Source: Pedococcus aerophilus
Lineage (GTDB): Bacteria > Actinomycetota > Actinomycetes > Actinomycetales > Dermatophilaceae
DNA: 64,000 nucleotides
Direction: 5' to 3'
Assembly: GCF_039532215.1 (NCBI RefSeq)
Contig: NZ_BAAARN010000001.1
Location: 1,721,942 to 1,785,941 of the forward strand
Every line of letters starts with the position of its first letter. Position 1 is the first letter of the stretch. A program made the position numbers and the translations under genes. Below, piece by piece: positions 1 through 64,000 of the stretch. Below the pieces are notes generated by a model. The model ran no database searches. It was not told where the DNA came from and saw only the letters and a list, made by a program, of their open reading frames with translations.

Positions 1-775
1 AGGAGCCCGTGTCGGCCGCGCTGCCGGTGATGGTGACGGTGCCACCGTTGACCGAGCCCGTGGTGGGCGAGGAGATCGAGACCGTCGGCGCGACCTTGTC
101 GATCTTGAGGGCCAGCTGCTTCGGCAGCTCGGTGTTGCCGAGGGTGTCCTTGGAGTAGAACCTCACCGTCGCCGTCGAGGAGACCACGAACGGCGCCGTG
201 TACGCGGTGGTCGGGTTGGTGCCGTCGATGGAGTACCAGGTTCCGGCAACTCCGGACGCATCGGTGGCCGAGAGCGTGACGGTGACGTCGGTCTTGTTCC
301 AGCCCGCGCCGTTGGCGGCCGGGGACTGCGTGGCCGTCGTGACGGGGGCGGCGTTGTCGGCGCTGGGCACGTCCACCGAAGTGGTCCGCGGCGCCGGTGA
401 CTCCCACGCGGTGCCGGCCAGGACGGCATACACGGCGTAGGTGTTGCTCTGGCCGGACACTGGTGCCGCGTCCGTGCAGGCACCGTTGGCGCCGGTCACC
501 GTGCACACGGTCGCCACTGGGGAGGGCGACGTCCGAGCCACGCGGTAGCCCGAGGGCGTCGGCCCACCTGTGGGCGCCGAGACGGTGAAGGTCACCGTCG
601 AGGCCGTCACTCCGGACGTGACGACGCCAGGTGTGCCGAGCGCGGCGGCACGGCCACCGGCGTCGGCCACGGTCGAGGTCACGGAGAAGTACGCCCAGGC
701 GGGCACCGCCAGGCCCACCAGCACGAGCACGGCGACGAGGCCGCCGAGTCCGGCCCGGCGGGAGGTACGGCTCAT
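1..775 (-). CDS. Exported Ig-like/Fn3-like repeat protein, C-terminus cut by window edge
   Basis: The reading frame runs from the ATG at 775 off the left edge, with 258 codons visible. The N-terminus has two Arg pairs, a hydrophobic stretch (about residues 10-30) and an AWAYFS junction, which is a secretion signal of the same style as the two SipW-type neighbours. The mature part is rich in Ser, Thr, Val, Pro and Gly, and contains segments such as TYAVYAVLAG and WYSIDGTNPTT typical of beta-sandwich surface repeats. It is probably a cell-wall or extracellular protein. It starts 11 nt after the preceding stop, so it is likely the last gene of a four-gene transcript. The function of the repeats is unknown. 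Confidence 0.75.
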   Translation of the reverse strand, partial: MSRTSRRAGLGGLVAVLVLVGLAVPAWAYFSVTSTVADAGGRAAALGTPGVVTSGVTASTVTFTVSAPTGGPTPSGYRVARTSPSPVATVCTVTGANGACTDAAPVSGQSNTYAVYAVLAGTAWESPAPRTTSVDVPSADNAAPVTTATQSPAANGAGWNKTDVTVTLSATDASGVAGTWYSIDGTNPTTAYTAPFVVSSTATVRFYSKDTLGNTELPKQLALKIDKVAPTVSISSPTTGSVNGGTVTITGSAADTGS

Positions 776-786
776 CCGGTGTCCTG

Positions 787-1326
787 TCATGACGTCTGTC
801 CGGTCAGGACGACGGGGACGGAGAAGGTGGCGCCCTGGCAGCCCGATGCCATCGTCATGCCGAACGTCATGGCGCTGGGGACAGTGACCGAGACGTTGGA
901 GGCCTTGGCAGCCAAGGAGATCGAGAGTCCGGTGGCAGAGACGAGGACCGGCGGCGCGGTGCACGGCCCTGAGGCGCCGGTGACCGTCACCTGGCGGGTA
1001 GGGTCCAGGGCGACCGACGTGATGCGAACCGGTACGACGTTGTCGTTGGAGACCACGAGGTTCAGGGCCACCGCCGGCCCACCGGGGTAGGCCCCGGAGG
1101 TGGGCGCCGTCACGGAGCTGGTCGTGAGGGCGACCGTCGAGCCGGCGGTGGCGGTTCCGGAGCCTGCGCCCGTCGAGGACCAGACCGCGAACGCAGTCCC
1201 TCCGACGACGGCAGTGAGGACAAGGGTCGTGACGATGGAGACCACCGCGCGGAGGGCACCCGTGCGCGCACGTCCCCGGCGACCGCGTCGCGGGTCCTGG
1301 GCAGGGGGGGTATGGCGCGTGGTCAC
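787..1326 (-). CDS. SipW-type exported protein, 179 aa
   Basis: The GTG start at 1326 overlaps the stop of the upstream gene as GTGA, which favours this start over the longer open frame. An Arg-rich N-terminus is followed by a hydrophobic segment and the motif AFAVWSSTGAGSGTAT. This matches the SipW-dependent signal type, whose cleavage region is followed by an aromatic residue and Ser/Thr/Gly. The mature domain has two Cys residues and ends near VVLTGQTS. It resembles the last third of the 389-aa neighbour, so the two probably share a fold. It is likely surface exposed; the role is unknown. Confidence 0.75.
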   Translation of the reverse strand: MTTRHTPPAQDPRRGRRGRARTGALRAVVSIVTTLVLTAVVGGTAFAVWSSTGAGSGTATAGSTVALTTSSVTAPTSGAYPGGPAVALNLVVSNDNVVPVRITSVALDPTRQVTVTGASGPCTAPPVLVSATGLSISLAAKASNVSVTVPSAMTFGMTMASGCQGATFSVPVVLTGQTS

Positions 1327-2492
1327 TGGTTCGTCGCCGATCCCGTGTAGGCGAGCTGGACCTGCACGCCGCGGCAGGCGTCCTGGCTGCGGTTCGCATT
1401 GGCGAAGGTGACGGTGGGCAGTGCCGACATCGGCACTCCGAGGGTCGCGAGCCTCGTCGCGGGCGCATTCGCGGGCACGGTGAGCGGGTACGACCCGGCG
1501 TACTGCCGGACGGCGAAATCTGCTGCGGTGCAACCGGGGACGGCCGACCCGTTGCGGGTGATCGAGGCGACGGTCACTCCGAGGCTGGTGATCTTGATGG
1601 TCTGGTTGTTGGGGTTCGTGACGGTCAGGTCGACGGGCCGGGCCGGCGCCCCGGGGTAGAGGGAGCCGACGACGTTTCCGCCGAGGGCGAACGGCTTCGA
1701 GCTCAGCTTCGAGTCGACGACGAGGCTCGCCGTCGCGCTGGACGCGCTGACGCCGGACCCAGAAGCGTTCACAGTGATGCTCGTCGTCCCGTCCGGGGTG
1801 TTCGAGGCGGTGGACACCGAGAGGGTCGCCGTGCCGGGCGACGTCCCTGCGGGGACGCTGGTCGGCGAGAGCGCCAGCTGGACCCCCTTCGGGAGGGTTC
1901 CGGTCGCCGCCAGGGTGATGGCACCGGCATACCCGTTGACCCGACTGATGTTCACGGCATACGTCGCGGTCGAGGCCGGTGCCACGGCGATGGATGCCGG
2001 GGTGATCGACACCGCGATCGCGGGAGGCGGCGATGAGACGACGACGGTGAGGTCGAGGGTCTTCTTGGTCGGGCCGTTGGTGCCGACGACCGTGAAGCCG
2101 TCACTGCCGAGGGGCGTCGCGGCGGACGTGGTCACCACGAGGGTGGACGAGACCGACGTGGTGCCGGAGACCGTCACCACGGACGGCGTGAACGTGGCCG
2201 TCGACCCCGTCGGCAGACCGCTGGCGGTCAGTGCGACGGCTCCGGTGAAGCCGCCGGCCGGGGTGATGCTGAGGGCGAAGGTCGCCGACTGCCCACGCTG
2301 GACCGCGATGCTGAGCGGTTGCGAGGTGACGGTGTAGTCCTTGACCTTGGCGGCCACCAGGGAGGACCGACCGAGACCCAGACCCTTCGCGATCCCGTCA
2401 CCGCCCCCGGGCAGCCGGCCGACCGCCAGGAGCGCCACCACGGCGCACAGAGCCAGCAGGGCGGTCGCCCTGGTGGTGGCTCGAGTGCTCAT
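1323..2492 (-). CDS. Exported protein with Ig-like repeats and a SipW-type C-terminal domain, 389 aa
   Basis: The N-terminus carries a signal peptide (hydrophobic residues about 8-25). Two similar Ig-like blocks follow, at about 55-155 and 160-255. Each opens with a pattern like SIAVQRGQSATFALSI or SIAVAPASTATYAVNI, and each is linked by Pro-rich hinges. The last third (about 265-389) has LYPGAPARPVDLTVTNPNN and a Cys pair, and resembles the short exported protein encoded next. It lies in the middle of the exported-protein cluster and overlaps the next gene by 4 nt. Most likely a wall-associated or secreted structural or adhesive protein; no catalytic motif is visible. Confidence 0.72.
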   Translation of the reverse strand: MSTRATTRATALLALCAVVALLAVGRLPGGGDGIAKGLGLGRSSLVAAKVKDYTVTSQPLSIAVQRGQSATFALSITPAGGFTGAVALTASGLPTGSTATFTPSVVTVSGTTSVSSTLVVTTSAATPLGSDGFTVVGTNGPTKKTLDLTVVVSSPPPAIAVSITPASIAVAPASTATYAVNISRVNGYAGAITLAATGTLPKGVQLALSPTSVPAGTSPGTATLSVSTASNTPDGTTSITVNASGSGVSASSATASLVVDSKLSSKPFALGGNVVGSLYPGAPARPVDLTVTNPNNQTIKITSLGVTVASITRNGSAVPGCTAADFAVRQYAGSYPLTVPANAPATRLATLGVPMSALPTVTFANANRSQDACRGVQVQLAYTGSATNQ

Positions 2493-2572
2493 GGGGTGCT
2501 CCGTTGCGGTCGGCCGGCGTGCCGGCAGTGGCTCAGACGAGGGTCAGGCTGTGGTCACGCTGCGAGAGAGCC

Positions 2573-3049
2573 TCAGTTGGAGGCGTAGTGCAGCGTGAGC
2601 GCTGCACCCTTGCAGCCGTCCTGGTCGGTGGCCTTGTTCACGAACTGGATCGTGTTGGCGGTGGCAACAGCCTGGCCGGAGGTGAGGTCGGCAGCGGTCC
2701 AGACGATCGGGGCCGCGGTGGCCGCACTGACGTTGTTGATCGTGAAGTTCGACCCGTCGCACGCCGCGCCCTTGTCAGTGGTCACGTAGGCGGAGACGGT
2801 GTTCACGTACGCGCTGTTCTCGGCCCAGTTCTTGACCGTGACCGTGAAGTCCTGGGCCGCCTGGCCCGGGAACAGCGCCGTGGAAATGTCGCCGGTGATG
2901 CGGATGTCCGCAGCCCCGGCGGTGGTGTTGGCCGTGCCGGTACCCGAACCGGTGGAGGTCCAGTAGGCGAAGGCGGCGGTGCCGGAACCGATGAGCACCA
3001 GGGCGGTGGCGCTGGCGGCGAACTTCTGACGACGAGAGAGGTGAGCCAT
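2573..3049 (-). CDS. SipW-dependent-type exported protein, 158 aa
   Basis: The ATG at 3049 is chosen because an AAGGA ribosome site lies 8 nt upstream. RRQKF followed by a hydrophobic run and AFAYWTSTGSGTGTA is the hallmark of SipW-type (TasA/CalY-like) signal peptides. The remainder is a small beta-rich domain with two Cys (about residues 90 and 145). It is the first gene of the cluster, 80 nt upstream of the 389-aa protein. No sipW-like peptidase is present in the window. Function as a matrix or fibre protein is inferred only from the signal type. Confidence 0.8.
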   Translation of the reverse strand: MAHLSRRQKFAASATALVLIGSGTAAFAYWTSTGSGTGTANTTAGAADIRITGDISTALFPGQAAQDFTVTVKNWAENSAYVNTVSAYVTTDKGAACDGSNFTINNVSAATAAPIVWTAADLTSGQAVATANTIQFVNKATDQDGCKGAALTLHYASN

Positions 3050-3193
3050 GAGGGATGTCCTTGTCTGTGATCTGCCGGGGTGGTGGTCCGCGGTTCCGGC
3101 GAGAACCCGCCGGTCGGACGACGACGAGGATCGGGTCGGACACATCGGCGCGACAAGGACATGACCGACACCTCGACCGTTCGGTGACGAAAG

Positions 3194-3225
3194 ATCAGGT
3201 GTGACGTAGAAGGAGTCACCCTGAT
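3194..3225 (-). terminator. Stem-loop downstream of lactate permease
   Basis: An inverted repeat (ATCAGG-T-GTGAC against GTCAC-C-CTGAT, one bulge) lies about 120 nt after the permease stop and before the exported-protein cluster. It could end permease transcription. There is no T-run, so it might instead be an operator. The 3050-3346 interval holds no gene I can support. Confidence 0.35.
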
Positions 3226-3346
3226 GCAGTACACCGACTGAGGGACGGTGGTCTCGCGCGCACTGGGGAGAACGCGATCAGCCAGCCGGAGGTCCTTGCC
3301 GCTCAACACGATTCACGTGCGTGCGACTGCCCGGGAGTGCCTGCGT

Positions 3347-5044
3347 TCAGTGGTGGACGGCCACCAGCAGGCAGGTCCCGGCGATGGCCGAGAGGAGCAG
3401 GACGGCCGCAGGGGCCAACGTCATCCGCAGCACCTCACCCGTTCGCCGGGCCGCGCCCACCGCACTCAGCCCCAACAGGATCACCACGGGGGCGAGGGAG
3501 TTGCCGATGTTGCCCCCGGCCAGCTGGCCTGCCAGGAGATCGGCCGGCGGTTCGCCGATCAGGTGGGCGACATCGGCCTGCAGCGAGGAGAAGAGTGCGT
3601 TCGAGCTCGTGGTGGACCCGGTGATGAACGAACCGAGCGCCCCCACGAGGGGTGCGATGGCCGGGTACGCCCCACCGGTCGCGACCGCGGCACCCTGGGC
3701 GACCGTGCGGACCATGCCGCTGTCGACGAGCACCCCCGCGACGGAGGCGAGCAGGACGACCGACGGCGACGACTTCCACGCCTGCTTGAGGGCACCTCGC
3801 CACACGGGCCCCCACGCCCCGCGCCTCCAGACCCCGCGCGACGCCCAGACCACGACGCTGCCCGCGCAGGCGATGAGCAGGAACGTACCCGGGTGACCCA
3901 CGAGGGCGATGGGGTTGTAGACGGACACCGCGTCGTTGACGGTCCCCTGGTGGGTGCTCGTCTGCGGGAACGACGGTCCGACCAGCAGGTGCCCCTTGGC
4001 CCAGGACCGCAGCGCGGGAGGGAGGAAGACCGCGAGCGCGACGATGCCGAGCAGGGCGTATGGCACCGCGGCGGCTCGGGCGCGCGTGCGCATGTCCTCG
4101 TCCGAGTCGTGCGACGCGGTGCCCGCCGGGGCGCCTGCGTGGGCCCCCGTAGCCTCGACGCCGACAGGAGAACCGGCGTCAGCGGGGACGGTCGCCGGCG
4201 CCTCCACGGCGCTGCCCCGACGGGAGAAGCGGCGCAGGACGAAGACCACGGCGACCCCCGAGGCTCCGGCGCACAGGGCGGCGATCCCCGGCTCGAGCCG
4301 CGCTGCGCCGGCCTGGACCAGCGCCATCACCGGACCGGCGGTGGCGAGCAGCCGCCACCCGTCGCGCAGCCCGGCCAGGCCACCGTCCATCAGCGCGACG
4401 AGGACCCCGGCCAGCACGCAGTTGACGCCGAGCAGCACCGCCGCCGACGCGGCATACGCGGCACGCCCCGGGCTGTCGAGGTGGGCGGTGAGGGCCCCCA
4501 TGTAGAACGAGGAGCCCATCGAGCCGAACCCCACGGCCCAGTGGTAGCCGATGAGGGGCAACGCGACCGCGCGGGCCTTGCCGATGCCCAGCGCCACGAG
4601 CAGCGGCGCGGCCACGGCGATCGGCGTGCCGAAGCCGGACACCCCCTGGATGAACGACGGGAGCACCCAGGCGAGGAGCAGGACGTTCTCGGTCCGGCGC
4701 GGCAGCATCGTCGAGAGCGCCTGGCCCAGCGCCTTCATGCCGACGTGGGTGGCGAGGTGGTGCATGAGCAGGGCCGGCCAGATGACGTAGAGGATCCACA
4801 GCCCCACCCAGGCACCCTTGCCGAGCCCCACGGCCACCGTCAGCCCACCCGCGCCGAACGCGAGGACGGCGACGGCCACGCTGTAGGCCACGGTCACCGA
4901 GGCGTTGACGATCGTCGAGAACCGTCCCCACAGGACGAGGGCCAGCAGGAGCACGACCGGGCTCACCGCGAGCACCCACGTGAGGGGCGGCACGGCGGCC
5001 AGCGACTCGGGTCGGGCTGCGAGGTCCAGCAGGGGCAGTGGCAT
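3347..5044 (-). CDS. lctP: L-lactate permease (LctP family)
   Basis: This 565-aa polytopic membrane protein has the LctP family signature segments FIQGVSGFGTPIAVAAPLL (about residues 155-175) and GYHWAVGFGSMG, and a conserved TGSTTSSNALF near the C-terminus. It imports L-lactate (and glycolate) with protons. About 12-14 hydrophobic helices are visible, with a hydrophilic insert around residues 270-320. The ATG at 5044 (MPLPLLDL) fits family N-termini; the open frame continues upstream into the regulator promoter but looks noncoding. It is divergent from an FCD/GntR regulator 64 nt away, which suggests lactate-type control. Confidence 0.92.
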   Translation of the reverse strand: MPLPLLDLAARPESLAAVPPLTWVLAVSPVVLLLALVLWGRFSTIVNASVTVAYSVAVAVLAFGAGGLTVAVGLGKGAWVGLWILYVIWPALLMHHLATHVGMKALGQALSTMLPRRTENVLLLAWVLPSFIQGVSGFGTPIAVAAPLLVALGIGKARAVALPLIGYHWAVGFGSMGSSFYMGALTAHLDSPGRAAYAASAAVLLGVNCVLAGVLVALMDGGLAGLRDGWRLLATAGPVMALVQAGAARLEPGIAALCAGASGVAVVFVLRRFSRRGSAVEAPATVPADAGSPVGVEATGAHAGAPAGTASHDSDEDMRTRARAAAVPYALLGIVALAVFLPPALRSWAKGHLLVGPSFPQTSTHQGTVNDAVSVYNPIALVGHPGTFLLIACAGSVVVWASRGVWRRGAWGPVWRGALKQAWKSSPSVVLLASVAGVLVDSGMVRTVAQGAAVATGGAYPAIAPLVGALGSFITGSTTSSNALFSSLQADVAHLIGEPPADLLAGQLAGGNIGNSLAPVVILLGLSAVGAARRTGEVLRMTLAPAAVLLLSAIAGTCLLVAVHH

Positions 5045-5055
5045 AGATTGTCTTT

Positions 5056-5063
5056 CGTATACG
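5056..5063. promoter_or_regulatory. Palindrome CGTATACG, likely FCD/GntR operator
   Basis: A perfect 8-bp palindrome sits in the 64-bp intergenic region between the divergent permease and regulator starts. Its core GTATAC matches the FadR-subfamily GntR consensus t.GT-a-t-AC.a. A second GTATAC-cored site lies upstream of the peptide importer operon at 13403-13412. Confidence 0.5.
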
Positions 5064-5108
5064 GTCGAGGTGGAGGACGGACCGTCCGACGAGCGAGGGG
5101 AGAGCGCG

Positions 5109-5780
5109 ATGGTCACCGGCATGGGGCACACCATCGGCAGCCAGCACCTGGCCCTGCGCGAGCAGGTGCTCGCCGAGCTGCGCCGCCGGATCGTCGACGG
5201 CGACTACCCGCCCGGGCAGCGGCTCACGGAGGAACGCCTCGCGGCGGACTTCGGGGTGTCGCGCAACCCGGTGCGTGAGGCGCTGCGCATCGTCGAGGCC
5301 GACGGGCTGGTCGTGATGATGCCGCGCAAGGGCGCGGTCGTCGCGACCCCGGACGCCTCGACCGTCGCCGACCTGTTCGCCGTGCGGTCGAGCCTCGAGA
5401 CGGTCGCGGCCCGGATGGCGGCAGAGCGGGCCACCGCCACCGACGTCGCGGACCTGCGCAGGCTCCTCGACGACGCCCGCGACGCCACCGAGCAGGACGA
5501 CCTCTCACGGGTGGCCCAGCTCAACAGCGACCTGCACCTGCGGGTCATCGAGATCAGCGGGAACCGTTGGCTCTCCTCGATCTCCGCGGCGTTGTACCTG
5601 CACGTCCACTGGATCTTCCGCATCGGTGCGGCCCACCGGGCGCCGCACTCGTGGCAGGAGCACATCCGCCTCGTCGACGCGATCGAGGCGCGGGACGCCG
5701 ACGAGGCCGAGGCCGCCGCGCACGCCCACGTCGCCGCAGCCGCGCAGGCCGCGCTCGACAACGTCGACGACGCCGGCTGA
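5109..5780 (+). CDS. FadR-type GntR transcriptional regulator with FCD domain
   Basis: This 223-aa protein has an N-terminal winged helix (about 15-80, with LTEERLAADFGVSRNPVREA as the recognition region). An all-helical FCD ligand-binding domain follows (about 88-215), with likely metal ligands around D141/H143, H185 and H205/H207. The ATG at 5109 has a GGGGAG ribosome site; the open frame extends upstream but is noncoding in character. FCD regulators sense small carboxylates. The flanking lactate permease and the convergent ggt/peptide-uptake operon are the likely targets. The gene ends 30 nt before the convergent ggt stop. Confidence 0.88.
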   Translation: MVTGMGHTIGSQHLALREQVLAELRRRIVDGDYPPGQRLTEERLAADFGVSRNPVREALRIVEADGLVVMMPRKGAVVATPDASTVADLFAVRSSLETVAARMAAERATATDVADLRRLLDDARDATEQDDLSRVAQLNSDLHLRVIEISGNRWLSSISAALYLHVHWIFRIGAAHRAPHSWQEHIRLVDAIEARDADEAEAAAHAHVAAAAQAALDNVDDAG

Positions 5781-5810
5781 GCGCCTGCGCCAGCGGTTGG
5801 GCGTCGCGCC

Positions 5811-7591
5811 TCAGCGACCCACGGCATAGCCCTGCATCCCCCGCGGGTTCGCCCCGGCGCGCAGCACCCCGGTCCCGGCGTCGCGCGTGACCGCGCACAG
5901 ACGGCCCAGGCTCCACGGGTCGGAGACCCGCACGGTGTGCCCACGGGCCTCGAGCCCGGCGAGGACGTCGGCACCGAGCCTGTCCTCGGCGACGAGGACA
6001 CCCGGCTCGCTCTGCCGCGGGTAGAACGACCCGGGGAAGCTCGTCGTGTGCCAGGACGGTGCGTCGATGGCCTCCTGGAGCTCCTGCCCACCGACGAGGT
6101 GGCGGAGCAGGAAGATGAGCTGCCACTGGTCCTGCTGGTCGCCGCCCGGCGAGCCGCAGGCCATGTAGGGCAGCCCTTCTCGCAGCACGAGGGTCGGGGT
6201 GAGCGTCGTGCGCGGACGCCGTCCGGGAGCAAGGGAGGAGGCCAGGCCCTCCTCGAGCCAGAACATCTGCATCCGGCTGCCGAGGCAGAACCCCAGCTCC
6301 GGGATGGTCGGCGAGCTCTGCAGCCAGCCACCGCTCGGCGTGGCCGAGACCATGTTGCCCCAGCGGTCGACGACGTCGACGTGGCAGGTGTCCCCCCGCG
6401 TCGCACCGCTCGGGGCGACCGTGGGCTCCCCCGTCGTGGCGTCACCCGAGGCCTGCGGGACCCCTGCGCCACGGACGTATGCCGCGAGGCCGGGTTCGCG
6501 TCCGTCCGGGCTTCCGGGGCGGAGCTCGAGCGAGGCTCGCTCGCCCACGAGCCCGGCTCGCTCGGCTGCATACCCTTGGGAGAGAAGGGATTCGAGCGGG
6601 ACATCACCGTCGCCGTACCACGCCTCGCGATCGGCGAAGGCGAGCTTCAGCGACTCGGCGGCGGCATGGATCCCTGCGGTCGACGAGGGGTCGAGCAGTG
6701 CCGGGTCGCCGAGGGCGTCGAGCGTCCGGAGCGTCTGGAGCAGGGCGGGACCCTGGCCCCACGGTCCGGTCTTGGCGATGGTGTGGCCGTGCCAGTCCAG
6801 CGTCGTGGCCGACTCCCACGTCGCGCTGAAGGCAGCCATGTCGGCCCCGGTGATCAGCCCGCCGTGGGCCTCCCCGCTCGAGTCACGGAAAGCCTTGCGG
6901 GAGAAGGCGTCCACCGCCTCGGCGACGAACCCCTCGCTCCAGGCCTTCCTGGCACCGTCGATCTGCGCCTCGCGGGTGGACCCGGCGGCCCGACCCTCGG
7001 CAACCAGCTGGTCGAGGGTGTCGGCCCAGGCGGGGTTCTTGAACAGGGCACCCGGCTGCGGCGCCTTGCCGCCCTCGAGCCACAGGTCGGCTGAGGTGTG
7101 CCAGTCGCTCTCGAACAGCTCACGCACGGTCTCGACGGTCGAGCTCACCCGGCCGAGGAGCGGGTGGCCGTGGCGGGCGTACCCGATGGCCGGTGCCAGC
7201 ACGTCCTCGAGCGAACGCGTGCCGTGGTCGCGCAGGAGCAGTAGCCAGGCGTCGACGGCACCGGGCACCGCGGCGGCCAACGGGCCGGAGCCGGGCACGA
7301 GGTCCAGGCCCTCCGACCGGTAGTGCTCGATGGTCGCCCCCGCCGGCGCCGGCCCCTGACCGCACAGCACGCGCGGCGTCGGGTCGTCCGCCGTCGCGAT
7401 GATCGCCGGCATGTCGCCGCCCGGACCGTTGAGGTGCGGCTCGACGACGTGGAGGACGAAGCCGGCGCTCACCGCCGCGTCGAAGGCGTTGCCGCCGAGC
7501 TCGAGCTCGCGCATCGCCGCCTGCGAGGCGATCCAGTGCGTCGAGGAGACCATGCCGAACGTGCCCTCGAGGGTCGGCCGGGTGGTGAAGG

Positions 7592-7595
<4 letters not shown>
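5811..7595 (-). CDS. ggt: Gamma-glutamyltransferase family protein (Ntn hydrolase), no signal peptide
   Basis: This 594-aa protein belongs to the gamma-glutamyltranspeptidase family. The start fits the family (STHWIASQAAMRELELGGNA), and the autoprocessing/nucleophile site is Thr403 in GDTCHVDVVDRWGNMVS. The large chain would be about 402 aa and the small chain about 192 aa. No signal peptide is present, so it should act in the cytoplasm. The ATG at 7595 overlaps the upstream ABC ATPase stop as ATGA, so it is the last gene of the importer operon. It probably hydrolyses gamma-glutamyl peptides (glutathione-like) or related amides brought in by the importer. Substrate is inferred; oxamate-hydrolase-like members of this family also exist. 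Confidence 0.88.
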
Positions 7596-8706
<1,111 letters not shown>

Positions 8707-8710
<4 letters not shown>

Positions 8711-9798
8711 GCGCGGTCCTCCGAGGTCGGGCGGGGGGCGTTCCCCCGCGGGTGCCAGCAGGCCACGACGTGGTCGAGCCGGCCCCGGGCAGCGTCCACA
8801 CGGACTGCCGCCGCCGGGGCCGCGTCCACCCGGGCCGCGTCCAGCGGGGGCGCGGACGTCCGGCACCGGTCGGTGGCTGCCGCGCAGCGATCAGCGAAGG
8901 TGCAGGCGTCCGGCTGCTCCGACAGGACGGGCACGAGGCCGGGGATCTCCTGGAGTCGGTGCGTCCCGGCGTGCCGTCCGGGCGTCGGCGACGCCGACAG
9001 CAGGCCGGAGGTGTAGTGGTGCTGGGGGTGGGCGAAGAGCTCGTCCACCCCGGCGCGCTCGACGACGCGGCCGGCATACATGACGACCACGCGGTCGGCG
9101 ACGTCGGCGATGACGCCGAGGTCGTGGGTGATCACGAGGATGCTCGTCCCGAACCGGTCACGCAGTCCGCGCAGGACGTCGAGGATGCCGGCCTGGACGG
9201 TGACGTCGAGGGCGGTGGTCGGCTCGTCGGCGACGAGGACCTTGGGCTGGCAGGCGACGGCCATCGCGATCATGACGCGCTGGCGCATGCCTCCAGAGAG
9301 CTGGTGCGGGTAGTGCTTGACGCGCTCGCGCGGGGAGGGGATGCCCACGACGCCGAGCAGCTCGACGGCTCGCTCCATCGCCTCGGTGCGGGACAGCTTC
9401 TCGTGGACCTGGAGGACCTCGGTGATCTGTCGCCCGACGGTGAGGACGGGGTTCAGGGAGGACATCGGCTCCTGGAAGATGTAGGCGATGTCCCGTCCCC
9501 GTGCCGCGCGCAGGACGTTCGGCTTGGCACCGACGAGCTCGGTCCCGAGCAGTCGCACGGATCCGTCGATCGTGGCGCTGCGGGGCAGCAGGCCGGCGAG
9601 GCTCATCGCGGTGACGGACTTGCCGCAGCCGGACTCCCCGACGATGCCGACGATCTCGCCCGGCGCCAGGGTCAGGTCGACCCCGTCGACGGCCGAGACC
9701 GTGCCGGACTCGGTGGCGAACCTGACCCCGAGGCCGGACACCTCCAGGACGGGAGCGGTGGTGGCTCCGGGTGCGGGCACGGTGGCGGTGGCGGTCAT
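8707..9798 (-). CDS. Peptide ABC importer ATPase, DppD/OppD type
   Basis: This 363-aa ATPase has Walker A GESGCGKS, signature [14 protein letters not shown], Walker [13 protein letters not shown] and the C-terminal CTFADRC motif of the oligopeptide transporter extension. The extension carries a low-complexity Ala/Val/Asp insert ([15 protein letters not shown]). The ATG at 9798 overlaps the permease stop as ATGA. A much longer open frame upstream is noncoding shadow. It pairs with the DppF-type subunit encoded next. Confidence 0.93.
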
Positions 9799-10712
9799 CG
9801 GCGGCTCGCCTTCGGGTCGAGGGCGTCGCGCAGGCTGTCGCCGAACACGTTGAAGGCCAGGGCGAGCACCATGATCGCCAGACCCGGGAGGACCGCGGCC
9901 CACGGTGCCCGTGCAGCGAACTGCTGGGCGTTGGCGAGCATCGTGCCCAGGCTGGGGTCCGGCGGCTGGATGCCGAGGCCCAGGAAGGACAGCACCGCCT
10001 CGCCGAGGATCGCGGCCGGGATGGCGACCGTCGCCTGGACGAGGACCACGGAGGTGGCGTTCGGGAGGATGTGGCGGCGGAGCACCCACAGGTCGCTCGC
10101 GCCGTCGACGACGGCGGCCGCGACGAAGTCGAGTCCCTTGAGCCGCAACGCATCCGAGCGCACGACCCGGATCACGCCGGGGATCTGCGCGATGCCGATG
10201 GCGACGGCCGCGTTGCCGAGGCTGGCACCGCGGATGGCGGCGAACCCGACCGCGAGGATGAGGAACGGGAAGGCCAGCAGGAGGTCGGTCAGCCGCGAGA
10301 TGACCGCGTCCGCGGCTCGGAAGTACCCGGCGACCAGCCCGAGCGGCACCCCGATCACGAGTGCGGTGAACACCGCGAGCGCCGCCACCTGGAGCGAGGC
10401 CCGGCTGCCGAGGATGATCCGTGACAGCACGTCCCGACCGAGGTCGTCGGTCCCCAGCAGGTGCCCCGCCGTGCCGGGAGGCGCGAGGGTGTTGGCGAAG
10501 TCGGTCTCCTCCGGGGCGTACGGGGCGATCCACGGCGCGAGCACCGCGACGACGATCGCCACCGCCAGCACCGCAAAGCTCACGATCGCGAGCGGGTTGC
10601 GGCGGAGCCGGCGCATGACGCGTGAGGCCTGCGACGCCTCACGGGTCGCCGAAGGCGTGGGGTCGGGTCCGGCGGGCGAGGCCGCCGGCGGCAGTGCGGT
10701 GTCGACGCTCAT
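9795..10712 (-). CDS. Peptide ABC importer permease, DppC type
   Basis: This 305-aa membrane permease has an N-terminal cytoplasmic tail, a first helix at about 45-65, the periplasmic HLLGTDDLGRDVLSRII motif diagnostic of DppC/OppC, and a BPD_transp_1 core with the EAA-type loop near GLGIQPPDPSLG. The ATG at 10712 overlaps the DppB-type stop as ATGA. It forms the channel with the DppB-type partner. Confidence 0.92.
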   Translation of the reverse strand: MSVDTALPPAASPAGPDPTPSATREASQASRVMRRLRRNPLAIVSFAVLAVAIVVAVLAPWIAPYAPEETDFANTLAPPGTAGHLLGTDDLGRDVLSRIILGSRASLQVAALAVFTALVIGVPLGLVAGYFRAADAVISRLTDLLLAFPFLILAVGFAAIRGASLGNAAVAIGIAQIPGVIRVVRSDALRLKGLDFVAAAVVDGASDLWVLRRHILPNATSVVLVQATVAIPAAILGEAVLSFLGLGIQPPDPSLGTMLANAQQFAARAPWAAVLPGLAIMVLALAFNVFGDSLRDALDPKASRR

Positions 10713-11665
10713 GCGGCTTCTCCCGTGACGCGGACCCGCGGGTCGATGATCGAGTAGAGCAGGTCGACCGCGAAGTTGATGACGATGTAGGCGGTCGCCG
10801 TGACCAGGACGACGGCCTGGATCACGGGGTAGTCCCGCTGGAAGACGGCATCGATCGTCATCTTCCCGAAGCCGGGCAGACCGAAGATCTGCTCGGTGAC
10901 GACGGCTCCGGAGATCAGGCCCCCGAGCTGGAGGCCGACGATGGTCACCACGACGATCAGGCTGTTGCGCAGGGCATGGCGCCGGATCACGACGCTCGGC
11001 CGCAGGCCCTTGGCCTCCGCGGTGCGGACGTAGTCGGTCGACAACGAGTCGAGCATCGACGACCTGGTCTGGCGCATGATGACCGCCGACAACCCCGTCC
11101 CGAGAATCATCGCGGGAAGGATGATGTGGTGGAGGTTGTCCACCGGGTCCTCCCCCAGCGGCACGAACCCCGAGGCGGGGAAGAGGCCTGTGGCGACCGA
11201 CAGGTAGAGGATGGCGACCAGGCCCAGCCAGAAGTGCGGCACGGACAGGCCGAGCAGTGCGAAGGCGTTGGCCACCCACTCTGCCGGGCCACCTCGCCGT
11301 ACCGCTGCCACGACACCCGCGCCCACACCGAGGACCACGGCGATGACGATGGCGAGCAGCGACAGCTCGAGGGTGACCGGCAGCGCGGTCCGCAGCATGT
11401 CGTTGACGCTCTGGCCGGTGCGGACCGACGTGCCCAGGTCGCCCTGGACGGCGTTGCTGACGAACTGCCAGAACTGCAGCGGCAGGGGCTGGTCCAGCCC
11501 GTACTGCTCGCGGATGGCGGCGAGCGCCTCCGGGGTCCGGTCCTCGCCCGCGAGGGCGAGGGCCGGATCACCCGGGAGGGCACGCACCCCGAGGAAGACG
11601 ACGACGGTGGCCAGCACCAGGGTCACCAGCGACTGCCAGGCCCGGTTGAACAGGTAGCTGCGCAC
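10709..11665 (-). CDS. Peptide ABC importer permease, DppB type
   Basis: This 318-aa permease has a first helix at residues 10-30, then PLPLQFWQFVSNAVQGDLGTS, which is the conserved extracellular segment of DppB/OppB. Five further helices end in VNFAVDLLYSIIDPRVR, the family C-terminal signature. It starts 5 nt after the stop of the substrate-binding protein gene and overlaps the next permease by 4 nt. Confidence 0.93.
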   Translation of the reverse strand: MRSYLFNRAWQSLVTLVLATVVVFLGVRALPGDPALALAGEDRTPEALAAIREQYGLDQPLPLQFWQFVSNAVQGDLGTSVRTGQSVNDMLRTALPVTLELSLLAIVIAVVLGVGAGVVAAVRRGGPAEWVANAFALLGLSVPHFWLGLVAILYLSVATGLFPASGFVPLGEDPVDNLHHIILPAMILGTGLSAVIMRQTRSSMLDSLSTDYVRTAEAKGLRPSVVIRRHALRNSLIVVVTIVGLQLGGLISGAVVTEQIFGLPGFGKMTIDAVFQRDYPVIQAVVLVTATAYIVINFAVDLLYSIIDPRVRVTGEAA

Positions 11666-11670
11666 AGCGC

Positions 11671-13359
11671 CTACTTGGCCATCCCGGAGAAGCCCAGCCG
11701 GACCACACCGTCCGGGAAGACCTGGACGCCCTTGACCGACGTCGACACCCCGGTGAGGTTGCGCTGGCGGTAGAGGTAGATCAGCGGGTTGTCCTTGTGC
11801 AGCTGGTCGACGACCTGGCCGTAGAGGGTCTTGCGCTCCTCGAGGTCACCGGACTCCCGGGCCTTGTCGAGCAGGCCGTCGACGGTCTCGCTGGTGTAGC
11901 CGGCGACGTTCTGGCTGCCGCCGGTGCCGACGAAGTTGGTGATGTTGGCGTCGGGGTCGATGCGCCCGGACCAGCCGAGCTGGAGCAGGGCGAACTCGCC
12001 GCGGTCCTGCTGGTCGAGCAGCGAGGCGTACTCGACCGGCTTGATCTGCAGGTCGAAGCCGCCCTCCTTGACCATCGACTGCAGGGCCTGCGCCAGGCGC
12101 AGGCTGTCGGGGTTGTTGGAGGTGATCATGTCGATCTTCAGCGGGGTCGTGACGCCGGCCTCCTCGAGCAGCTGCTTCGCCTTGGCCGGGTCGTGCTCGG
12201 TGCACTTCTGGATCGCCTCGGTGGAGAACTCGCTCTTGGGCGAGATCGGCGAGCAGGCCACGGTGTTGAAGTCGTTGAAGATGACCTTGACCAGGCCGGC
12301 CCGGTCGATGGCGAGCTCGAACGCCTGCCGGATCCGCGGGTCCTTGGCCTCCGGGGTGTCGAGCTGCTTGAGCGGCGTGCCGATGCCGTTGGAGTTGGCG
12401 ATGTTGAAGGTCACGCCCTGGTAGCCCAGGGACTGCGACTGGAGGACCTGGAGGTCCTTCTCCTTCTGCAGGGCCGGGACGTCCTGCGCCGACAGGGAGT
12501 CGGCGATCTGCACGTCGCCCGAACGCAGGTTCGCGGCGCGGATGCTGGCGTCGGTGATGATCCGGTAGGTCACCTTGTCGAAGTGGACCTTGTCCGCGTC
12601 GTAGAACTTCGGGTCCTTGACGAGCTCGATGGAGTTCTGCGGCACCCGCTTCGAGAACTTGAACGGGCCGACGCAGACCGGCGCGGTCGCGAACTTGTCG
12701 CCGAGGGCCTTGGCGGCCTTGGGGCTGACGACCATGCCGGCGCGGTCGGTCAGGGCGGCCGTCAGCGGGGCGAACGGCTTCGACAGCGTCACCACGACGG
12801 TCTTGGAGTCCTTGGCGCTCACTTCGGTGATCGGCCCGAGCTCGCTCTTGCGGCCCGAGCCCTCGAGGGTGAGGTTGCGGTCGAGGGTGGCCTTGACCGC
12901 CTCGGCGTCGAACTTCGTCCCATCGGCGAACTCGATGTCGTCGCGCACGGGGATGGTGACGGTCTTGCCGTCGGCGCTCGTGGTGGGCAGCGCGGTCGCG
13001 AGCTGCGGCACGACCTTGGCGTCCTGGTCGACGTCGTAGAGCTTCTGGCACATGGCGTGGAACACGTAGCGCGAGTAGAGGCTGCGAGAAAGTGCCGGGT
13101 CGAGCTGGTCGGGCTCGGCGGACAACGCCATCACGAGGTCACCACCGTCCTTGACCTGGTCGGCCGAGGCGGGCTCCCCGAAGGAGTCCTCCCCCGTGGC
13201 TGCGGAGGCGGCGGACGACCCCGAGTCGGAGGCGGGTTCGACAGCGCTGCAGCCTGCGGCGGTGAGGGACAGGGCGACGACGAGGGCGAGGTGTCGGCCC
13301 CGGACTCGCGGGCGTGGGCGGTGCTCGGACGTGAGGCGCAGGACGGTGCGGATGGTCAT
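11671..13359 (-). CDS. Peptide ABC importer substrate-binding lipoprotein (SBP family 5)
   Basis: This 562-aa lipoprotein has a signal peptide with lipobox LTAAGC (Cys37), a Ser/Ala-rich linker, and the family 5 solute-binding fold starting at GGDLVMALSAEPDQLDPAL. It contains the typical DIEFADGTKFDAEAVKATLDR segment. It is the first gene of the operon (SBP, DppB, DppC, DppD, DppF, ggt), which suggests uptake of gamma-glutamyl peptides such as glutathione, or of other peptides. GTATAC palindromes upstream point to control by the FCD regulator. Confidence 0.93.
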   Translation of the reverse strand: MTIRTVLRLTSEHRPRPRVRGRHLALVVALSLTAAGCSAVEPASDSGSSAASAATGEDSFGEPASADQVKDGGDLVMALSAEPDQLDPALSRSLYSRYVFHAMCQKLYDVDQDAKVVPQLATALPTTSADGKTVTIPVRDDIEFADGTKFDAEAVKATLDRNLTLEGSGRKSELGPITEVSAKDSKTVVVTLSKPFAPLTAALTDRAGMVVSPKAAKALGDKFATAPVCVGPFKFSKRVPQNSIELVKDPKFYDADKVHFDKVTYRIITDASIRAANLRSGDVQIADSLSAQDVPALQKEKDLQVLQSQSLGYQGVTFNIANSNGIGTPLKQLDTPEAKDPRIRQAFELAIDRAGLVKVIFNDFNTVACSPISPKSEFSTEAIQKCTEHDPAKAKQLLEEAGVTTPLKIDMITSNNPDSLRLAQALQSMVKEGGFDLQIKPVEYASLLDQQDRGEFALLQLGWSGRIDPDANITNFVGTGGSQNVAGYTSETVDGLLDKARESGDLEERKTLYGQVVDQLHKDNPLIYLYRQRNLTGVSTSVKGVQVFPDGVVRLGFSGMAK

Positions 13360-13402
13360 GGACGCTCCCAGGGGGTGTGGGCCGGATTCGTCGGATCGTA
13401 TC

Positions 13403-13412
13403 CTGTATACAG
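13403..13412. promoter_or_regulatory. Palindrome CTGTATACAG upstream of peptide importer operon
   Basis: A perfect 10-bp palindrome with core TGTATACA lies 44 nt before the SBP start, directly upstream of a possible -10 (TACGAT on the minus strand). A second imperfect dyad, GTCCA-C-TGGAC, abuts it at 13412-13422. The core fits the FadR-subfamily GntR operator consensus and resembles the site at 5056-5063. Confidence 0.5.
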
Positions 13413-13498
13413 TCCACTGGACAGGGATGAGTGCGGACTTTTTTCATGATCCGGACAGGCTGGGATGCCCCGCCCATCCCCCACCTCGGCCGGCCGGA

Positions 13499-13532
13499 CG
13501 CCATACGGGGCCTCTGCACCGGCCGTATGGCG
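13499..13532 (-). terminator. Terminator hairpin after the two-component operon
   Basis: A perfect 10-bp stem (CGCCATACGG / CCGTATGGCG) with a 14-nt loop lies about 35 nt past the response-regulator stop. It probably ends the transcript coming from 16738. There is no obvious T-run. Confidence 0.5.
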
Positions 13533-13566
13533 CCGTGCCCGGCAGTCGCCGGTCGCCGGTCGCAGG

Positions 13567-14193
13567 TCAGAGGGAGGCGTCGGGCAGGTGGTCGCGCGCC
13601 CAGAGGGCTGCACTGGTGCGGTCCACCACACCGATCTCGCGGAACACGCGACCGAGGTGGGCCTTGACCGTCCGCTCGCTGATGCCGAGCGCCCGCCCGA
13701 TCTGCTTGTTGGCCAGGCCCTGGGCGACCAGCCGCAGGACCTCGCGTTCGCGAGGGCTGAGGCCGTCGCCGGACTGCTCGCCGGGCGTCGGGAGCAGGAC
13801 CCGGGCGACCCGAGGGTCGAGCGGGGCATGCCCGGCAGCGGCGGCCCGGACCGCCGCGAGCAGCTCGGCGGGCTCGCCGTCCTTCAGCTGGTAGCCGACC
13901 GCGCCAGATCGCAGGGCTGCACTGACCCGGGCCTTGTCCGAGAACGACGTCAGCACCACGACCTTGCTCTCCGGAGCCACGGTGAGCACCTCGCGGGTCG
14001 CCTCGGCGCCGTCCATCACCGGCATCGACAGGTCCATGAGGACCACATCCGGCTGGTGCTCGCGCGCCTGCGTCACCGCGACCTGACCGTCCTGCGCCTG
14101 GCCGACGACGGTGATGTCACCGCTGGCCTCGAGCAGCGCGGTGAGGCCGCTGCGCACCATCGCGTGGTCGTCGACCACCAGCACCCTGATCAT
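13567..14193 (-). CDS. NarL/FixJ-type response regulator
   Basis: This 208-aa protein has a receiver domain (1-120) with phospho-acceptor D54 in VLMDLSMPVMDG, conserved acidic D8/D9, and Thr/Lys at LTSFSDK and QLKDGEP. A LuxR-type HTH (about 145-205) follows, with LSPREREVLRLVAQGLANKQ. The ATG at 14193 overlaps the histidine-kinase stop as ATGA, so the pair is cotranscribed and coupled. Targets are unknown; the two exported proteins upstream in the same transcript are candidates. Confidence 0.93.
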   Translation of the reverse strand: MIRVLVVDDHAMVRSGLTALLEASGDITVVGQAQDGQVAVTQAREHQPDVVLMDLSMPVMDGAEATREVLTVAPESKVVVLTSFSDKARVSAALRSGAVGYQLKDGEPAELLAAVRAAAAGHAPLDPRVARVLLPTPGEQSGDGLSPREREVLRLVAQGLANKQIGRALGISERTVKAHLGRVFREIGVVDRTSAALWARDHLPDASL

Positions 14194-15695
14194 GCGGCAG
14201 CTCCGGGGACGAGCGAGAGGCGCCAGTGCGTCCCCGCTCCGGGAGCAGAGGCCACCTGCAGCGTGGCGCCGGCATCGCTGGCGAGGTCGGCAAGGACCCG
14301 GAGGCCGAAGTGGCCGTCGGCCGGTTGGCTCAGGAGCGCCGTGTCGAACCCGGGGCCGTCGTCGAGGACGTCCAGCACGACCTCGTCCCGGTCGGCGTCC
14401 TCGCGGCCGAGCCGGACGCTGACCGTGCACGGGCCCGCGTGCTTGGCCGCGTTGCGCAGGCACTCCTGGGCCACGCCGTACACGAGCCGTTCCTCGCTCT
14501 CGCCGAGCCCGAGGTCGGCCTCGCCCTCGGTGTCGAGGTGGACGGTGAGCCCTCGGCTGGTGGCGGACTCCGCGAGGTCGGCGAGCGCCGTACCCAGTCC
14601 TGCGCCGGCCAGGCTGGGTGGGTAGATGTCGACGAGGAGCGAACGCAGCACGCGGATGTTGCCCCGGACGGAGCCGGCGAGCTCGTGCAGCTCGGCTGCG
14701 GTCCGCTCGTCGCCGGCGAGCTGGGCCCGGGCGGCGGCGCCCGCGGCCACGAACGACGACGCGACGAGGTCCTGGACCGGGCCGTCGTGGAGGGTGCCGG
14801 CGATGCGGCGGCGCTCGGCGTCCGAGGCGTCGACAGTGCGTTCGAGCAGGCGTTCGCGCTGGCGCTGGGCCTGCGACAGGCGACGCAGCAGGCGCCACAG
14901 GATCGGTGCCATGAGCACCACGAGGAGGAGCAGGCTGCTCAGGGTCACGCCCGAGAACCCCCGCCACAGCTGGGAGGACCGCTGCTGGACCGGCTCGTAC
15001 GGCGAGTAGGTCTCGAAGAGGAGCTGGCGTCCGTCCGGGAGCCAGACGGGGCGGTAGACCTCGAGCGCCCGGCCCCCGGTCTCGAACTGGTTCTCGGAGC
15101 TGCTGAGGTCCGAGACCTCGGCCTTGGTCTGCGGGTCGGAGAGGGCGATCCGCTGGTCCTGGCTCAGGGTGAACGTGCGGCCCACCAGCTGCGGCTCGTC
15201 CGCGTAGACCACCCGCCCGTCCGGGGCCCAGAGTTTCACCCGCACGATCGCCGACCCCAGGATGCGGTCACGCACCATCTGGTCGAACTCCGCCAGCGCC
15301 GCCGGGTCGCCGTCGGCCAGGGCACTGGTCAGCGCCGGCGAGATCACCGCATCGGCGAGGACGTCAGCGGTGTTGGCAGCGTCGTTGACGGCCTCGCGTT
15401 CGGCGAGTCGCTGTGCCGCAAGGGAACCCAGCACTCCCACCACGGCCAGTACGGCCACGAGCCCGGCGACGAGCTGGAGGAGCACGCGACGAGGATGGAC
15501 CGGGGCCTCGACCTCGGCCGGGACGCGGGCCCGTGACACGGTCACCCAAGGGACCGACGCCGCCGACCCGGGCACCTCGGGGATCCTGGGCACCTCGGGG
15601 GCCCCGGGGGTCACGGGGGTCACGGGCACGGCCGCGGCCGTCTCGGGCGGCGAGGGGTGCGCCGAGACGGCCGGGCTGCTGGGGGTGGTGGTCAC
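14190..15695 (-). CDS. NarL-family sensor histidine kinase
   Basis: This 501-aa kinase has a Pro/Val-rich cytoplasmic N-tail (1-68), TM1 (about 72-92), an extracellular sensor domain (about 95-245, PDC/dCache-like in look with WAPDGRVVYADEPQLVG), TM2 (about 248-268), a HisKA_3 box with His303 in RRRIAGTLHDGPVQDL, and a C-terminal HATPase domain with N box ECLRNAAKHAG and DDGPGFD. The GTG start at 15695 directly follows the TGA of the upstream exported-protein gene, implying coupling. The N-tail has Val-Pro-Gly repeats whose role is unknown. Confidence 0.92.
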   Translation of the reverse strand: MTTTPSSPAVSAHPSPPETAAAVPVTPVTPGAPEVPRIPEVPGSAASVPWVTVSRARVPAEVEAPVHPRRVLLQLVAGLVAVLAVVGVLGSLAAQRLAEREAVNDAANTADVLADAVISPALTSALADGDPAALAEFDQMVRDRILGSAIVRVKLWAPDGRVVYADEPQLVGRTFTLSQDQRIALSDPQTKAEVSDLSSSENQFETGGRALEVYRPVWLPDGRQLLFETYSPYEPVQQRSSQLWRGFSGVTLSSLLLLVVLMAPILWRLLRRLSQAQRQRERLLERTVDASDAERRRIAGTLHDGPVQDLVASSFVAAGAAARAQLAGDERTAAELHELAGSVRGNIRVLRSLLVDIYPPSLAGAGLGTALADLAESATSRGLTVHLDTEGEADLGLGESEERLVYGVAQECLRNAAKHAGPCTVSVRLGREDADRDEVVLDVLDDGPGFDTALLSQPADGHFGLRVLADLASDAGATLQVASAPGAGTHWRLSLVPGAAA

Positions 15696-16280
15696 TCAGT
15701 CATCGCTTCCGTGTCCGCCGGAGCCCGAGTCGTCCGAGCCCGAGTCGTCCGAGCCGCCGTGCCGCCCCGAACCCGAACCGCTGTCGTCCGACCCGGAGTG
15801 ACCTGACGTCGAGTCGTCCGAACCCGAGCCCGAGCTGGTCGACGTCGCGCTGTCCCGGTCGTCGCCGGGCTCGGTGCGCTGGTCGCGCGGGACGTCGCCA
15901 CCGTGGTCGTCCGCCGTGGTCGCGCGGCTGCTCGGCGTCGAGGTGCCGGAGCCAGAACGCCCGGAGTGGTGCGACGAGCTCGAGGACGCCGTCGAGGTCG
16001 CGGTCGACGAGGAGCTGTCGTCGGAGTCCCGGCCCTTCCCGGAGCCACGGTCGTCCCCGGGCTCGGTCCGCTCGTCGCGCGGGGTCTGGCCGCCGTGGTC
16101 GTCCCCCGCCTCGGTGGTGCCGGTGGCCGTCGGGAGGGTGGCCGTGCCGGTGGCCACCTGGGCGCTGGCCGGGACCGTCACGGGGACGGCCTGGGAGAAG
16201 GAGGCATTGCCCCACAGCCCGGCCGCGGCGGGGAGCAGGGCCACGACGAGGGCGGCCAGGGTGATGGTGATTCGCTTCAT
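15696..16280 (-). CDS. Exported Ser/Asp/Gly-rich protein with a duplicated segment, 194 aa
   Basis: The ATG at 16280 has an AAGGA site upstream. A signal peptide covers residues 1-28 (MKRITITLAALVVALLPAAA), followed by about 35 ordered residues. The rest is an acidic Ser/Gly/Asp/His tail. A roughly 22-residue block of the form DDHGG..PRD-RTEPGDDR occurs twice, about 65 residues apart. The stop touches the kinase start, so it is cotranscribed with the two-component system. It could be a surface or secreted sensor partner. The length of the low-complexity tail may vary between strains. Confidence 0.7.
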   Translation of the reverse strand: MKRITITLAALVVALLPAAAGLWGNASFSQAVPVTVPASAQVATGTATLPTATGTTEAGDDHGGQTPRDERTEPGDDRGSGKGRDSDDSSSSTATSTASSSSSHHSGRSGSGTSTPSSRATTADDHGGDVPRDQRTEPGDDRDSATSTSSGSGSDDSTSGHSGSDDSGSGSGRHGGSDDSGSDDSGSGGHGSDD

Positions 16281-16342
16281 GACAGATCCTTCCGGGATCA
16301 GTGTGACGGGTGGGGTGCCGGATCGGGGACCGAACCGGCGAC

Positions 16343-16738
16343 CTAGCCGGCGAAGACGACGACGGCGGTGCAGGTCTCGCCGGTCGAGGCGGTCGTCGCC
16401 GTCGCCGTGAAGCGGTCGGTGCCCGTGCGGTTGGCGACCAGGCGGTTCACCGAGAACGAGCCGCTCGGCGCGACCGTCGTGCGGCTGCCCGACCACAGCA
16501 GGACGCCGTTGTCGGAGAGGCGGACGGACCAGGCCTGACCCACCCGGTTCGAGTCGACCTCGAGCTCGGTCTCGATGCGACCGTTGTCGGCCTTGGCCTT
16601 GAGCTTCCAGGCGCTGCCCTGCGAGCAGGTGCCGCTGGCCCGGACGTCGAGCCCCTTGGCGCTGGCCGGCTGGGCGCCGACGGTGGCGACCAGGGCGACG
16701 CCGAGAGCGACTGCTGCACTCTTCGTGGAGGTGTTCAT
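16343..16738 (-). CDS. Small exported protein, 131 aa
   Basis: The ATG at 16738 follows an AAGGGAAAG-type ribosome site. A signal peptide of about 28 residues ends near QPASAKG. The mature domain of about 100 residues has two Cys (in SGTCSQGS and GETCTAVV) that could form a disulphide, and a beta-rich pattern. It is the first gene of a four-gene transcript (two exported proteins, sensor kinase, response regulator). The family is not recognised. Confidence 0.72.
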   Translation of the reverse strand: MNTSTKSAAVALGVALVATVGAQPASAKGLDVRASGTCSQGSAWKLKAKADNGRIETELEVDSNRVGQAWSVRLSDNGVLLWSGSRTTVAPSGSFSVNRLVANRTGTDRFTATATTASTGETCTAVVVFAG

Positions 16739-16878
16739 CGCGCTTTCCCTTTCGTGGTGGTCACCACCTGTGACCGTGCGACCACTGTGCGGTTCGGGTG
16801 CGTTCATGCGGTATTGGGCGATGGTCGTAGTACCACCGGGCCCCTCGGAATCCCGCTGGCCGACCATCCAGCACGCAA

Positions 16879-16911
16879 GGAGCCGGCCCCCCTTCTCGGG
16901 GAGCCGGCTCC
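16879..16911 (-). terminator. Strong hairpin after the MerR gene
   Basis: Stem GGAGCCGGC / GCCGGCTCC is extended by CCCC / GGGG with one bulged A and a short loop. It starts 31 nt after the MerR stop and separates it from the exported-protein operon. Confidence 0.65.
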
Positions 16912-16941
16912 ATACCTGGTCTGCGCCCGGGGACGGCGCGG

Positions 16942-17718
16942 TCAGGCCTCCTGGCGGTCGGCGTTCGCGTAGATGGCGTCGCGGACGTAGAAGGCCATGC
17001 CCTCACGGATCTCGTCGTACGTCGCGGTGAACCTCGGGTCGCTCGTGTAGAGGTCGGCGAGGTTGCGGTGGAACTGCGGGGAGCAGTCGTAGTACCGCTC
17101 GTTGATGTTGATCCGGTGGGCCTCGGCGGCGTCCATGGCCACCACGCTGGTGGCTGGCTCACCCGCGTCCATGGCGTCGGTGAAGCCCTTGTGGAGGGCG
17201 TCGCTCTCGGCCTTGACCTGCTCCCAGTCGGCCTTGGTGTAGTTCTTCGTGCGCTGCTGGGACTGCTTCCAGGCGTCGGTCTGGCCCCACCGCTGCTCTG
17301 CCTCGTCCTGGCTGTCGTAGAACCCTTCGCCGAAGAGCTCCTTCATGTCCTCGGTGGTGACGGGCTGGTCGTTCATCTCTCGCTCCAGTGCTCGGTCGAT
17401 GGCCACGACGAGATCGCGCATCTCGTCGAGCCGGGTCATGACCGCTGCGCGTTGGCGACGCAGGTGCTGGGCAGCGCTCTCCGGGTGGTCCAGGAGGAGG
17501 GCGACCTCCTCGAGGGCGAACCCGAGCCGCCGGTAGACCACCACGTGCTGCAGGCGCGTGAGGTCCTCCGGGGTGTAGAGCCGGTAGCCCGCCCGCGAAC
17601 GGTCGCTGGGCGTGAGCAGCCCGATCTCGTCGTAGTGGTGCAGGGTGCGCACCGTGACGTCGAACTGCTCGGCCACCTGACCCACGGTGAGCGTGGTCAG
17701 CTGCGTGCCTTCGGTCAT
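16942..17718 (-). CDS. MerR-family regulator with TipAS drug-binding domain
   Basis: This 258-aa protein has a MerR winged helix (about 10-80, VRTLHHYDEIGLLTPSDRS), a dimerisation coiled coil (about 85-125) and a C-terminal TipAS-like domain (about 135-255, with EAEQRWG and a YYDCSPQFHRNLADLY segment holding a Cys). TipA-type regulators bind thiopeptide and similar drugs and activate their own promoter. The ATG at 17718 is preferred over the earlier one at 17727 because the promoter geometry puts the transcription start within 1-2 nt of it. Confidence 0.9.
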   Translation of the reverse strand: MTEGTQLTTLTVGQVAEQFDVTVRTLHHYDEIGLLTPSDRSRAGYRLYTPEDLTRLQHVVVYRRLGFALEEVALLLDHPESAAQHLRRQRAAVMTRLDEMRDLVVAIDRALEREMNDQPVTTEDMKELFGEGFYDSQDEAEQRWGQTDAWKQSQQRTKNYTKADWEQVKAESDALHKGFTDAMDAGEPATSVVAMDAAEAHRININERYYDCSPQFHRNLADLYTSDPRFTATYDEIREGMAFYVRDAIYANADRQEA

Positions 17719-17725
17719 GGGCACC

Positions 17726-17756
17726 ACTGTGGCGCCTCACGCCACGTGAGGGTCAA
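17726..17756 (-). promoter_or_regulatory. MerR-type autoregulated promoter with 19-bp spacer and operator
   Basis: On the minus strand, -35 TTGACC (17756-17751) and -10 CACAGT (17731-17726) are separated by 19 bp. Within the spacer is the inverted repeat CCTCACG-CCA-CGTGAGG (17735-17751). An over-long spacer holding a dyad is the hallmark of MerR-activated promoters. The -10 box ends 7 nt before the ATG, so the mRNA would be leaderless. Confidence 0.75.
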
Positions 17757-17774
17757 GACCTTTCGGCGACGACC

Positions 17775-18800
17775 TCAGGCGTCCTGACGAGCGCGGCGAC
17801 GCGACCGCAGCCAGGCACCGATGCCGTTGCGGGCCGTGCCCCAGATGCCGTGCCGGAAGGCGAGCACGATGATCACGAAGATCGCGCCGGTGATGATGCC
17901 GATGCCGTTGAAGCCCGACGAGGCGAGCTTGTCCTCGAGCAGGACGACCAGCGCTGCACCGACCGGACCACCCCAGAGGGTGCCGATGCCGCCGAGGACC
18001 GTGATGAGGACGACCTTGCCGGACGTCGTCCAGATCAGCTCCTGGAGCGAGGCGAACCCGTGGCTGGCGGAGAAGACGCCACCGGCGAGACCCGCGAGCC
18101 CGGCGGAGATGACGAACACCATGATCTTGTAGCGCTCGACGTCGTAGCCGAGGGCCCGGGCACGGGCGGGGTTGTCGCGGATGGCCACCAGCACGCGACC
18201 GAACGGGCTGTTGACCGTGCGCCAGGCGATGGCCACCCCGATGAGGATGATCGGCAGGGCGGCGTAGTAGAAGTAGAACGACTCGGTCTCGACGAGCTCG
18301 ATCCCGAAGAACGCCTTGGGGATGCCCTGCAGGCCGTTCTCACCGCCGGTGACGCTGCGCCACTGGTTGGCGATGAAGTAGATCATCTGCGCGAAGGCCA
18401 GGGTCACCATGGCAAAGTAGATGCCGGTTCGCCGCACCGCGAGGTAGCCGGTCGGCACCGCGAGGATCATGGCGCAGACCGCGCCACCCACCACCGCGAC
18501 CGGGAACGGCACGCCGGCGTGGATGGCGATCAGACCGGTCGTGTATGCCGACGTGCCCCAGAAGGCGGCGTGGCCGAAGGACAGCAGCCCGGTGTAGCCG
18601 AGCAGCAGGTCGACCGAGATCGCGAACAGCGCCCAGGCGGCGATGTCCATGGCGACCGGCGGGTAGACGAACCACGGCAGCGCCAGGACGACGACGAGGC
18701 CGACGGCCATGCCGACCCGCCGCAGGTAGGGACGGTGCGCCGTGATGGACGGGGCGTCGGGGAGGTCGACGTCGACCTTGGACACCAGCTGGGAGCTCAT
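17775..18800 (-). CDS. livM: Branched-chain amino acid-type ABC permease LivM
   Basis: This 341-aa permease has about ten helices and the LivM hallmark segments LLGYTGLLSFGHAAFWG, TGGENGLQGIP and ALGYDVERYK. The ATG at 18800 overlaps the livH stop as ATGA. It completes a full LivGFJHM system for amino acids or related solutes (urea, amides). The substrate is not set by the sequence. A longer frame upstream is a shadow. Confidence 0.93.
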   Translation of the reverse strand: MSSQLVSKVDVDLPDAPSITAHRPYLRRVGMAVGLVVVLALPWFVYPPVAMDIAAWALFAISVDLLLGYTGLLSFGHAAFWGTSAYTTGLIAIHAGVPFPVAVVGGAVCAMILAVPTGYLAVRRTGIYFAMVTLAFAQMIYFIANQWRSVTGGENGLQGIPKAFFGIELVETESFYFYYAALPIILIGVAIAWRTVNSPFGRVLVAIRDNPARARALGYDVERYKIMVFVISAGLAGLAGGVFSASHGFASLQELIWTTSGKVVLITVLGGIGTLWGGPVGAALVVLLEDKLASSGFNGIGIITGAIFVIIVLAFRHGIWGTARNGIGAWLRSRRRARQDA

Positions 18801-19669
18801 GATGCGGCCTCCTCGCGACCGAAAAGGCCCGAGGGCCGGACCAGGATCACCACGGCCATGAGGACGAAGATGAGGACCTGGCTGAACGACCCGGCGTAGC
18901 CCTGGCCGTAGGCCTCGACGAGTCCGACGAGGAAGCCCGCCACCACTGCGCCGAGGATGGATCCGAGGCCGCCGATGACGACCACGGCGAACAAGATGAT
19001 GATGAAGAAGCTGCCCATGTCGGCGTTGACGGAGCCGGTCGGGGCGCGCAGCACACCGGCGAGGCCGGCGAGCGCGATGCCGAAACCGAAGACCGGGGTG
19101 ACCCACCGGCCGACGTTGATGCCCAGGGCCCGCGAGCGCTCCGCGTCCTCGGTGGAGGCGCGGACGATCATGCCGACGCGGGTCTTGGTGAGCAGCAGCC
19201 ACACGGCCAGGCACAGCGCGACCGAGAAGACCGCGACGAAGATCTGGTAGCTCGACAGCGACACGCTGCCGATGGTCAGGCGCCCCTCGAGCCCGGCGGG
19301 GAGCTCGTACGGCAGTGACGAGACGCCATACCGGCGCTTCACGAAGTCGACGAGGAAGAGGGTGATGCCGAAGGTAAGCAGGAAGTTGTAGAGCGGGTCG
19401 AGCCGCAGCAGCCACCGGACGAAGAGCCGCTCCATCAGCACACCGAACAGGAACATCGCCACCGTGATGATCGGCAGCGCGGCCCAGAAACCGAGGCCGG
19501 TCGCGTCGAGGAGCAGGGCGGCGCCGACCGCACCGAGCATGTAGCAGGCACCGTGGCTGAAGTTGACGACGCCGAGCACGCCGAAGATCACCGCCAGGCC
19601 CAGGGCAGCCAGGGCGTAGAACCCACCGAGCGCGAGGCCCTGGAGGGTGTACTGGATGAATGCCGTCAT
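18797..19669 (-). CDS. livH: Branched-chain amino acid-type ABC permease LivH
   Basis: This 290-aa permease has the LivH signature GLALGGFYALAALGLAVIFG near the N-terminus and FSHGACYMLGA. About eight helices are visible. It starts 119 nt after the binding-protein stop, with a strong stem-loop in between, and overlaps livM by 4 nt. Confidence 0.93.
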   Translation of the reverse strand: MTAFIQYTLQGLALGGFYALAALGLAVIFGVLGVVNFSHGACYMLGAVGAALLLDATGLGFWAALPIITVAMFLFGVLMERLFVRWLLRLDPLYNFLLTFGITLFLVDFVKRRYGVSSLPYELPAGLEGRLTIGSVSLSSYQIFVAVFSVALCLAVWLLLTKTRVGMIVRASTEDAERSRALGINVGRWVTPVFGFGIALAGLAGVLRAPTGSVNADMGSFFIIILFAVVVIGGLGSILGAVVAGFLVGLVEAYGQGYAGSFSQVLIFVLMAVVILVRPSGLFGREEAAS

Positions 19670-19748
19670 TGGTCTTCCGGTTCGTCGATGAGGGAATCGG
19701 GGGCGTCAGGACGTGCCGTCGGCGGTCGCGTCGGCCGCGGGACGCGCG

Positions 19749-19782
19749 GGGCCCGGTGGGCGGGGGGATCCCCACCGGGCCC
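19749..19782 (-). terminator. 12-bp perfect stem-loop between livJ-type and livH genes
   Basis: Arms GGGCCCGGTGGG and CCCACCGGGCCC flank a 10-nt loop just after the binding-protein stop. Such a stem between a binding protein and its permeases usually stabilises or attenuates the transcript so that more binding protein is made. This is inference from position. Confidence 0.6.
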
Positions 19783-19788
19783 GGGGCG

Positions 19789-21033
19789 TCACATCTTGCA
19801 GTCGGGGCTGACGGTCGGGTTGAAGGCCTCGGCCGCGGGGATCGTCGAGACGACCTCCTCGTAGTCCCACTCCTCCTTGACCTGGTCCTTGCTCTTGACC
19901 TTGACCAGGTAGGCGTCGTGCAGGACGCGGTGGTCCGCGGCGCGGATCTCACCGTTGCGCAGGAAGACGTCGTTGAGCTTCTTGCCCTCGAGCTCCTTCA
20001 CCACGGCGTCGGACTCGTCGGTGCCGGCGCGCTGGACGGCCTCGAGGTACTGCAGGGCCGCGGAGTAGTTGCCGGCGTGGGCGAAGGACGGACGCGTCTG
20101 CGTCTTCTCCTTGAACTTGTCGGCCCAGGCGCGGTTCTGCTCGTCGAAGTTCCAGTACCAGGCGTCGGTGAACTGCGTGCCCTGGAACTGGTCGACACCC
20201 AGGCTGTGGATGTCAGTGATGAACATCAGGCCGACGGCCAGCTGGGTCTTGCCCTGCAGGCCGGCCTGGTTGAACTGCTTGACGAAGTTGATGAGGTCAC
20301 CGCCGGCGGCCATGATCCCGATGACGTTGGGCTTGCTCGAGTCGGCCTTGGTGATGAAGGTCGAGAAGTTGTCGTTGGGGAACGGCGTCGCGATGGACTG
20401 CTGCACCGTGCCGCCGGCCTTCTCGACCGCCGCGGTGAACGACTTGGTCATGTCCTGGCCGAAGGCGTAGTCGGGGTAGACGATGGACCAGTTCTTGCCA
20501 CCGTTCTCGACCGCCGTGGCACCGGTGCCCTGCGCGAGCATGTAGGTGTCGTAGGCCCAGTGGAACGTGTACTTGTTGCAGGACTTGCCGGTCAGCGCGG
20601 TGGTGCCGGCGCCGATGTCGATGAAGAGCTTCTTCTTCGTCTTGGCCTGCGTGGCCACGGCGAGCGCGGCCGAGGAGGTGGGGACGTCGAGGATGATGTC
20701 GGCCTTCTGGCGGTCGTACATCTCCTGCGCCTTGGTGTTGGCGATGTCGGGCTTGTTCTGGTGGTCGGCCTGGACGACCTCGATGGTCTTGGCCACCGCC
20801 TTGTCGCCGTACTTGGCCTTGTAGTCCGCGACGGCCATCTCGATGGCGACCTTGGAGTTGGGGCCGGACAGGTCCTTGTAGACGCCGGACTGGTCGTTGA
20901 GCAGACCGAGGACGACCTTGTCGTCGCTGATCTTGCCGCCGGCGGTGCTCGGACCCCCGGCGCCACAGGCGGCGAGGACGAGACTGCCGGTGACCGCGGT
21001 GGCCGCGAGGGCCAAGGACTTGGAACGCTGCAT
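19789..21033 (-). CDS. Branched-chain amino acid-type substrate-binding lipoprotein
   Basis: This 414-aa protein has a lipoprotein signal with lipobox LVLAAC (Cys23). A Peripla_BP_6 fold begins at DKVVLGLLNDQSGVYKDLSG, and the segment YPDYAFGQDMTKSF is typical of the family. The ATG at 21033 follows AGGAGG. It lies between livF and livH in one minus-strand operon. Members of this family bind amino acids, amides or aromatic acids; the ligand here is unknown. Confidence 0.92.
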   Translation of the reverse strand: MQRSKSLALAATAVTGSLVLAACGAGGPSTAGGKISDDKVVLGLLNDQSGVYKDLSGPNSKVAIEMAVADYKAKYGDKAVAKTIEVVQADHQNKPDIANTKAQEMYDRQKADIILDVPTSSAALAVATQAKTKKKLFIDIGAGTTALTGKSCNKYTFHWAYDTYMLAQGTGATAVENGGKNWSIVYPDYAFGQDMTKSFTAAVEKAGGTVQQSIATPFPNDNFSTFITKADSSKPNVIGIMAAGGDLINFVKQFNQAGLQGKTQLAVGLMFITDIHSLGVDQFQGTQFTDAWYWNFDEQNRAWADKFKEKTQTRPSFAHAGNYSAALQYLEAVQRAGTDESDAVVKELEGKKLNDVFLRNGEIRAADHRVLHDAYLVKVKSKDQVKEEWDYEEVVSTIPAAEAFNPTVSPDCKM

Positions 21034-21113
21034 GTCCCCTCCTGGGGTGGTTCTTCGTGCGGGTGAGATGGGGTGGAGCGGTGATGCGGTGTGCAGGTGC
21101 CTCGAGGGCCCGG

Positions 21114-21821
21114 CTACATGCCGAGGTACTCGAGGAGCTCGGTGGTGCGGGACTGGAAGCTCTCGTTGTCGAGCGACTCGACGACCCGGCCCTGCGCGAG
21201 CAGGTAGTGGCGGTCGGCGACCGTGGAGGCGAAGGCGACGTTCTGCTCGACGAGCAGGACCGAGACGCCCTGGGCCTTGATCTGGCGGATGATCTCGCCG
21301 ATGCGCTGGACGATGACGGGGGCCAGGCCCTCGCTGGGCTCGTCGAGCAGCAGCAGGGTCGAGCCCATGCGCAGGACACGGGCGATGGCCAGCATCTGCT
21401 GCTCACCGCCGCTGAGCTTGGTGCCGGGGAAGTCGCGGCGCTCGTGCAGCACGGGGAACTGCTCGTAGACCTGCTCCAGGCTCCACGCGTCGGCCTTGCT
21501 GACGACCGGCGGGAGCAGGAGGTTCTCGGCGACCGTCAGGGTGGCGTAGATGCCGCGGTCGTCGGGGACCCAGCCGATGCCGGAGCGGGCGCGCTTGTCC
21601 GCGCTGGCCTTGCCGAGGTCGTTGCCGCCCCAGGTGACCGTGCCCTCGACCTGACGGTGCAGGCCCATGACGGAGCGCAGCAGGGTGGTCTTGCCGGCGC
21701 CGTTGCGGCCCACCAGGGTGACGACCTCGCCGGGCTCGACGCGCAGGTCGACGTCGGTGAGGACCTTGGCCTCGCCGTACCAGGCGGAGAGTCCCGCGAC
21801 CTCCAGGGTGTGGTCAGACAT
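21114..21821 (-). CDS. livF: ABC importer ATPase LivF
   Basis: This 235-aa ATPase has Walker A GRNGAGKTT, signature LSGGEQQMLAIARVL, Walker B LLLLDEPSEGLAP, and the LivF-type segments GLSAWYGEAKVL and VPDDRGIYATLTV. The ATG at 21821 overlaps the livG stop by 8 nt (ATGTCTGA). Confidence 0.94.
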   Translation of the reverse strand: MSDHTLEVAGLSAWYGEAKVLTDVDLRVEPGEVVTLVGRNGAGKTTLLRSVMGLHRQVEGTVTWGGNDLGKASADKRARSGIGWVPDDRGIYATLTVAENLLLPPVVSKADAWSLEQVYEQFPVLHERRDFPGTKLSGGEQQMLAIARVLRMGSTLLLLDEPSEGLAPVIVQRIGEIIRQIKAQGVSVLLVEQNVAFASTVADRHYLLAQGRVVESLDNESFQSRTTELLEYLGM

Positions 21822-22617
21822 GCTGCTCTCCGGCCTGTCCGAGGTAGGCGGTGATGACCTTCTGGTCGTTGCGGACCTGCTCGTAGGTGCCCTCGGCGAG
21901 CACCTGGCCCGACTGCAGGACCGTGACGGTGTCGGCCAGCGAGCCGACGACGTGCATGTTGTGGTCGACGAACACGACGGTGCGCCCGGCCGAGACCTTC
22001 TTGACCAGGGCGATGGTGCGGTCGACGTCCTCGAGACCCATCCCGGCCGTCGGCTCGTCGAGCAGCAGCAGCTTGGGGTCGAGCGCGAGGGCCAGCGCCA
22101 GCTCGAGAGCACGCTTCTGGCCGTAGGCGAGCGAACCGGCGGCGGCGCCGGAGCGGTCGGTGAGACCGACCTGCTCGAGCAGCTCCATGGCGCGCGGGCG
22201 GAACTGCTTCATCGTCGAGTCCGAGCGCCAGAAGCGGTAGCCGAGCCCGGTCGGTGACGCGAGCGCGAGCTCGACGTGGTCCACGACGCTCATCTGGTCG
22301 AACAGGCTCGTGATCTGGAACGAGCGGGCGATCCCGAGGTGTGCGATCTGCTCGGGCTGCATACCGGTGACGTCGCGGTCGCCGAGGAGCACCTGGCCCG
22401 ACGTGGGGGTGAGGAACCCCGTGAGCAGGTTGAACAGGGTCGTCTTGCCGGCGCCGTTGGGGCCGACCAGGGCGTGGATGGTGCCCTCGACCACGCGCAG
22501 GCTCACATCGGAGACGGCGCGGAAGCCGCGGAACTCCTTGGTCAGGTCGCGCGTCTCGAGCAGCACTGCTGCTGAGCCTGCTGCACCTGTTGCCTCAGGG
22601 CTGGCCTGGCTGGGCAC
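21814..22617 (-). CDS. livG: ABC importer ATPase LivG
   Basis: This 267-aa ATPase has Walker A GPNGAGKTT, LivG-type PEQIAHLGIARSFQ, a signature-like LAYGQKRALELALAL and Walker B LLLLDEPTAGMG. The GTG at 22617 is chosen because AGGAGG lies 5 nt upstream. A very long open frame further upstream is a shadow of the antisense of the neighbouring gene. It is the first gene of the liv operon. Confidence 0.9.
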   Translation of the reverse strand: MPSQASPEATGAAGSAAVLLETRDLTKEFRGFRAVSDVSLRVVEGTIHALVGPNGAGKTTLFNLLTGFLTPTSGQVLLGDRDVTGMQPEQIAHLGIARSFQITSLFDQMSVVDHVELALASPTGLGYRFWRSDSTMKQFRPRAMELLEQVGLTDRSGAAAGSLAYGQKRALELALALALDPKLLLLDEPTAGMGLEDVDRTIALVKKVSAGRTVVFVDHNMHVVGSLADTVTVLQSGQVLAEGTYEQVRNDQKVITAYLGQAGEQHV

Positions 22618-22694
22618 CGGCACCTCCTCGTGCGGCTGGAGCGACGGCAGGGGGACCGTCGCGGTTCTGCAGAACACTAGGGGTGGCGAGGGAC

Positions 22695-22743
22695 CCCGGA
22701 CATGGCCGCCCTCGACACAGAGATCCCTGGGAACATGTCCGGG
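22695..22743. repeat. 10-bp inverted repeat, intergenic
   Basis: CCCGGACATG (22695-22704) and CATGTCCGGG (22734-22743) are separated by 29 nt, downstream of the serine hydrolase and upstream of livG. They may form a terminator for the hydrolase or an operator for the liv operon. The 22618-22771 interval holds nothing else clear. Confidence 0.35.
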
Positions 22744-22771
22744 CCCCACATACGTCCCGGGGTCGCGACGG

Positions 22772-24133
22772 TCAGTGCCAGCGGTCGGGATGCACGTCCC
22801 CGGGGATCTGTGCCGTCGGGTCGTAGGGCGTCCGGCTGAACCGGAACGACCCCAGGTCGAGGTGCCCGACGGTGCCGTCGGCAGCGCGGTGGGCGACCAG
22901 CGGCTCCCCCTCGTGGTACCCGTCCAGCCCGATCCAGCCCGCCTCGGTCGGCGCAAAGCGCGACCCCCGGTGGACCCCGGGCTCGCCGAGGACCAGTCCG
23001 CCGTCGGCGGCCAGCCGGAGCGTGTATGCCGTCGTCCCCCAGTACCAGTCCCCCACCAGGTCGAGGCCGGTCGACTGCGCGGCGTCCGCCGTCCACGGGG
23101 TCGGCGGGTGCGGTTCGCGCTCGGCGAGGAGGGTGAGGAGGTCGACCGTGACGGGCCCGATGCCGGAGGTGGCGTTGGCGAAGACCACGCAGCCGTCACC
23201 GGTCTCCAGGTCGACCCGCAGGCCCGCGAGGAAGCCCGGCATGGAGCCACCGTGCCCGCCGAAGCGACGGCCGTCGACGTTCCACACCTGCCACCCGAGG
23301 CCGTGCGCGCCCGACCAGGCCTGTCCGGGGGTGTCGTTGACGACGACGGGCAGGCACATCTCGGCCAGGGTCTGCGTCGACAGCAGGCCCGCGGTGTCCC
23401 CACCGAGGAACGTGGCCCAGCGCGTCAGGTCCTCGACCGTCGACCACAGCTGGCCGGCGGGCGCCATCGCCCCGGCGTGGTGCTCGGGCTCGACGTGCAC
23501 GAGATCGGCCAGCGGGTGCACGGCCCAGCCCGGCGCACTGGGTTCCTGCGGGCGCAGGGAGGTGCGCGCCATACCGAGCGGCTCGAGCAGCCCGGTGCGC
23601 AGGGCCTCGTCCCACGGGACCCCGCGGAGGCGGCCGACGAGCTCGCCGAGGACGGCGTAGCCGACGTTGGAGTAGTGGAACCGGGCGCCGGGCCGGAAGC
23701 GGCGCTGCGGGCGGCTCGCGAGGAGGTCGGACCAGTCGCCGCCCTCGGTCCGTTCCCACCACGGGCCGCTCGTCTCGGCCTGCAGGCCCGAGCTGTGGGA
23801 GAGCAGCTGCGCCACCGTGACCTGCCCGAAGTCGCTGTCGGACGTCTCGGGCAGGTGGGCGTCGATCCGGTCGGAGAGGTCGAGCGCCCCTTCGTCACGC
23901 AGGCGCATCACCTCGACCCCGACGAAGGTCTTGGTGATCGAGCCGATGCGGTACTGCGTGCCCGGGGTGGCGGGCTCTCCGTCGGACCGGCCGGTCACCG
24001 TGCCGACGGCACCCGACCAGACCAGCTCACCGCCGCGGACCAGCCCGGCGGCGATGGACGGCAGGCGGCAGGTGGACTGCTCCTGCGCCAGCCTGCGGTC
24101 GAGGGCGGCAACGGTCGTCGGCTCGAGGGGCAT
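22772..24133 (-). CDS. Serine hydrolase of the beta-lactamase class C / PBP family
   Basis: This 453-aa protein has the SxxK motif SITK in YRIGSITKTFVGVEV, the YxN motif YSNVG, and a late HGGSMPGF that takes the place of the KTG box. A C-terminal lipocalin-like extension (about 360-450) follows. No signal peptide is visible, so it may act in the cytoplasm as an esterase, amidase or peptidase. The gene starts 28 nt after the topA stop on the same strand. Confidence 0.85.
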   Translation of the reverse strand: MPLEPTTVAALDRRLAQEQSTCRLPSIAAGLVRGGELVWSGAVGTVTGRSDGEPATPGTQYRIGSITKTFVGVEVMRLRDEGALDLSDRIDAHLPETSDSDFGQVTVAQLLSHSSGLQAETSGPWWERTEGGDWSDLLASRPQRRFRPGARFHYSNVGYAVLGELVGRLRGVPWDEALRTGLLEPLGMARTSLRPQEPSAPGWAVHPLADLVHVEPEHHAGAMAPAGQLWSTVEDLTRWATFLGGDTAGLLSTQTLAEMCLPVVVNDTPGQAWSGAHGLGWQVWNVDGRRFGGHGGSMPGFLAGLRVDLETGDGCVVFANATSGIGPVTVDLLTLLAEREPHPPTPWTADAAQSTGLDLVGDWYWGTTAYTLRLAADGGLVLGEPGVHRGSRFAPTEAGWIGLDGYHEGEPLVAHRAADGTVGHLDLGSFRFSRTPYDPTAQIPGDVHPDRWH

Positions 24134-24161
24134 GGGGCCCCACGGTAGCCCTCGCCCCGGG

Positions 24162-26969
<2,808 letters not shown>

Positions 26970-27109
26970 GTTCTCTTCCTCAGTTCCTGATCCCATGTGC
27001 TGCGGATTCGTCGCAGCGTGGACATGGCAACGCGAAAGACGGTAGCCGGTCCCGTCAAATCTGCCGCGCCAGGTCTCGCCTCGGGAGGCGCACGGGGCGA
27101 CTTTCCCCA

Positions 27110-27137
27110 TTGATTGAAAGTTCAAATAGTTGTATGC
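27110..27137 (+). promoter_or_regulatory. Promoter and operator of the dioxygenase gene
   Basis: -35 TTGATT (27110-27115), a 16-bp spacer and -10 TATGCT (27132-27137) end 7 nt before the ATG at 27145, implying a leaderless mRNA. The spacer overlaps the dyad TTGAA-AG-TTCAA (27114-27125), an AT-rich site of the kind bound by MarR-type repressors. The regulator is not in the window. Confidence 0.55.
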
Positions 27138-27144
27138 TCTCCTC

Positions 27145-27948
27145 ATGAGCCAGCCGTCCGACCCTGTGCGCCAGCCCGTGCTGTACCTCAGCCACGGCGC
27201 TCCCCCGCTGGCCGACGACCCGGTGTGGACCCGACAGCTCGCCGACTGGTCGACCCGCTTCGCCAAGCCCACGAACATCCTGATGGTCTCCGCCCACTGG
27301 GAGGAGGCACCGCTCGCGCTGAGCGCGACGTCCGGGCAGGTCCCGCTCACCTACGACTTCTGGGGCTTCCCGCAGAAGTACTACGACGTCACGTATGCAG
27401 CCCCGGGTGCGCCCGAGCTCGCCGACAGCATCACCAAGCTCGTGCAGACCGCCGAGACGCCGGTGCACCGCGACGAGACCCGCGGGCTCGACCACGGTGC
27501 CTACGTGCCGCTCGTCGAGATGTACCCCGAGGCCGACGTCCCCGTCCTCCAGATGTCGATGCCGACCCTGGACCCGAAGGCGCTCTTCGAGATCGGCCGC
27601 AAGCTCGCTCCCCTGCGGGACGAGGGCACGCTCATCGTCGGATCCGGGTTCACGACGCACAACCTGCGCTGGTTCAACCCCCGCGAGGGCCGCGACGGCA
27701 CGCCGCCCGCGCCGTCCGCGGAGTTCGACCACTGGGCCGCCGAGGCGCTCGAGCGTCAGGACGTCGACGGCATCCTCGACTTCCTGGCCAAGGCGCCGGC
27801 CGCCCACGAGGCGCACCCGCGCACCGAGCACTGGGCACCGCTGTTCGTCAGCCTCGGTGCGGCCTACGAGTCCGGGTCGCTCGACAACCAGAGCGTCATC
27901 GACGGCTTCTGGTTCGGCCTGAGCAAGCGCTCCTGGCAGTTCGCCTGA
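27145..27948 (+). CDS. LigB/DODA-type extradiol aromatic ring-opening dioxygenase family protein
   Basis: This 267-aa protein has the metal-site segments LYLSHGAPPL, SAHWEEAP, DHGAYVPL and FTTHNLRWF, as in 4,5-DOPA dioxygenase (YgiD) relatives. These enzymes use a divalent metal to open catechol rings. The physiological substrate is unknown. The start at 27145 is set by the promoter spacing. It is a single-gene unit divergent from topA. Confidence 0.88.
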   Translation: MSQPSDPVRQPVLYLSHGAPPLADDPVWTRQLADWSTRFAKPTNILMVSAHWEEAPLALSATSGQVPLTYDFWGFPQKYYDVTYAAPGAPELADSITKLVQTAETPVHRDETRGLDHGAYVPLVEMYPEADVPVLQMSMPTLDPKALFEIGRKLAPLRDEGTLIVGSGFTTHNLRWFNPREGRDGTPPAPSAEFDHWAAEALERQDVDGILDFLAKAPAAHEAHPRTEHWAPLFVSLGAAYESGSLDNQSVIDGFWFGLSKRSWQFA

Positions 27949-28022
27949 CCTGACCGCGCGCTCGTCAGCGGCCTCCTCGACCGCCCGCGGGCAGGGGCGG
28001 GTTGTCGCCACCGCCTGACAGG

Positions 28023-29219
28023 ATGCCGGGCGTGCGCGGACTTCCGGTCTGGGTGGGGTGGCTGCTCGTCGGCCGGTTCGCCAACGCGCTGGGCTCAATG
28101 GCCTGGGTCTTCGTCCCGCTGTACCTCGTGTCCGACCGTGGCCTCGACGAGGCTGCCGCCGGATCCATCGCTGCCGTATGGGGCGTGGGCATGATCGTCG
28201 GCAACCTCGCCGGCGGTTCGGTGGGCGACCGGTGGGGCCTGCGCCCGACCCTCGCCGTGGCGTCGCTCGCGTCCGCCCTCGGCTGCGTCGCCGTGCCCCT
28301 CACGCCGACGCCCGGACTGGCGGCCGTCCTGTTCGCCATGGGCGCCCTCGGCGGAATCGGTCGACCCGTGTCGTTCGCCCTGGTGACCAGCGCACTGCCC
28401 ACCGAGCACCGTCGTCAGGCCAGCGCCTGGATGCGTTCGGTCAACAACGCCGGCACCGTCCTCGGCCCTCCGCTCGGTGGGCTGCTCGCGGTCGACCACT
28501 TCGGCGCCATCTTCGTCATCGACGCCGTCGCCAGCCTCATGATGCTCGCCGTCGTGCTCCTGGTCGTCCCGGCGACCGCCCGCGCGACGGTCACCGACGG
28601 GGCACCGACCCGGGTCCTGACGGCCTTGCGGGCCGACCCGCGGTTCGTGCTCCTGCTGCTCACCGTCGTCGCCGCCGACACGGCCTACCGGTTCGCCTAC
28701 TCCGCCGTCCCCTGGCAGCTCGACGCCCTCGGCGCCGCTCCGTGGGTGTACGGCACGACCATCTCGCTCAACTGCGCCCTCATCGTGCTGTTCGAGCCGT
28801 GGCTCGCGCACCGGCTGAGGGCACGCAGTCCCGAGCCGCTCATCGTCGCCGGGTTCGTCCTCGTCGGCGTCGGCTGGCTGGTCGTGGCACCGTCGCCGGG
28901 TGTCGCGGCCGTGCTGGCCGCCGTCGCCGTCGTCACCGCCGGGGAGATGCTCTACAAGCCCACGGCCACCGCCCACGCCGCGGACCGGGCGCCGGAGGGG
29001 ATGCACGGTCGCTACCAGAGCCTCTACGGCGCCGCCTCGATCGGGGGCGCCGTCATCGCCCCACCCCTGGCCGGTGCGTTGTTCGGCCGCTCGCCCCAGC
29101 TGATGTGGGTGGTCGGCGGCCTGCTCGCCCTCGCTGCCGCCGCAGTGCTGGGGCTCACCCGCGCCCGGCACGACAGAGGGGTACGCCGCGTGGTGACCAC
29201 GCGGCATACCCCTCGGTGA
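28023..29219 (+). CDS. Major facilitator superfamily transporter
   Basis: This 398-aa protein has about 12 hydrophobic helices. The loop 2-3 motif GGSVGDRWGLRPTL is the MFS motif A, and NNAGTVLGPPLGG is an antiporter-like motif C. A drug or sugar exporter role is likely; the substrate is unknown. The start is uncertain: the ATG at 28023 lacks a clear ribosome site and a TTG at 28002 is in frame. The C-terminal 13 codons form the transcription terminator. Confidence 0.85.
   Translation: MPGVRGLPVWVGWLLVGRFANALGSMAWVFVPLYLVSDRGLDEAAAGSIAAVWGVGMIVGNLAGGSVGDRWGLRPTLAVASLASALGCVAVPLTPTPGLAAVLFAMGALGGIGRPVSFALVTSALPTEHRRQASAWMRSVNNAGTVLGPPLGGLLAVDHFGAIFVIDAVASLMMLAVVLLVVPATARATVTDGAPTRVLTALRADPRFVLLLLTVVAADTAYRFAYSAVPWQLDALGAAPWVYGTTISLNCALIVLFEPWLAHRLRARSPEPLIVAGFVLVGVGWLVVAPSPGVAAVLAAVAVVTAGEMLYKPTATAHAADRAPEGMHGRYQSLYGAASIGGAVIAPPLAGALFGRSPQLMWVVGGLLALAAAAVLGLTRARHDRGVRRVVTTRHTPR
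29176..29214. terminator. Bidirectional terminator inside the MFS gene's last codons
   Basis: A stem of about 18 bp (GAGGGGTA-c-GCCGCGTGGT against its complement, one mismatch, 1-3 nt loop) ends 3 nt before the MFS stop codon. It can serve both the MFS gene and the convergent membrane-protein/symporter operon. Confidence 0.7.
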
Positions 29220-29232
29220 CGGGCGGTGCGGC

Positions 29233-29544
29233 TCAGTGGCCGCCACCCTTGCGGCGCGGGGCCGGTCGGGTCGGGTCGTCGCCGGCCTTCTCGACCTCGT
29301 CGGGGACGACGATCGGCTTGAGCCTGGCCCAGACGAGGAACGCCGCGGCGGCGACCGCCAGGGCGAGGCCGGTCCAGAGGTTGGCGTTCACCCCGCCGGT
29401 CTTCTCCAGCTCGGGGTCGGCGAACAGGCCCGCGAGGAGCAGGATCACACCGTAGAGTCCGAGCAGGCTGCCGATGATGTTGCGGATGTCGAACGCGCCG
29501 GCCGTCTTCTTGGCGGGCTTGCTCGTGGTCGATGCATCTGACAT
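29233..29544 (-). CDS. Small membrane protein, symporter partner
   Basis: This 103-aa protein has two predicted helices (about 22-43 and 55-75) and charged ends. An AGGAG site precedes the ATG at 29544. It starts 10 nt after the SSS symporter stop, so it is cotranscribed and may assist the symporter, in the way small DUF-type subunits accompany other SSS transporters. The family is not recognised. Confidence 0.75.
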   Translation of the reverse strand: MSDASTTSKPAKKTAGAFDIRNIIGSLLGLYGVILLLAGLFADPELEKTGGVNANLWTGLALAVAAAAFLVWARLKPIVVPDEVEKAGDDPTRPAPRRKGGGH

Positions 29545-29554
29545 GTCGGCGCTC

Positions 29555-31315
29555 CTAGAAGGCGAAGTTGAGGACGATGACCATGAGCAGCGCGATCCCG
29601 GCGAGCGGCATCGTGCGCTGGTACCACGGCTGGCTGGCCTCCTCCGGGTCGACGAGGTCCTCCTTGGGCGTCTCGGAGTAGACCAGGCCCTTGAGCTCGG
29701 AAGCCGGCTTGGGCTGGGTCACCATCGAGACCACGACGCTGACGACGATGTCGACGACGAACGCGGTGGAGGCGGCGACGAAGCTCGCGCCCTGGCCGGA
29801 GAGCGGCAGGACGCCGACGCTGACCGAGCCGAGGGTGTCCTCGGACAAGATCGCCACCAGCACCGCGGAGAGCGTTCCGGCCGACAGGCCGACCCAACCG
29901 GCGGTGGCAGTCATCCGCTTCCAGAACATGCCGAGGATGAAGGTCGCGAACAGCGGTGCGTTGAAGAACCCGAACAGCGTCTGGAGGTAGTCCATGATGT
30001 TCGAGAAGCTCGACGCGATGGTCGCCGTGAAGATGGCGATGACCGTGGCCCCGACGGTCGCGAGGCGACCGATCCGCAGGTAGTAGTCGTCGTCGTGGTC
30101 CTTGCGGATGTAGCGCTGCCACAGGTCGTAGCTGAAGACCGTGTTGAAGGCCGAGATGTTGGCCGCCATGCCGGCCATGAACGCGGCGAGCAGGCCCGCG
30201 ATCGCCAAGCCCAGCAGGCCGTTCGGCAGGACGTCACGCATGAGCAGCAGGAGCGCGTCGTTGTACTTCACGCCCTCGCCCGAGGCGCCGCCTGCCGGGG
30301 TGCCACCACCCTTGAGGTCGATCATCTCCTTGACCAGGACGGCCGAGACCATGCCGGGGAGGATGACGATGAAGGGGATGAACATCTTCGGGAACGCACC
30401 GATGATCGGCGTCTTGCGAGCCGCGGAGATCGACTTGGAGGCCATGGCGCGCTGGACCTCGACGAAGTTCGTCGTCCAGTAGCCGAAGGAGAGCACGAAC
30501 CCGAGGCCGAACACGATGCCGATGACCGACAGCAACTCCGAGTCGAACCCGGCGAGCGCCTGTCCCGGCCAGGACTCGAGCTGCTGGGCCGCCGGGGCCA
30601 CGCCGGCCGAGGCCGGGGCGTTGTCGGCGAACTCGGTGATCTTGTCCTTGAGGCCGCCGTACCCACCGACGCGGTGCAGGCCGATCAGCGTCAGCGGCAG
30701 CAGCGAGGCGACGATGACGAAGAACTGGAGCACCTCGTTGTAGATCGCGGCCGACAGCCCACCGAGGGTGATGTAGGACAGCACGATCACCGCGGCGACG
30801 ATGAGGGCGACCCACAACGGCCAGCCGAGCAGCGCGTGGACGATCGAGCCCAGCAGGTAGAGGTTGACGCCGGCGATGAGCAGCTGGGCGACGGCGAAGC
30901 TGATCGCGTTGACCAGGTGCGCGCCCGTGCCGAACCGTCGGAACATGAACTCCGGCACCGAGCGGACCTTGGAGCCGTAGTAGAACGGCATCATCACGAC
31001 ACCGAGGAACAGCATCGCGGGGATCGCGCCGACCCAGAAGTAGTGGACCGTCGGCAGGCCGAACTCGGCGCCGTTGGCCGACATGCCCATGATCTCGACG
31101 GCACCGAGGTTGGCCGAGATGAAGGCGAGGCCGGTGACCCAGGCCGGGAGCGAGCGCCCGGAGAGGAAGAAGTCGATCGAGTCGGAGACCGACCGGCGGG
31201 CCATCACCCCGATGCCCAGGACGAACCCGAAGTAGATGACGACGAGCAGGTAGTCCAACCAGTTCGCGTCGATCAGCGTGGTTGCGGCGGGAACCGCGAG
31301 GGAGAGGTGAGACAT
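29555..31315 (-). CDS. Sodium:solute symporter (SSS/SGLT family)
   Basis: This 586-aa protein has about 14 helices. SSS family segments include SIDFFLSGRSLPAWVTGLAF, AAIYNEVLQFFVI and FGFFNAPLFATFILGMFWKR, closest in look to the SGLT sugar/inositol branch. It probably imports a sugar or polyol with Na+. An AGGAG site precedes the ATG at 31315. It is followed by a small membrane protein gene. Confidence 0.92.
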   Translation of the reverse strand: MSHLSLAVPAATTLIDANWLDYLLVVIYFGFVLGIGVMARRSVSDSIDFFLSGRSLPAWVTGLAFISANLGAVEIMGMSANGAEFGLPTVHYFWVGAIPAMLFLGVVMMPFYYGSKVRSVPEFMFRRFGTGAHLVNAISFAVAQLLIAGVNLYLLGSIVHALLGWPLWVALIVAAVIVLSYITLGGLSAAIYNEVLQFFVIVASLLPLTLIGLHRVGGYGGLKDKITEFADNAPASAGVAPAAQQLESWPGQALAGFDSELLSVIGIVFGLGFVLSFGYWTTNFVEVQRAMASKSISAARKTPIIGAFPKMFIPFIVILPGMVSAVLVKEMIDLKGGGTPAGGASGEGVKYNDALLLLMRDVLPNGLLGLAIAGLLAAFMAGMAANISAFNTVFSYDLWQRYIRKDHDDDYYLRIGRLATVGATVIAIFTATIASSFSNIMDYLQTLFGFFNAPLFATFILGMFWKRMTATAGWVGLSAGTLSAVLVAILSEDTLGSVSVGVLPLSGQGASFVAASTAFVVDIVVSVVVSMVTQPKPASELKGLVYSETPKEDLVDPEEASQPWYQRTMPLAGIALLMVIVLNFAF

Positions 31316-31541
31316 CAGCGGCTCCTAGACGACGACAGACCAGCGGACCAAACCTAGGCGTTGGCGGGGCAAAAGGCACCCGGGCCCCTGTGCGTCCCAG
31401 CCCAACAGCCCTTGGTATGGCGCGCGCCCGACACCGTTGGGTCCCCCGGCGGGGTGCCCGCCCACCCCGCACCGAACCGGGGCGCACGACCGCCGGGCTC
31501 GCTGCGGTGCGCCGTCGGGACACCCCGCGCATGATGGACAG

Positions 31542-32519
31542 ATGGAACGAACCGTGCACCCTCGCGCCGGCTGGCTCAGGTCACCGGCATCTCTCGTCAC
31601 GGCCCTCGTGGCCGTCCTCGGACTCCTCGTCGCCGCGGCCGCACCCGCCGGCGCCGCCAGGACGTCCCTCGTACCCCTCCCCGACGGCCTGCGCCCGGAG
31701 GGCATCACCGCCGGTCCCGGTGACACCTACTACGTCGGCTCCCTCGCCGACGGCCGCATCGTCACCGGTGACCTCAGCCGCGCGACCAGCCGTGTCCTGC
31801 TCCCCGGCGCCACCGGCCGCCAGATCCGCGGGCTGGACCGCGACGCACGCACCGGGCTCGTCTGGGCCGCGGGCAACGTCGGCACCGAGGCCCACGTCTG
31901 GGCCGTCGACGGTCGCACCGGCCGCGTGGCGTCCGACACCGTCGTCCCGGGCGGGGTCTTCCTCAACGACCTCGTCGTCACCCGCGACGCCGTCTGGGTC
32001 ACCGACTCCCGGGTCGACCGGCTCACCGTGATCGCGCTCGGACGGGGCGGCCGGCCCACCGGCGCGGCCCCGGCCTTCCTCCCCCTCACCGGCGCCTGGC
32101 CCGCCGGGGACGGGGTGGCCAACAACGCCAACGGCATCCGGCAGCTCTCCGACGGCTCCGCGATCCTCAACAACAGCAGGGTCGGCGGCCTCTGGCGGGT
32201 CGACCCGGCGACCGGGGTGACCACGCAGGTCCCCGTCAGCGGCGGACCGGCGATCACCGGCGGCGACGGCCTCGAGCTGTCGGGGACGACGCTGTACAAC
32301 GTCCGCGGCACGGGTCAGGCCGAGGTGTCGGTGCTGACGCTCCGGCGCAGCGCCACCGGCTGGACCGCCACCTGGCGCGGGGCCCTGACCGACCCCAGCC
32401 TCGACGTCCCCTCGACCGCGGTGCTGGTGGGCAAGACGCTCTGGGCCGTGAACGCCCGCTTCGGCGTCGTCGACCCGGGTACGGCCCCGTACTGGATCAC
32501 TCCACTGGCCGCCCGCTGA
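31542..32519 (+). CDS. Exported SMP-30/gluconolactonase-like beta-propeller protein
   Basis: This 325-aa protein has a signal peptide (about residues 1-38, ending AAPAGAA), then repeats of the six-bladed propeller type (LPDGLRPEGITAGPGDTYYVGSLADG; NDLVVTRDAVWVTDS; NGIRQLSDGSAILNNS). Lactonase-type metal ligands are not fully evident, so it may bind or hydrolyse a sugar lactone or serve another extracellular role. The ATG at 31542 is used; a CATGAT hexamer ends 6 nt before it. Confidence 0.78.
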   Translation: MERTVHPRAGWLRSPASLVTALVAVLGLLVAAAAPAGAARTSLVPLPDGLRPEGITAGPGDTYYVGSLADGRIVTGDLSRATSRVLLPGATGRQIRGLDRDARTGLVWAAGNVGTEAHVWAVDGRTGRVASDTVVPGGVFLNDLVVTRDAVWVTDSRVDRLTVIALGRGGRPTGAAPAFLPLTGAWPAGDGVANNANGIRQLSDGSAILNNSRVGGLWRVDPATGVTTQVPVSGGPAITGGDGLELSGTTLYNVRGTGQAEVSVLTLRRSATGWTATWRGALTDPSLDVPSTAVLVGKTLWAVNARFGVVDPGTAPYWITPLAAR

Positions 32520-32540
32520 CATTTCGGGTGGACAGCCGTG

Positions 32541-32581
32541 GCCCCGGTGGGGATGGTGGACATATCCATCCACACCGGGGC
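32541..32581 (+). terminator. Terminator hairpin after the propeller gene
   Basis: Arms of 16 bp (GCCCCGGTGGGGATGG and CCATCCACACCGGGGC, one mismatch) with a 9-nt loop lie 21 nt after the stop. Confidence 0.65.
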
Positions 32582-32643
32582 AAACGGCGCCTCGCCGCAT
32601 CGAGGACTCCGCAAGCCCTCCCGGGCTCGAAGGGGAGTCATCG

Positions 32644-34053
32644 ATGCACGTGCTCAGATCCAGCAGGAGAACCATCGTCGTCGCGGCCACGGTCGCCCTC
32701 GTGGCAGGCGGAGCCGCCGGCCTGAACGGGACAGCGACAGGCCCCGACTCCACCGGTGGCGGCACCACCGCAGAGGTCGTCCCAGCCTCCGGGGAGCCGG
32801 ACACCGCCTTGCGCCGCTCGCTCGCCGCGGCTCCGGACGGCCTCCGGACGCCGTTCGAGGCGAGCAACGGGAAGACCTGGACCACCGTCGCCCAGGCGCA
32901 GAAGTTCTGGCGCGACCTCGACGCCAGCACCGACCGCGTGCGGGTGAGCACCGTGGGCCGGACCAACGAGGGTCGACCCCTGCAGCTCGTCCAGGTCGGC
33001 AACCCCGCCCCGAGGTCCGTCGCCGAGGCACGGACGGGCTCGGTCCTGCTGTACACGTGCTCGGTCCACGGCAACGAGCCGTCCGGGCGCGAGGCCTGCC
33101 TCCAGCTCGCCCGCGACATGGCCACGACCACCGACCCCGCGTGGCAGCGGCTGCTGCGGACCACGACGGTGCTGTTCATCAACGCCAACCCCGACGGCTG
33201 GCAGGCGAACACCCGGGCCAACGCCCAGGGGCTCGACGTCAACCGTGACTACATGGCGCTGGAGTCCCCCGAGGCGACCGCCATCACCAAGGTCATCCGC
33301 GACTGGAAGCCCGACGTGCTCAACGACCTGCACGAGTACGGGCCCAACCAGTACTACAAGACCGACCTGCTCCAGCTCTGGCCGCGCAACCGCCAGGCGG
33401 ACGAAGAGATCCATGACCTCGCCAAGACGATGAGCGAGGAGTATGCCGCCGCGCAGGTCGAGTCCCTCGGCTACACCTCGGGCGAGTACGGGCTCTACGT
33501 CAAGGACGGGGAGCAGTTCCTCCAGGTCGCCGGTGACGAGCAGGGCCGCATCCTGCGCAACTACGCCGGGCTCTCGCACGTCGTGGGCATGCTCAGCGAG
33601 ACGGCCAACAAGCCACTGGACGACGCAGAGGCCGCTGATACGTCGCTGCTCAACCGGCGCCGCGTCGAGGTCAACTACACCAGTGCCGTCGGCAGCGCGC
33701 AGATGGTGCTGGAGAACCGCGCCACCCTCGTCCGCGAGACCGCTGCGGCGGCGGAGCGGGTGACGCGGGAGGGTGCTGAGCAGTCCGGTGTCGTCTACTT
33801 CGCAGGTCAGGACAACGTCATCCCCGAGTCGTCGGCCGAGGTGGAGCCGGAGCCGATGTGCGGCTACCAGCTGACCGCGGCTCAACGCACCGAGCTGGCA
33901 CCGGTCCTGCGTGCCCACGGGATCACCTGGCGCACCAACGCCGGTGGCGCGTTCGTGAAGATGGCGCAGGAGGACCAGCCGCTCATCCCGCTGCTGCTGG
34001 ACGCCCGCTCCGAGCACCGGATCGCCGAGGCCACACCGGTCGACGACTGCTGA
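32644..34053 (+). CDS. Exported M14 zinc carboxypeptidase
   Basis: This 469-aa protein has a signal peptide (1-30). The M14 metal site is HxxE (H142, E145 in SVHGNEPSG) plus H230 in NDLHEYG. The substrate-binding Arg is in DVNRDY, and a likely catalytic Glu is E319 in GMLSETAN. It probably trims peptides or peptidoglycan stems outside the cell. An AGGGGAG site precedes the ATG. It is a single-gene unit with its own terminator. Confidence 0.87.
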   Translation: MHVLRSSRRTIVVAATVALVAGGAAGLNGTATGPDSTGGGTTAEVVPASGEPDTALRRSLAAAPDGLRTPFEASNGKTWTTVAQAQKFWRDLDASTDRVRVSTVGRTNEGRPLQLVQVGNPAPRSVAEARTGSVLLYTCSVHGNEPSGREACLQLARDMATTTDPAWQRLLRTTTVLFINANPDGWQANTRANAQGLDVNRDYMALESPEATAITKVIRDWKPDVLNDLHEYGPNQYYKTDLLQLWPRNRQADEEIHDLAKTMSEEYAAAQVESLGYTSGEYGLYVKDGEQFLQVAGDEQGRILRNYAGLSHVVGMLSETANKPLDDAEAADTSLLNRRRVEVNYTSAVGSAQMVLENRATLVRETAAAAERVTREGAEQSGVVYFAGQDNVIPESSAEVEPEPMCGYQLTAAQRTELAPVLRAHGITWRTNAGGAFVKMAQEDQPLIPLLLDARSEHRIAEATPVDDC

Positions 34054-34102
34054 CGGCCTCGACCAGATCGGCCGGTCAGGTTGCTCGACCTGGCAGCTGC
34101 TC

Positions 34103-34146
34103 CAGGGATGCCAGGCGCGCGGCATGTCGCGCTCCTGGCATCCCTG
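34103..34146. terminator. Bidirectional terminator between M14 peptidase and ABC exporter
   Basis: A perfect 13-bp stem (CAGGGATGCCAGG / CCTGGCATCCCTG) is capped by an inner GCGCG/CGCGC stem. It lies between the convergent genes ending at 34053 and 34166. Confidence 0.75.
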
Positions 34147-34165
34147 AGTCGTCTCAGGCGTCGGG

Positions 34166-36163
34166 TCAGGCGTCGACCACCACGGCGGCGCCGCTGAACT
34201 GCGCGGCATACAGCTCCGCGTAGGCGCCGTCGCGGGCGAGCAGCTCGGCGTGCGAACCCTGCTCGACGATCGCCCCGTCGCGCATGACGAGGATGACGTC
34301 GGCGTCGCGGATCGTCGAGAGGCGGTGGGCGATGACGAAGCTCGTGCGGTCCTGGCGCAGGGCCGACATCGCCTGCTGGACCAGCAGCTCGGTGCGGGTG
34401 TCGACCGAGCTGGTCGCCTCGTCGAGGATGAGCAGCGCCGGGTCGGACAAGAACGCCCGCGCGATCGTCAGCAGCTGCTTCTCGCCCGCGCTGATGTTGC
34501 CACCCTCGGCATCGAGCACCGTGTCGTACCCGTCGGGCAGCGAGTGCACGAACCGGTCGACGTAGGTCGCCCGGGCCGCGGCGAGGACCTCTTCCTCGGA
34601 CGCACCGGGGCGGCCGTAGGCGATGTTGTCGCGGATGGTGCCGCCGAACAGCCAGGTGTCCTGGAGCACCATGCCGATCTCGCTGCGCAGGTTGTGGCGG
34701 GTCAGGGCCGTGATGTCCACGCCGTCCAGGGTGATCCGGCCGGCGTCGAGCTCGTAGAACCTCATGACGAGGTTGACGAGGGTGGTCTTCCCGGCACCGG
34801 TCGGCCCGACGATGGCGACCGTCTGCCCGGGCTCCACGACGAGGTCGAGGTGCTCGATGAGCGGGTTCGCCGGGTCGTAGGAGAACGACACGTCCTCGAA
34901 CTCCACCCGTCCGCGGGGGTCGTCGAGCACCGCCGCACCGACGGCGTCGGGGCGCTGCTCGGGCGCGTCGAGCACCTCGAAGACACGCTCGGCCGAGGCC
35001 ACCCCGGACTGCATGAGGTTGGCCATCGACGCGACCTGCGTCAGCGGCTGGGTGAACTGGCGTGAGTACTGGATGAACGCCTGCACGTCACCGAGGGTCA
35101 TCGAGCCGCCGGCGACGCGCAGCCCGCCGACCACGGCGATGATGACGTAGTTGAGGTTCCCGATGAACATCATCGTCGGCATGATGATGCCGCTGACGAA
35201 CTGTGCGCCGAACCCCGCGGCATACAGGTCGTCGTTCTTGGCCCGGAACGACGCCCGCACCTCGTCCTGGCGCCCGAACACCTTGACCAGCTCGTGCCCG
35301 GTGAAGGACTCCTCGACGACGGAGTTGAGCTCGCCGGTGCTCTTCCACTGCTGGACGAAGTGCTTCTGCGACCGCTTGCCGATCACCGCGGTGACCGCCA
35401 TCGAGACCGGGATGGTGAACAGCGCGATCAGGGCCAGCATCGGCGAGATGTAGAGCATCATCGCGATCATCGCCACCACGGTGAGCAACGACGTGAGCAG
35501 CTGGCTCAGCGTCTGCTGAAGGCTCTGGGCGACGTTGTCGATGTCGTTGGTGACGCGGCTGAGCAGCTCGCCACGCGGCTGGCCGTCGAAGTAGGGCAAC
35601 GGCAGTCGGTTGAGCTTGTCCTCGACGTCACGGCGCAGCCCGAAGATGGTGCGGTTCACCGCGCCGGTGAGCAGCCAGCCCTGGGCCCACGACAGCAGGC
35701 TGGCGACGACGTAGATGGCGAGCACCAGCAGGAGCACGTCCCCGACCGCCCCGAAGTCGATGCCCTGCCCCGGGACGAGGTAGGGCATGCCGCCCACGAG
35801 GTCGGCCAACGTGTCGTCGCCCCGCGCGCGGAGCGCCTCGACCAGCTGGGCCTTGTCGCTGCCGGCCGGGAACCTCGCCCCCACCACCCCGGCGAAGATG
35901 TGGTCGGTCGCCCGCCTGAGGATCTTCGGCCCGATCGCCGACAGGCCCACGCTCGCGACGGCGAGAGCCAGCACGGCATACAGGGGAAGGCGTTCGGGGC
36001 GCAGCAGGCCGAGGAGTCGCTTCGCGGACGGCACGAAGTCCTGCGACTTCTCGGCCGGCACCCCTGCGCCCATCATCGGTCCGTGCCGCTGGCCGGCCCG
36101 CGCTCCCGGCCCGCGCCTGGCTTCTGCCGCCTTCTCCTCCGCGGTCTTCACTCCTTCGCTCAT
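34166..36163 (-). CDS. ABC exporter half-transporter, canonical ATPase site (second subunit)
   Basis: This 665-aa protein has a charged N-tail, six helices (about 60-370), and a nucleotide-binding domain with Walker [10 protein letters not shown], signature [10 protein letters not shown] and Walker [13 protein letters not shown] with an intact catalytic Glu. The signature is degenerate (SAGEK for SGGQ). The ATG at 36163 overlaps its partner's stop as ATGA. With the upstream subunit it forms a heterodimeric multidrug-type exporter. Confidence 0.92.
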
Positions 36164-37893
36164 GCTGCTGCCTCCGCGCTCTGCTGGGACTCGACGATCT
36201 CGACGTACGTGGGGCACGTCTCGAGGAGCTCGTCGTGGGTCCCGGTCCCGACGACGAGCCCGTCGTCGAGGACGACGATGTGGTCGGCGTCGACGATGGT
36301 CGACACCCGTTGGGCCACGACCACGACGGCGGTGTGCCGCGTGACGGGCTTGAGCGCGGACCGCAGCCGCGCGTCCGTCGACAGGTCGAGGGCCGAGAAG
36401 CTGTCGTCGAACAGGAAGATCTCGGGCTTGGCGACCAGGGCCCGGGCGATGGCAAGTCGCTGGCGCTGGCCACCCGAGACGTTCGTGCCGCCCTGGACGA
36501 TCGGTGCGTGCAGGCCCTGCGGCATGGCGCGCACGAAGTCCTCCGCCTGGGCGATGCGCAGGGCCTCCCACAGCTCGTCGTCGGTCGCGCCGGCGTCGCC
36601 GTAGCGCAGGTTGCTCGCGACCGTGCCGGTGAACAGGTAGGGCTTCTGCGGCACGAGGCCGATCCGCGCCCACACGTCCTCCAGCGCCGCGTCCCGCACG
36701 TCGACCCCGCCGATGAGCACCTGCCCCCCGGTCACGTCGTAGAGCCGAGGGATGAGGGACAGCAGGGTCGACTTCCCGGCACCGGTGCTGCCGATGATGG
36801 CCGTCGTCCTGCCCGGCTCCGCCGTGATCGAGACACCCTGCAGGACAGGGACATCCGCACCCGGGTAGGCGAACGTGACATCGCGCAGCTCGATGCCGGC
36901 ACCCCGGCGCGGGATGGCCACGGGCTCGGCCGGCGGCACCACGGTCGACGCGGTGTCGAGGACCTCTGCGATGCGTCCGGAGGAGACCGTCGCCCGGGGG
37001 ATCATCATCGACATGAAGGTCGCCATCATCACCGACATGAGGATCTGCATGAGGTAGCTCATGAACGCGGTCAGCTCCCCGATCTGCATCTGGCCGCTGG
37101 AGACGCGGTGCGAACCGAACCACAGCACCGCCACCGTCGAGGCGTTGAAGATGAGCATGACGATCGGGAAGACCATGGCCATCAGGCGACCGACCGCGAG
37201 CGCGGTGCCGGTGTACTGCGTGTTCGCCTCCGCGAATCGGACCCGCTCGTGGTCCTCGCGGACGAACGCCCGCACCACCCGGATGCCGGTGATCTGTTCG
37301 CGCAGAACGCGGTTCACCCAGTCGACAGACTCCTGCATGATCCGGAACTGCGGGATCATCCGGCGGATCACCAGCGCCACCGACAGCGCGAGGAGCGGAA
37401 CGGCCACGGCCACCAGCCAGGACAGCCCGACGTCCTCACGCAGGGCCATGACGATCCCGCCGACCATCATGATCGGGGCCGAGACCATCATCGCGGCACC
37501 CATGAAGACGACCTGCTGGACCTGCGTGACGTCGTTGGTCGTGCGCGAGATGAGCGTGGGCGCCCCGAAGCGTGACACCTCCTGGGCGGAGAAGTCGCCG
37601 ACGCGGGCGAAGACGTCGGCCCGCAGGTCGCGGCCGAGCCCGGCCGCCGACCGCGCCCCGAGGTAGGTCGCCCAGACCGTGGCGGCGATCTGGACGAGGG
37701 AGACCGCGAGCATCCACCCGCCCGTGCGCAGGATGTAGCCGGTGTCGCCCTTGGCCACGCCCTCGTCGATGATGCGGCCGTTGAGGCTGGGCAGGTAGAG
37801 CGAGGCGATGGTGCCGACGAGCTGGAGCCCGACGAGGACGGTGATGAGCCTCTGGTAGGGCCGCAGGTAGTCGCGGATGATCCGGATGAGCAC
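36160..37893 (-). CDS. ABC exporter half-transporter with degenerate catalytic residue (first subunit)
   Basis: This 577-aa protein has six helices (1-310), Walker [10 protein letters not shown] and canonical signature [10 protein letters not shown]. Walker B reads [12 protein letters not shown], with Asp in place of the catalytic Glu. This asymmetry is typical of heterodimeric exporters such as BmrCD/TM287-288. The GTG start at 37893 overlaps the TetR stop by 1 nt (TAGTG). Confidence 0.92.
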
Positions 37894-38498
37894 TACTTCT
37901 TCCCCCCTGGTTCGGGACGCCGGAGGGCGCCCTCGAGGATGACGTCGACGAGGTCCTGCGGTGTGGAGTCACCGTGGTGGAGCATCGGGTGGACGCTCGA
38001 GAGCGTGAGCATCCGCAGGTAGTTGACGACCTCGGTGGCCGGCAGCCGGAGCTGGTCGGCGTCGGCTCCGACGAGCGCGACGAACGCCTGGTCGACCGCG
38101 GTGTTGGCCTGCTCGCGTCGCGGGTCCTGCCCCTTGTGCGGCGGGCGCATGGGTCGGCCCGACGCCTGGAGGACGCTCATGAGCGAGAAGATGTCGCGCA
38201 GGTAGCCCTGCATGGTCGACACGGCGGCAGCGAGGCGTTCGCGCAGCGGCAGCGCGACGTCGATCTCGAGCAGCCGGGCGACGAGCACCTCGGTCTGGAA
38301 GGCGTCGTGGACGCAGGCTTCGACCAGCTCGTCCTTGGACTCGAACACCCGGAAGATCGTGCCCTCGGCGACGCCCGCCGCCCGGGCGATCTCCTTGGTG
38401 CTCACCGCACGCCCCTTGTCGCGCAGCAGTGGCACCGTCGACGCGATGATCGCGGCTCGACGGTCGTCGGGGGCCATGGCAGGGGCTCGGGGAGTCAC
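37893..38498 (-). CDS. TetR-family repressor of the ABC exporter operon
   Basis: This 201-aa protein has a TetR HTH at about 33-54 (STKEIARAAGVAEGTIFRVF). The GTG start at 38498 is supported by a promoter whose -10 box ends 6 nt upstream. It is cotranscribed with the two ABC genes. The operator at 38512-38531 lies in its own promoter, so it should repress the whole operon until a drug-like ligand binds. Confidence 0.88.
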   Translation of the reverse strand: MTPRAPAMAPDDRRAAIIASTVPLLRDKGRAVSTKEIARAAGVAEGTIFRVFESKDELVEACVHDAFQTEVLVARLLEIDVALPLRERLAAAVSTMQGYLRDIFSLMSVLQASGRPMRPPHKGQDPRREQANTAVDQAFVALVGADADQLRLPATEVVNYLRMLTLSSVHPMLHHGDSTPQDLVDVILEGALRRPEPGGKK

Positions 38499-38504
38499 CT
38501 GTTC

Positions 38505-38533
38505 AGAGTAAGTGAGTGAGCACTCACTCACAA
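38505..38533 (-). promoter_or_regulatory. TetR promoter with palindromic operator
   Basis: On the minus strand, -35 TTGTGA (38533-38528), a 17-bp spacer and -10 TACTCT (38510-38505) end 6 nt before the GTG start. The operator GTGAGTGAG-CA-CTCACTCAC (38512-38531) fills the spacer, so a bound repressor would block polymerase. Confidence 0.8.
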
Positions 38534-38589
38534 CACATTTGCTGACCTGCGCAGATGGTCCCGCCCACCCCGGGGAGCGGGGCCTGCAC

Positions 38590-39195
38590 TCACTCCGCGC
38601 CGGCTCGGTCCCCGTGGATCGGCACGGTCACCGCAGCCACGACGACCATCGCCGCCTCCCGGGGAGTGCACCGGGCCGTGTCGACCTCGAGGTCGTAGTC
38701 GATGCCCTCGTGCACGAGCGTCGCCTGGGCGGCGGCCATCCCGACCACCCGGTCGGCCCGGGCCCGCTCACGGACCAGCGCCACCTCGGGATCGCAGTGG
38801 ACCCCGACCCAGAGCACCCGCAACCCCGCGAGCGCCTGGCGCCAGCGCTCCTGGGCCGCGGGGCCGCTGAGGAACCCGTCCTCGACGACGACCGGCACGT
38901 CCCGGGCGACGCCCGCGATGCCACGCATCCAGGCCTGCTCGACACGACGCCACTCGGGACCGGTCTCGACCCGGCCGTCGGGGTGCAGGACCAGGCCGCC
39001 CTCGACCTGGTCGAAGCCCGGCGGGAGCGCCTCGATCAGCGTGTCGACGGTGAGCCGCAGCCAGGTCCCCGGCAGGAGGTCGACGAGGACCGCCGCCAGC
39101 GTGGACTTGCCCGAGCTCGACCCGCCGTTGAGGACGATGACGTCCGGCCCGGCCCCGGCCCCGGCCCCCGCCACGCCTTCGGACCCGACGGTCAC
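38590..39195 (-). CDS. Chloramphenicol phosphotransferase-like P-loop kinase
   Basis: This 201-aa protein has Walker A GGSSSGKST (24-32), an Asp in RLTVDTLIEALP (D51) at the place of the CPT catalytic Asp, and VVVEDGFLSG and RERARADRVVGMA as in the CPT family. It may phosphorylate a small molecule; activity on chloramphenicol cannot be assumed. The GTG start at 39195 overlaps the methyltransferase stop as GTGA. Confidence 0.85.
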   Translation of the reverse strand: MTVGSEGVAGAGAGAGPDVIVLNGGSSSGKSTLAAVLVDLLPGTWLRLTVDTLIEALPPGFDQVEGGLVLHPDGRVETGPEWRRVEQAWMRGIAGVARDVPVVVEDGFLSGPAAQERWRQALAGLRVLWVGVHCDPEVALVRERARADRVVGMAAAQATLVHEGIDYDLEVDTARCTPREAAMVVVAAVTVPIHGDRAGAE

Positions 39196-40697
39196 GTCAC
39201 CAGGCCGTCAGCCACCAGCTCGCGCAGCAGGGCGACGAGGTCGGGCCGCAGGGTGGCCTCGTCGACCTCGAGCAGCTGGGCGATGGCCGAGATCGCCACC
39301 CCGGCCGTGAGGGTGCCGTCGCAGACGCTGGCGAGGGCGGCCCCCGCGGTGTCCAGCCTGACCGTGCGGCGCAGCCCGCCGCCCTGCCTCAGCAGGATGA
39401 CGCTCGGGTCCGGGTCGCCGGGGCGCGAGTGCCGCTCCTCGGTGACGTCCGGGGCCACCGTCCAGGCCACCCCGAGCAGGTCCGCCTCGGTGTGCTCGGC
39501 CAGCCAGGTGCGCGCGCGGATCCCGGCGAGGACGTGCGGACCCATCGGCGAGGCGACCGGCCCCCCGACCTCGTCGAGGTGCACGAACGGCTCACGGTCG
39601 GTGACCGGTCGCTGCAGCGTCACCACCCCGAACCCCACCGCTGACACGTCGCGCGAGGCGAAGTCGTCGAGCCACGCGGCATACATCGTCGCGAACTCCA
39701 CCGTGGCGCTGTGGTGACCACCGTCGCGGGCCCATGTCTCGGCGTACTCCGCGGGGTCCTGGACGTCGCGCTGGATGATCCACGCGTCGAGGCCGGTGCC
39801 GTCGACCCATCCGCGCACGCGCTCGCGCCAGTCGGCGTCGCCGAGGACCTCCCAGTTGCCGAGGAACTGCGCTATCCCTCCCGGCTCCAGGTGGTCGCCG
39901 ATCGACCGGACGAGGTCCGCCACGATCGCGTCACCCGCGGCACCGCCGTCGCGGTACTCGAACAGCGGGACGTCGGGGCTGCGGGGCGTGATGACGAACG
40001 GCGGGTTGCTCACGATCAGCTCGAACCGTTGCCCCGCAACAGGATCGAGCATGGAACCACCGACGACGTCCCAGCTGGCACCGTTGAGGGCGGCGTTGAA
40101 CCTGGCGTAGGCGAGGGCCCGCTCCGACAGGTCGGTCACGGTGATGTGGGCGGCGTGCGCACCGAGGTGCAGGGCCTGGACGCCACACCCCGTGCCGATG
40201 TCGAGGGCGCGCACCACGAGCGGCCGAGGCGTCCACGACGCCAACGTCGTCGAGGCGCCACCGATCCCGAGCACGTGGTCCTCGTGCAGCGGCTCGCGCG
40301 TGGCGATCTCTGCGAGGTCGGAGGCCACCCACCAGGCGTGGTCCTCCTCGCCGTAGGGACGCAGGTCGCACGTCGCGACGACGCCCGGGCCCTGCTCACG
40401 GACCAGCCCCAGCGACTGGGCGCCCTGGAGCCCCAGGGTCGGCAGGGCCACGGCGACGTCCTCGGCGTCGACGGCGTCGCCGAGCCCGAAGAGGCGCACC
40501 AGCGTCGCGAGCGGTGTGCCGGCCGCGGCCGTGACGCGTTGCGCCGGCAGCACCTGCTCACGGGCGAGCGCTGCGCCCGCGAGCGGACCGAGCAGGTCGG
40601 AGACCCCCTCGACCGTGTATGCCGCCGCGGCCAGGTCTGCACGCAGCGCATCGATGAGCTCGGTGTCGGTGGAGGTGGGTGGCGCGGTGGTGGCCAC
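39192..40697 (-). CDS. Class I methyltransferase with NPPF motif (HemK/RsmC-like)
   Basis: This 501-aa protein has an N-terminal domain (about 1-150) and a SAM-binding core (RALDIGTGCGVQALHL) followed by IVSNPPFVITP. NPPF/Y is typical of enzymes that methylate amide or exocyclic amine groups (Gln in release factors, or G/A in rRNA). A C-terminal winged-helix-like region ends the protein. The GTG at 40697 is 1 nt after the AIM24 stop. Substrate is unknown. Confidence 0.85.
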   Translation of the reverse strand: MATTAPPTSTDTELIDALRADLAAAAYTVEGVSDLLGPLAGAALAREQVLPAQRVTAAAGTPLATLVRLFGLGDAVDAEDVAVALPTLGLQGAQSLGLVREQGPGVVATCDLRPYGEEDHAWWVASDLAEIATREPLHEDHVLGIGGASTTLASWTPRPLVVRALDIGTGCGVQALHLGAHAAHITVTDLSERALAYARFNAALNGASWDVVGGSMLDPVAGQRFELIVSNPPFVITPRSPDVPLFEYRDGGAAGDAIVADLVRSIGDHLEPGGIAQFLGNWEVLGDADWRERVRGWVDGTGLDAWIIQRDVQDPAEYAETWARDGGHHSATVEFATMYAAWLDDFASRDVSAVGFGVVTLQRPVTDREPFVHLDEVGGPVASPMGPHVLAGIRARTWLAEHTEADLLGVAWTVAPDVTEERHSRPGDPDPSVILLRQGGGLRRTVRLDTAGAALASVCDGTLTAGVAISAIAQLLEVDEATLRPDLVALLRELVADGLVT

Positions 40698-40698
40698 G

Positions 40699-41406
40699 TC
40701 AGCCGTCGAGCATGCCGCCGAGGTTGAACCCTCCGCCGCCGCTCTGGGCCGGCGGCGGGGTCCACTCGCTCGGCTGGACGATGACGAAGCCCGGGCCGTG
40801 GAAGGCGTACTGGAACGCCTCGCCGGAGCCGCCACGCAGCATGGAGCGGACGTTCATGCTCGAGACCACCTGGGGCACGAGGTTCGCCGACCAGCCCACG
40901 CACGCCTGGACGTCGACGTAGGTGGGCTGGGTGCCGCAGTCGAGGACGACCGGCTGGCCGACCGTGTGGATCGCCGCGGTGCCGGTGCCGTGCAGCGTGG
41001 TGTTGAACAGGCCACCGCTGAGCATCCCGGCACCCTGGACGCGCTTGATGTCCCAGTCGATGCTGGAGTCGAAGGCCAGCAGGTTGCGTGCGTTGAGGCT
41101 GATGCCGTCGCCGGTCAGCTCGACGAGGAAGACGAACCCGGCCTCGGACGCGAAGAACACGTCGCCCTCGCCGGACACCCGCATGAGCGAGACGTCCTCA
41201 CCGGTGACGACCTTCTTGAAGAGCTTGCCGACGCTGCCGGCCTTCTCGTGGTCGAAGCGGATGTTGCCCTGGAAGGACACCATCGCGCCCTTGACGGCCA
41301 GCACGTCGCCACCGAGGTGGACACGCAGCATCTGGGGGTTCTGGAGGGCGAAGCGCTGCTCCGCCTGGACCTCGAGGTTCGCCTGTTCGAACAGTGGACT
41401 CTGCAT
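40699..41406 (-). CDS. AIM24 family protein
   Basis: This 235-aa protein has the TIGR00266/AIM24 beta-prism pattern: VQAEQRFALQNPQMLRVHLGG, AVKGAMVSFQG and GEDVSLMRVSGEGDVFFA, and a Gly-rich C-terminus. The role of the family in bacteria is unclear. It is followed immediately by the methyltransferase gene. It starts 9 nt after the GNAT stop, so a four-gene transcript is likely. Confidence 0.88.
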   Translation of the reverse strand: MQSPLFEQANLEVQAEQRFALQNPQMLRVHLGGDVLAVKGAMVSFQGNIRFDHEKAGSVGKLFKKVVTGEDVSLMRVSGEGDVFFASEAGFVFLVELTGDGISLNARNLLAFDSSIDWDIKRVQGAGMLSGGLFNTTLHGTGTAAIHTVGQPVVLDCGTQPTYVDVQACVGWSANLVPQVVSSMNVRSMLRGGSGEAFQYAFHGPGFVIVQPSEWTPPPAQSGGGGFNLGGMLDG

Positions 41407-41415
41407 GTCGCCAGC

Positions 41416-41889
41416 CTAGGCCGAAGGCACGCCGATGGGGAGGCGGTAGGTCAGCCACTCCGAGCGGTCGCCACCGAGGCTGTCGTAGAGCCGCTGCGCC
41501 CGCTCGTTGTCCGGCGCCGTCTGCCACTGCAGCCACCGGCAGCCGCGGTCGGCCGCGAGCGATCGACAGGCCTCGAGCACGGCGCGGCCGGCGCCCTGCG
41601 ACCGGTGGTCGGCGTGGACGTAGAGGTCCTCCATCACGGCCAGCGGCAGCCCGAGGGTGGTGTCCCAGCTCCACAGGACGGTGGCGTGCCCGGCCACGGC
41701 GCCGTCGCCGTCACGGGCGATCAGCTGGGTGCCGCCGCCTGTGGCGATCAGGGCCCTGGCCATCGACGTCAGCTCGTCCACGGACGGGTCCTCCCGGTAG
41801 AACCGGGCGTAGGCGAGGAGCGACGGCGCGAGGTCGTCGAGGTCCTCCTCGGTGACGACGGCGACGGTCAGCTCGGCGGGCTCGTTCAT
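41416..41889 (-). CDS. GNAT-family N-acetyltransferase
   Basis: This 157-aa protein has the acetyl-CoA site DLYVHADHRSQGAGRAVLEA (motif A, R/Q-x-x-G-x-A/G type) and APDNERAQRLYDSLG. The acceptor is unknown. It is the first gene of the run GNAT, AIM24, methyltransferase, CPT-like kinase. Confidence 0.88.
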   Translation of the reverse strand: MNEPAELTVAVVTEEDLDDLAPSLLAYARFYREDPSVDELTSMARALIATGGGTQLIARDGDGAVAGHATVLWSWDTTLGLPLAVMEDLYVHADHRSQGAGRAVLEACRSLAADRGCRWLQWQTAPDNERAQRLYDSLGGDRSEWLTYRLPIGVPSA

Positions 41890-41913
41890 GCCCGGAATCT
41901 ACGCGAGGGCGCC

Positions 41914-42069
41914 CTACGTGGTGGGCGTCAGGACGAAGCCTCCCTGCTGCCCCTTGCAGGTGCCCGCGGTGTACTCCGCGGTACCGACGACGACGCCCTT
42001 GTCGCTGATCCCCCTGCCGAAGGACAGCGTGAGGCCGGCGATCGGGTTGACGACCATCGAGTTGAGGCG
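41914..42069 (-). pseudogene. 3' remnant of a HAF-repeat extracellular protein
   Basis: About 51 in-frame codons end at the TAG at 41914-41916. The translation includes LNSMVVNPIAGLTLSFGRGI, SDKGVVVGTAEYTAG and GFVLTPTT. This matches the terminal repeat of extracellular HAF-domain proteins, with a DLNS..GLTL..INDKG.VVG..FLLTP pattern. No start or upstream repeats remain. It stops abruptly where a plus-strand fragment begins. Confidence 0.5.
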
Positions 42070-42488
42070 CCTACCTCGCCACCCGCCCGACTCCGGACGG
42101 ACAGCGCCCCTCCGGGGTGGTCACCGGGCCGGTCGCCGCGGGACCGACTCCGTTCGAGGAGGCAGTCGCGTGCTACCGCCTCCAGATGGTCCCGGGCTCC
42201 CCATCCCCCACCCCGTCGGGCCCGGACCTGGCGCGTGTCGGACTGACGATGACCGGCGCCACGTCCTCCCTGCTCGCAGGTCAGTCCGTCACCGCCCTGG
42301 CCTACGGCGCAGCGGACGGCGAGTCGCTCTTCGTCTTCCTCAGCGACGCTCCGCTGCGGGGCAGCTCGGCCGGGGCGACCACCGTGGACGGGCACGCCGT
42401 CTTCACTGATCTCGATGACCCCATGGTCGTGGTGGGCTCCGACGCCGCGCTGGTGCTTCAGGCTGCCGAGGCGCTCGCGCGGTCCTGA
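42066..42488 (+). pseudogene. Probable 5'-truncated gene of unknown function
   Basis: The frame is open with coding-like G/C third positions from 42066 to the stop at 42486-42488, but it has no start near its left end. A GTG at 42117 could start a 123-aa product. The translation has PFEEAVACYRLQMVPG and VVVGSDAALVLQAAEALARS, which recalls C-termini of actinobacterial anti-sigma-type proteins, but this is weak. It may be expressed from the GTG or be dead. Confidence 0.4.
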
Positions 42489-42503
42489 CCCGGCGTCATA
42501 CGT

Positions 42504-42542
42504 CGAACGGCCGGTCCCAGCGAGGCTGGGACCGGCCGTTCG
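42504..42542. terminator. Perfect 18-bp bidirectional terminator
   Basis: Arms CGAACGGCCGGTCCCAGC and its exact complement flank a GAG loop. It lies between the plus-strand fragment (ends 42488) and the convergent hppA (stop 42559). Confidence 0.8.
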
Positions 42543-42558
42543 TATCGAGCGTGTGCGA

Positions 42559-45054
<2,496 letters not shown>

Positions 45055-45230
45055 TCCATCCTCCTCGATGGGGAACACTGCGGGATCGTCCGCGGGCGCG
45101 ACGTGATGGGGCATTGCCGCCGGGAGCGATGCTGGCGAGAGTAATGCACGTCACACCGTCTGTGTCGACCGGTGAGCAGCGTCACAGTGAATTCGCGACG
45201 GGAGGAAGGGGCCGGACGCCCCGAGGCGGG

Positions 45231-45581
45231 TCAGGCGTTCGACGCCGCGGCGGCCTCGTCGACCGACGGGTAGATGTGGAACACCTTGTCCAGGCCGGTG
45301 ATCTTGAAGACCTTGAGGATGCGGTCCTGGGCGCTGACGATGCGCAGGCTGCCGTTCTGGCCGCGCACGAGCTTGAGGCGCCCGACGAGGACACCCAGTC
45401 CGGTGGAGTCCATGAAGGTGACGTTCTCGAGGTCGACGACGAGGGTCGTCCGACCGGCAGCCACCTGCTTGTCGAGGACCTCGCGGAGCAGTGGGGCCGT
45501 GTAGACGTCGATCTCGCCCGCCACGTGGACGATCGTCACGGCGCCCTGCTCGCTGCTGGAGACCGACAGGTCCACAGTCAC
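45231..45581 (-). CDS. STAS-domain anti-anti-sigma factor (RsbV/SpoIIAA type)
   Basis: This 116-aa protein has a full STAS fold: [37 protein letters not shown] with phosphorylatable Ser59, and a C-terminal [12 protein letters not shown]. The GTG at 45581 follows GAGGGAAAGG; a second GTG at 45575 is possible. Partner kinase and sigma factor are not in the window. It lies upstream of hppA, same strand, and divergent from the helicase. Confidence 0.9.
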
Positions 45582-45659
45582 CCTTTCCCTCGACTTCACG
45601 ACGACTTCGCGTGCGGGCGGCCGGCTCGGCCGTCCGCCCTCGGGATTACGGTAGCGGCA

Positions 45660-48113
45660 ATGTCCACACCCGCTCGCACCGCACCGTCCGCGCGCGTGGC
45701 CTTCGACCCCGAGGCGACCCTGGCCGCCCTGGCCTCCGGTCCACGAGCCGGACGGCTGCGCCACGTGCACGAGGTGCCCGCCCGTCCCGCGTCGGTGGCC
45801 GACTGGCCGGCGTGGGTCGACCCCTCCGTGCATGCCGCGTGCGCCGGTGCCGGAGCCACCTCCCTGTGGTCGCACCAGCGGCAGGCCGCCGACCTCGCCC
45901 ACGGCGGCTCGCACGTCGTGATGGCCACCGGCACGGCGTCGGGCAAGAGCCTGGGCTACCTCCTGCCGGTGCTCACGTCACTCGTCGAGGGGACCTACGC
46001 ACCCACCGGCCGCGGCGCCACCGCGCTCTACCTCTCCCCCACCAAGGCGCTCGCCGCCGACCAGCTGTCCCGGGTGCAGGCCATGGCGGTGCCGGGGGTG
46101 CGGGCCGCGACCTACGACGGCGACACCCCCACCGAGGAACGCCGCTGGATCCGCGACCACGCCCACCTCGTGCTGACCAACCCCGACCTGGTGCACCACT
46201 CGCTCCTGCCGCTGCACGAACGCTGGGCACCGTTCCTGCGCCGGTTGCGCTACGTCGTCATCGACGAGTGCCACGTCTACCGCGGCGTCTTCGGCTCCCA
46301 CCTCGCCGCCCTGCTCCGACGGCTGCGCCGGGTCTGTGCCCGGTATGGCGCCTCCCCCACCTTCGTCCTCGCCTCGGCCACCGTCCGCGACCCGGGCGAC
46401 CACGCGAGCCGGCTGGTCGGCCTCCCCGTCACGGCTGTGACCGTGGACGGGTCGCCGCGCGAGGCGATGACCTTCGCCCTGTGGGAGCCCGGTGCCCTCG
46501 ACGAGGGCTTCGGCGCGACCGCGCCGGCTGGGACCGCGGCGGAGCACCCGGCCGGGACGATCGCGGAGTCCCCGGCCGACCCGATCGGGGAGTACCCGGC
46601 CCGCGAGGTCGCCGACACCTCCGGCGAGACCCCTGCCCGTCGCAGCGCCACCTCCGAAGCGGCCGACCTGCTGGCCGAGCTCGTCGGCGCGAGGGTGCAG
46701 ACCGTGGCGTTCGCCCGGTCTCGGGCCGGGGTCGAGGCCCTGGCCTCGAGCGCCCGGCGCACGCTGGAGGGCCAGCCGCGGCTGGCGTCAGCCATCGCGG
46801 CATACCGGGGCGGCTACCTCCCCGAAGAGCGACGCGAGCTGGAACGCGCCCTGCGCCAGGGCGACATCATCGGGCTGGCCGCCACCAATGCCCTCGAGCT
46901 CGGCGTCGACATCAGCGGACTCGATGCCGTGCTGCTCGCGGGCTGGCCGGGCACCCGGGCCTCCCTGTGGCAGCAGGCCGGACGGGCAGGACGGGCCGGG
47001 ACGCGGTCGCTGGCCGTCTTCGTCGCCGCGGACGACCCGCTCGACACGTACGTCGTCAACCACCCCGAGGTCGTCTTCGGCCAGCCGGTCGAGAGCACCG
47101 TGCTCGACCCGGACAACCCCCACGTCCTCGCGCCGCACCTCGCGGCGGCGGCGGCCGAGCTGCCCCTGAAGGAGGCCGACCTGGAGATGTTCGGGCCGGA
47201 CGCCCGGCGTCTCGTGGACGCCCTCGTGGCCCGGGGCATCCTCCGGCGTCGTCCCGCCGGGTGGTTCTGGGCGCGGTCGGACCGGGCGAGCGACCACGTC
47301 TCGCTGCGCGGCAGCGGGGAGGTCGTCGGGATCGTGGAGAGCCGCACGGGACGCGTGCTGGGCACCATCGACGAGTCGTCGGCCCACTCCCAGGTGCACA
47401 CCGGCGCCGTCCACGTGCACCAGGGCAGCACCTACGTCGTGACCGAGCTCGACCTCGAGCTCGGCACGGCGACCGCCGTGCGCGGCGACCCGGGCTGGAG
47501 CACGTTCGCGCAGTCGGTGAGCGCGTTCGACGTGGTCGGCGCGCAGGAGTCGTTCTCGTGGGGCCCGGTCGACGTGGCCTTCGGCAACGTGCGCGTGCAC
47601 CACCAGGTGACGAGCTTCCTGCGACGGCTGCCCGGTGGCGAGGTCATCGGCACGCACCCGCTCACGCTGCCGCAACGGACCCTGAGCACCAAGGCCGTCT
47701 GGTGGACCATGCCCGCGGACTGGCTCGAGGCCGCCGGGGTGGCCGAGGTCGACGTCCCCGGTGCCGCCCACGCCGCCGAGCACGCGGCCATCGGCATGAT
47801 GCCGCTGGTGGCGACCTCCGACCGCTGGGACATCGGCGGCGTCTCCACCGCACTGCACCCGGACACCGGGCTGCCGACGATCATGGTCTACGACGGGCAC
47901 CCGGGCGGGGCGGGCTTCGCCCAACGAGCCTTCGGCGTCTTCGAGATGTGGCTGTCCGCCACCCTCGAGGCGGTGCGGTCCTGCCGCTGCGAGCGCGGGT
48001 GCCCGGGCTGCGTGCAATCGCCCAAGTGCGGAAACGGCAACGAGCCCCTCGACAAGGCGGGCGCCGTCCGACTCCTCGAGGCGGTCCTGCGGCACGCGCC
48101 CCGACACAACTGA
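45660..48113 (+). CDS. DECH-box helicase of the MrfA/YprA type
   Basis: This 817-aa SF2 helicase has Walker A GTASGKS (91-97), DECH box at 202-205 ([11 protein letters not shown]), helicase C-domain motifs [16 protein letters not shown] and [10 protein letters not shown], and a C-terminal zinc site of four Cys (C775, C777, C781, C784 in [10 protein letters not shown]) as in the MrfA repair helicase. Actinobacteria keep it beside tad genes (helicase/secretion neighbourhood), as here. A TACGGT hexamer ends 7 nt before the ATG, so the mRNA may be leaderless. Confidence 0.93.
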
Positions 48114-48240
48114 ACGCAGGCCTCCGCCACCCGCGGCTGACCGCCCGCCGGCTCCTGCGAGACGGGCAAAACCGCAGGCCACGGGCTAGGGTCGAAGCGC
48201 ATGGCGCACCGCGCGCCGCAGAATTTTCGGAGGTCCTCCC

Positions 48241-49065
48241 GTGATCGTGCTCGGACTGATCCTGGTCCTCGTGGCCATCGCCGCAGCGATACTTCTCGTC
48301 TCGGGCGCACTGCCCGAGACCGCCACCTCGACGCTCGAGACCGGCATCTTCAAGTTCGAGCTCACGCCGCTCCAGCTGCTCATCGCGGGTGCCGCGATCA
48401 TGCTGCTGCTGTGGTTCGGCCTCGGCCTGGTGCGCGGCGCGATGAAGCGCAAGCGCCGCCCCGCCCGCGAGGCCAAGGAGGCCCAGCGCCAGGCAGAGCT
48501 GGAGGAGTCGATCCGCTCCGACGAGCGCAAGCGCGCCGAGGAGACCCACACCACCGCCCTCGCCGACCGGGACCGCGCCAAGGACGCCGAGCTCGAGTCC
48601 AAGCTCGCGGAGCGTGACCGCGCCCGCGACGAGGAGTTCCGCACCCGCGAGCGCGAGATCGAGGACCGTGCGCGCGCAGACGAGCGCGAGCGTCTCGAGC
48701 GCGAGTTCAGCGCCCGCCAGGCCACTGCGACAGCCGCTGTCCCAGCCGCCGGTGCAGCTGCTGCCGCGGGCACCCACCACGGGTCGCACGACGGATCGCA
48801 CGACGGCACCACCCACGGTGACCGCCCCGAGCAGGTGCCCGTGGCCGCCGACTCCGACCGCTCAGGCGACACCAGCGGTCGCACCGGCGACGGTTCGGCT
48901 GACGAGCGTCTCTACACGCCCGGCGACACCCACCGCGACGACACCGCTGGTGACGCGCACCGCGCCGATGGTGACCAGCCGGGCGCGGACACCACGTCCG
49001 AGCGTCCGGCCCACCGCACCATGGCCGACCGCCTGATGGGCCGCGACCCCCGCGACCACGGCTGA
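48241..49065 (+). CDS. Membrane-anchored coiled-coil protein, 274 aa
   Basis: The GTG at 48241 follows CGGAGG. Two hydrophobic helices (about 3-23 and 43-66) are followed by a long charged helix (about 70-165, rich in Arg, Glu, Ala). A His/Gly/Asp/Thr-rich disordered tail includes GSHDGSHDGTTHGD. Likely a membrane-associated structural or stress protein; the family is not recognised. Confidence 0.8.
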   Translation: MIVLGLILVLVAIAAAILLVSGALPETATSTLETGIFKFELTPLQLLIAGAAIMLLLWFGLGLVRGAMKRKRRPAREAKEAQRQAELEESIRSDERKRAEETHTTALADRDRAKDAELESKLAERDRARDEEFRTREREIEDRARADERERLEREFSARQATATAAVPAAGAAAAAGTHHGSHDGSHDGTTHGDRPEQVPVAADSDRSGDTSGRTGDGSADERLYTPGDTHRDDTAGDAHRADGDQPGADTTSERPAHRTMADRLMGRDPRDHG

Positions 49066-49073
49066 TCCCTCCC

Positions 49074-49098
49074 GGACGACCCCGCTCCCGGGGCGTCC
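49074..49098. terminator. Hairpin between convergent genes
   Basis: Arms GGACG-A-CCCCG (49074-49084) and CGGGGCGTCC (49089-49098) pair with one bulged A and a 4-nt loop. The hairpin lies between the coiled-coil gene (stop 49065) and the tad cluster (stop 49109). Confidence 0.55.
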
Positions 49099-49108
49099 TC
49101 AACAGCAC

Positions 49109-49495
49109 TCAGAGCGACGGCGCGGGCCCAGCCCGCGCCGTCGCTCGTGCGCGGGGCTGCCCGAGTCCGGGAAGCCCAAGCCCCACCGGTGAGGTCGCGG
49201 AGACGGTGACCGCGCTGTCCGCTCCCACCGTGCACGTGACCTGCCGCGCGGCGTTGGCCGCAGCCACGGACGCGGCGCGCGAGCAGGCCGAAGCGGCACC
49301 CTCCCCGGACTGGACCGACGTCGCAGCAGCCAGGGCTGCGAGGTCGGCCCCGGCGCGGGCCCGGTGTGCGGCTGCCACGGCACTGGCCAGCGCCAGTCCT
49401 GCGACCAGCAGGACCGCCAGGACCCCTGACGCCGCCAGCGCCAGGACGGTGCCGCTGCCGCGTTCACCGCCTGAGCGCTGCTGCTCCGTCGTCAT
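49109..49495 (-). CDS. TadE-like protein of the helicase/secretion neighbourhood (Rv3654c type)
   Basis: This 128-aa protein has a short polar lead, GERG|SGTVLALA resembling a class III prepilin cleavage site, one helix (about 20-42) and a small domain with two Cys (ASACSRAAS, QVTCTVGA). It is the last gene of the tad cluster. Likely a minor pilin or pseudopilin. Confidence 0.8.
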   Translation of the reverse strand: MTTEQQRSGGERGSGTVLALAASGVLAVLLVAGLALASAVAAAHRARAGADLAALAAATSVQSGEGAASACSRAASVAAANAARQVTCTVGADSAVTVSATSPVGLGLPGLGQPRARATARAGPAPSL

Positions 49496-49507
49496 GCACG
49501 CCTCCTG

Positions 49508-49567
49508 CCCTCCCCGTCCGCACCCGGCCCTCCCCGTCCGCACCCGGCCCTCGCCGCCTGCACCCGA
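49508..49567. repeat. 20-bp tandem repeat, 2.7 copies
   Basis: The unit CCCTCCCCGTCCGCACCCGG occurs at 49508-49527 and 49528-49547, followed by a diverged partial third copy. It lies in the gap between two TadE-like genes. Confidence 0.7.
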
Positions 49568-49599
49568 GGCTCGGCCTGCGTGCCGATGCCGGCCCGGCC

Positions 49600-49989
49600 T
49601 CATCCGTCACTCCGTCGCTGATCCGCTCCCGGTCCCGGGAGCAACGCGTCCCCGAACACGGCCGAGGTGTCCTCCTTGGCCGCGACGGCGTGACCTTCCG
49701 GCGCCGCGCGGTCACCCAACCAGCGCAGCGCCGGTGCTGTCGGAGACGTCACGCGCACCACGACCAGGCCCCCGCGGTCCGTCACGACGATGACCGCAGC
49801 CGGCGGACCGAGCCGCCGACCGTGCCCGACCGCCGCAGACGGCTCGTCGCCCCGTGCGACCGCCCTGGCCGTGGCGCGAGCGGCATCGACGCAACGGACC
49901 TGGTCCAGGACGGTCGTGATCGCGGACAGGGCGATGACGAGCACGAGCACCAGTGCGGGAAGGGCGACAGCCAGCTCGACGGTCGCCAT
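49600..49989 (-). CDS. TadE-like minor pilin (start uncertain)
   Basis: The TadE-type sequence RERG|MATVELAVALPALVLVL shows a class III prepilin site with Glu at +5, one N-terminal helix and a small C-terminal domain of about 90 residues. The only ATG (49989) falls just after the cleavage Gly. No ATG, GTG or TTG is in frame from there to 50109, where a CTG overlaps the upstream stop. The true start is therefore unclear; the coordinates are the conservative choice. Confidence 0.7.
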   Translation of the reverse strand: MATVELAVALPALVLVLVIALSAITTVLDQVRCVDAARATARAVARGDEPSAAVGHGRRLGPPAAVIVVTDRGGLVVVRVTSPTAPALRWLGDRAAPEGHAVAAKEDTSAVFGDALLPGPGADQRRSDG

Positions 49990-50105
49990 CCCCCGCTCAC
50001 GACCGACAGGGTCGAGCCCTGACGGTTCGAGCCTTGGACGCCCGCGACGCCCGCGACGCCCGGGCCGTCCACGGCGCCCACCGTCGTGGCTGCGCCGGTC
50101 GTGCG

Positions 50106-50303
50106 TCAGCCGGCCACCCCGAGTGCCGCGGTGATCACCGAGGCCAGTGCGGACTTCACCCCACCGGAGCGGACCACGGCGAGGAGCACCGCGGCGAAGG
50201 CGCACGCCGCCAACGTCCCGACGGCATACTCCGCCGTGGTCATCCCTGCCTCGCTGCGACGTCGGACCCTCAAGAACCGTTGTGCCAGTGAGCATCTCAC
50301 CAT
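50106..50303 (-). CDS. Flp-like pilin (DUF4244 type)
   Basis: This 65-aa protein has RRRSEAG|MTTAEYAVGTLAA, a class III prepilin leader with Glu at +5, and a single helix, ending at ALGVAG. This is the usual DUF4244 (Rv3656c-like) major pilin candidate of actinobacterial tad clusters. It sits between tadC and tadE. Confidence 0.85.
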   Translation of the reverse strand: MVRCSLAQRFLRVRRRSEAGMTTAEYAVGTLAACAFAAVLLAVVRSGGVKSALASVITAALGVAG

Positions 50304-50437
50304 GAACTCCTTCTGTCAGTGACGGCTCCCTGCCGTCCTCGGACCCAGTCCACCGGCGCACCACGCCCCGAGCCACCTCTGCCGCCCGCCCCTGTGGACG
50401 ACGCCCGCGGTCGACGCCGGGTGTGGACGGACGCCCT

Positions 50438-51157
50438 TCAGCCACCCGCATCGAGCACCCCTACCGCGAGCGCGATGACGACAGGCAGCACCGCGGTGCA
50501 CGCGAACGCCGGGAGGAACCCCAGGCCCAGGGGCAGCACGAGCAGGACCCCCGCCCGTGCGGCGCGGCGTTCGCGGTCACGCTCCTGACGTTCCCGCAGC
50601 CGGATCGCGGCATCGGCGACGAGCGCCGCAGGGGCCGCCCCGGTGGCCTCGGCCACCGACCAGGCGAGCGCGGCCGGGCGCCACAGCGAGCCGGCATAAG
50701 TCCAGGCCTCCTCGACGGGCCGCCCCCACCGCACCGCTGCGACGACGGCGGACAGGTCACGGGCCACGGACGCCCCCGAACCCGTCGCGACCTCCTCGAG
50801 GGCTCGGGTGAGGTCCACGCCGGCGCGCAGCGCGAGCGCGACCAGGACGAGTGCATCGGCCACGTCGTCCACGGATGACTCGTGGGCAGGACCGCGCCCG
50901 GTCCTGCGCCGGCGGCTCTCCAGCGGCCGGCCGGGTGACCAGCCAGGCAACCAACCGCCCGACCAACCCGGCAACCAGCCCAACGACCGGTTCGGTGGGC
51001 CGACCGCTGGCCGGCTCGGCTGGCTGGCGCCAAGGCCGGGCTGCCTGGTCGGACCCGGTGCTCCACGACGCATCGCCCGAAGGGACGGCCGGCCGGGTCG
51101 ACCCACCGGCCAGAGCAGGACCGCGAGCGCCGCACCCGCGGCGAGCACCCAGGTCAT
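50438..51157 (-). CDS. tadC: TadC-like type II/IV secretion membrane protein
   Basis: This 239-aa protein has an N-terminal helix, then a Gly/Pro/Trp-rich insert (about residues 28-85, with LPGWSGGWLPGWSPG). A GspF/TadC domain follows (DALVLVALALRAGVDLTRAL, EEAWTYAGSLW) with two C-terminal helices. The ATG at 51157 overlaps tadB as ATGA. It forms the inner-membrane platform of the pilus. Confidence 0.85.
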   Translation of the reverse strand: MTWVLAAGAALAVLLWPVGRPGRPSLRAMRRGAPGPTRQPGLGASQPSRPAVGPPNRSLGWLPGWSGGWLPGWSPGRPLESRRRRTGRGPAHESSVDDVADALVLVALALRAGVDLTRALEEVATGSGASVARDLSAVVAAVRWGRPVEEAWTYAGSLWRPAALAWSVAEATGAAPAALVADAAIRLRERQERDRERRAARAGVLLVLPLGLGFLPAFACTAVLPVVIALAVGVLDAGG

Positions 51158-51924
51158 GCGGCCCGGTCGAGGATGGCCCGGCTCCACCACCAGCCGAACA
51201 CAGCGAGGACCACGCCGACCACCAGGCTGGCGGTCGACCAGGTGGTGCCGAGGTACAGCTGGCGCGGACCGATGCCGCAGGCCAACCCGACGACGGGGCC
51301 GCTGAGCGGCAGGAGCGCGAGCACCGCCATGGACGCCCGCGGGCCGGCGGCGGCGCTGGCGAGGCGCTCCCTCGAACGCAGCCTCGCGCGCAGCACCTCC
51401 TCACTGGTCTGGAGGGCGTCGGCGAGCGGAGCCCCGGTGCGCTCGCTCAGGCTCCAGGCCCGCCCGACGAAGCGCAGGGCGCCGCTGTCGAGCTGGGCTC
51501 CGTGCCGGAGCCAGGTCTCGGAGACCGGCTCGCCGGCCGCCCCCGCGGCAACCAGCTCCTCCACCATCGGGGCGAGCAGCGACGAGTCCTGGACCGCAGC
51601 GGCCCCCGCCGCCAGGCTCGTCGTCGCAGGCACACCGGCACGCAGGGGTGCGGCCACCAGCCCGAGCAGGTCGGCCAGCGGGTCCTCGACCGCCATGACG
51701 TCCTTGGCCCGACGTCGAGCCCTCCACCCGGTCCTGCCGGCCTCCTCTGGCTCGGGATCGTGGGCCCGCCCGGCTCCACGACGCCGCGTCGGCCACAGCA
51801 GGACCGCGAAGACGGCCAGCCCGACGGTGAGCATGGTCAGTCCGAGCGTCACCGAGGTCGGCCCGCTGGTGGCGGCGGTCGGCCCGAGCAGGACGGTGGT
51901 CAGTGGGGTGGTCGAGGTGGTCAT
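51154..51924 (-). CDS. tadB: TadB-like type II/IV secretion membrane protein
   Basis: This 256-aa protein has an N-terminal helix (about 22-45), a GspF domain (DLLGLVAAPLRAGVPATTSL; WSLSERTGAPLADALQTSEE) and C-terminal helices (about 190-250). The ATG at 51924 overlaps the tadA remnant stop as ATGA. It pairs with TadC. Confidence 0.85.
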   Translation of the reverse strand: MTTSTTPLTTVLLGPTAATSGPTSVTLGLTMLTVGLAVFAVLLWPTRRRGAGRAHDPEPEEAGRTGWRARRRAKDVMAVEDPLADLLGLVAAPLRAGVPATTSLAAGAAAVQDSSLLAPMVEELVAAGAAGEPVSETWLRHGAQLDSGALRFVGRAWSLSERTGAPLADALQTSEEVLRARLRSRERLASAAAGPRASMAVLALLPLSGPVVGLACGIGPRQLYLGTTWSTASLVVGVVLAVFGWWWSRAILDRAA

Positions 51925-52268
51925 GCCGCCGACCCGAGCAGGCGCTGGAGTGCGGCCCAGCCAGGACCCTCGACGCGGGTCACCGTGTCGAGCGCCGGCT
52001 CGCAGACGACCGTGCCAGCGGCCCAGTGCAGGACGGACACGGAGGCCACCCGTCGTCGTCCGCCGACGCGTGCGACGTGGACCACGGCCTGCAGCGCCGT
52101 GGCCAGCTGCCGCTGCACCGCGTCGTGCGGCATCCCGGCAAGCGCGCCCAGGGCGTCGAACCGGGCAGGCACGTCCCGGGGCGAGTTGGCGTGGACGGTG
52201 CCGCAGCCCCCGTCGTGCCCGGTGTTCAACGCCGCCAACATCTCCCGGACCTCGGCACCACGCACCTC
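51921..52268 (-). pseudogene. tadA: 5'-truncated tadA (pilus assembly ATPase)
   Basis: About 115 C-terminal codons of the TadA/CpaF ATPase remain: EVRGAEVREMLAALNTG, CGTVHANSPRDVPARFDALG and the tail to LLGSAA. The similarity ends at about 52268, just before the Glu of the family's GEVRGAE motif. Walker A, most of the ATPase core and the start are absent. The open frame continues for 47 codons into unrelated repeat DNA. The pilus ATPase gene is therefore broken at this locus by the island insertion. Confidence 0.8.
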
Positions 52269-52313
52269 GTGCGGGTTTCGGAGGAAGTGACCGTGGCACG
52301 GAGCACGCGGTCT

Positions 52314-52412
52314 TGTAGGGACACTTCCCCGCGATTCGTCGCGCGGCCACGCTGCGGTGCTAGCCCGTCCCGTTAGGACACTTCTGGACGGGCAGTCCCG
52401 AAGGGACACTGC
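52314..52412 (+). repeat. Three GGGACACT-type repeats
   Basis: TGTAGGGACACTTCC (from 52314), TTAGGACACTTCTGG (52373-52387) and AAGGGACACTGC (52401-52412) share a GGRACACT core and the same orientation, next to the tadA junction. They look like transposase-binding repeats or remnant insertion-sequence ends. No gene is visible from 52269 to 52553. Confidence 0.5.
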
Positions 52413-52465
52413 ACTCCACGTCCCGGTGGCCCTGGGTCGCCCGGGACGTAGAGAGGTGGCGTCTG

Positions 52466-52481
52466 CTTACTGGGTGTGTCC
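52466..52481 (+). repeat. Left 16-bp inverted repeat
   Basis: CTTACTGGGTGTGTCC matches, with one mismatch, the reverse complement of 56198-56213. The pair brackets 3.7 kb holding five genes. Confidence 0.6.
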
Positions 52482-52553
52482 TGTTGACGCTCCCGAGCCG
52501 GCCAGACGCCTTTACCGGATCTGCCGATGAGCGGACTGTTGGATGCAGAGGGG

Positions 52554-53462
52554 TCAACCCAAGAGGTCCAGGTGCGGGTGAGCCTGTGGTGCATCTCGAG
52601 GTGCCGACGGTTCACGCGGTCCGGCGCGTTGTCCTTCGCGTTGGGCGGCGGCTCCGGCGAGCACTACGAGGGCGACGCCGATGCCTTGAGCGAACCTTGG
52701 GTGCTGGTGCAGGACCAGTAGCCCGAGCAGCACACCGATGGCGGGTTCGAGTGCCATAAGCGTGCCGAACGCGAGGTGGGTCATGCGGCGTAGGGCGAGC
52801 AGTTCCAGGGCGTAGGGCAGGACCGGTAGCAGCAGGGCCAATCCAGCCGTGGCGGCAAGAACTGGGAGCGTGATGTGCCCGGCGGCTTGCGGGATGCCGA
52901 CGGTGGCCGCGGTTGCTGCTGCTACGGGCACTGTCATGGACAGGCCGCCCAGGCCGGTGAAGCGGTCGCCGAGGCGCTGCGTCAGCAGGATGTAGGCGGC
53001 CCATCCGATGGCTGCCAGGGCGGCGCACGTCACCCCGATGGTGTTGACGCGGCCGTGCCACGGCTCGGTCAGCAGGACCACGCCGGCCAACGCCAGAGTG
53101 GGCCAAGCAAGTGCCCGACGCGAGTGACTGCCGATGGCGGCCACCGTCAGGGGCCCCAAGAACTCGATCGCGACTGACGTCCCCAGTGGGAGCCGTTGGA
53201 TGGCAGCCAGGAAGGCAACGGTCTGGACGCCGGTGCTGACGCCAAGGCCCAGGACCACCGGGATGTCGTTGCGGCCCAAGGTACGCAGGGGTGGTCTGGC
53301 GATGGCGATGAAGATGACCGCCCCGATGCTCAGACGCAGCCATGCGGTACCCGCCGGTCCAATGGCGTCCATGACGCCCAGTGACAGGGCGGAGCCGAGC
53401 TGGACCGACAGCATGGCACCCACGGCGAGCGTCCAGGCCGGGGTGGTGTGGCGGTGGGTCAC
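52554..53462 (-). CDS. EamA-family exporter (RhtA-like)
   Basis: This 302-aa protein has ten helices in two EamA repeats (GTAWLRLSIGAVIFI; ALAAIGWAAYILLTQRLG; LALLRRMTHLAFGTLMALEPA-like end). It is closest in look to RhtA threonine/homoserine exporters. The GTG start overlaps the upstream stop as GTGA. It is the last gene of a four-gene operon and probably exports an amino acid or analogue. Confidence 0.87.
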   Translation of the reverse strand: MTHRHTTPAWTLAVGAMLSVQLGSALSLGVMDAIGPAGTAWLRLSIGAVIFIAIARPPLRTLGRNDIPVVLGLGVSTGVQTVAFLAAIQRLPLGTSVAIEFLGPLTVAAIGSHSRRALAWPTLALAGVVLLTEPWHGRVNTIGVTCAALAAIGWAAYILLTQRLGDRFTGLGGLSMTVPVAAATAATVGIPQAAGHITLPVLAATAGLALLLPVLPYALELLALRRMTHLAFGTLMALEPAIGVLLGLLVLHQHPRFAQGIGVALVVLAGAAAQREGQRAGPREPSAPRDAPQAHPHLDLLG

Positions 53463-53764
53463 GCAGGGAGCCGGTCGTCGCCGTAGGTCGCCTTCACCTC
53501 GGTGACGACGATGCGGTACCCGTCGTACCAGCGGTGCACCTGGCTCTTGGCCTCCCTGTGAGTGGGGAACTTCGCCAGGTGTGCGAGGGCTTTCTGGTCG
53601 GTGAAGTAGTAGATGGCGTTGACCAGGCCGTGTTCTGGCTGGTGCCAGGTCTCGGTGCGGACGAAGCCGGGCAGGCTGCGGGTGTAGGTGTCGATTTGTG
53701 CGTCGAGGTCGTGGAAGTCGTCGTCGTAGGTGCCGGGCTTGAAGATGAACTGGACGCAGATCAT
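53459..53764 (-). CDS. Small monooxygenase-like (ABM/ferredoxin-like fold) protein
   Basis: This 101-aa protein has the beta-alpha-beta-beta pattern of ABM/YdhR-type proteins: MICVQFIFKPGTYDDDFHDL, GFVRTETWHQPEHGLVNAIY and FPTHREAKSQVHRWYDGYRI. No cofactor motif is expected in this family. The ATG overlaps the upstream stop as ATGA. Confidence 0.65.
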   Translation of the reverse strand: MICVQFIFKPGTYDDDFHDLDAQIDTYTRSLPGFVRTETWHQPEHGLVNAIYYFTDQKALAHLAKFPTHREAKSQVHRWYDGYRIVVTEVKATYGDDRLPA

Positions 53765-54513
53765 GAGAGCTCCGGTGGGTCGGTGGGCCGGGGTGCCGAT
53801 GCGTGGAGGAGCCGGTCGGTCACGTGCACGTCGGGGCCCAGGCGTCGAAGGTGGTCGGTCAGGTCGGTCGCTGCGGCACGCAGCGCGTCCTCGGTCATCG
53901 GCTCGAGGGCGTCGAGGATGAACACGGCATCGGTGGTGTCCTCGCCCAGAGCGGTGCGGCGGCCTTGGCGCCAGTTCCAGCGTCGGCAGGTCACGCCCAG
54001 GTCGTCGCACCAGACGACCTCGCGCGGCTCGGCGTGGTCGATGACGTCCGCACCATCCGCCGTGGTGTCGAACGGTTCGGTGCCCGTGGCTCGCAGCAGG
54101 CGCGGGCTGCCGACATAGCGGTCGAGGTCCTCGCCACCGATGGGCAGCTGGTGCAGGACGGAGATGGCGTTGTACACGTCGGTGAGCCGGTTGACTCGGG
54201 GTAGGCCGCTGGGCGCCCGCCGGGTGAGCGCTTCAAGGCTGTTGCGCGTGCGTTGCGGCTTCGCGCCGAAGGCTCGGTAGGCGTCGCGCCATGCCGCCAC
54301 GTGCGGCAACTCCTCAACCGTGTTGGCCGCGAGACGGGCAGTGGCGGCCGCTTCGGCTCGGCTCAGGAGGGCGTCGCTGACTTCGTCGCTCGTACCGGGG
54401 GTCAGGCCCTGAGCGACCACGAGCAGCGCACGGTAGTCAGGGCGAAGCTCGGCAATCTCGGTGCTCACTGTGGCCTCGGCGAGGAAGGCCGATACTGGCC
54501 GGCGCTCAGGCAT
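53761..54513 (-). CDS. B3/B4 tRNA-binding domain protein
   Basis: This 250-aa protein matches stand-alone B3/4 domains related to the editing region of phenylalanyl-tRNA synthetase beta: WRDAYRAFGAKPQRTRNSLE, LPRVNRLTDVYNAISVLH and EVVWCDDLGVTCRRWNWRQG. Such proteins may edit mischarged tRNAs. It overlaps the XRE-cupin gene by 8 nt. With an EamA exporter it suggests handling of a non-standard amino acid. Confidence 0.82.
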   Translation of the reverse strand: MPERRPVSAFLAEATVSTEIAELRPDYRALLVVAQGLTPGTSDEVSDALLSRAEAAATARLAANTVEELPHVAAWRDAYRAFGAKPQRTRNSLEALTRRAPSGLPRVNRLTDVYNAISVLHQLPIGGEDLDRYVGSPRLLRATGTEPFDTTADGADVIDHAEPREVVWCDDLGVTCRRWNWRQGRRTALGEDTTDAVFILDALEPMTEDALRAAATDLTDHLRRLGPDVHVTDRLLHASAPRPTDPPELS

Positions 54514-55111
54514 GGGACACCTCGTTGTGCGTGCCGGAGCCAACCCCTGGTTCGAACACCGCAAGGGAGAACGACGCCACAGAATCGCCGTGGTTGGCGT
54601 ACCCATGCTCGACATCACCGGGAAACGACACGGCGTCGCCCGGGTCCAAGTCGTACGTCTTTTCGCCGACCGTCAGGGTGACGGTGCCGGTGCGCACCTG
54701 CAGAAGCTCTTTGGTCCCTGACGCGTGTGCCTCACTGACATGACGGTCGCCTGCGGCCAGGGTCCAGTCCCACAACTCGACCACGTCCGGCGTCTGCGTC
54801 CCAGCAACGAGCAGGCCCTGGCCACCGTTCTCGCCCGTCCACAGAGCCGCGCCCTTCCCCGCCCGGGTCACCGTGACCGGTCTCGGTGCCGGTGGCGCAA
54901 CGAGTGCCGGCAACCCGATGCCCAAGGCATCACTGACACGCAGCAGCGTGCCCACGCTGGGATTTGCAACACCCTGCTCCACGTTCACCACAGCGCGCCG
55001 ACTCACCCCCGCCGAGGCCGCCAGCTGGTCCAGGGTCCAGCCGCGCCCCTGCCGCTCCTGCCGCACGCGCACCCCGATTGCCGAAGCCAAACTCGCCGTC
55101 TGTTCATCCAC
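54506..55111 (-). CDS. XRE-family regulator with cupin domain
   Basis: This 201-aa protein has an HTH_3 (about 10-65: LDQLAASAGVSRRAVVNVEQ) and a C-terminal cupin (about 120-190: GTKELLQVRTGTVTLTVGEK and DAVSFPGDVEHGY). The GTG at 55111 is preferred over the one at 55129 because a -10 box (TACGCT) ends 6 nt upstream and two dyads lie over the promoter. It is the first gene of the four-gene operon and likely its regulator. Confidence 0.85.
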   Translation of the reverse strand: MDEQTASLASAIGVRVRQERQGRGWTLDQLAASAGVSRRAVVNVEQGVANPSVGTLLRVSDALGIGLPALVAPPAPRPVTVTRAGKGAALWTGENGGQGLLVAGTQTPDVVELWDWTLAAGDRHVSEAHASGTKELLQVRTGTVTLTVGEKTYDLDPGDAVSFPGDVEHGYANHGDSVASFSLAVFEPGVGSGTHNEVSHA

Positions 55112-55113
55112 AA

Positions 55114-55139
55114 GTGCAGCGTACTGCACTCACAGTGCA
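55114..55139 (-). promoter_or_regulatory. Two overlapping dyads over the XRE-cupin promoter
   Basis: GTGCAG-CGTA-CTGCAC (55114-55129) and TGCACT-CAC-AGTGCA (55125-55139) are perfect inverted repeats. The -10 candidate TACGCT (55123-55118 on the minus strand) lies inside the first. This fits autoregulation by the XRE-cupin protein. Confidence 0.6.
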
Positions 55140-55242
55140 TCCAGGGTTGGTCTGCCTCTGGGACGAACGTCCGCTCATGCCGCCGTGCGGGTCAATGGCT
55201 CAGGTCGAGGCAGTTGGGAATCAGGCGTGCCAATCTGACCTG

Positions 55243-56088
55243 ATGGAGATCATCTCTACGGTCGAGGCGTGGCGGGAAATGGCGGAGCTGCCCAACGCCG
55301 ACGACCGGGCCGCTGCGTGGGTCACGAACTACGAGGCGACGTTTCCATCAGTCTTCGAGGTGTACTACAGCGCGTGGGGCAGCCCTGCCAAACGAGGAGA
55401 CGCCGCGTCCCAGGCGCATGGACTGATTGATCAGATCCTGGCGGCTGAGGGCCGCGCGCGCCACCTCGTGGCTCAGGCGGAGAACGACTTCCGAGAGGCC
55501 GGACTACTCCAGGAGGAGCTGTCCGTGGTCCTGCTCGTGGGTGCTCACACCTCCAACGGCTGGGTCGCGGAGCACAAGGGCCAGCGTTCGCTCTTTCTCG
55601 CACTCGAGTACCTCGGCACGCCATCTTTTGACGACCTGCTTGTCGTCCACGAACTCAGTCACGTGGTCCAGGCGCAGCTGTCTCCAGCAACCGGTGCCCG
55701 CACGTACGCGTCCTCGCTGGCCGTCATGGTCGAAGGGGCAGCGACCGCAACCTCTCGGGTGTTGCGGCCGGGGCACACGGACAGCGCGTACCTGTGGATG
55801 GACGACGACCACCAGGAATGGCTGAACAACTGTGACGCCAGCGCCGCCGCCATCGCTTCGCTGCTGCTGCGGCACGCCGACACCCCTGACGACGACGGAG
55901 CGGTGGCACCGCTGTTCCGGAATCGACCGGGCCACGGCATCCCCGCTCGTGCCGGCTACTGGGCCGGGGAACGGATCGCTCGGGCGATGCTGCAGGACGG
56001 TACTGACCTGCGTGAGTTGCTCAGCGTGAAGCCCCCTGAGGCCCGCACTCGGGTGATTAAGTGGGCGACCGCAACGCACAGTCCCTGA
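55243..56088 (+). CDS. Putative zinc metallopeptidase with HELSH motif
   Basis: This 281-aa protein has LLVVHELSHVVQAQL (His136, Glu137, His140), an HExxH site, followed by MVEGAATATSRVL with a possible third ligand Glu, and GYWAGERIARAML. This pattern is that of DUF2268-like predicted Zn proteases. No signal peptide is seen. It is divergent from the XRE-cupin operon and a lone gene. A CAATCT hexamer ends 6 nt before the ATG. Confidence 0.7.
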   Translation: MEIISTVEAWREMAELPNADDRAAAWVTNYEATFPSVFEVYYSAWGSPAKRGDAASQAHGLIDQILAAEGRARHLVAQAENDFREAGLLQEELSVVLLVGAHTSNGWVAEHKGQRSLFLALEYLGTPSFDDLLVVHELSHVVQAQLSPATGARTYASSLAVMVEGAATATSRVLRPGHTDSAYLWMDDDHQEWLNNCDASAAAIASLLLRHADTPDDDGAVAPLFRNRPGHGIPARAGYWAGERIARAMLQDGTDLRELLSVKPPEARTRVIKWATATHSP

Positions 56089-56197
56089 AGAAGCGTCCGG
56101 ATTTGCCGCGTTCCGCGCGGTTCGCGAGTGCGGTCAGGCTGCGAGCGCGTCTGTGCCACGACGGGCCCGGTGACAACCGACTCCCCCACGGCGATGG

Positions 56198-56213
56198 GGA
56201 CACACCCAGTTAG
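56198..56213 (-). repeat. Right 16-bp inverted repeat
   Basis: GGACACACCCAGTTAG is the inverted partner (15/16) of 52466-52481. It ends across the stop codon of abiEii. Confidence 0.6.
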
Positions 56214-57292
56214 AGCAGGTTCGCGTGCTGGCGCACGAGGGCCGCGACGGCACGCAGGTCGGGGTAGTCGCCGAAGCCGAGGTTGCGCATCTCGCGTGCG
56301 TACTCGCTCTGAGCCCGCTTGACGACCTTGTTGCCGAAGGCGGGCGAGTCCGCGAAGCCAGTCTCCGGGCGCATGTTGTCGGTGGGGCGCCGGACCGCGG
56401 CGCTCTCGGCTGCGGCGGTCTTCGCGTACCTGCTCACCAGGTCTTGCTGGGCGGTGAGGGACTGGATGACGGCTGGAGAGCTGAGCAGCTGGTGGACGTC
56501 GTAGTAGTGGCGCGCGTGGTAGCCCGTGCCCATGGTGGGGTCTGCGCTCATGGCGGTGCCGAGGTCATGGAGGATGCACAGCTTGTCGACGAGGGTGCGT
56601 TCGGCGGCGAGGACGTCGATGGAGAACGGTTGTAGTTCCTCGTAGTCCCCGAGTGCGAGCTGGCCTGTCATGGCTGCCCAGTGGCTCAGCATGGAGCGCA
56701 GCTGATGGCTGGCGTTGGGGTCTGGGGTGCCCATGCGGACCAGCTCGAGGATGACGCCGTCCTTCATCTGGCCGGCGAGTGGGGCTGCAGCTTCGGGCCG
56801 GGGGTAGGTGAGGCGGAAGCCTCGTTTGGTGCCTGTTCGCGAGGTCCCCCAGGACTCCTGGCTGATGCCGAGCTCGGTGGCGACACCTGCGGCGACCTGC
56901 TTCATCAGGGTGTCGACGCGGGAGTTCCCCAGCTTGAACTCGGGCGCCGTGTAGTTCTTGCCGGCCTTCTCGGCTCCGGGGGTCGTGCTGTCCGGCTGTT
57001 TGGAGATGTCGAGGTAGACGTCGATGTCTTCACTGAACCGATCGATGAGGCCGTACGCCTTGCTGAGGCTGGTGCCGCCCTTGAACACGGCGCGGACGTT
57101 GACCGGGTACGTGTTCTGTGACGGGGCTGCCTGCTTGTGGCCCCTCGCCAGGATCCGGAGTGCTTCGGTGACCCAGAAGTCCTTCTCGATGATGTTCGCG
57201 CTGATGCGCAGGCCCTGCGTTGCGTACCAGTCGGCGGCCTGGGCGCACAGGACGCCCAGGCCGTCGATGTCGGCGCGTAGCTGGTCTGCCAT
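56210..57292 (-). CDS. abiEii: AbiEii-type nucleotidyltransferase toxin
   Basis: This 360-aa protein has the nucleotidyltransferase motif FKGGTSLSKAYGLIDRFSED followed by IDVYLD (GG-TSLSK and ED-ID metal ligands), IIEKDFWVTEAL upstream, and AAERTLVDKLCILHD later. AbiEii toxins arrest growth during phage infection, by nucleotide transfer. The ATG at 57292 overlaps the antitoxin stop by 1 nt (TGATG). Its TAA lies on the right inverted repeat. Confidence 0.88.
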   Translation of the reverse strand: MADQLRADIDGLGVLCAQAADWYATQGLRISANIIEKDFWVTEALRILARGHKQAAPSQNTYPVNVRAVFKGGTSLSKAYGLIDRFSEDIDVYLDISKQPDSTTPGAEKAGKNYTAPEFKLGNSRVDTLMKQVAAGVATELGISQESWGTSRTGTKRGFRLTYPRPEAAAPLAGQMKDGVILELVRMGTPDPNASHQLRSMLSHWAAMTGQLALGDYEELQPFSIDVLAAERTLVDKLCILHDLGTAMSADPTMGTGYHARHYYDVHQLLSSPAVIQSLTAQQDLVSRYAKTAAAESAAVRRPTDNMRPETGFADSPAFGNKVVKRAQSEYAREMRNLGFGDYPDLRAVAALVRQHANLL

Positions 57293-57933
57293 CAGGCGCG
57301 GACTGGATTCGCTGCGGTGGTGATGTCGTGTGCGAGACGGTTGGCGAGCTTGCGGGCTGCGGTGTGCCGCTCTCGGCGCGCGACGGTGCGGACGGCGTCG
57401 AGGTCGAGTTCGCCGTTGGTGACGAGCTCGCGGACTCGGTCGACCAGACCGGTCCAGGTGTCCTCTGCGAACCGCGGCCACTCACGGAGGACTTCCAGGA
57501 CGGCGACCTCGAGGTCGCTCAGGCCGCGGCGGGCGACGCCTGAGCGGCTGGTGAAGTGCACGCCGGCGAAGTCCTTGGGAGCTCGTCCGGGGACGCTGAC
57601 CTCGGTGGTCGTGGGGACCTGGGTGGTTAGGCCGAGCGCGCGTGCTGCGCTGTACCCGGACGGTCCGACGCCACTGTCGTAGCCGGCAACCTTCGCCACT
57701 TCCCGGGCGACGCGGTACGGGTCGGGTCGGGTCGTGCCGAACTTGGTCCGCTTGCCCTTGTAGTAGAGCCCGCGCCGGACCAGGACGAGGTCCTCGTCGC
57801 GGTGGGTGCGGTGCATAGCAGCGTTGACTGCGCCCTCGTGGCCGAGCTCGGCAACAAGGTCGCGCATGTGGACGAACTCGCCCACTGGTGTGCTGTGGAC
57901 GCGCTCTCGGACTAGTTCAACGACGGCACTCAT
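57292..57933 (-). CDS. abiEi: AbiEi-type antitoxin (DUF6088-like)
   Basis: This 213-aa protein has an N-terminal winged helix (about 15-75: GEFVHMRDLVAELGHEGAVN, RRGLYYKGKRTKFG), then a domain with GPSGYSAARALGLTTQVP typical of AbiEi/DUF6088 antitoxins. AGGAGG precedes the ATG at 57933. AbiEi repressors bind inverted repeats in their own promoter, and such a repeat is present upstream. Confidence 0.85.
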   Translation of the reverse strand: MSAVVELVRERVHSTPVGEFVHMRDLVAELGHEGAVNAAMHRTHRDEDLVLVRRGLYYKGKRTKFGTTRPDPYRVAREVAKVAGYDSGVGPSGYSAARALGLTTQVPTTTEVSVPGRAPKDFAGVHFTSRSGVARRGLSDLEVAVLEVLREWPRFAEDTWTGLVDRVRELVTNGELDLDAVRTVARRERHTAARKLANRLAHDITTAANPVRA

Positions 57934-57952
57934 GACCCCTCCTTGTAATGAA

Positions 57953-57965
57953 AGTGTATCACTTA
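57953..57965 (-). promoter_or_regulatory. abiE promoter with palindromic operator
   Basis: AAGTG-TAT-CACTT is a perfect dyad overlapping a -10 candidate TACACT (57959-57954 on the minus strand), about 20 nt before the antitoxin start. The area is AT-rich compared with its surroundings. Confidence 0.6.
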
Positions 57966-58016
57966 TCTGTCCGCGCACCTTGGCTCGTCGCAACCGGGCT
58001 GGAAAGGCGGGGGCGC

Positions 58017-59108
58017 TCAGGAGGGTGCCGGGGGGTGCAGTTGGGGCAGCGGCCCGAGGGGTCGGGGTCGGGGCCCGGGTGGGTGGGTGTCGGGGTATCC
58101 GGGGAGTTCGTCGAAGAGGCCGGCGACGGGTTCGTGGGGTAGGCAGCCGGCGAGGTGGCGGCTGGTGCGTAGGCGTGCGAGGGCTGGTTGGTGGTCTTGG
58201 TGGACTGGGATGTCGTGTCCGCGGAGGGTGATGTGGCTGCCGTCGTGGGGGATGTCGGCGAGGGTGGTGTCTTCGGCGTCGGGGTGGGTTCGGCGGAGGG
58301 CGTCGAGGCCTGGGGTGTAGAGGTCTCGGCCGGCGGCGGTGAGGTGCCAGCGGTCGGTGACGGTGGTGTCGGGGTGGTTGGTGTAGTCGGTGAGGCGGGC
58401 GCGGGCGGCGGTTGGTGTGGCGTCGCCGGTGGTGAGGGCGCGGCGGAGCTTGGCGAGGAGGCAGGCGACGCGACCTGCCTCGGTGTGGTCGTCGCAGGCT
58501 GTCGGGAGTGGCGCTGCCTCGGTGAGTGGGGTGTGCCACCAGCGGGGTGGTGATGGTGGGCAGGTGGGGTTTGCCGGGGTGCGGGTGGCCCACCATCGGG
58601 CGAGGTCGTCGGGGTGGGTGAGGTGTGCGGTGCTGGTGGCCCAGTCGAGTACGTCGGCTGCGTGGGCGTCGCGGGTCAGACCGGTGCCGCGGCTGCTGGG
58701 TCGGTCGGCGACGTCGATGAGGAGCCACAGCTGGGCGGCGGCGAGGACGGCCAGTTCGTGGAGTTCGGTCAGGGCGGTGGTGGGCAGGGTGGAGGCGTCG
58801 TCGATGACGATGTGGCGCACGGGTCCGTGGATCAGGTGGGTCAGGGGTCGTAGGAGGTGGCTGTCTCCAGTGGTTCGTGGTGGGCGGAGGCCGACGACGC
58901 CGGTGGCGTCGAGGAGGTCGTTGCTGAGGGTGGGGATGGGTTCGCGTTCGCCGAAGGGTGCGGGGTGTACCCATGCTGCGTCGTCGTGTCGGCCGATGGT
59001 GGTGCGCAGGGTCCGGACGAGGGTGCGCATGTGCCTGGGGTCGACGAGGGCGGTGATGGGTCCGGGTGCGAGTGGGTGCGCGCCGCGGGGCGTGGCGGGC
59101 TGTGTCAT
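58017..59108 (-). CDS. Unknown protein of the transposition operon, AAA-like without P-loop
   Basis: This 363-aa protein is not recognised. It shows a Walker B-like HIVIDDASTLP, then a helix and LWLLIDVADRPSS, which recalls sensor 1 of AAA+ ATPases, but no GxxGxGKT motif. The C-terminal half is rich in His, Thr, Asp and Pro and has CLPHEPVAGLFDELPGYPD. The ATG overlaps the ATPase stop as ATGA. It occupies the place where TniQ/TnsD-type target selectors are often encoded, but lacks visible zinc-finger Cys. Confidence 0.7.
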   Translation of the reverse strand: MTQPATPRGAHPLAPGPITALVDPRHMRTLVRTLRTTIGRHDDAAWVHPAPFGEREPIPTLSNDLLDATGVVGLRPPRTTGDSHLLRPLTHLIHGPVRHIVIDDASTLPTTALTELHELAVLAAAQLWLLIDVADRPSSRGTGLTRDAHAADVLDWATSTAHLTHPDDLARWWATRTPANPTCPPSPPRWWHTPLTEAAPLPTACDDHTEAGRVACLLAKLRRALTTGDATPTAARARLTDYTNHPDTTVTDRWHLTAAGRDLYTPGLDALRRTHPDAEDTTLADIPHDGSHITLRGHDIPVHQDHQPALARLRTSRHLAGCLPHEPVAGLFDELPGYPDTHPPGPRPRPLGPLPQLHPPAPS

Positions 59109-59947
59109 CGGCGTCGGGCGGCCCTGCTTGTTGCGGGTGCGGCGGTGGTCAGCTGTGGGGTGGTGCCCGTGATGGTGGCGATCGCGGCGCGGGCGTCGTC
59201 GCGGGTGATGGGACCGGTTCGGCCGAAGTCGTTGGCCAGGGCGAGGAGGAGCTTGGACCAGGCGCGCCAGGACCCGTGGGCGTACTCGCGGTCGATGGAG
59301 GCGAGAAGGTCCGGGTCGGTGTGGGTGGATGTGCCGGGGTGGTGTTGGGCCAGGAGCTGGCGCATCTTGTCCCAGGTGTGGTGGTGCAGTGCGATTCGTC
59401 GGTCGATGCGGGTGGCGACGGACGGGACCTTGTCCAGGTGGGTGAACAGGTCGGTGCCGGCGAACACGATGGCGAAGCGGGGGTACGGCTGGGTCCAGAG
59501 CCATCGCAGGGACAGCAGTTCGGGGTCGCCGAGGAACTGGGCTTCGTCGACGACCAGGAGGGTGGGGACGGCGGCGAGGTAGTCGCGGGTGATGTTCTGC
59601 AGGGCGCGGGCTGTGCCGGTGGGGCGGGCTCCGGTGACGGCGGTGGCGATTTCCTCCCACTGCGCTCGTTCGGTGGCGCGTCGCGGGAGGGTGGCAATGG
59701 CCGTGTTGACGTCGGACACGGCGGCGACCGCGTTCAGCAGGGTGGACTTGCCGGACCCGTAGGGGCCGGAGATGGCGGTGACGGCGCCACGGTCCAGGGC
59801 GGACGGCATGCCTGCGGCGACTTGGCGCATCTGGGCGGTGATGACCAGGCGCCCGCCGGTGGGGATGTGTCGGCTGGTGAAGTCGACGGGCAGGTGTTCT
59901 TGCGCGTGTTCGACGTTCCACGCGTGCGGGTGCCGGTCAGGGAGCAT
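59105..59947 (-). CDS. AAA+ ATPase of the TniB/TnsC type
   Basis: This 280-aa protein has Walker A GPYGSGKST (61-69), Walker B LLVVDEAQFLGD (about 130-141), sensor 1 AIVFAGTD (about 159-166) and a likely Arg finger near RIDRR. TniB/TnsC ATPases regulate target choice and activate the transposase. The gene overlaps the transposase stop by 11 nt and the next gene by 4 nt. Confidence 0.87.
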   Translation of the reverse strand: MLPDRHPHAWNVEHAQEHLPVDFTSRHIPTGGRLVITAQMRQVAAGMPSALDRGAVTAISGPYGSGKSTLLNAVAAVSDVNTAIATLPRRATERAQWEEIATAVTGARPTGTARALQNITRDYLAAVPTLLVVDEAQFLGDPELLSLRWLWTQPYPRFAIVFAGTDLFTHLDKVPSVATRIDRRIALHHHTWDKMRQLLAQHHPGTSTHTDPDLLASIDREYAHGSWRAWSKLLLALANDFGRTGPITRDDARAAIATITGTTPQLTTAAPATSRAARRR

Positions 59948-61718
59948 CGTGGTCACCGCCGACGTCGCGCACCGGGCGTGGGTTGAACATGTCGGCGAGC
60001 GTGTTCGCGACGGCGTCCTCGTCGTCAAGGTTCGAGACGTCGGCGGGTAGGACTTCGCCGGTGGTCAGGTCCACGCTGACGTTCCCGACGGCGAGGCGGG
60101 CGCTGGCGGGGGTCCACGGGTCTTCCTGGGCGGCCGCGTCGGCGAGACGTTCGGCGACCTCGGCCTGCGCGCGGGCGGCGTCAACCTGCGCGGCTTGCGC
60201 GCGCGGGTGGGCGACGCGGTCCTTGACGAACCGTTCGCGGGCGACGCGGTCCCGGTGGACGGCTTCGATGTCGGCGAGGTCGGCGTCGTCGCGGGGGGTG
60301 AGGAGTCCGAGGAACCGCCCCTGGGCGTCATAGGCGTAAAGGACGTCGGGGTTGAGGAGCTGGCGCAGGTGGACGGTCTGCCCGGGGTTGGCCGCTGATG
60401 CGAGCTGCGGTGAGAGCCAGTACCGGTTTTGCCAGGCGATGCCGCGGGTGGGGTCGTACTTGCGGGTGCCAACTTCGGGGGCGACGTCTCCTTCGTCGGC
60501 GGCGGACAGGTCGTGCCCGCGGAAGACGGTGCCGGCCTCGAGGTGGTCGGCGTACTCCTGCAGGCGGGTGCGGCCTCGTCGCGGCCCGGATGTGTAGGGG
60601 GTGTTGATGTGGGTGAGGAACCAGGTTTCGACCTCCGCCAGGACGGTGTCGTAGGGCAGGACACCGTGGTGGAGGCGGTTGCCTGCGCGGTCGGTCCAGC
60701 CGCGGCGGGAGCCGGGCCCGTCGGCGAGGTGCCGCAGCAGGGACTGGTGCATGACCTCGTGGTCACCGTTAGCTTGCGGCTGGTGGGAGGGCACGGGGGT
60801 CAGGCCGATGCCGAGGCGGCGGGCGGCTGCCGCCCCGGTCTCACCGAGGAATGACCCGCCTTGGTCGGACGTCAGGTGGCGGGCGACGCCGGTGACGCGG
60901 ACCTCGCGTCCGGGGTCGTCGGGGTGGGTGACGGTGTACCCAATGGCGGCTGCTGCGAGGACGACGCCGGTGTCGGTGCCGGTCGCTGCGCGGGGCAAGA
61001 CCACGTAGGACAGGGGCAGCCCGGAGCAGCGGTCTCGCACGATGAGGACCTTCGGCTCGACCTGGAGCCCGTAGTGGTCGGCGGTGACCTTGAGGTCGTA
61101 CTCGTCGATGGACCAGGACTCGTTGACGCCGTCACGGCCGGTCAGGGGGAACGTCGCCTCGATCTTGCGACCGGCGCTGGCTCCGTACCGGGCGCCGGCC
61201 CGTACGGGTGCGGCCACGTTGGCGTACGCGGTGTACAGGGTGGACAGGCCGTAGTTGGACAGGCGGTGGGTCGGGTCGGCGCGGAACTTATCGAGCGCTG
61301 CGCGGATGGTGGTGTGGCGGGCGACGAACGCGATCTCGTCGGGGGTGAGCTGGACCTTGTTCGGCTCCGCGTACCGGTACAGGTGCCGCGGCAGGACGAT
61401 GGGCGCAGTGGTGGTGGCGGCGTGCCGGTGCGCGGCCTGGACCTGCCGGTTGAGCTCCGCGGCCCACCAGCGGTTCACGGTCCGGGCGGTGACGCCGGCG
61501 GCGCGTGCGACGGCGGCCTTGTCGGCGGAGGTGACTTTGCCGGTGATGGCCAGGACGTCCTTGAGGTCGGTGATGGTCTTGGTCCGGGTCAGGGTGTGTG
61601 CGCGGTTGCCGTGGTTGCCGAGGCGGTGCCCGTCGGAGCGGCGCGGCGCGGTTTCGGCGCTGCGTCCTTCGCGTGCGGCGGCGAGGGCGAAGATGCGCGC
61701 GCCGGCGTTGCCGCTCAT
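59937..61718 (-). CDS. DD(35)E transposase of the TniA/TnsB type with Mu C-terminal domain
   Basis: This 593-aa protein has an N-terminal HTH (about 65-90: AAGVTARTVNRWW) and an rve catalytic core with D205 (WSIDEYD), D285 (LTSDQGG) and E321 (NGDHEVMHQSLL). Exactly 35 residues lie between the last two. A Mu-type beta-barrel follows (about 425-475: GIAWQNRYWLSP and VLYAYDAQGRFLG). The charged C-terminal tail probably contacts the ATPase. The ATG at 61718 overlaps the upstream gene as ATGA. Confidence 0.92.
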   Translation of the reverse strand: MSGNAGARIFALAAAREGRSAETAPRRSDGHRLGNHGNRAHTLTRTKTITDLKDVLAITGKVTSADKAAVARAAGVTARTVNRWWAAELNRQVQAAHRHAATTTAPIVLPRHLYRYAEPNKVQLTPDEIAFVARHTTIRAALDKFRADPTHRLSNYGLSTLYTAYANVAAPVRAGARYGASAGRKIEATFPLTGRDGVNESWSIDEYDLKVTADHYGLQVEPKVLIVRDRCSGLPLSYVVLPRAATGTDTGVVLAAAAIGYTVTHPDDPGREVRVTGVARHLTSDQGGSFLGETGAAAARRLGIGLTPVPSHQPQANGDHEVMHQSLLRHLADGPGSRRGWTDRAGNRLHHGVLPYDTVLAEVETWFLTHINTPYTSGPRRGRTRLQEYADHLEAGTVFRGHDLSAADEGDVAPEVGTRKYDPTRGIAWQNRYWLSPQLASAANPGQTVHLRQLLNPDVLYAYDAQGRFLGLLTPRDDADLADIEAVHRDRVARERFVKDRVAHPRAQAAQVDAARAQAEVAERLADAAAQEDPWTPASARLAVGNVSVDLTTGEVLPADVSNLDDEDAVANTLADMFNPRPVRDVGGDHDAP

Positions 61719-63082
61719 GCGGACACCGACTCGTCGCCAGCCCCGCTCACCAAGCCCTGGTCGAGGTGGTCGAGGTGGTCGAGGTGCTCGAGGTGGGCGC
61801 GCTGGTCCTTGACGAGCGTGACGCCGACGTTGTCGATGCCCAACCTCATGGGCTTCTTCTTCTTGGTCTTCATGGTGCTGTTCTTCTTCGTGGTCATGTT
61901 CTTGTTCGTGTTGCTGCGCTTCGACTCGTCGACGTCGCTCTCGGAGTTCTCGTCCGCGTTCTTGTTGCGCGCCTTGTCGAGGTCCTCCCCGGGCACCTTG
62001 TCGACGTCCTTGACGATGTCGATGTCGAGGTTGTTGTCGACGACGTTGACGACCAGGTCGCTGACGCAGATGCGCGTCGAGGTCGGGGTTGCCAGCGGGA
62101 GACGGGCAGCTGGTGCGCACCACTGGCAGCCTCCGACGCGGTGGTGGCTGCCGATGAGTGGCAGGTCGCGATCGCGCCCATCGGCGTCGGTGACGGTGGT
62201 GAAGGCGGGCACGAAGTGGACACCGGCGTTGGGTGCCCGGTGGGAGATGACGCGCACCCCGAGGATGGCGCGGCGGGCGGCGCCGGGCCCGTCAAGGTCG
62301 TCCAGCGGGGCCAGGTAGTCGGCCATGTCGCGCAGGTCGGAGGCGACCTTGCCGGCTACCCAGCGGTCGCGTTCGATGACGCCGGCCCGGGAGGCCGTGT
62401 AGACCCGGTCGAGCAGAAGGCCCCGCCCCGGTCCGTCCGGGTGGGTCCAGACGACGCGGGGTCGGCGGACGAAGCTCACGGCGAAGCCAGCGCGACCGGC
62501 GAACGCGGCAGCCGGGCCGGAGCCGGCGTCGTCGAGCTCTCCGCACAGCTCGGCGTACCACTTGCGCAGGTGGTTGCGGGGCGTGAACTCCAGGTGGCTG
62601 GGGTGCTCCCACGTCAGCAGGTGACGGGCTGCGGCCTCGGCGAACATGGGCCCGCGCCGGTCCAGTCCGGTGCCGGCGTGACGCGGCGTCAGGGCCTGCA
62701 GGTAGTGGGTCAGGGTGCGCGCCTGCTCGTCCAGGCTGGCCGGAAAGCCCGAGCTGAGGATGTCGTGGGCGAGCTCCTCGGCCAGCAGGATGGCCGCCAG
62801 GTCCCGGGTGGAGGGCCGCGCGTTCAGGTCCGGTCCGCTGCTCGTGCGGGACGCGCTGGTCGCGTGCCGGGTGATCGCGACCCGTCCGGGAAGGTGGGCA
62901 GCCTGTGCCGCCTGCGTCGTCGGGCGGATCTGGTCGGCCTGGGCGTAGGTGCTGGCCCGCTGAAGGCGCATCGAGTGGCTCATCGCGAGACCGGGGTTGG
63001 CTCGAAGGGACGTGGGGAAGTCTCGACCGAGTTCGTCGCGGAACGCCGCAGGCGTGTGGCGGGGTGTGGTTTGGGTTGGCAT
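61715..63082 (-). CDS. Unknown protein, first gene of the transposition operon
   Basis: This 455-aa protein is not recognised. The first 320 residues look globular (LAAILLAEELAHDIL, LRKWYAELCGELDDAG) and include a Cys pair, GGCQWCAP. A disordered Asn/Lys/Asp/Ser-rich stretch of about 70 residues and a heptad-like LEHLDHLDHLDQ tail follow. It takes the position of TnsA in Tn7-like operons, but no clear nuclease motif is seen. The ATG at 63082 is preferred over one at 63166, which would lie inside the promoter dyad. Confidence 0.7.
   Translation of the reverse strand: MPTQTTPRHTPAAFRDELGRDFPTSLRANPGLAMSHSMRLQRASTYAQADQIRPTTQAAQAAHLPGRVAITRHATSASRTSSGPDLNARPSTRDLAAILLAEELAHDILSSGFPASLDEQARTLTHYLQALTPRHAGTGLDRRGPMFAEAAARHLLTWEHPSHLEFTPRNHLRKWYAELCGELDDAGSGPAAAFAGRAGFAVSFVRRPRVVWTHPDGPGRGLLLDRVYTASRAGVIERDRWVAGKVASDLRDMADYLAPLDDLDGPGAARRAILGVRVISHRAPNAGVHFVPAFTTVTDADGRDRDLPLIGSHHRVGGCQWCAPAARLPLATPTSTRICVSDLVVNVVDNNLDIDIVKDVDKVPGEDLDKARNKNADENSESDVDESKRSNTNKNMTTKKNSTMKTKKKKPMRLGIDNVGVTLVKDQRAHLEHLDHLDHLDQGLVSGAGDESVSA
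61761..61796 (-). repeat. 9-bp tandem repeat, four copies, coding
   Basis: TCGAGGTGG is repeated four times (third copy with one change). On the minus strand it encodes the LEHLDHLDHLDQ tail of the 455-aa protein. Confidence 0.8.
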
Positions 63083-63156
63083 GGCCGCACCTGTGCCGGG
63101 AGGGTCGAAATCCACAGGTCGCGATACATGTTTCTGCCGTCCCGACGGCTGTGTCT

Positions 63157-63170
63157 GTCGTTGCAACGAC
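63157..63170. promoter_or_regulatory. 14-bp palindrome between divergent genes
   Basis: GTCGTTGCAACGAC is a perfect palindrome. It is centred in a longer imperfect dyad with outer arms near GTCCCGACGGC (63139-63149) and GCCGTTGGAAC. It lies between the transposition operon and the HTH gene, so it may be an operator or a transposase-binding end. Confidence 0.5.
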
Positions 63171-63225
63171 GCTGAACGCCGTTGGAACTACAGGGATTAA
63201 CTCTTCTGCTGGCAGGGTCACCCCC

Positions 63226-63669
63226 GTGAGCACGCAGGCGGGAGTCCCGGAGCGGGGAACCGCTCTGGACGGGCTCAAGCCGCGCGACTTCGCCCGCGAC
63301 CCGAACGCATGGCCGACCAGCCCCCTTCACATCCCGGCCGAGCTGCGGGGGCGAGGCCTGACGACTGAGCAGCTGCACGCGCACGTCGGGGCGATGGAGG
63401 AGCTGCGCCAGCTCGCACTCGCCTACGTCACCTACATCGGCCGGTCGGGCAAGAGCAACCAAGACGTGGCGCAGCGGCTCGGGGTGAGCCTGGGCGCGCT
63501 GCGGAACCTGCGCTCCGGCGCGGCTCTGCCCAGCGCCCGCACGTTGCTGCTGCTGCAGTACCTCATCCCGTCGCCCGAGCAGATGGAGGTCAGCGACTAC
63601 CGCGACTCCCTGACGCGCCGCCAGGACAAGCTCGCACAGCGAGAAGGTCGGACGCCACCCTCCCGCTAG
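63226..63669 (+). CDS. HTH-domain protein, 147 aa
   Basis: The C-terminal part has an XRE-like HTH (about 78-104: SNQDVAQRLGVSLGALRNLR). The N-terminal part has DPNAWPTSPLHIPAELRGRG and a helix AMEELRQLALAYVTYIG. The GTG at 63226 is chosen because sequence before it looks noncoding, though the frame is open further upstream. It is divergent from the transposition operon and a plausible regulator of it. Confidence 0.65.
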   Translation: MSTQAGVPERGTALDGLKPRDFARDPNAWPTSPLHIPAELRGRGLTTEQLHAHVGAMEELRQLALAYVTYIGRSGKSNQDVAQRLGVSLGALRNLRSGAALPSARTLLLLQYLIPSPEQMEVSDYRDSLTRRQDKLAQREGRTPPSR

Positions 63670-63797
63670 AGGCGCCCCAGGCCGGACGAGGGGCCCCCCC
63701 TGGAGCATGGTCGAGCGCACCTGCGGGTGGCGTGTAGTGGTCTTCACGGGTCACCGTCCGACTGTTGCGTGTCTCGTTCCCAGGGGTGCACCATAGT

Positions 63798-63813
63798 TCG
63801 AACACATGTTCGA
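63798..63813 (+). promoter_or_regulatory. LexA (SOS) box
   Basis: TCGAAC-ACAT-GTTCGA matches the actinobacterial LexA consensus TCGAAC(N4)GTTCGA exactly. It extends to GTTCGAAC arms at 63796-63815. The ATG of the next gene (63806) lies in its spacer. Confidence 0.7.
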
Positions 63814-64000
63814 ACACAAGGGGGTGCACGGGTTGGGTGGACGGGGCGCTTCGAGGGGTCTGACCGAGCCGCACATCCCGGTGGGCCGGCACCCTGACGG
63901 CGCCTGGTTGTTCGCGCCGGTCGGGTCGATGCTCGTCGTGGCGTCCGGCTCCAGGGTGGTCTGCCACGGCTGTGGCGAGGCGTTGGAGGCGATCTCGAGG
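63806..64000 (+). CDS. Possible MucR/Ros-like zinc-finger protein, cut by window edge
   Basis: There are 65 codons from the ATG at 63806 to the edge. WLFAPVGSMLVVASGSRVVC followed by HGCGEALEAISR resembles actinobacterial MucR-type proteins, which have CxxCG then a His pair. Only the first Cys pair is visible. The start lies inside a LexA box, so SOS control and a leaderless mRNA are suggested. Confidence 0.5.
   Translation, partial: MFEHKGVHGLGGRGASRGLTEPHIPVGRHPDGAWLFAPVGSMLVVASGSRVVCHGCGEALEAISR

Follow-up and report, generated by a model that had tools for sequence, protein, structure and literature searches.

Transposons of the Tn5053/Tn402 family carry tniA, tniB, tniQ and tniR and target res sites, and Mu makes a 5-bp duplication. 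TnsD/TniQ is present in 73-97% of Tn7-like elements, depending on the clade, according to the available part of one report (PMC8649781), so that the absence of TniQ lowers, without excluding, the likelihood of Tn7-like membership. Faure et al., as far as the accessible text goes, describe TniQ/TnsD as ubiquitous in the Tn7 branch of their TnsC tree (PMC10293859). The closest precedent for the locus described here comes from the same partial source: Tn6022 (TnsABC-TniQ-TnsF-TnsE) enters the comM coding sequence at its Walker-B region, with a target duplication (PMC10293859).

The window analysed here, a stretch of 64,000 nucleotides, contains four minus-strand genes, g1 (63082-61715), g2 (61718-59937), g3 (59947-59105) and g4 (59108-58017). 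All four reading frames are open and overlap by 4, 11 and 4 nt at g1/g2, g2/g3 and g3/g4, confirming the locked arrangement that an earlier note on this DNA had described. After g1, the first core gene, g2 encodes a TnsB-type DD(35)E transposase, g3 a TnsC/MuB-type ATPase and g4 possibly a degenerate AAA/TnsC-like protein lacking Walker A, with a C-terminal domain of no assigned family. A divergent HTH gene, g0, lies on the plus strand (63226..63669), with a provisional start codon at an in-frame GTG (63226). Since four other genomes contain g1-g4 and this HTH gene in an identical order, the four-gene set is not a chance arrangement; the genome search that the note had proposed found the four-gene order kept in five of five genomes with the close family. 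Pairwise identity between relatives is 36-59% for g1-g4 and 46-59% for the transposases. The feature extends beyond these four genes, which are the core genes of a transposon 25,375 bp long.

This element spans positions 52270 to 77644 (concatenated coordinates), so that its far end lies 13,644 bp outside the window; its part inside the window occupies 52270..64000 on the minus strand. The ends are exact, with CGAGG and the halves of tadA, the Tad-pilus motor gene, on both sides. The operon side lies at 52270, and one copy of the 5-bp target-site duplication (52265..52269; CGAGG on the tadA strand) is found at the tadA 3′ half, the second beyond the far end. The 3′ part of the interrupted gene (51921..52269, minus strand) corresponds to TIGR03819 positions 261-339. 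The termini are TG...CA with inverted end-repeat arrays, and the right-end array (52270..52410) has a TGCGG terminus and GGACACT repeats 51, 108 and 136 bp from the end. Copies of the GACACT-type motif within 260 bp of the ends number six of eight in the host genome of the window (G000), nine of 11 in G851 and six of six in G1008. These repeats are putative transposase-binding arrays at both ends, as in Tn7-like transposons. The close elements are 25-31 kb long and fall into two end-motif subtypes. All four elements with both junctions available show a 5-bp duplication, as is characteristic of Tn7-like transposons (read across two contigs in G671), and its sequence, CGAGG or GGAGG, follows each host's own codon.

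Within tadA, the target duplication spans the Walker-B glutamate codon. The gene is split at model position ~261-265 in G000, G851, G1008 and G671, while G670 has the 3′ half only, with its MucR-like gene on another contig. At every junction available, the position within tadA is identical and the orientation does not change, in five of five members. Intact TadA has 70 residues from the Walker A lysine to the Walker B glutamate, the same as CpaF K287 to E357, and tadA-like paralogues exist besides the split copy in the genomes examined. In the genus, tadA is uninterrupted in eight of 11 genomes (own genome counted among the 11), and the flanks of the G000 element, once joined, align across the junction in all eight intact genes. 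This comparison of occupied with empty sites, a check that the note had suggested, agrees with the ends as mapped, and the note's idea of an own target-site logic agrees with the shared site in all five members and the duplications in the four with two junctions. The element is most probably a real site-specific transposon that inserts into tadA, and its movement is predicted from sequence.

Occurrence is sparse. The genus survey places the element in one of 11 genomes, its own. Searches with g2 returned at least one of 396 genomes in the order (own genome), at least two of 296 in the class (own genome, plus a match that the ORF list suggests to be a large protein without relation to g2) and at least two of 396 in the phylum (own genome and one 126-bp match). 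The family of the Nocardioides relatives gave at least five of 341, namely the distant G679 and four carriers, of which two were search seeds. Because three to four candidates per genome were scored in the class, order, phylum and G670-family searches, these counts are lower bounds. A search of genome contigs yielded two loci, and no match came from the plasmids, phages or viral contigs searched. Judging by its absence among the matches of that family search, G000 would come from another family than the Nocardioides relatives. The openly accessible main texts searched report no Tn7-like element in tadA/cpaF; in the available part of PMC12915292, on an actinobacterial Tn7-like element, the mention of tadA is unrelated to that element.

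A single ancient insertion followed by vertical inheritance, which would make the shared site uninformative on targeting, could explain the same site and orientation in all five members and the recurrence of some cargo, such as an AbiEii-like protein common to G000 and G851 (45% identical). We consider it very improbable, however, given at least four carriers (two of them seeds) in 341 genomes of one family and one in 11 in the own genus, the likely placement of G000 in a different family, cargo that is otherwise mostly different, duplications matching each host's codon, two end-motif subtypes and empty sites in congeners.

The defence cargo suspected at the outset is present, with AbiEi (57292..57933; PADLOC E 2.1e-52) and AbiEii (56210..57283; PADLOC E 1.8e-53) on the minus strand and a protein kinase that resembles PADLOC kinases. 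Further minus-strand cargo genes encode an HTH-cupin regulator (54506..55129), a B3/4-domain protein (53761..54618) and an EamA transporter (52554..53462). Across the elements, cargo is varied and includes an IS-like transposase. A Pfam scan of 19 proteins of the G000 element, a subset of its ORFs, found no resolvase or integrase family, consistent with the note's failure to see a resolvase. The operon might instead ride as cargo on an island mobilised by a different recombinase, as the varied cargo and IS-like transposase would allow; this is hardly credible given ends of the transposase type, 5-bp duplications, the operon as the shared core and the outcome of the Pfam scan.

Two TniQ-bearing Tn7-like elements that are also in tadA (G048 and G891) served as a reference, or 'yardstick', for TnsB, TnsC, TniQ and TnsA comparisons. 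Their TnsB matches TnsB structures (E 1.5e-05), and their three-row TniQ profile matches TniQ structures only (best E 1.2e-04). The g2 catalytic residues D206, D286 and E322 (P0002 numbering) form a DD(35)E motif that is invariant in the five rows aligned. The note's DD(35)E assignment thus stands; the Mu C-terminal barrel it had added is not significant in the g2 family (one of five members, E 0.23) and becomes significant in distant relatives (L013, E 2.3e-15; L102, E 3.3e-07). Compared with the yardstick TnsB, a g2 profile that includes one distant relative scores 84.5% (E 6.9e-06), the same profile without it only 6.7% (E 0.0054), and the wider family 98.3% (E 1.7e-14). A TnsB HMM made from the yardstick elements finds g2 in no element.

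g3 matches the PHROG 'DNA transposition protein' (E 3.7e-14). On its own it finds P-loop proteins only among solved structures, for example ABC transporters (best E 0.0016), whereas a six-row profile of five relatives and one distant relative places MuB at the top (E 6.7e-10), with TnsC (E 8.7e-05) ranked below several RecA, midasin and ABC entries. Against the yardstick TnsC, g3 reaches a probability of 89% (E 2.3e-06), rising to 93% (E 2.8e-07) once one distant relative is added, and the ATPase of a distant relative gives a Pfam TniB match (E 7e-12). The TniB/TnsC-type ATPase named in the note is in keeping with these matches. By profile, homology to TnsB and TnsC is significant, giving the element both the TnsB-type DDE transposase and the TnsC-family ATPase of Tn7-like transposons.

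For neither g1 nor g4 does any family reach a significant E-value, and neither matches TniQ or TnsA among Pfam or NCBIfam. Against TniQ or TnsA of the two yardstick elements they score 0.1% or less, and their profiles retrieve no TniQ from the solved structures, where the three-row yardstick TniQ profile does. Searched against the ORFs of the elements, a TniQ HMM recovered nothing beyond the genes it was built from, a test that is insensitive because the TnsB HMM made in the same way also misses g2. The lack of TniQ/TnsD noted earlier persists in the tests run, and the suggestion that g1 and g4 take the TnsA and TniQ places applies to their position, not to their identity. The candidate reading of g1 as TnsA or TniQ gained no support in profile comparisons.

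Five g1 residues, H281, H289, H314, C319 and C322, do not vary across five rows and may form a metal site. g4 matches the wider g4 family (85%, E 6.3e-06), in which three of 11 members match AAA_22 (best E 6.5e-04), and a direct g4-g3 comparison is not significant; g4 is possibly a TnsC-like protein without the ATP-binding loop. Its C-terminus, read by eye as a degenerate tyrosine recombinase, found no support from solved-structure profiles or Pfam. The structure prediction that had been proposed was run from three-row alignments and gave AlphaFold models too poor to use (pLDDT 37 for g1 and 46 for g4).

The gene positions would also fit an ordinary Tn7-like transposon whose TnsA (g1) and TniQ (g1 or g4) are too divergent to be recognised. 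A PD-(D/E)XK-like gene, recognised by eye, precedes TnsB at the g1 position in five of six wider-family loci, and a short g1 motif aligns with its product (E 0.32, not significant); the profiles are shallow, and the TnsB HMM from the same source misses g2 as well. Nevertheless, the lack of any TniQ or TnsA match in the tests run, including the lack of TniQ among structures where the yardstick TniQ profile succeeds, renders this explanation improbable. A distinct transposon lineage with its own target-site logic, as the earlier note had envisaged, is supported by the conserved four-gene order and by the absence of a TniQ/TnsA match.

Elements of the wider g4 family (L098, L101, L013 and L099) sit just after the stop codons of dnaB and nrdJ, whereas the tadA element lies inside its gene. 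Both have the TnsB-TnsC-g4 order, homologous by profile. In the dnaB/nrdJ elements a different HTH gene follows g4, and no MucR-like gene was found in stretches of 15-20 kb retrieved from six wider-family loci, most of which have the PD-(D/E)XK-like gene. These stretches also showed no far end for the elements adjacent to dnaB and nrdJ. This sample covers five of nine genomes besides G679 (G704, G672 and G687 were left out, and G671 is a tadA element), and in L100 TnsC was not called as an ORF.

A MucR-type zinc-finger gene begins on the plus strand at 63806 (63806..64000 in the window) and runs to 64474 in concatenated coordinates. It is present in all five close elements, and its identity of 60-67% (six pairs, four elements) exceeds that of g1-g4 in each pair. 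MucR fragments also turn up in the two TniQ-bearing yardstick islands within tadA, as well as in two genomes whose tadA is intact; in G1008 there is a further, weak match to MucR. Conservation and association make the encoded protein the leading candidate for tadA recognition, a role to which we assign slightly less than an even chance. The own target-site logic that the note had suggested is supported, and the likely recognition gene may lie outside the four genes. Alternatively, g4 could be the selector, with a C-terminal domain that reads tadA (in relatives, dnaB or nrdJ) and an N-terminal one that docks on g3. g4 lies directly 3′ of TnsC in the five close elements and after TnsC in the wider loci, where its presence follows by construction from their discovery through a g4-like gene, and g4-like C-termini are strongly divergent. 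This role is rather unlikely, however, as elements sharing a target have MucR-like proteins more alike (60-67%) than their g4 (42-52%), and g4 is common to elements with different neighbours.

We infer a mechanism in which g2 would bind the repeats at both ends and join the ends to target DNA, with g3, a TnsC-like ATPase, linking g2 to the target complex. There is perhaps an even chance that g4, as a TnsC-like protein without the ATP-binding loop, fills the adaptor place usual for TniQ. The MucR-type protein, with a probability just under one half, would recognise the conserved DNA encoding RPDR(L/I)VVGEVRG. Insertion, centred on the Walker-B glutamate codon, breaks the Tad motor gene, with the defence genes carried along as cargo. 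By analogy with comM-targeting elements, disruption of tadA might keep natural transformation from removing the element, a tentative suggestion. It is conceivable, rather than probable, that these elements represent a third, TniQ-free and modular Tn7/Mu-type branch in Actinobacteria. In it, g4, a second TnsC-like protein lacking the ATP-binding loop, would serve as adaptor in place of TniQ, and the site would be set by interchangeable DNA-binding proteins, of MucR type in the case of tadA and of other types for dnaB and nrdJ.

Like Tn5053/Tn402, the tadA element has a DDE transposase and a TniB-type ATPase in one operon; unlike them, it has no TniQ found and no resolvase in the 19-protein scan, and it targets a gene of the chromosome instead of res sites. 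Resemblance to Mu lies in the best solved-structure match of the g3 profile, MuB, and in the 5-bp duplication, but Mu inserts near-randomly, whereas the tadA element occupies one tadA site in all five cases and spans 25-31 kb with defence cargo. The G048 and G891 elements (57.9 and about 57 kb) also have 5-bp duplications, GCGGC in G048 and GGCGG (by eye) in G891, and repeats near their ends by eye. They differ in lying ~18 codons further downstream in tadA, in encoding two TniQ-like proteins and one TnsA-like protein (the latter assigned by eye), and in their TGTC or TGTA ends.

The Micrococcus luteus TadA1/CpaF lies in a cluster reported, in the available part of the source, as essential for transformation and pilus assembly (PMC8467076), and mobile elements that disable transformation are described in the accessible text of PMC4774983. 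Because of that reported requirement, the tadA element could, by analogy, be an actinobacterial counterpart of such elements, with the caution that tadA-like paralogues remain. Tn6022, as portrayed in the available text, has TniQ and a TnsF that combines zinc fingers with an inactive tyrosine-recombinase portion (PMC10293859), whereas the tadA element has no TniQ found and a different target; its g4 family, without a Phage_integrase or recombinase match, is set apart from TnsF by description. The Walker-B theme is repeated, in comM by Tn6022 and in tadA here, and conserved catalytic ATPase codons may be favoured landing sites. With site-specific Tn7-type machinery but no detectable TniQ, what else guides TnsC becomes testable, and the element is a new variant among Tn7-type transposons.

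Four minus-strand genes form the operon: g1 (63082-61715), g2 (61718-59937), g3 (59947-59105) and, last, g4 (59108-58017). Adjoining genes overlap by 4, 11 and 4 nt, and these ORF coordinates bear out the tightly overlapping (4-11 nt) four-gene operon described at this place in the earlier note. The DD(35)E transposase named there is g2, whose catalytic triad (D206, D286 and E322, P0002 numbering) is invariant across five aligned rows; taken alone it has only weak family matches, to IS481 (E 2.2e-06) and a PHROG transposase (E 1.7e-04), and none in Pfam. g3 belongs to AAA_22 (E 2.3e-11) and also matches a PHROG 'DNA transposition protein' (E 3.7e-14). Family searches returned no significant match for g1 or g4. 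A long, low-complexity tail of g1, rich in lysine and aspartate (window 61715-62080), is absent from its four relatives.

Scanning genome contigs with g2 yielded two Nocardioides loci (L003, L004), each with g1-g4 complete and in order, and a three-member profile added G851, G1008 and a distant relative in G679. The four genes are thus conserved together elsewhere: the order g0 (a divergent HTH gene), g1-g4 is kept in all five close-family genomes (G000, the window's own, with G670, G671, G851 and G1008). Pairwise identities are 36-43% for g1, 46-59% for g2, 40-59% for g3 and 42-52% for g4; those of g0 are 29-37%, one pair excepted at 69%. This close family is rare. Shallow surveys found it in 4 of the 341 genomes searched in the Nocardioides family, two of these carriers having been search seeds; among the genus's 11 genomes, and among 396 from the order, they found it in the own genome alone.

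The 3' part of tadA, a Tad-pilus motor gene, lies near the window operon. A TIGR03819 search found tadA split in G000, G851 and G1008, its 5' and 3' parts flanking the operon; the two parts are on separate contigs in G671, and only the 3' part was found in G670. In 5/5 genomes the operon shares the tadA strand, with the g4 side facing the tadA 3' part. The ends could be placed exactly, and the element spans 25,375 bp in G000 (52270 to 77644, in window numbering extended past the window's end), 30,577 bp in G851 and 26,392 bp in G1008. All three start with 5'-TGCGG, finish with CCGCA-3' and are bounded by a 5-bp duplication, CGAGG in G000 and GGAGG in the other two; CGAGG also stands at both G671 junctions, read from two contigs. 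Aligned end against end, the first 30 nt match at 18 (G000), 27 (G851) and 27 (G1008) positions, and GACACT/GAAACTC copies cluster at both ends, with 6/8, 9/11 and 6/6, respectively, within 260 bp of them. A small gene beside the far end (76943-77440, extended numbering) is common to the three complete elements at 31-42% identity and matched no Pfam family.

Counting the own genome, 11 of the genus were compared, and in 8 of them tadA is uninterrupted and above the family cut-off; the other three are G000 and G048, where it is split, and G300, with two adjoining matches. Joined with one copy of the duplication, the G000 flanks align through the junction in 8/8 intact congeners at 75-78% identity, a comparison of occupied and empty sites such as was proposed earlier. 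The duplication spans the GAG codon of VVGEVRG. In intact TadA this glutamate lies 70 residues past the lysine of GSGKT, the spacing found in CpaF between K287, which contacts the nucleotide, and the Walker-B residue E357, according to PMC12019362.

TniQ-bearing Tn7-like elements in tadA of G048 and G891 served as yardsticks, with gene names assigned by eye; structure matches back their TnsB (TnsB structures, E 1.5e-05) and TniQ (a four-sequence profile matching TniQ structures only, best E 1.2e-04), although the first TniQ had no NCBIfam hit at a cut-off of 1e-05. Against yardstick TnsC, the g3 profile scored a probability of 89% (E 2.3e-06), rising to 93% (E 2.8e-07) once a distant relative was included, in keeping with the TniB/TnsC-type ATPase first proposed. 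Among solved structures, a six-row g3 profile came closest to MuB (E 6.7e-10), with TnsC (E 8.7e-05) ranking behind RecA, midasin and ABC entries; the single g3 sequence found only P-loop proteins of other kinds. The g2 profile scored 84.5% (E 6.9e-06) against yardstick TnsB with that relative included and only 6.7% (E 0.0054) without it. The earlier note saw no TniQ/TnsD selector and proposed profile searches of g1 and g4, and its reading stands: neither matched the yardstick TniQ, TnsA or TnsC profiles (0.2% or less), and no TniQ structure was matched by the g1 profile (5 rows) or the g4 profiles (6 and 11 rows). These structure searches are a better TniQ test than a TniQ HMM scan of six-frame element ORFs, which recovered its own source genes only and is insensitive, a TnsB HMM used in the same way having missed g2.

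Beyond g0 lies a zinc-finger gene of the MucR type (PF05443 at E 6.3e-09 in G851), present in 5/5 close elements, as is a small HTH gene (70% identity, one pair aligned). MucR-type identity is 60-67% over six pairs among four elements, exceeding that of g1-g4 in each pair. Because it is so conserved across both end-motif subtypes, we infer that the MucR-type protein may read a constant sequence, namely the tadA target. Near full-length copies occur in the four carriers among 335 Nocardioides-family genomes searched, with fragments in three more. Several matches speak against such a selector: gene fragments are also carried by the G048 and G891 islands in tadA and by two genomes in which tadA is intact, G751 and G756, and G1008 has a second, weak match (E 2.6e-07). 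Fragments of the C-terminal half, in genomes without the element, lie at L075 10386-10658, L076 9749-10018, L077 2-235 and G048 37909-38163 (concatenated). In G670 the MucR-like and small HTH genes are on a separate 10.6-kb contig (C5, L074), which may reflect a rearrangement of that element or a break in the assembly; elsewhere in that genome (G670:C8:2935020-2940432) two partial tadA-family matches lie ~5 kb apart, one with internal stop codons.

A search with the g4-like gene of G679 matched in 10 of 197 genomes, one match being g4 of G671 (E 8.5e-04). Five further loci (L098-L102) were fetched and set beside L013, a distant relative. Five of these six show the order TnsB, TnsC, g4-like, HTH gene; in L100, TnsC was not called as an ORF. 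At the level of sequence profiles, the wider loci are linked to the tadA family through TnsC (to g3, E 1.6e-28), TnsB (to g2, E 5.1e-25) and g4 (E 6.3e-06). The gene preceding TnsB has an E...D...ExK pattern in 5/6, which we take to be that of PD-(D/E)XK nucleases. In none of the six did the fetched 15-20 kb show the MucR-like gene. TnsB of L098 (9127-10732; G996, dnaB-adjacent) lies in two overlapping frames and may be broken.

dnaB ends immediately ahead of the element in L098 and L101, and a B12-dependent ribonucleotide reductase gene does so in L013 and L099; at all four, one end of the element seems to begin right after the host-gene stop codon. Exact 8-base repeats occur within 150 bases past the stop in L013 and L101; the exact test was empty for L098 and L099, where imperfect repeats are visible by eye. 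All five TGTCAGT copies in 15 kb of L101 sit within 120 bases of the stop. A search of the fetched stretches found no far end, which leaves site-specific insertion beside both genes no more than likely.

An adaptor role would fit g4, because it is common to elements with different neighbours. A degenerate ATPase is weakly suggested by a Walker-B-like segment, AAA_22 matches in 3 of 11 members (best E 6.5e-04) and a weak alignment with TnsC (E 0.9); compared directly, g4 showed no significant similarity to g3 or TnsC.

Cargo largely differs from element to element. The defence cargo suspected earlier is present as AbiEi and AbiEii within the window and, past its end (L010), a protein kinase resembling PADLOC kinases; the cargo also includes a predicted pPIWI-associated nuclease and, in G1008, a protein resembling type III restriction enzymes. 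G851 likewise has an AbiEii-like gene (45% identity), and a few genes are common to G851 and G1008.

The TniQ-bearing elements of G048 (57,851 bp, duplication GCGGC; L041-L044) and G891 (L075, L084-L086; its duplication, read by eye, is GGCGG) lie in tadA ~18 codons further downstream than the present element. Their orientations are opposite, and their machinery is 30-42% identical. tadA is a landing gene for Tn7-type elements, and literature searches found no published record of one there. The choice of site resembles that of Tn6022, which, according to PMC10293859, enters a 10-bp region inside the Walker-B motif of comM and requires TniQ and TnsF; unlike Tn6022, the present element was negative in the TniQ and TnsF tests run here. 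The surprise lies in strict targeting with no detectable TniQ: the site is a catalytic codon in the gene for a pilus motor, and the element encodes two conserved proteins without a recognised family, g1 and g4. It suits direct test in a reconstituted system. In its TnsB, TnsC, end arrays and 5-bp duplication, it is like the Tn7-like transposons.
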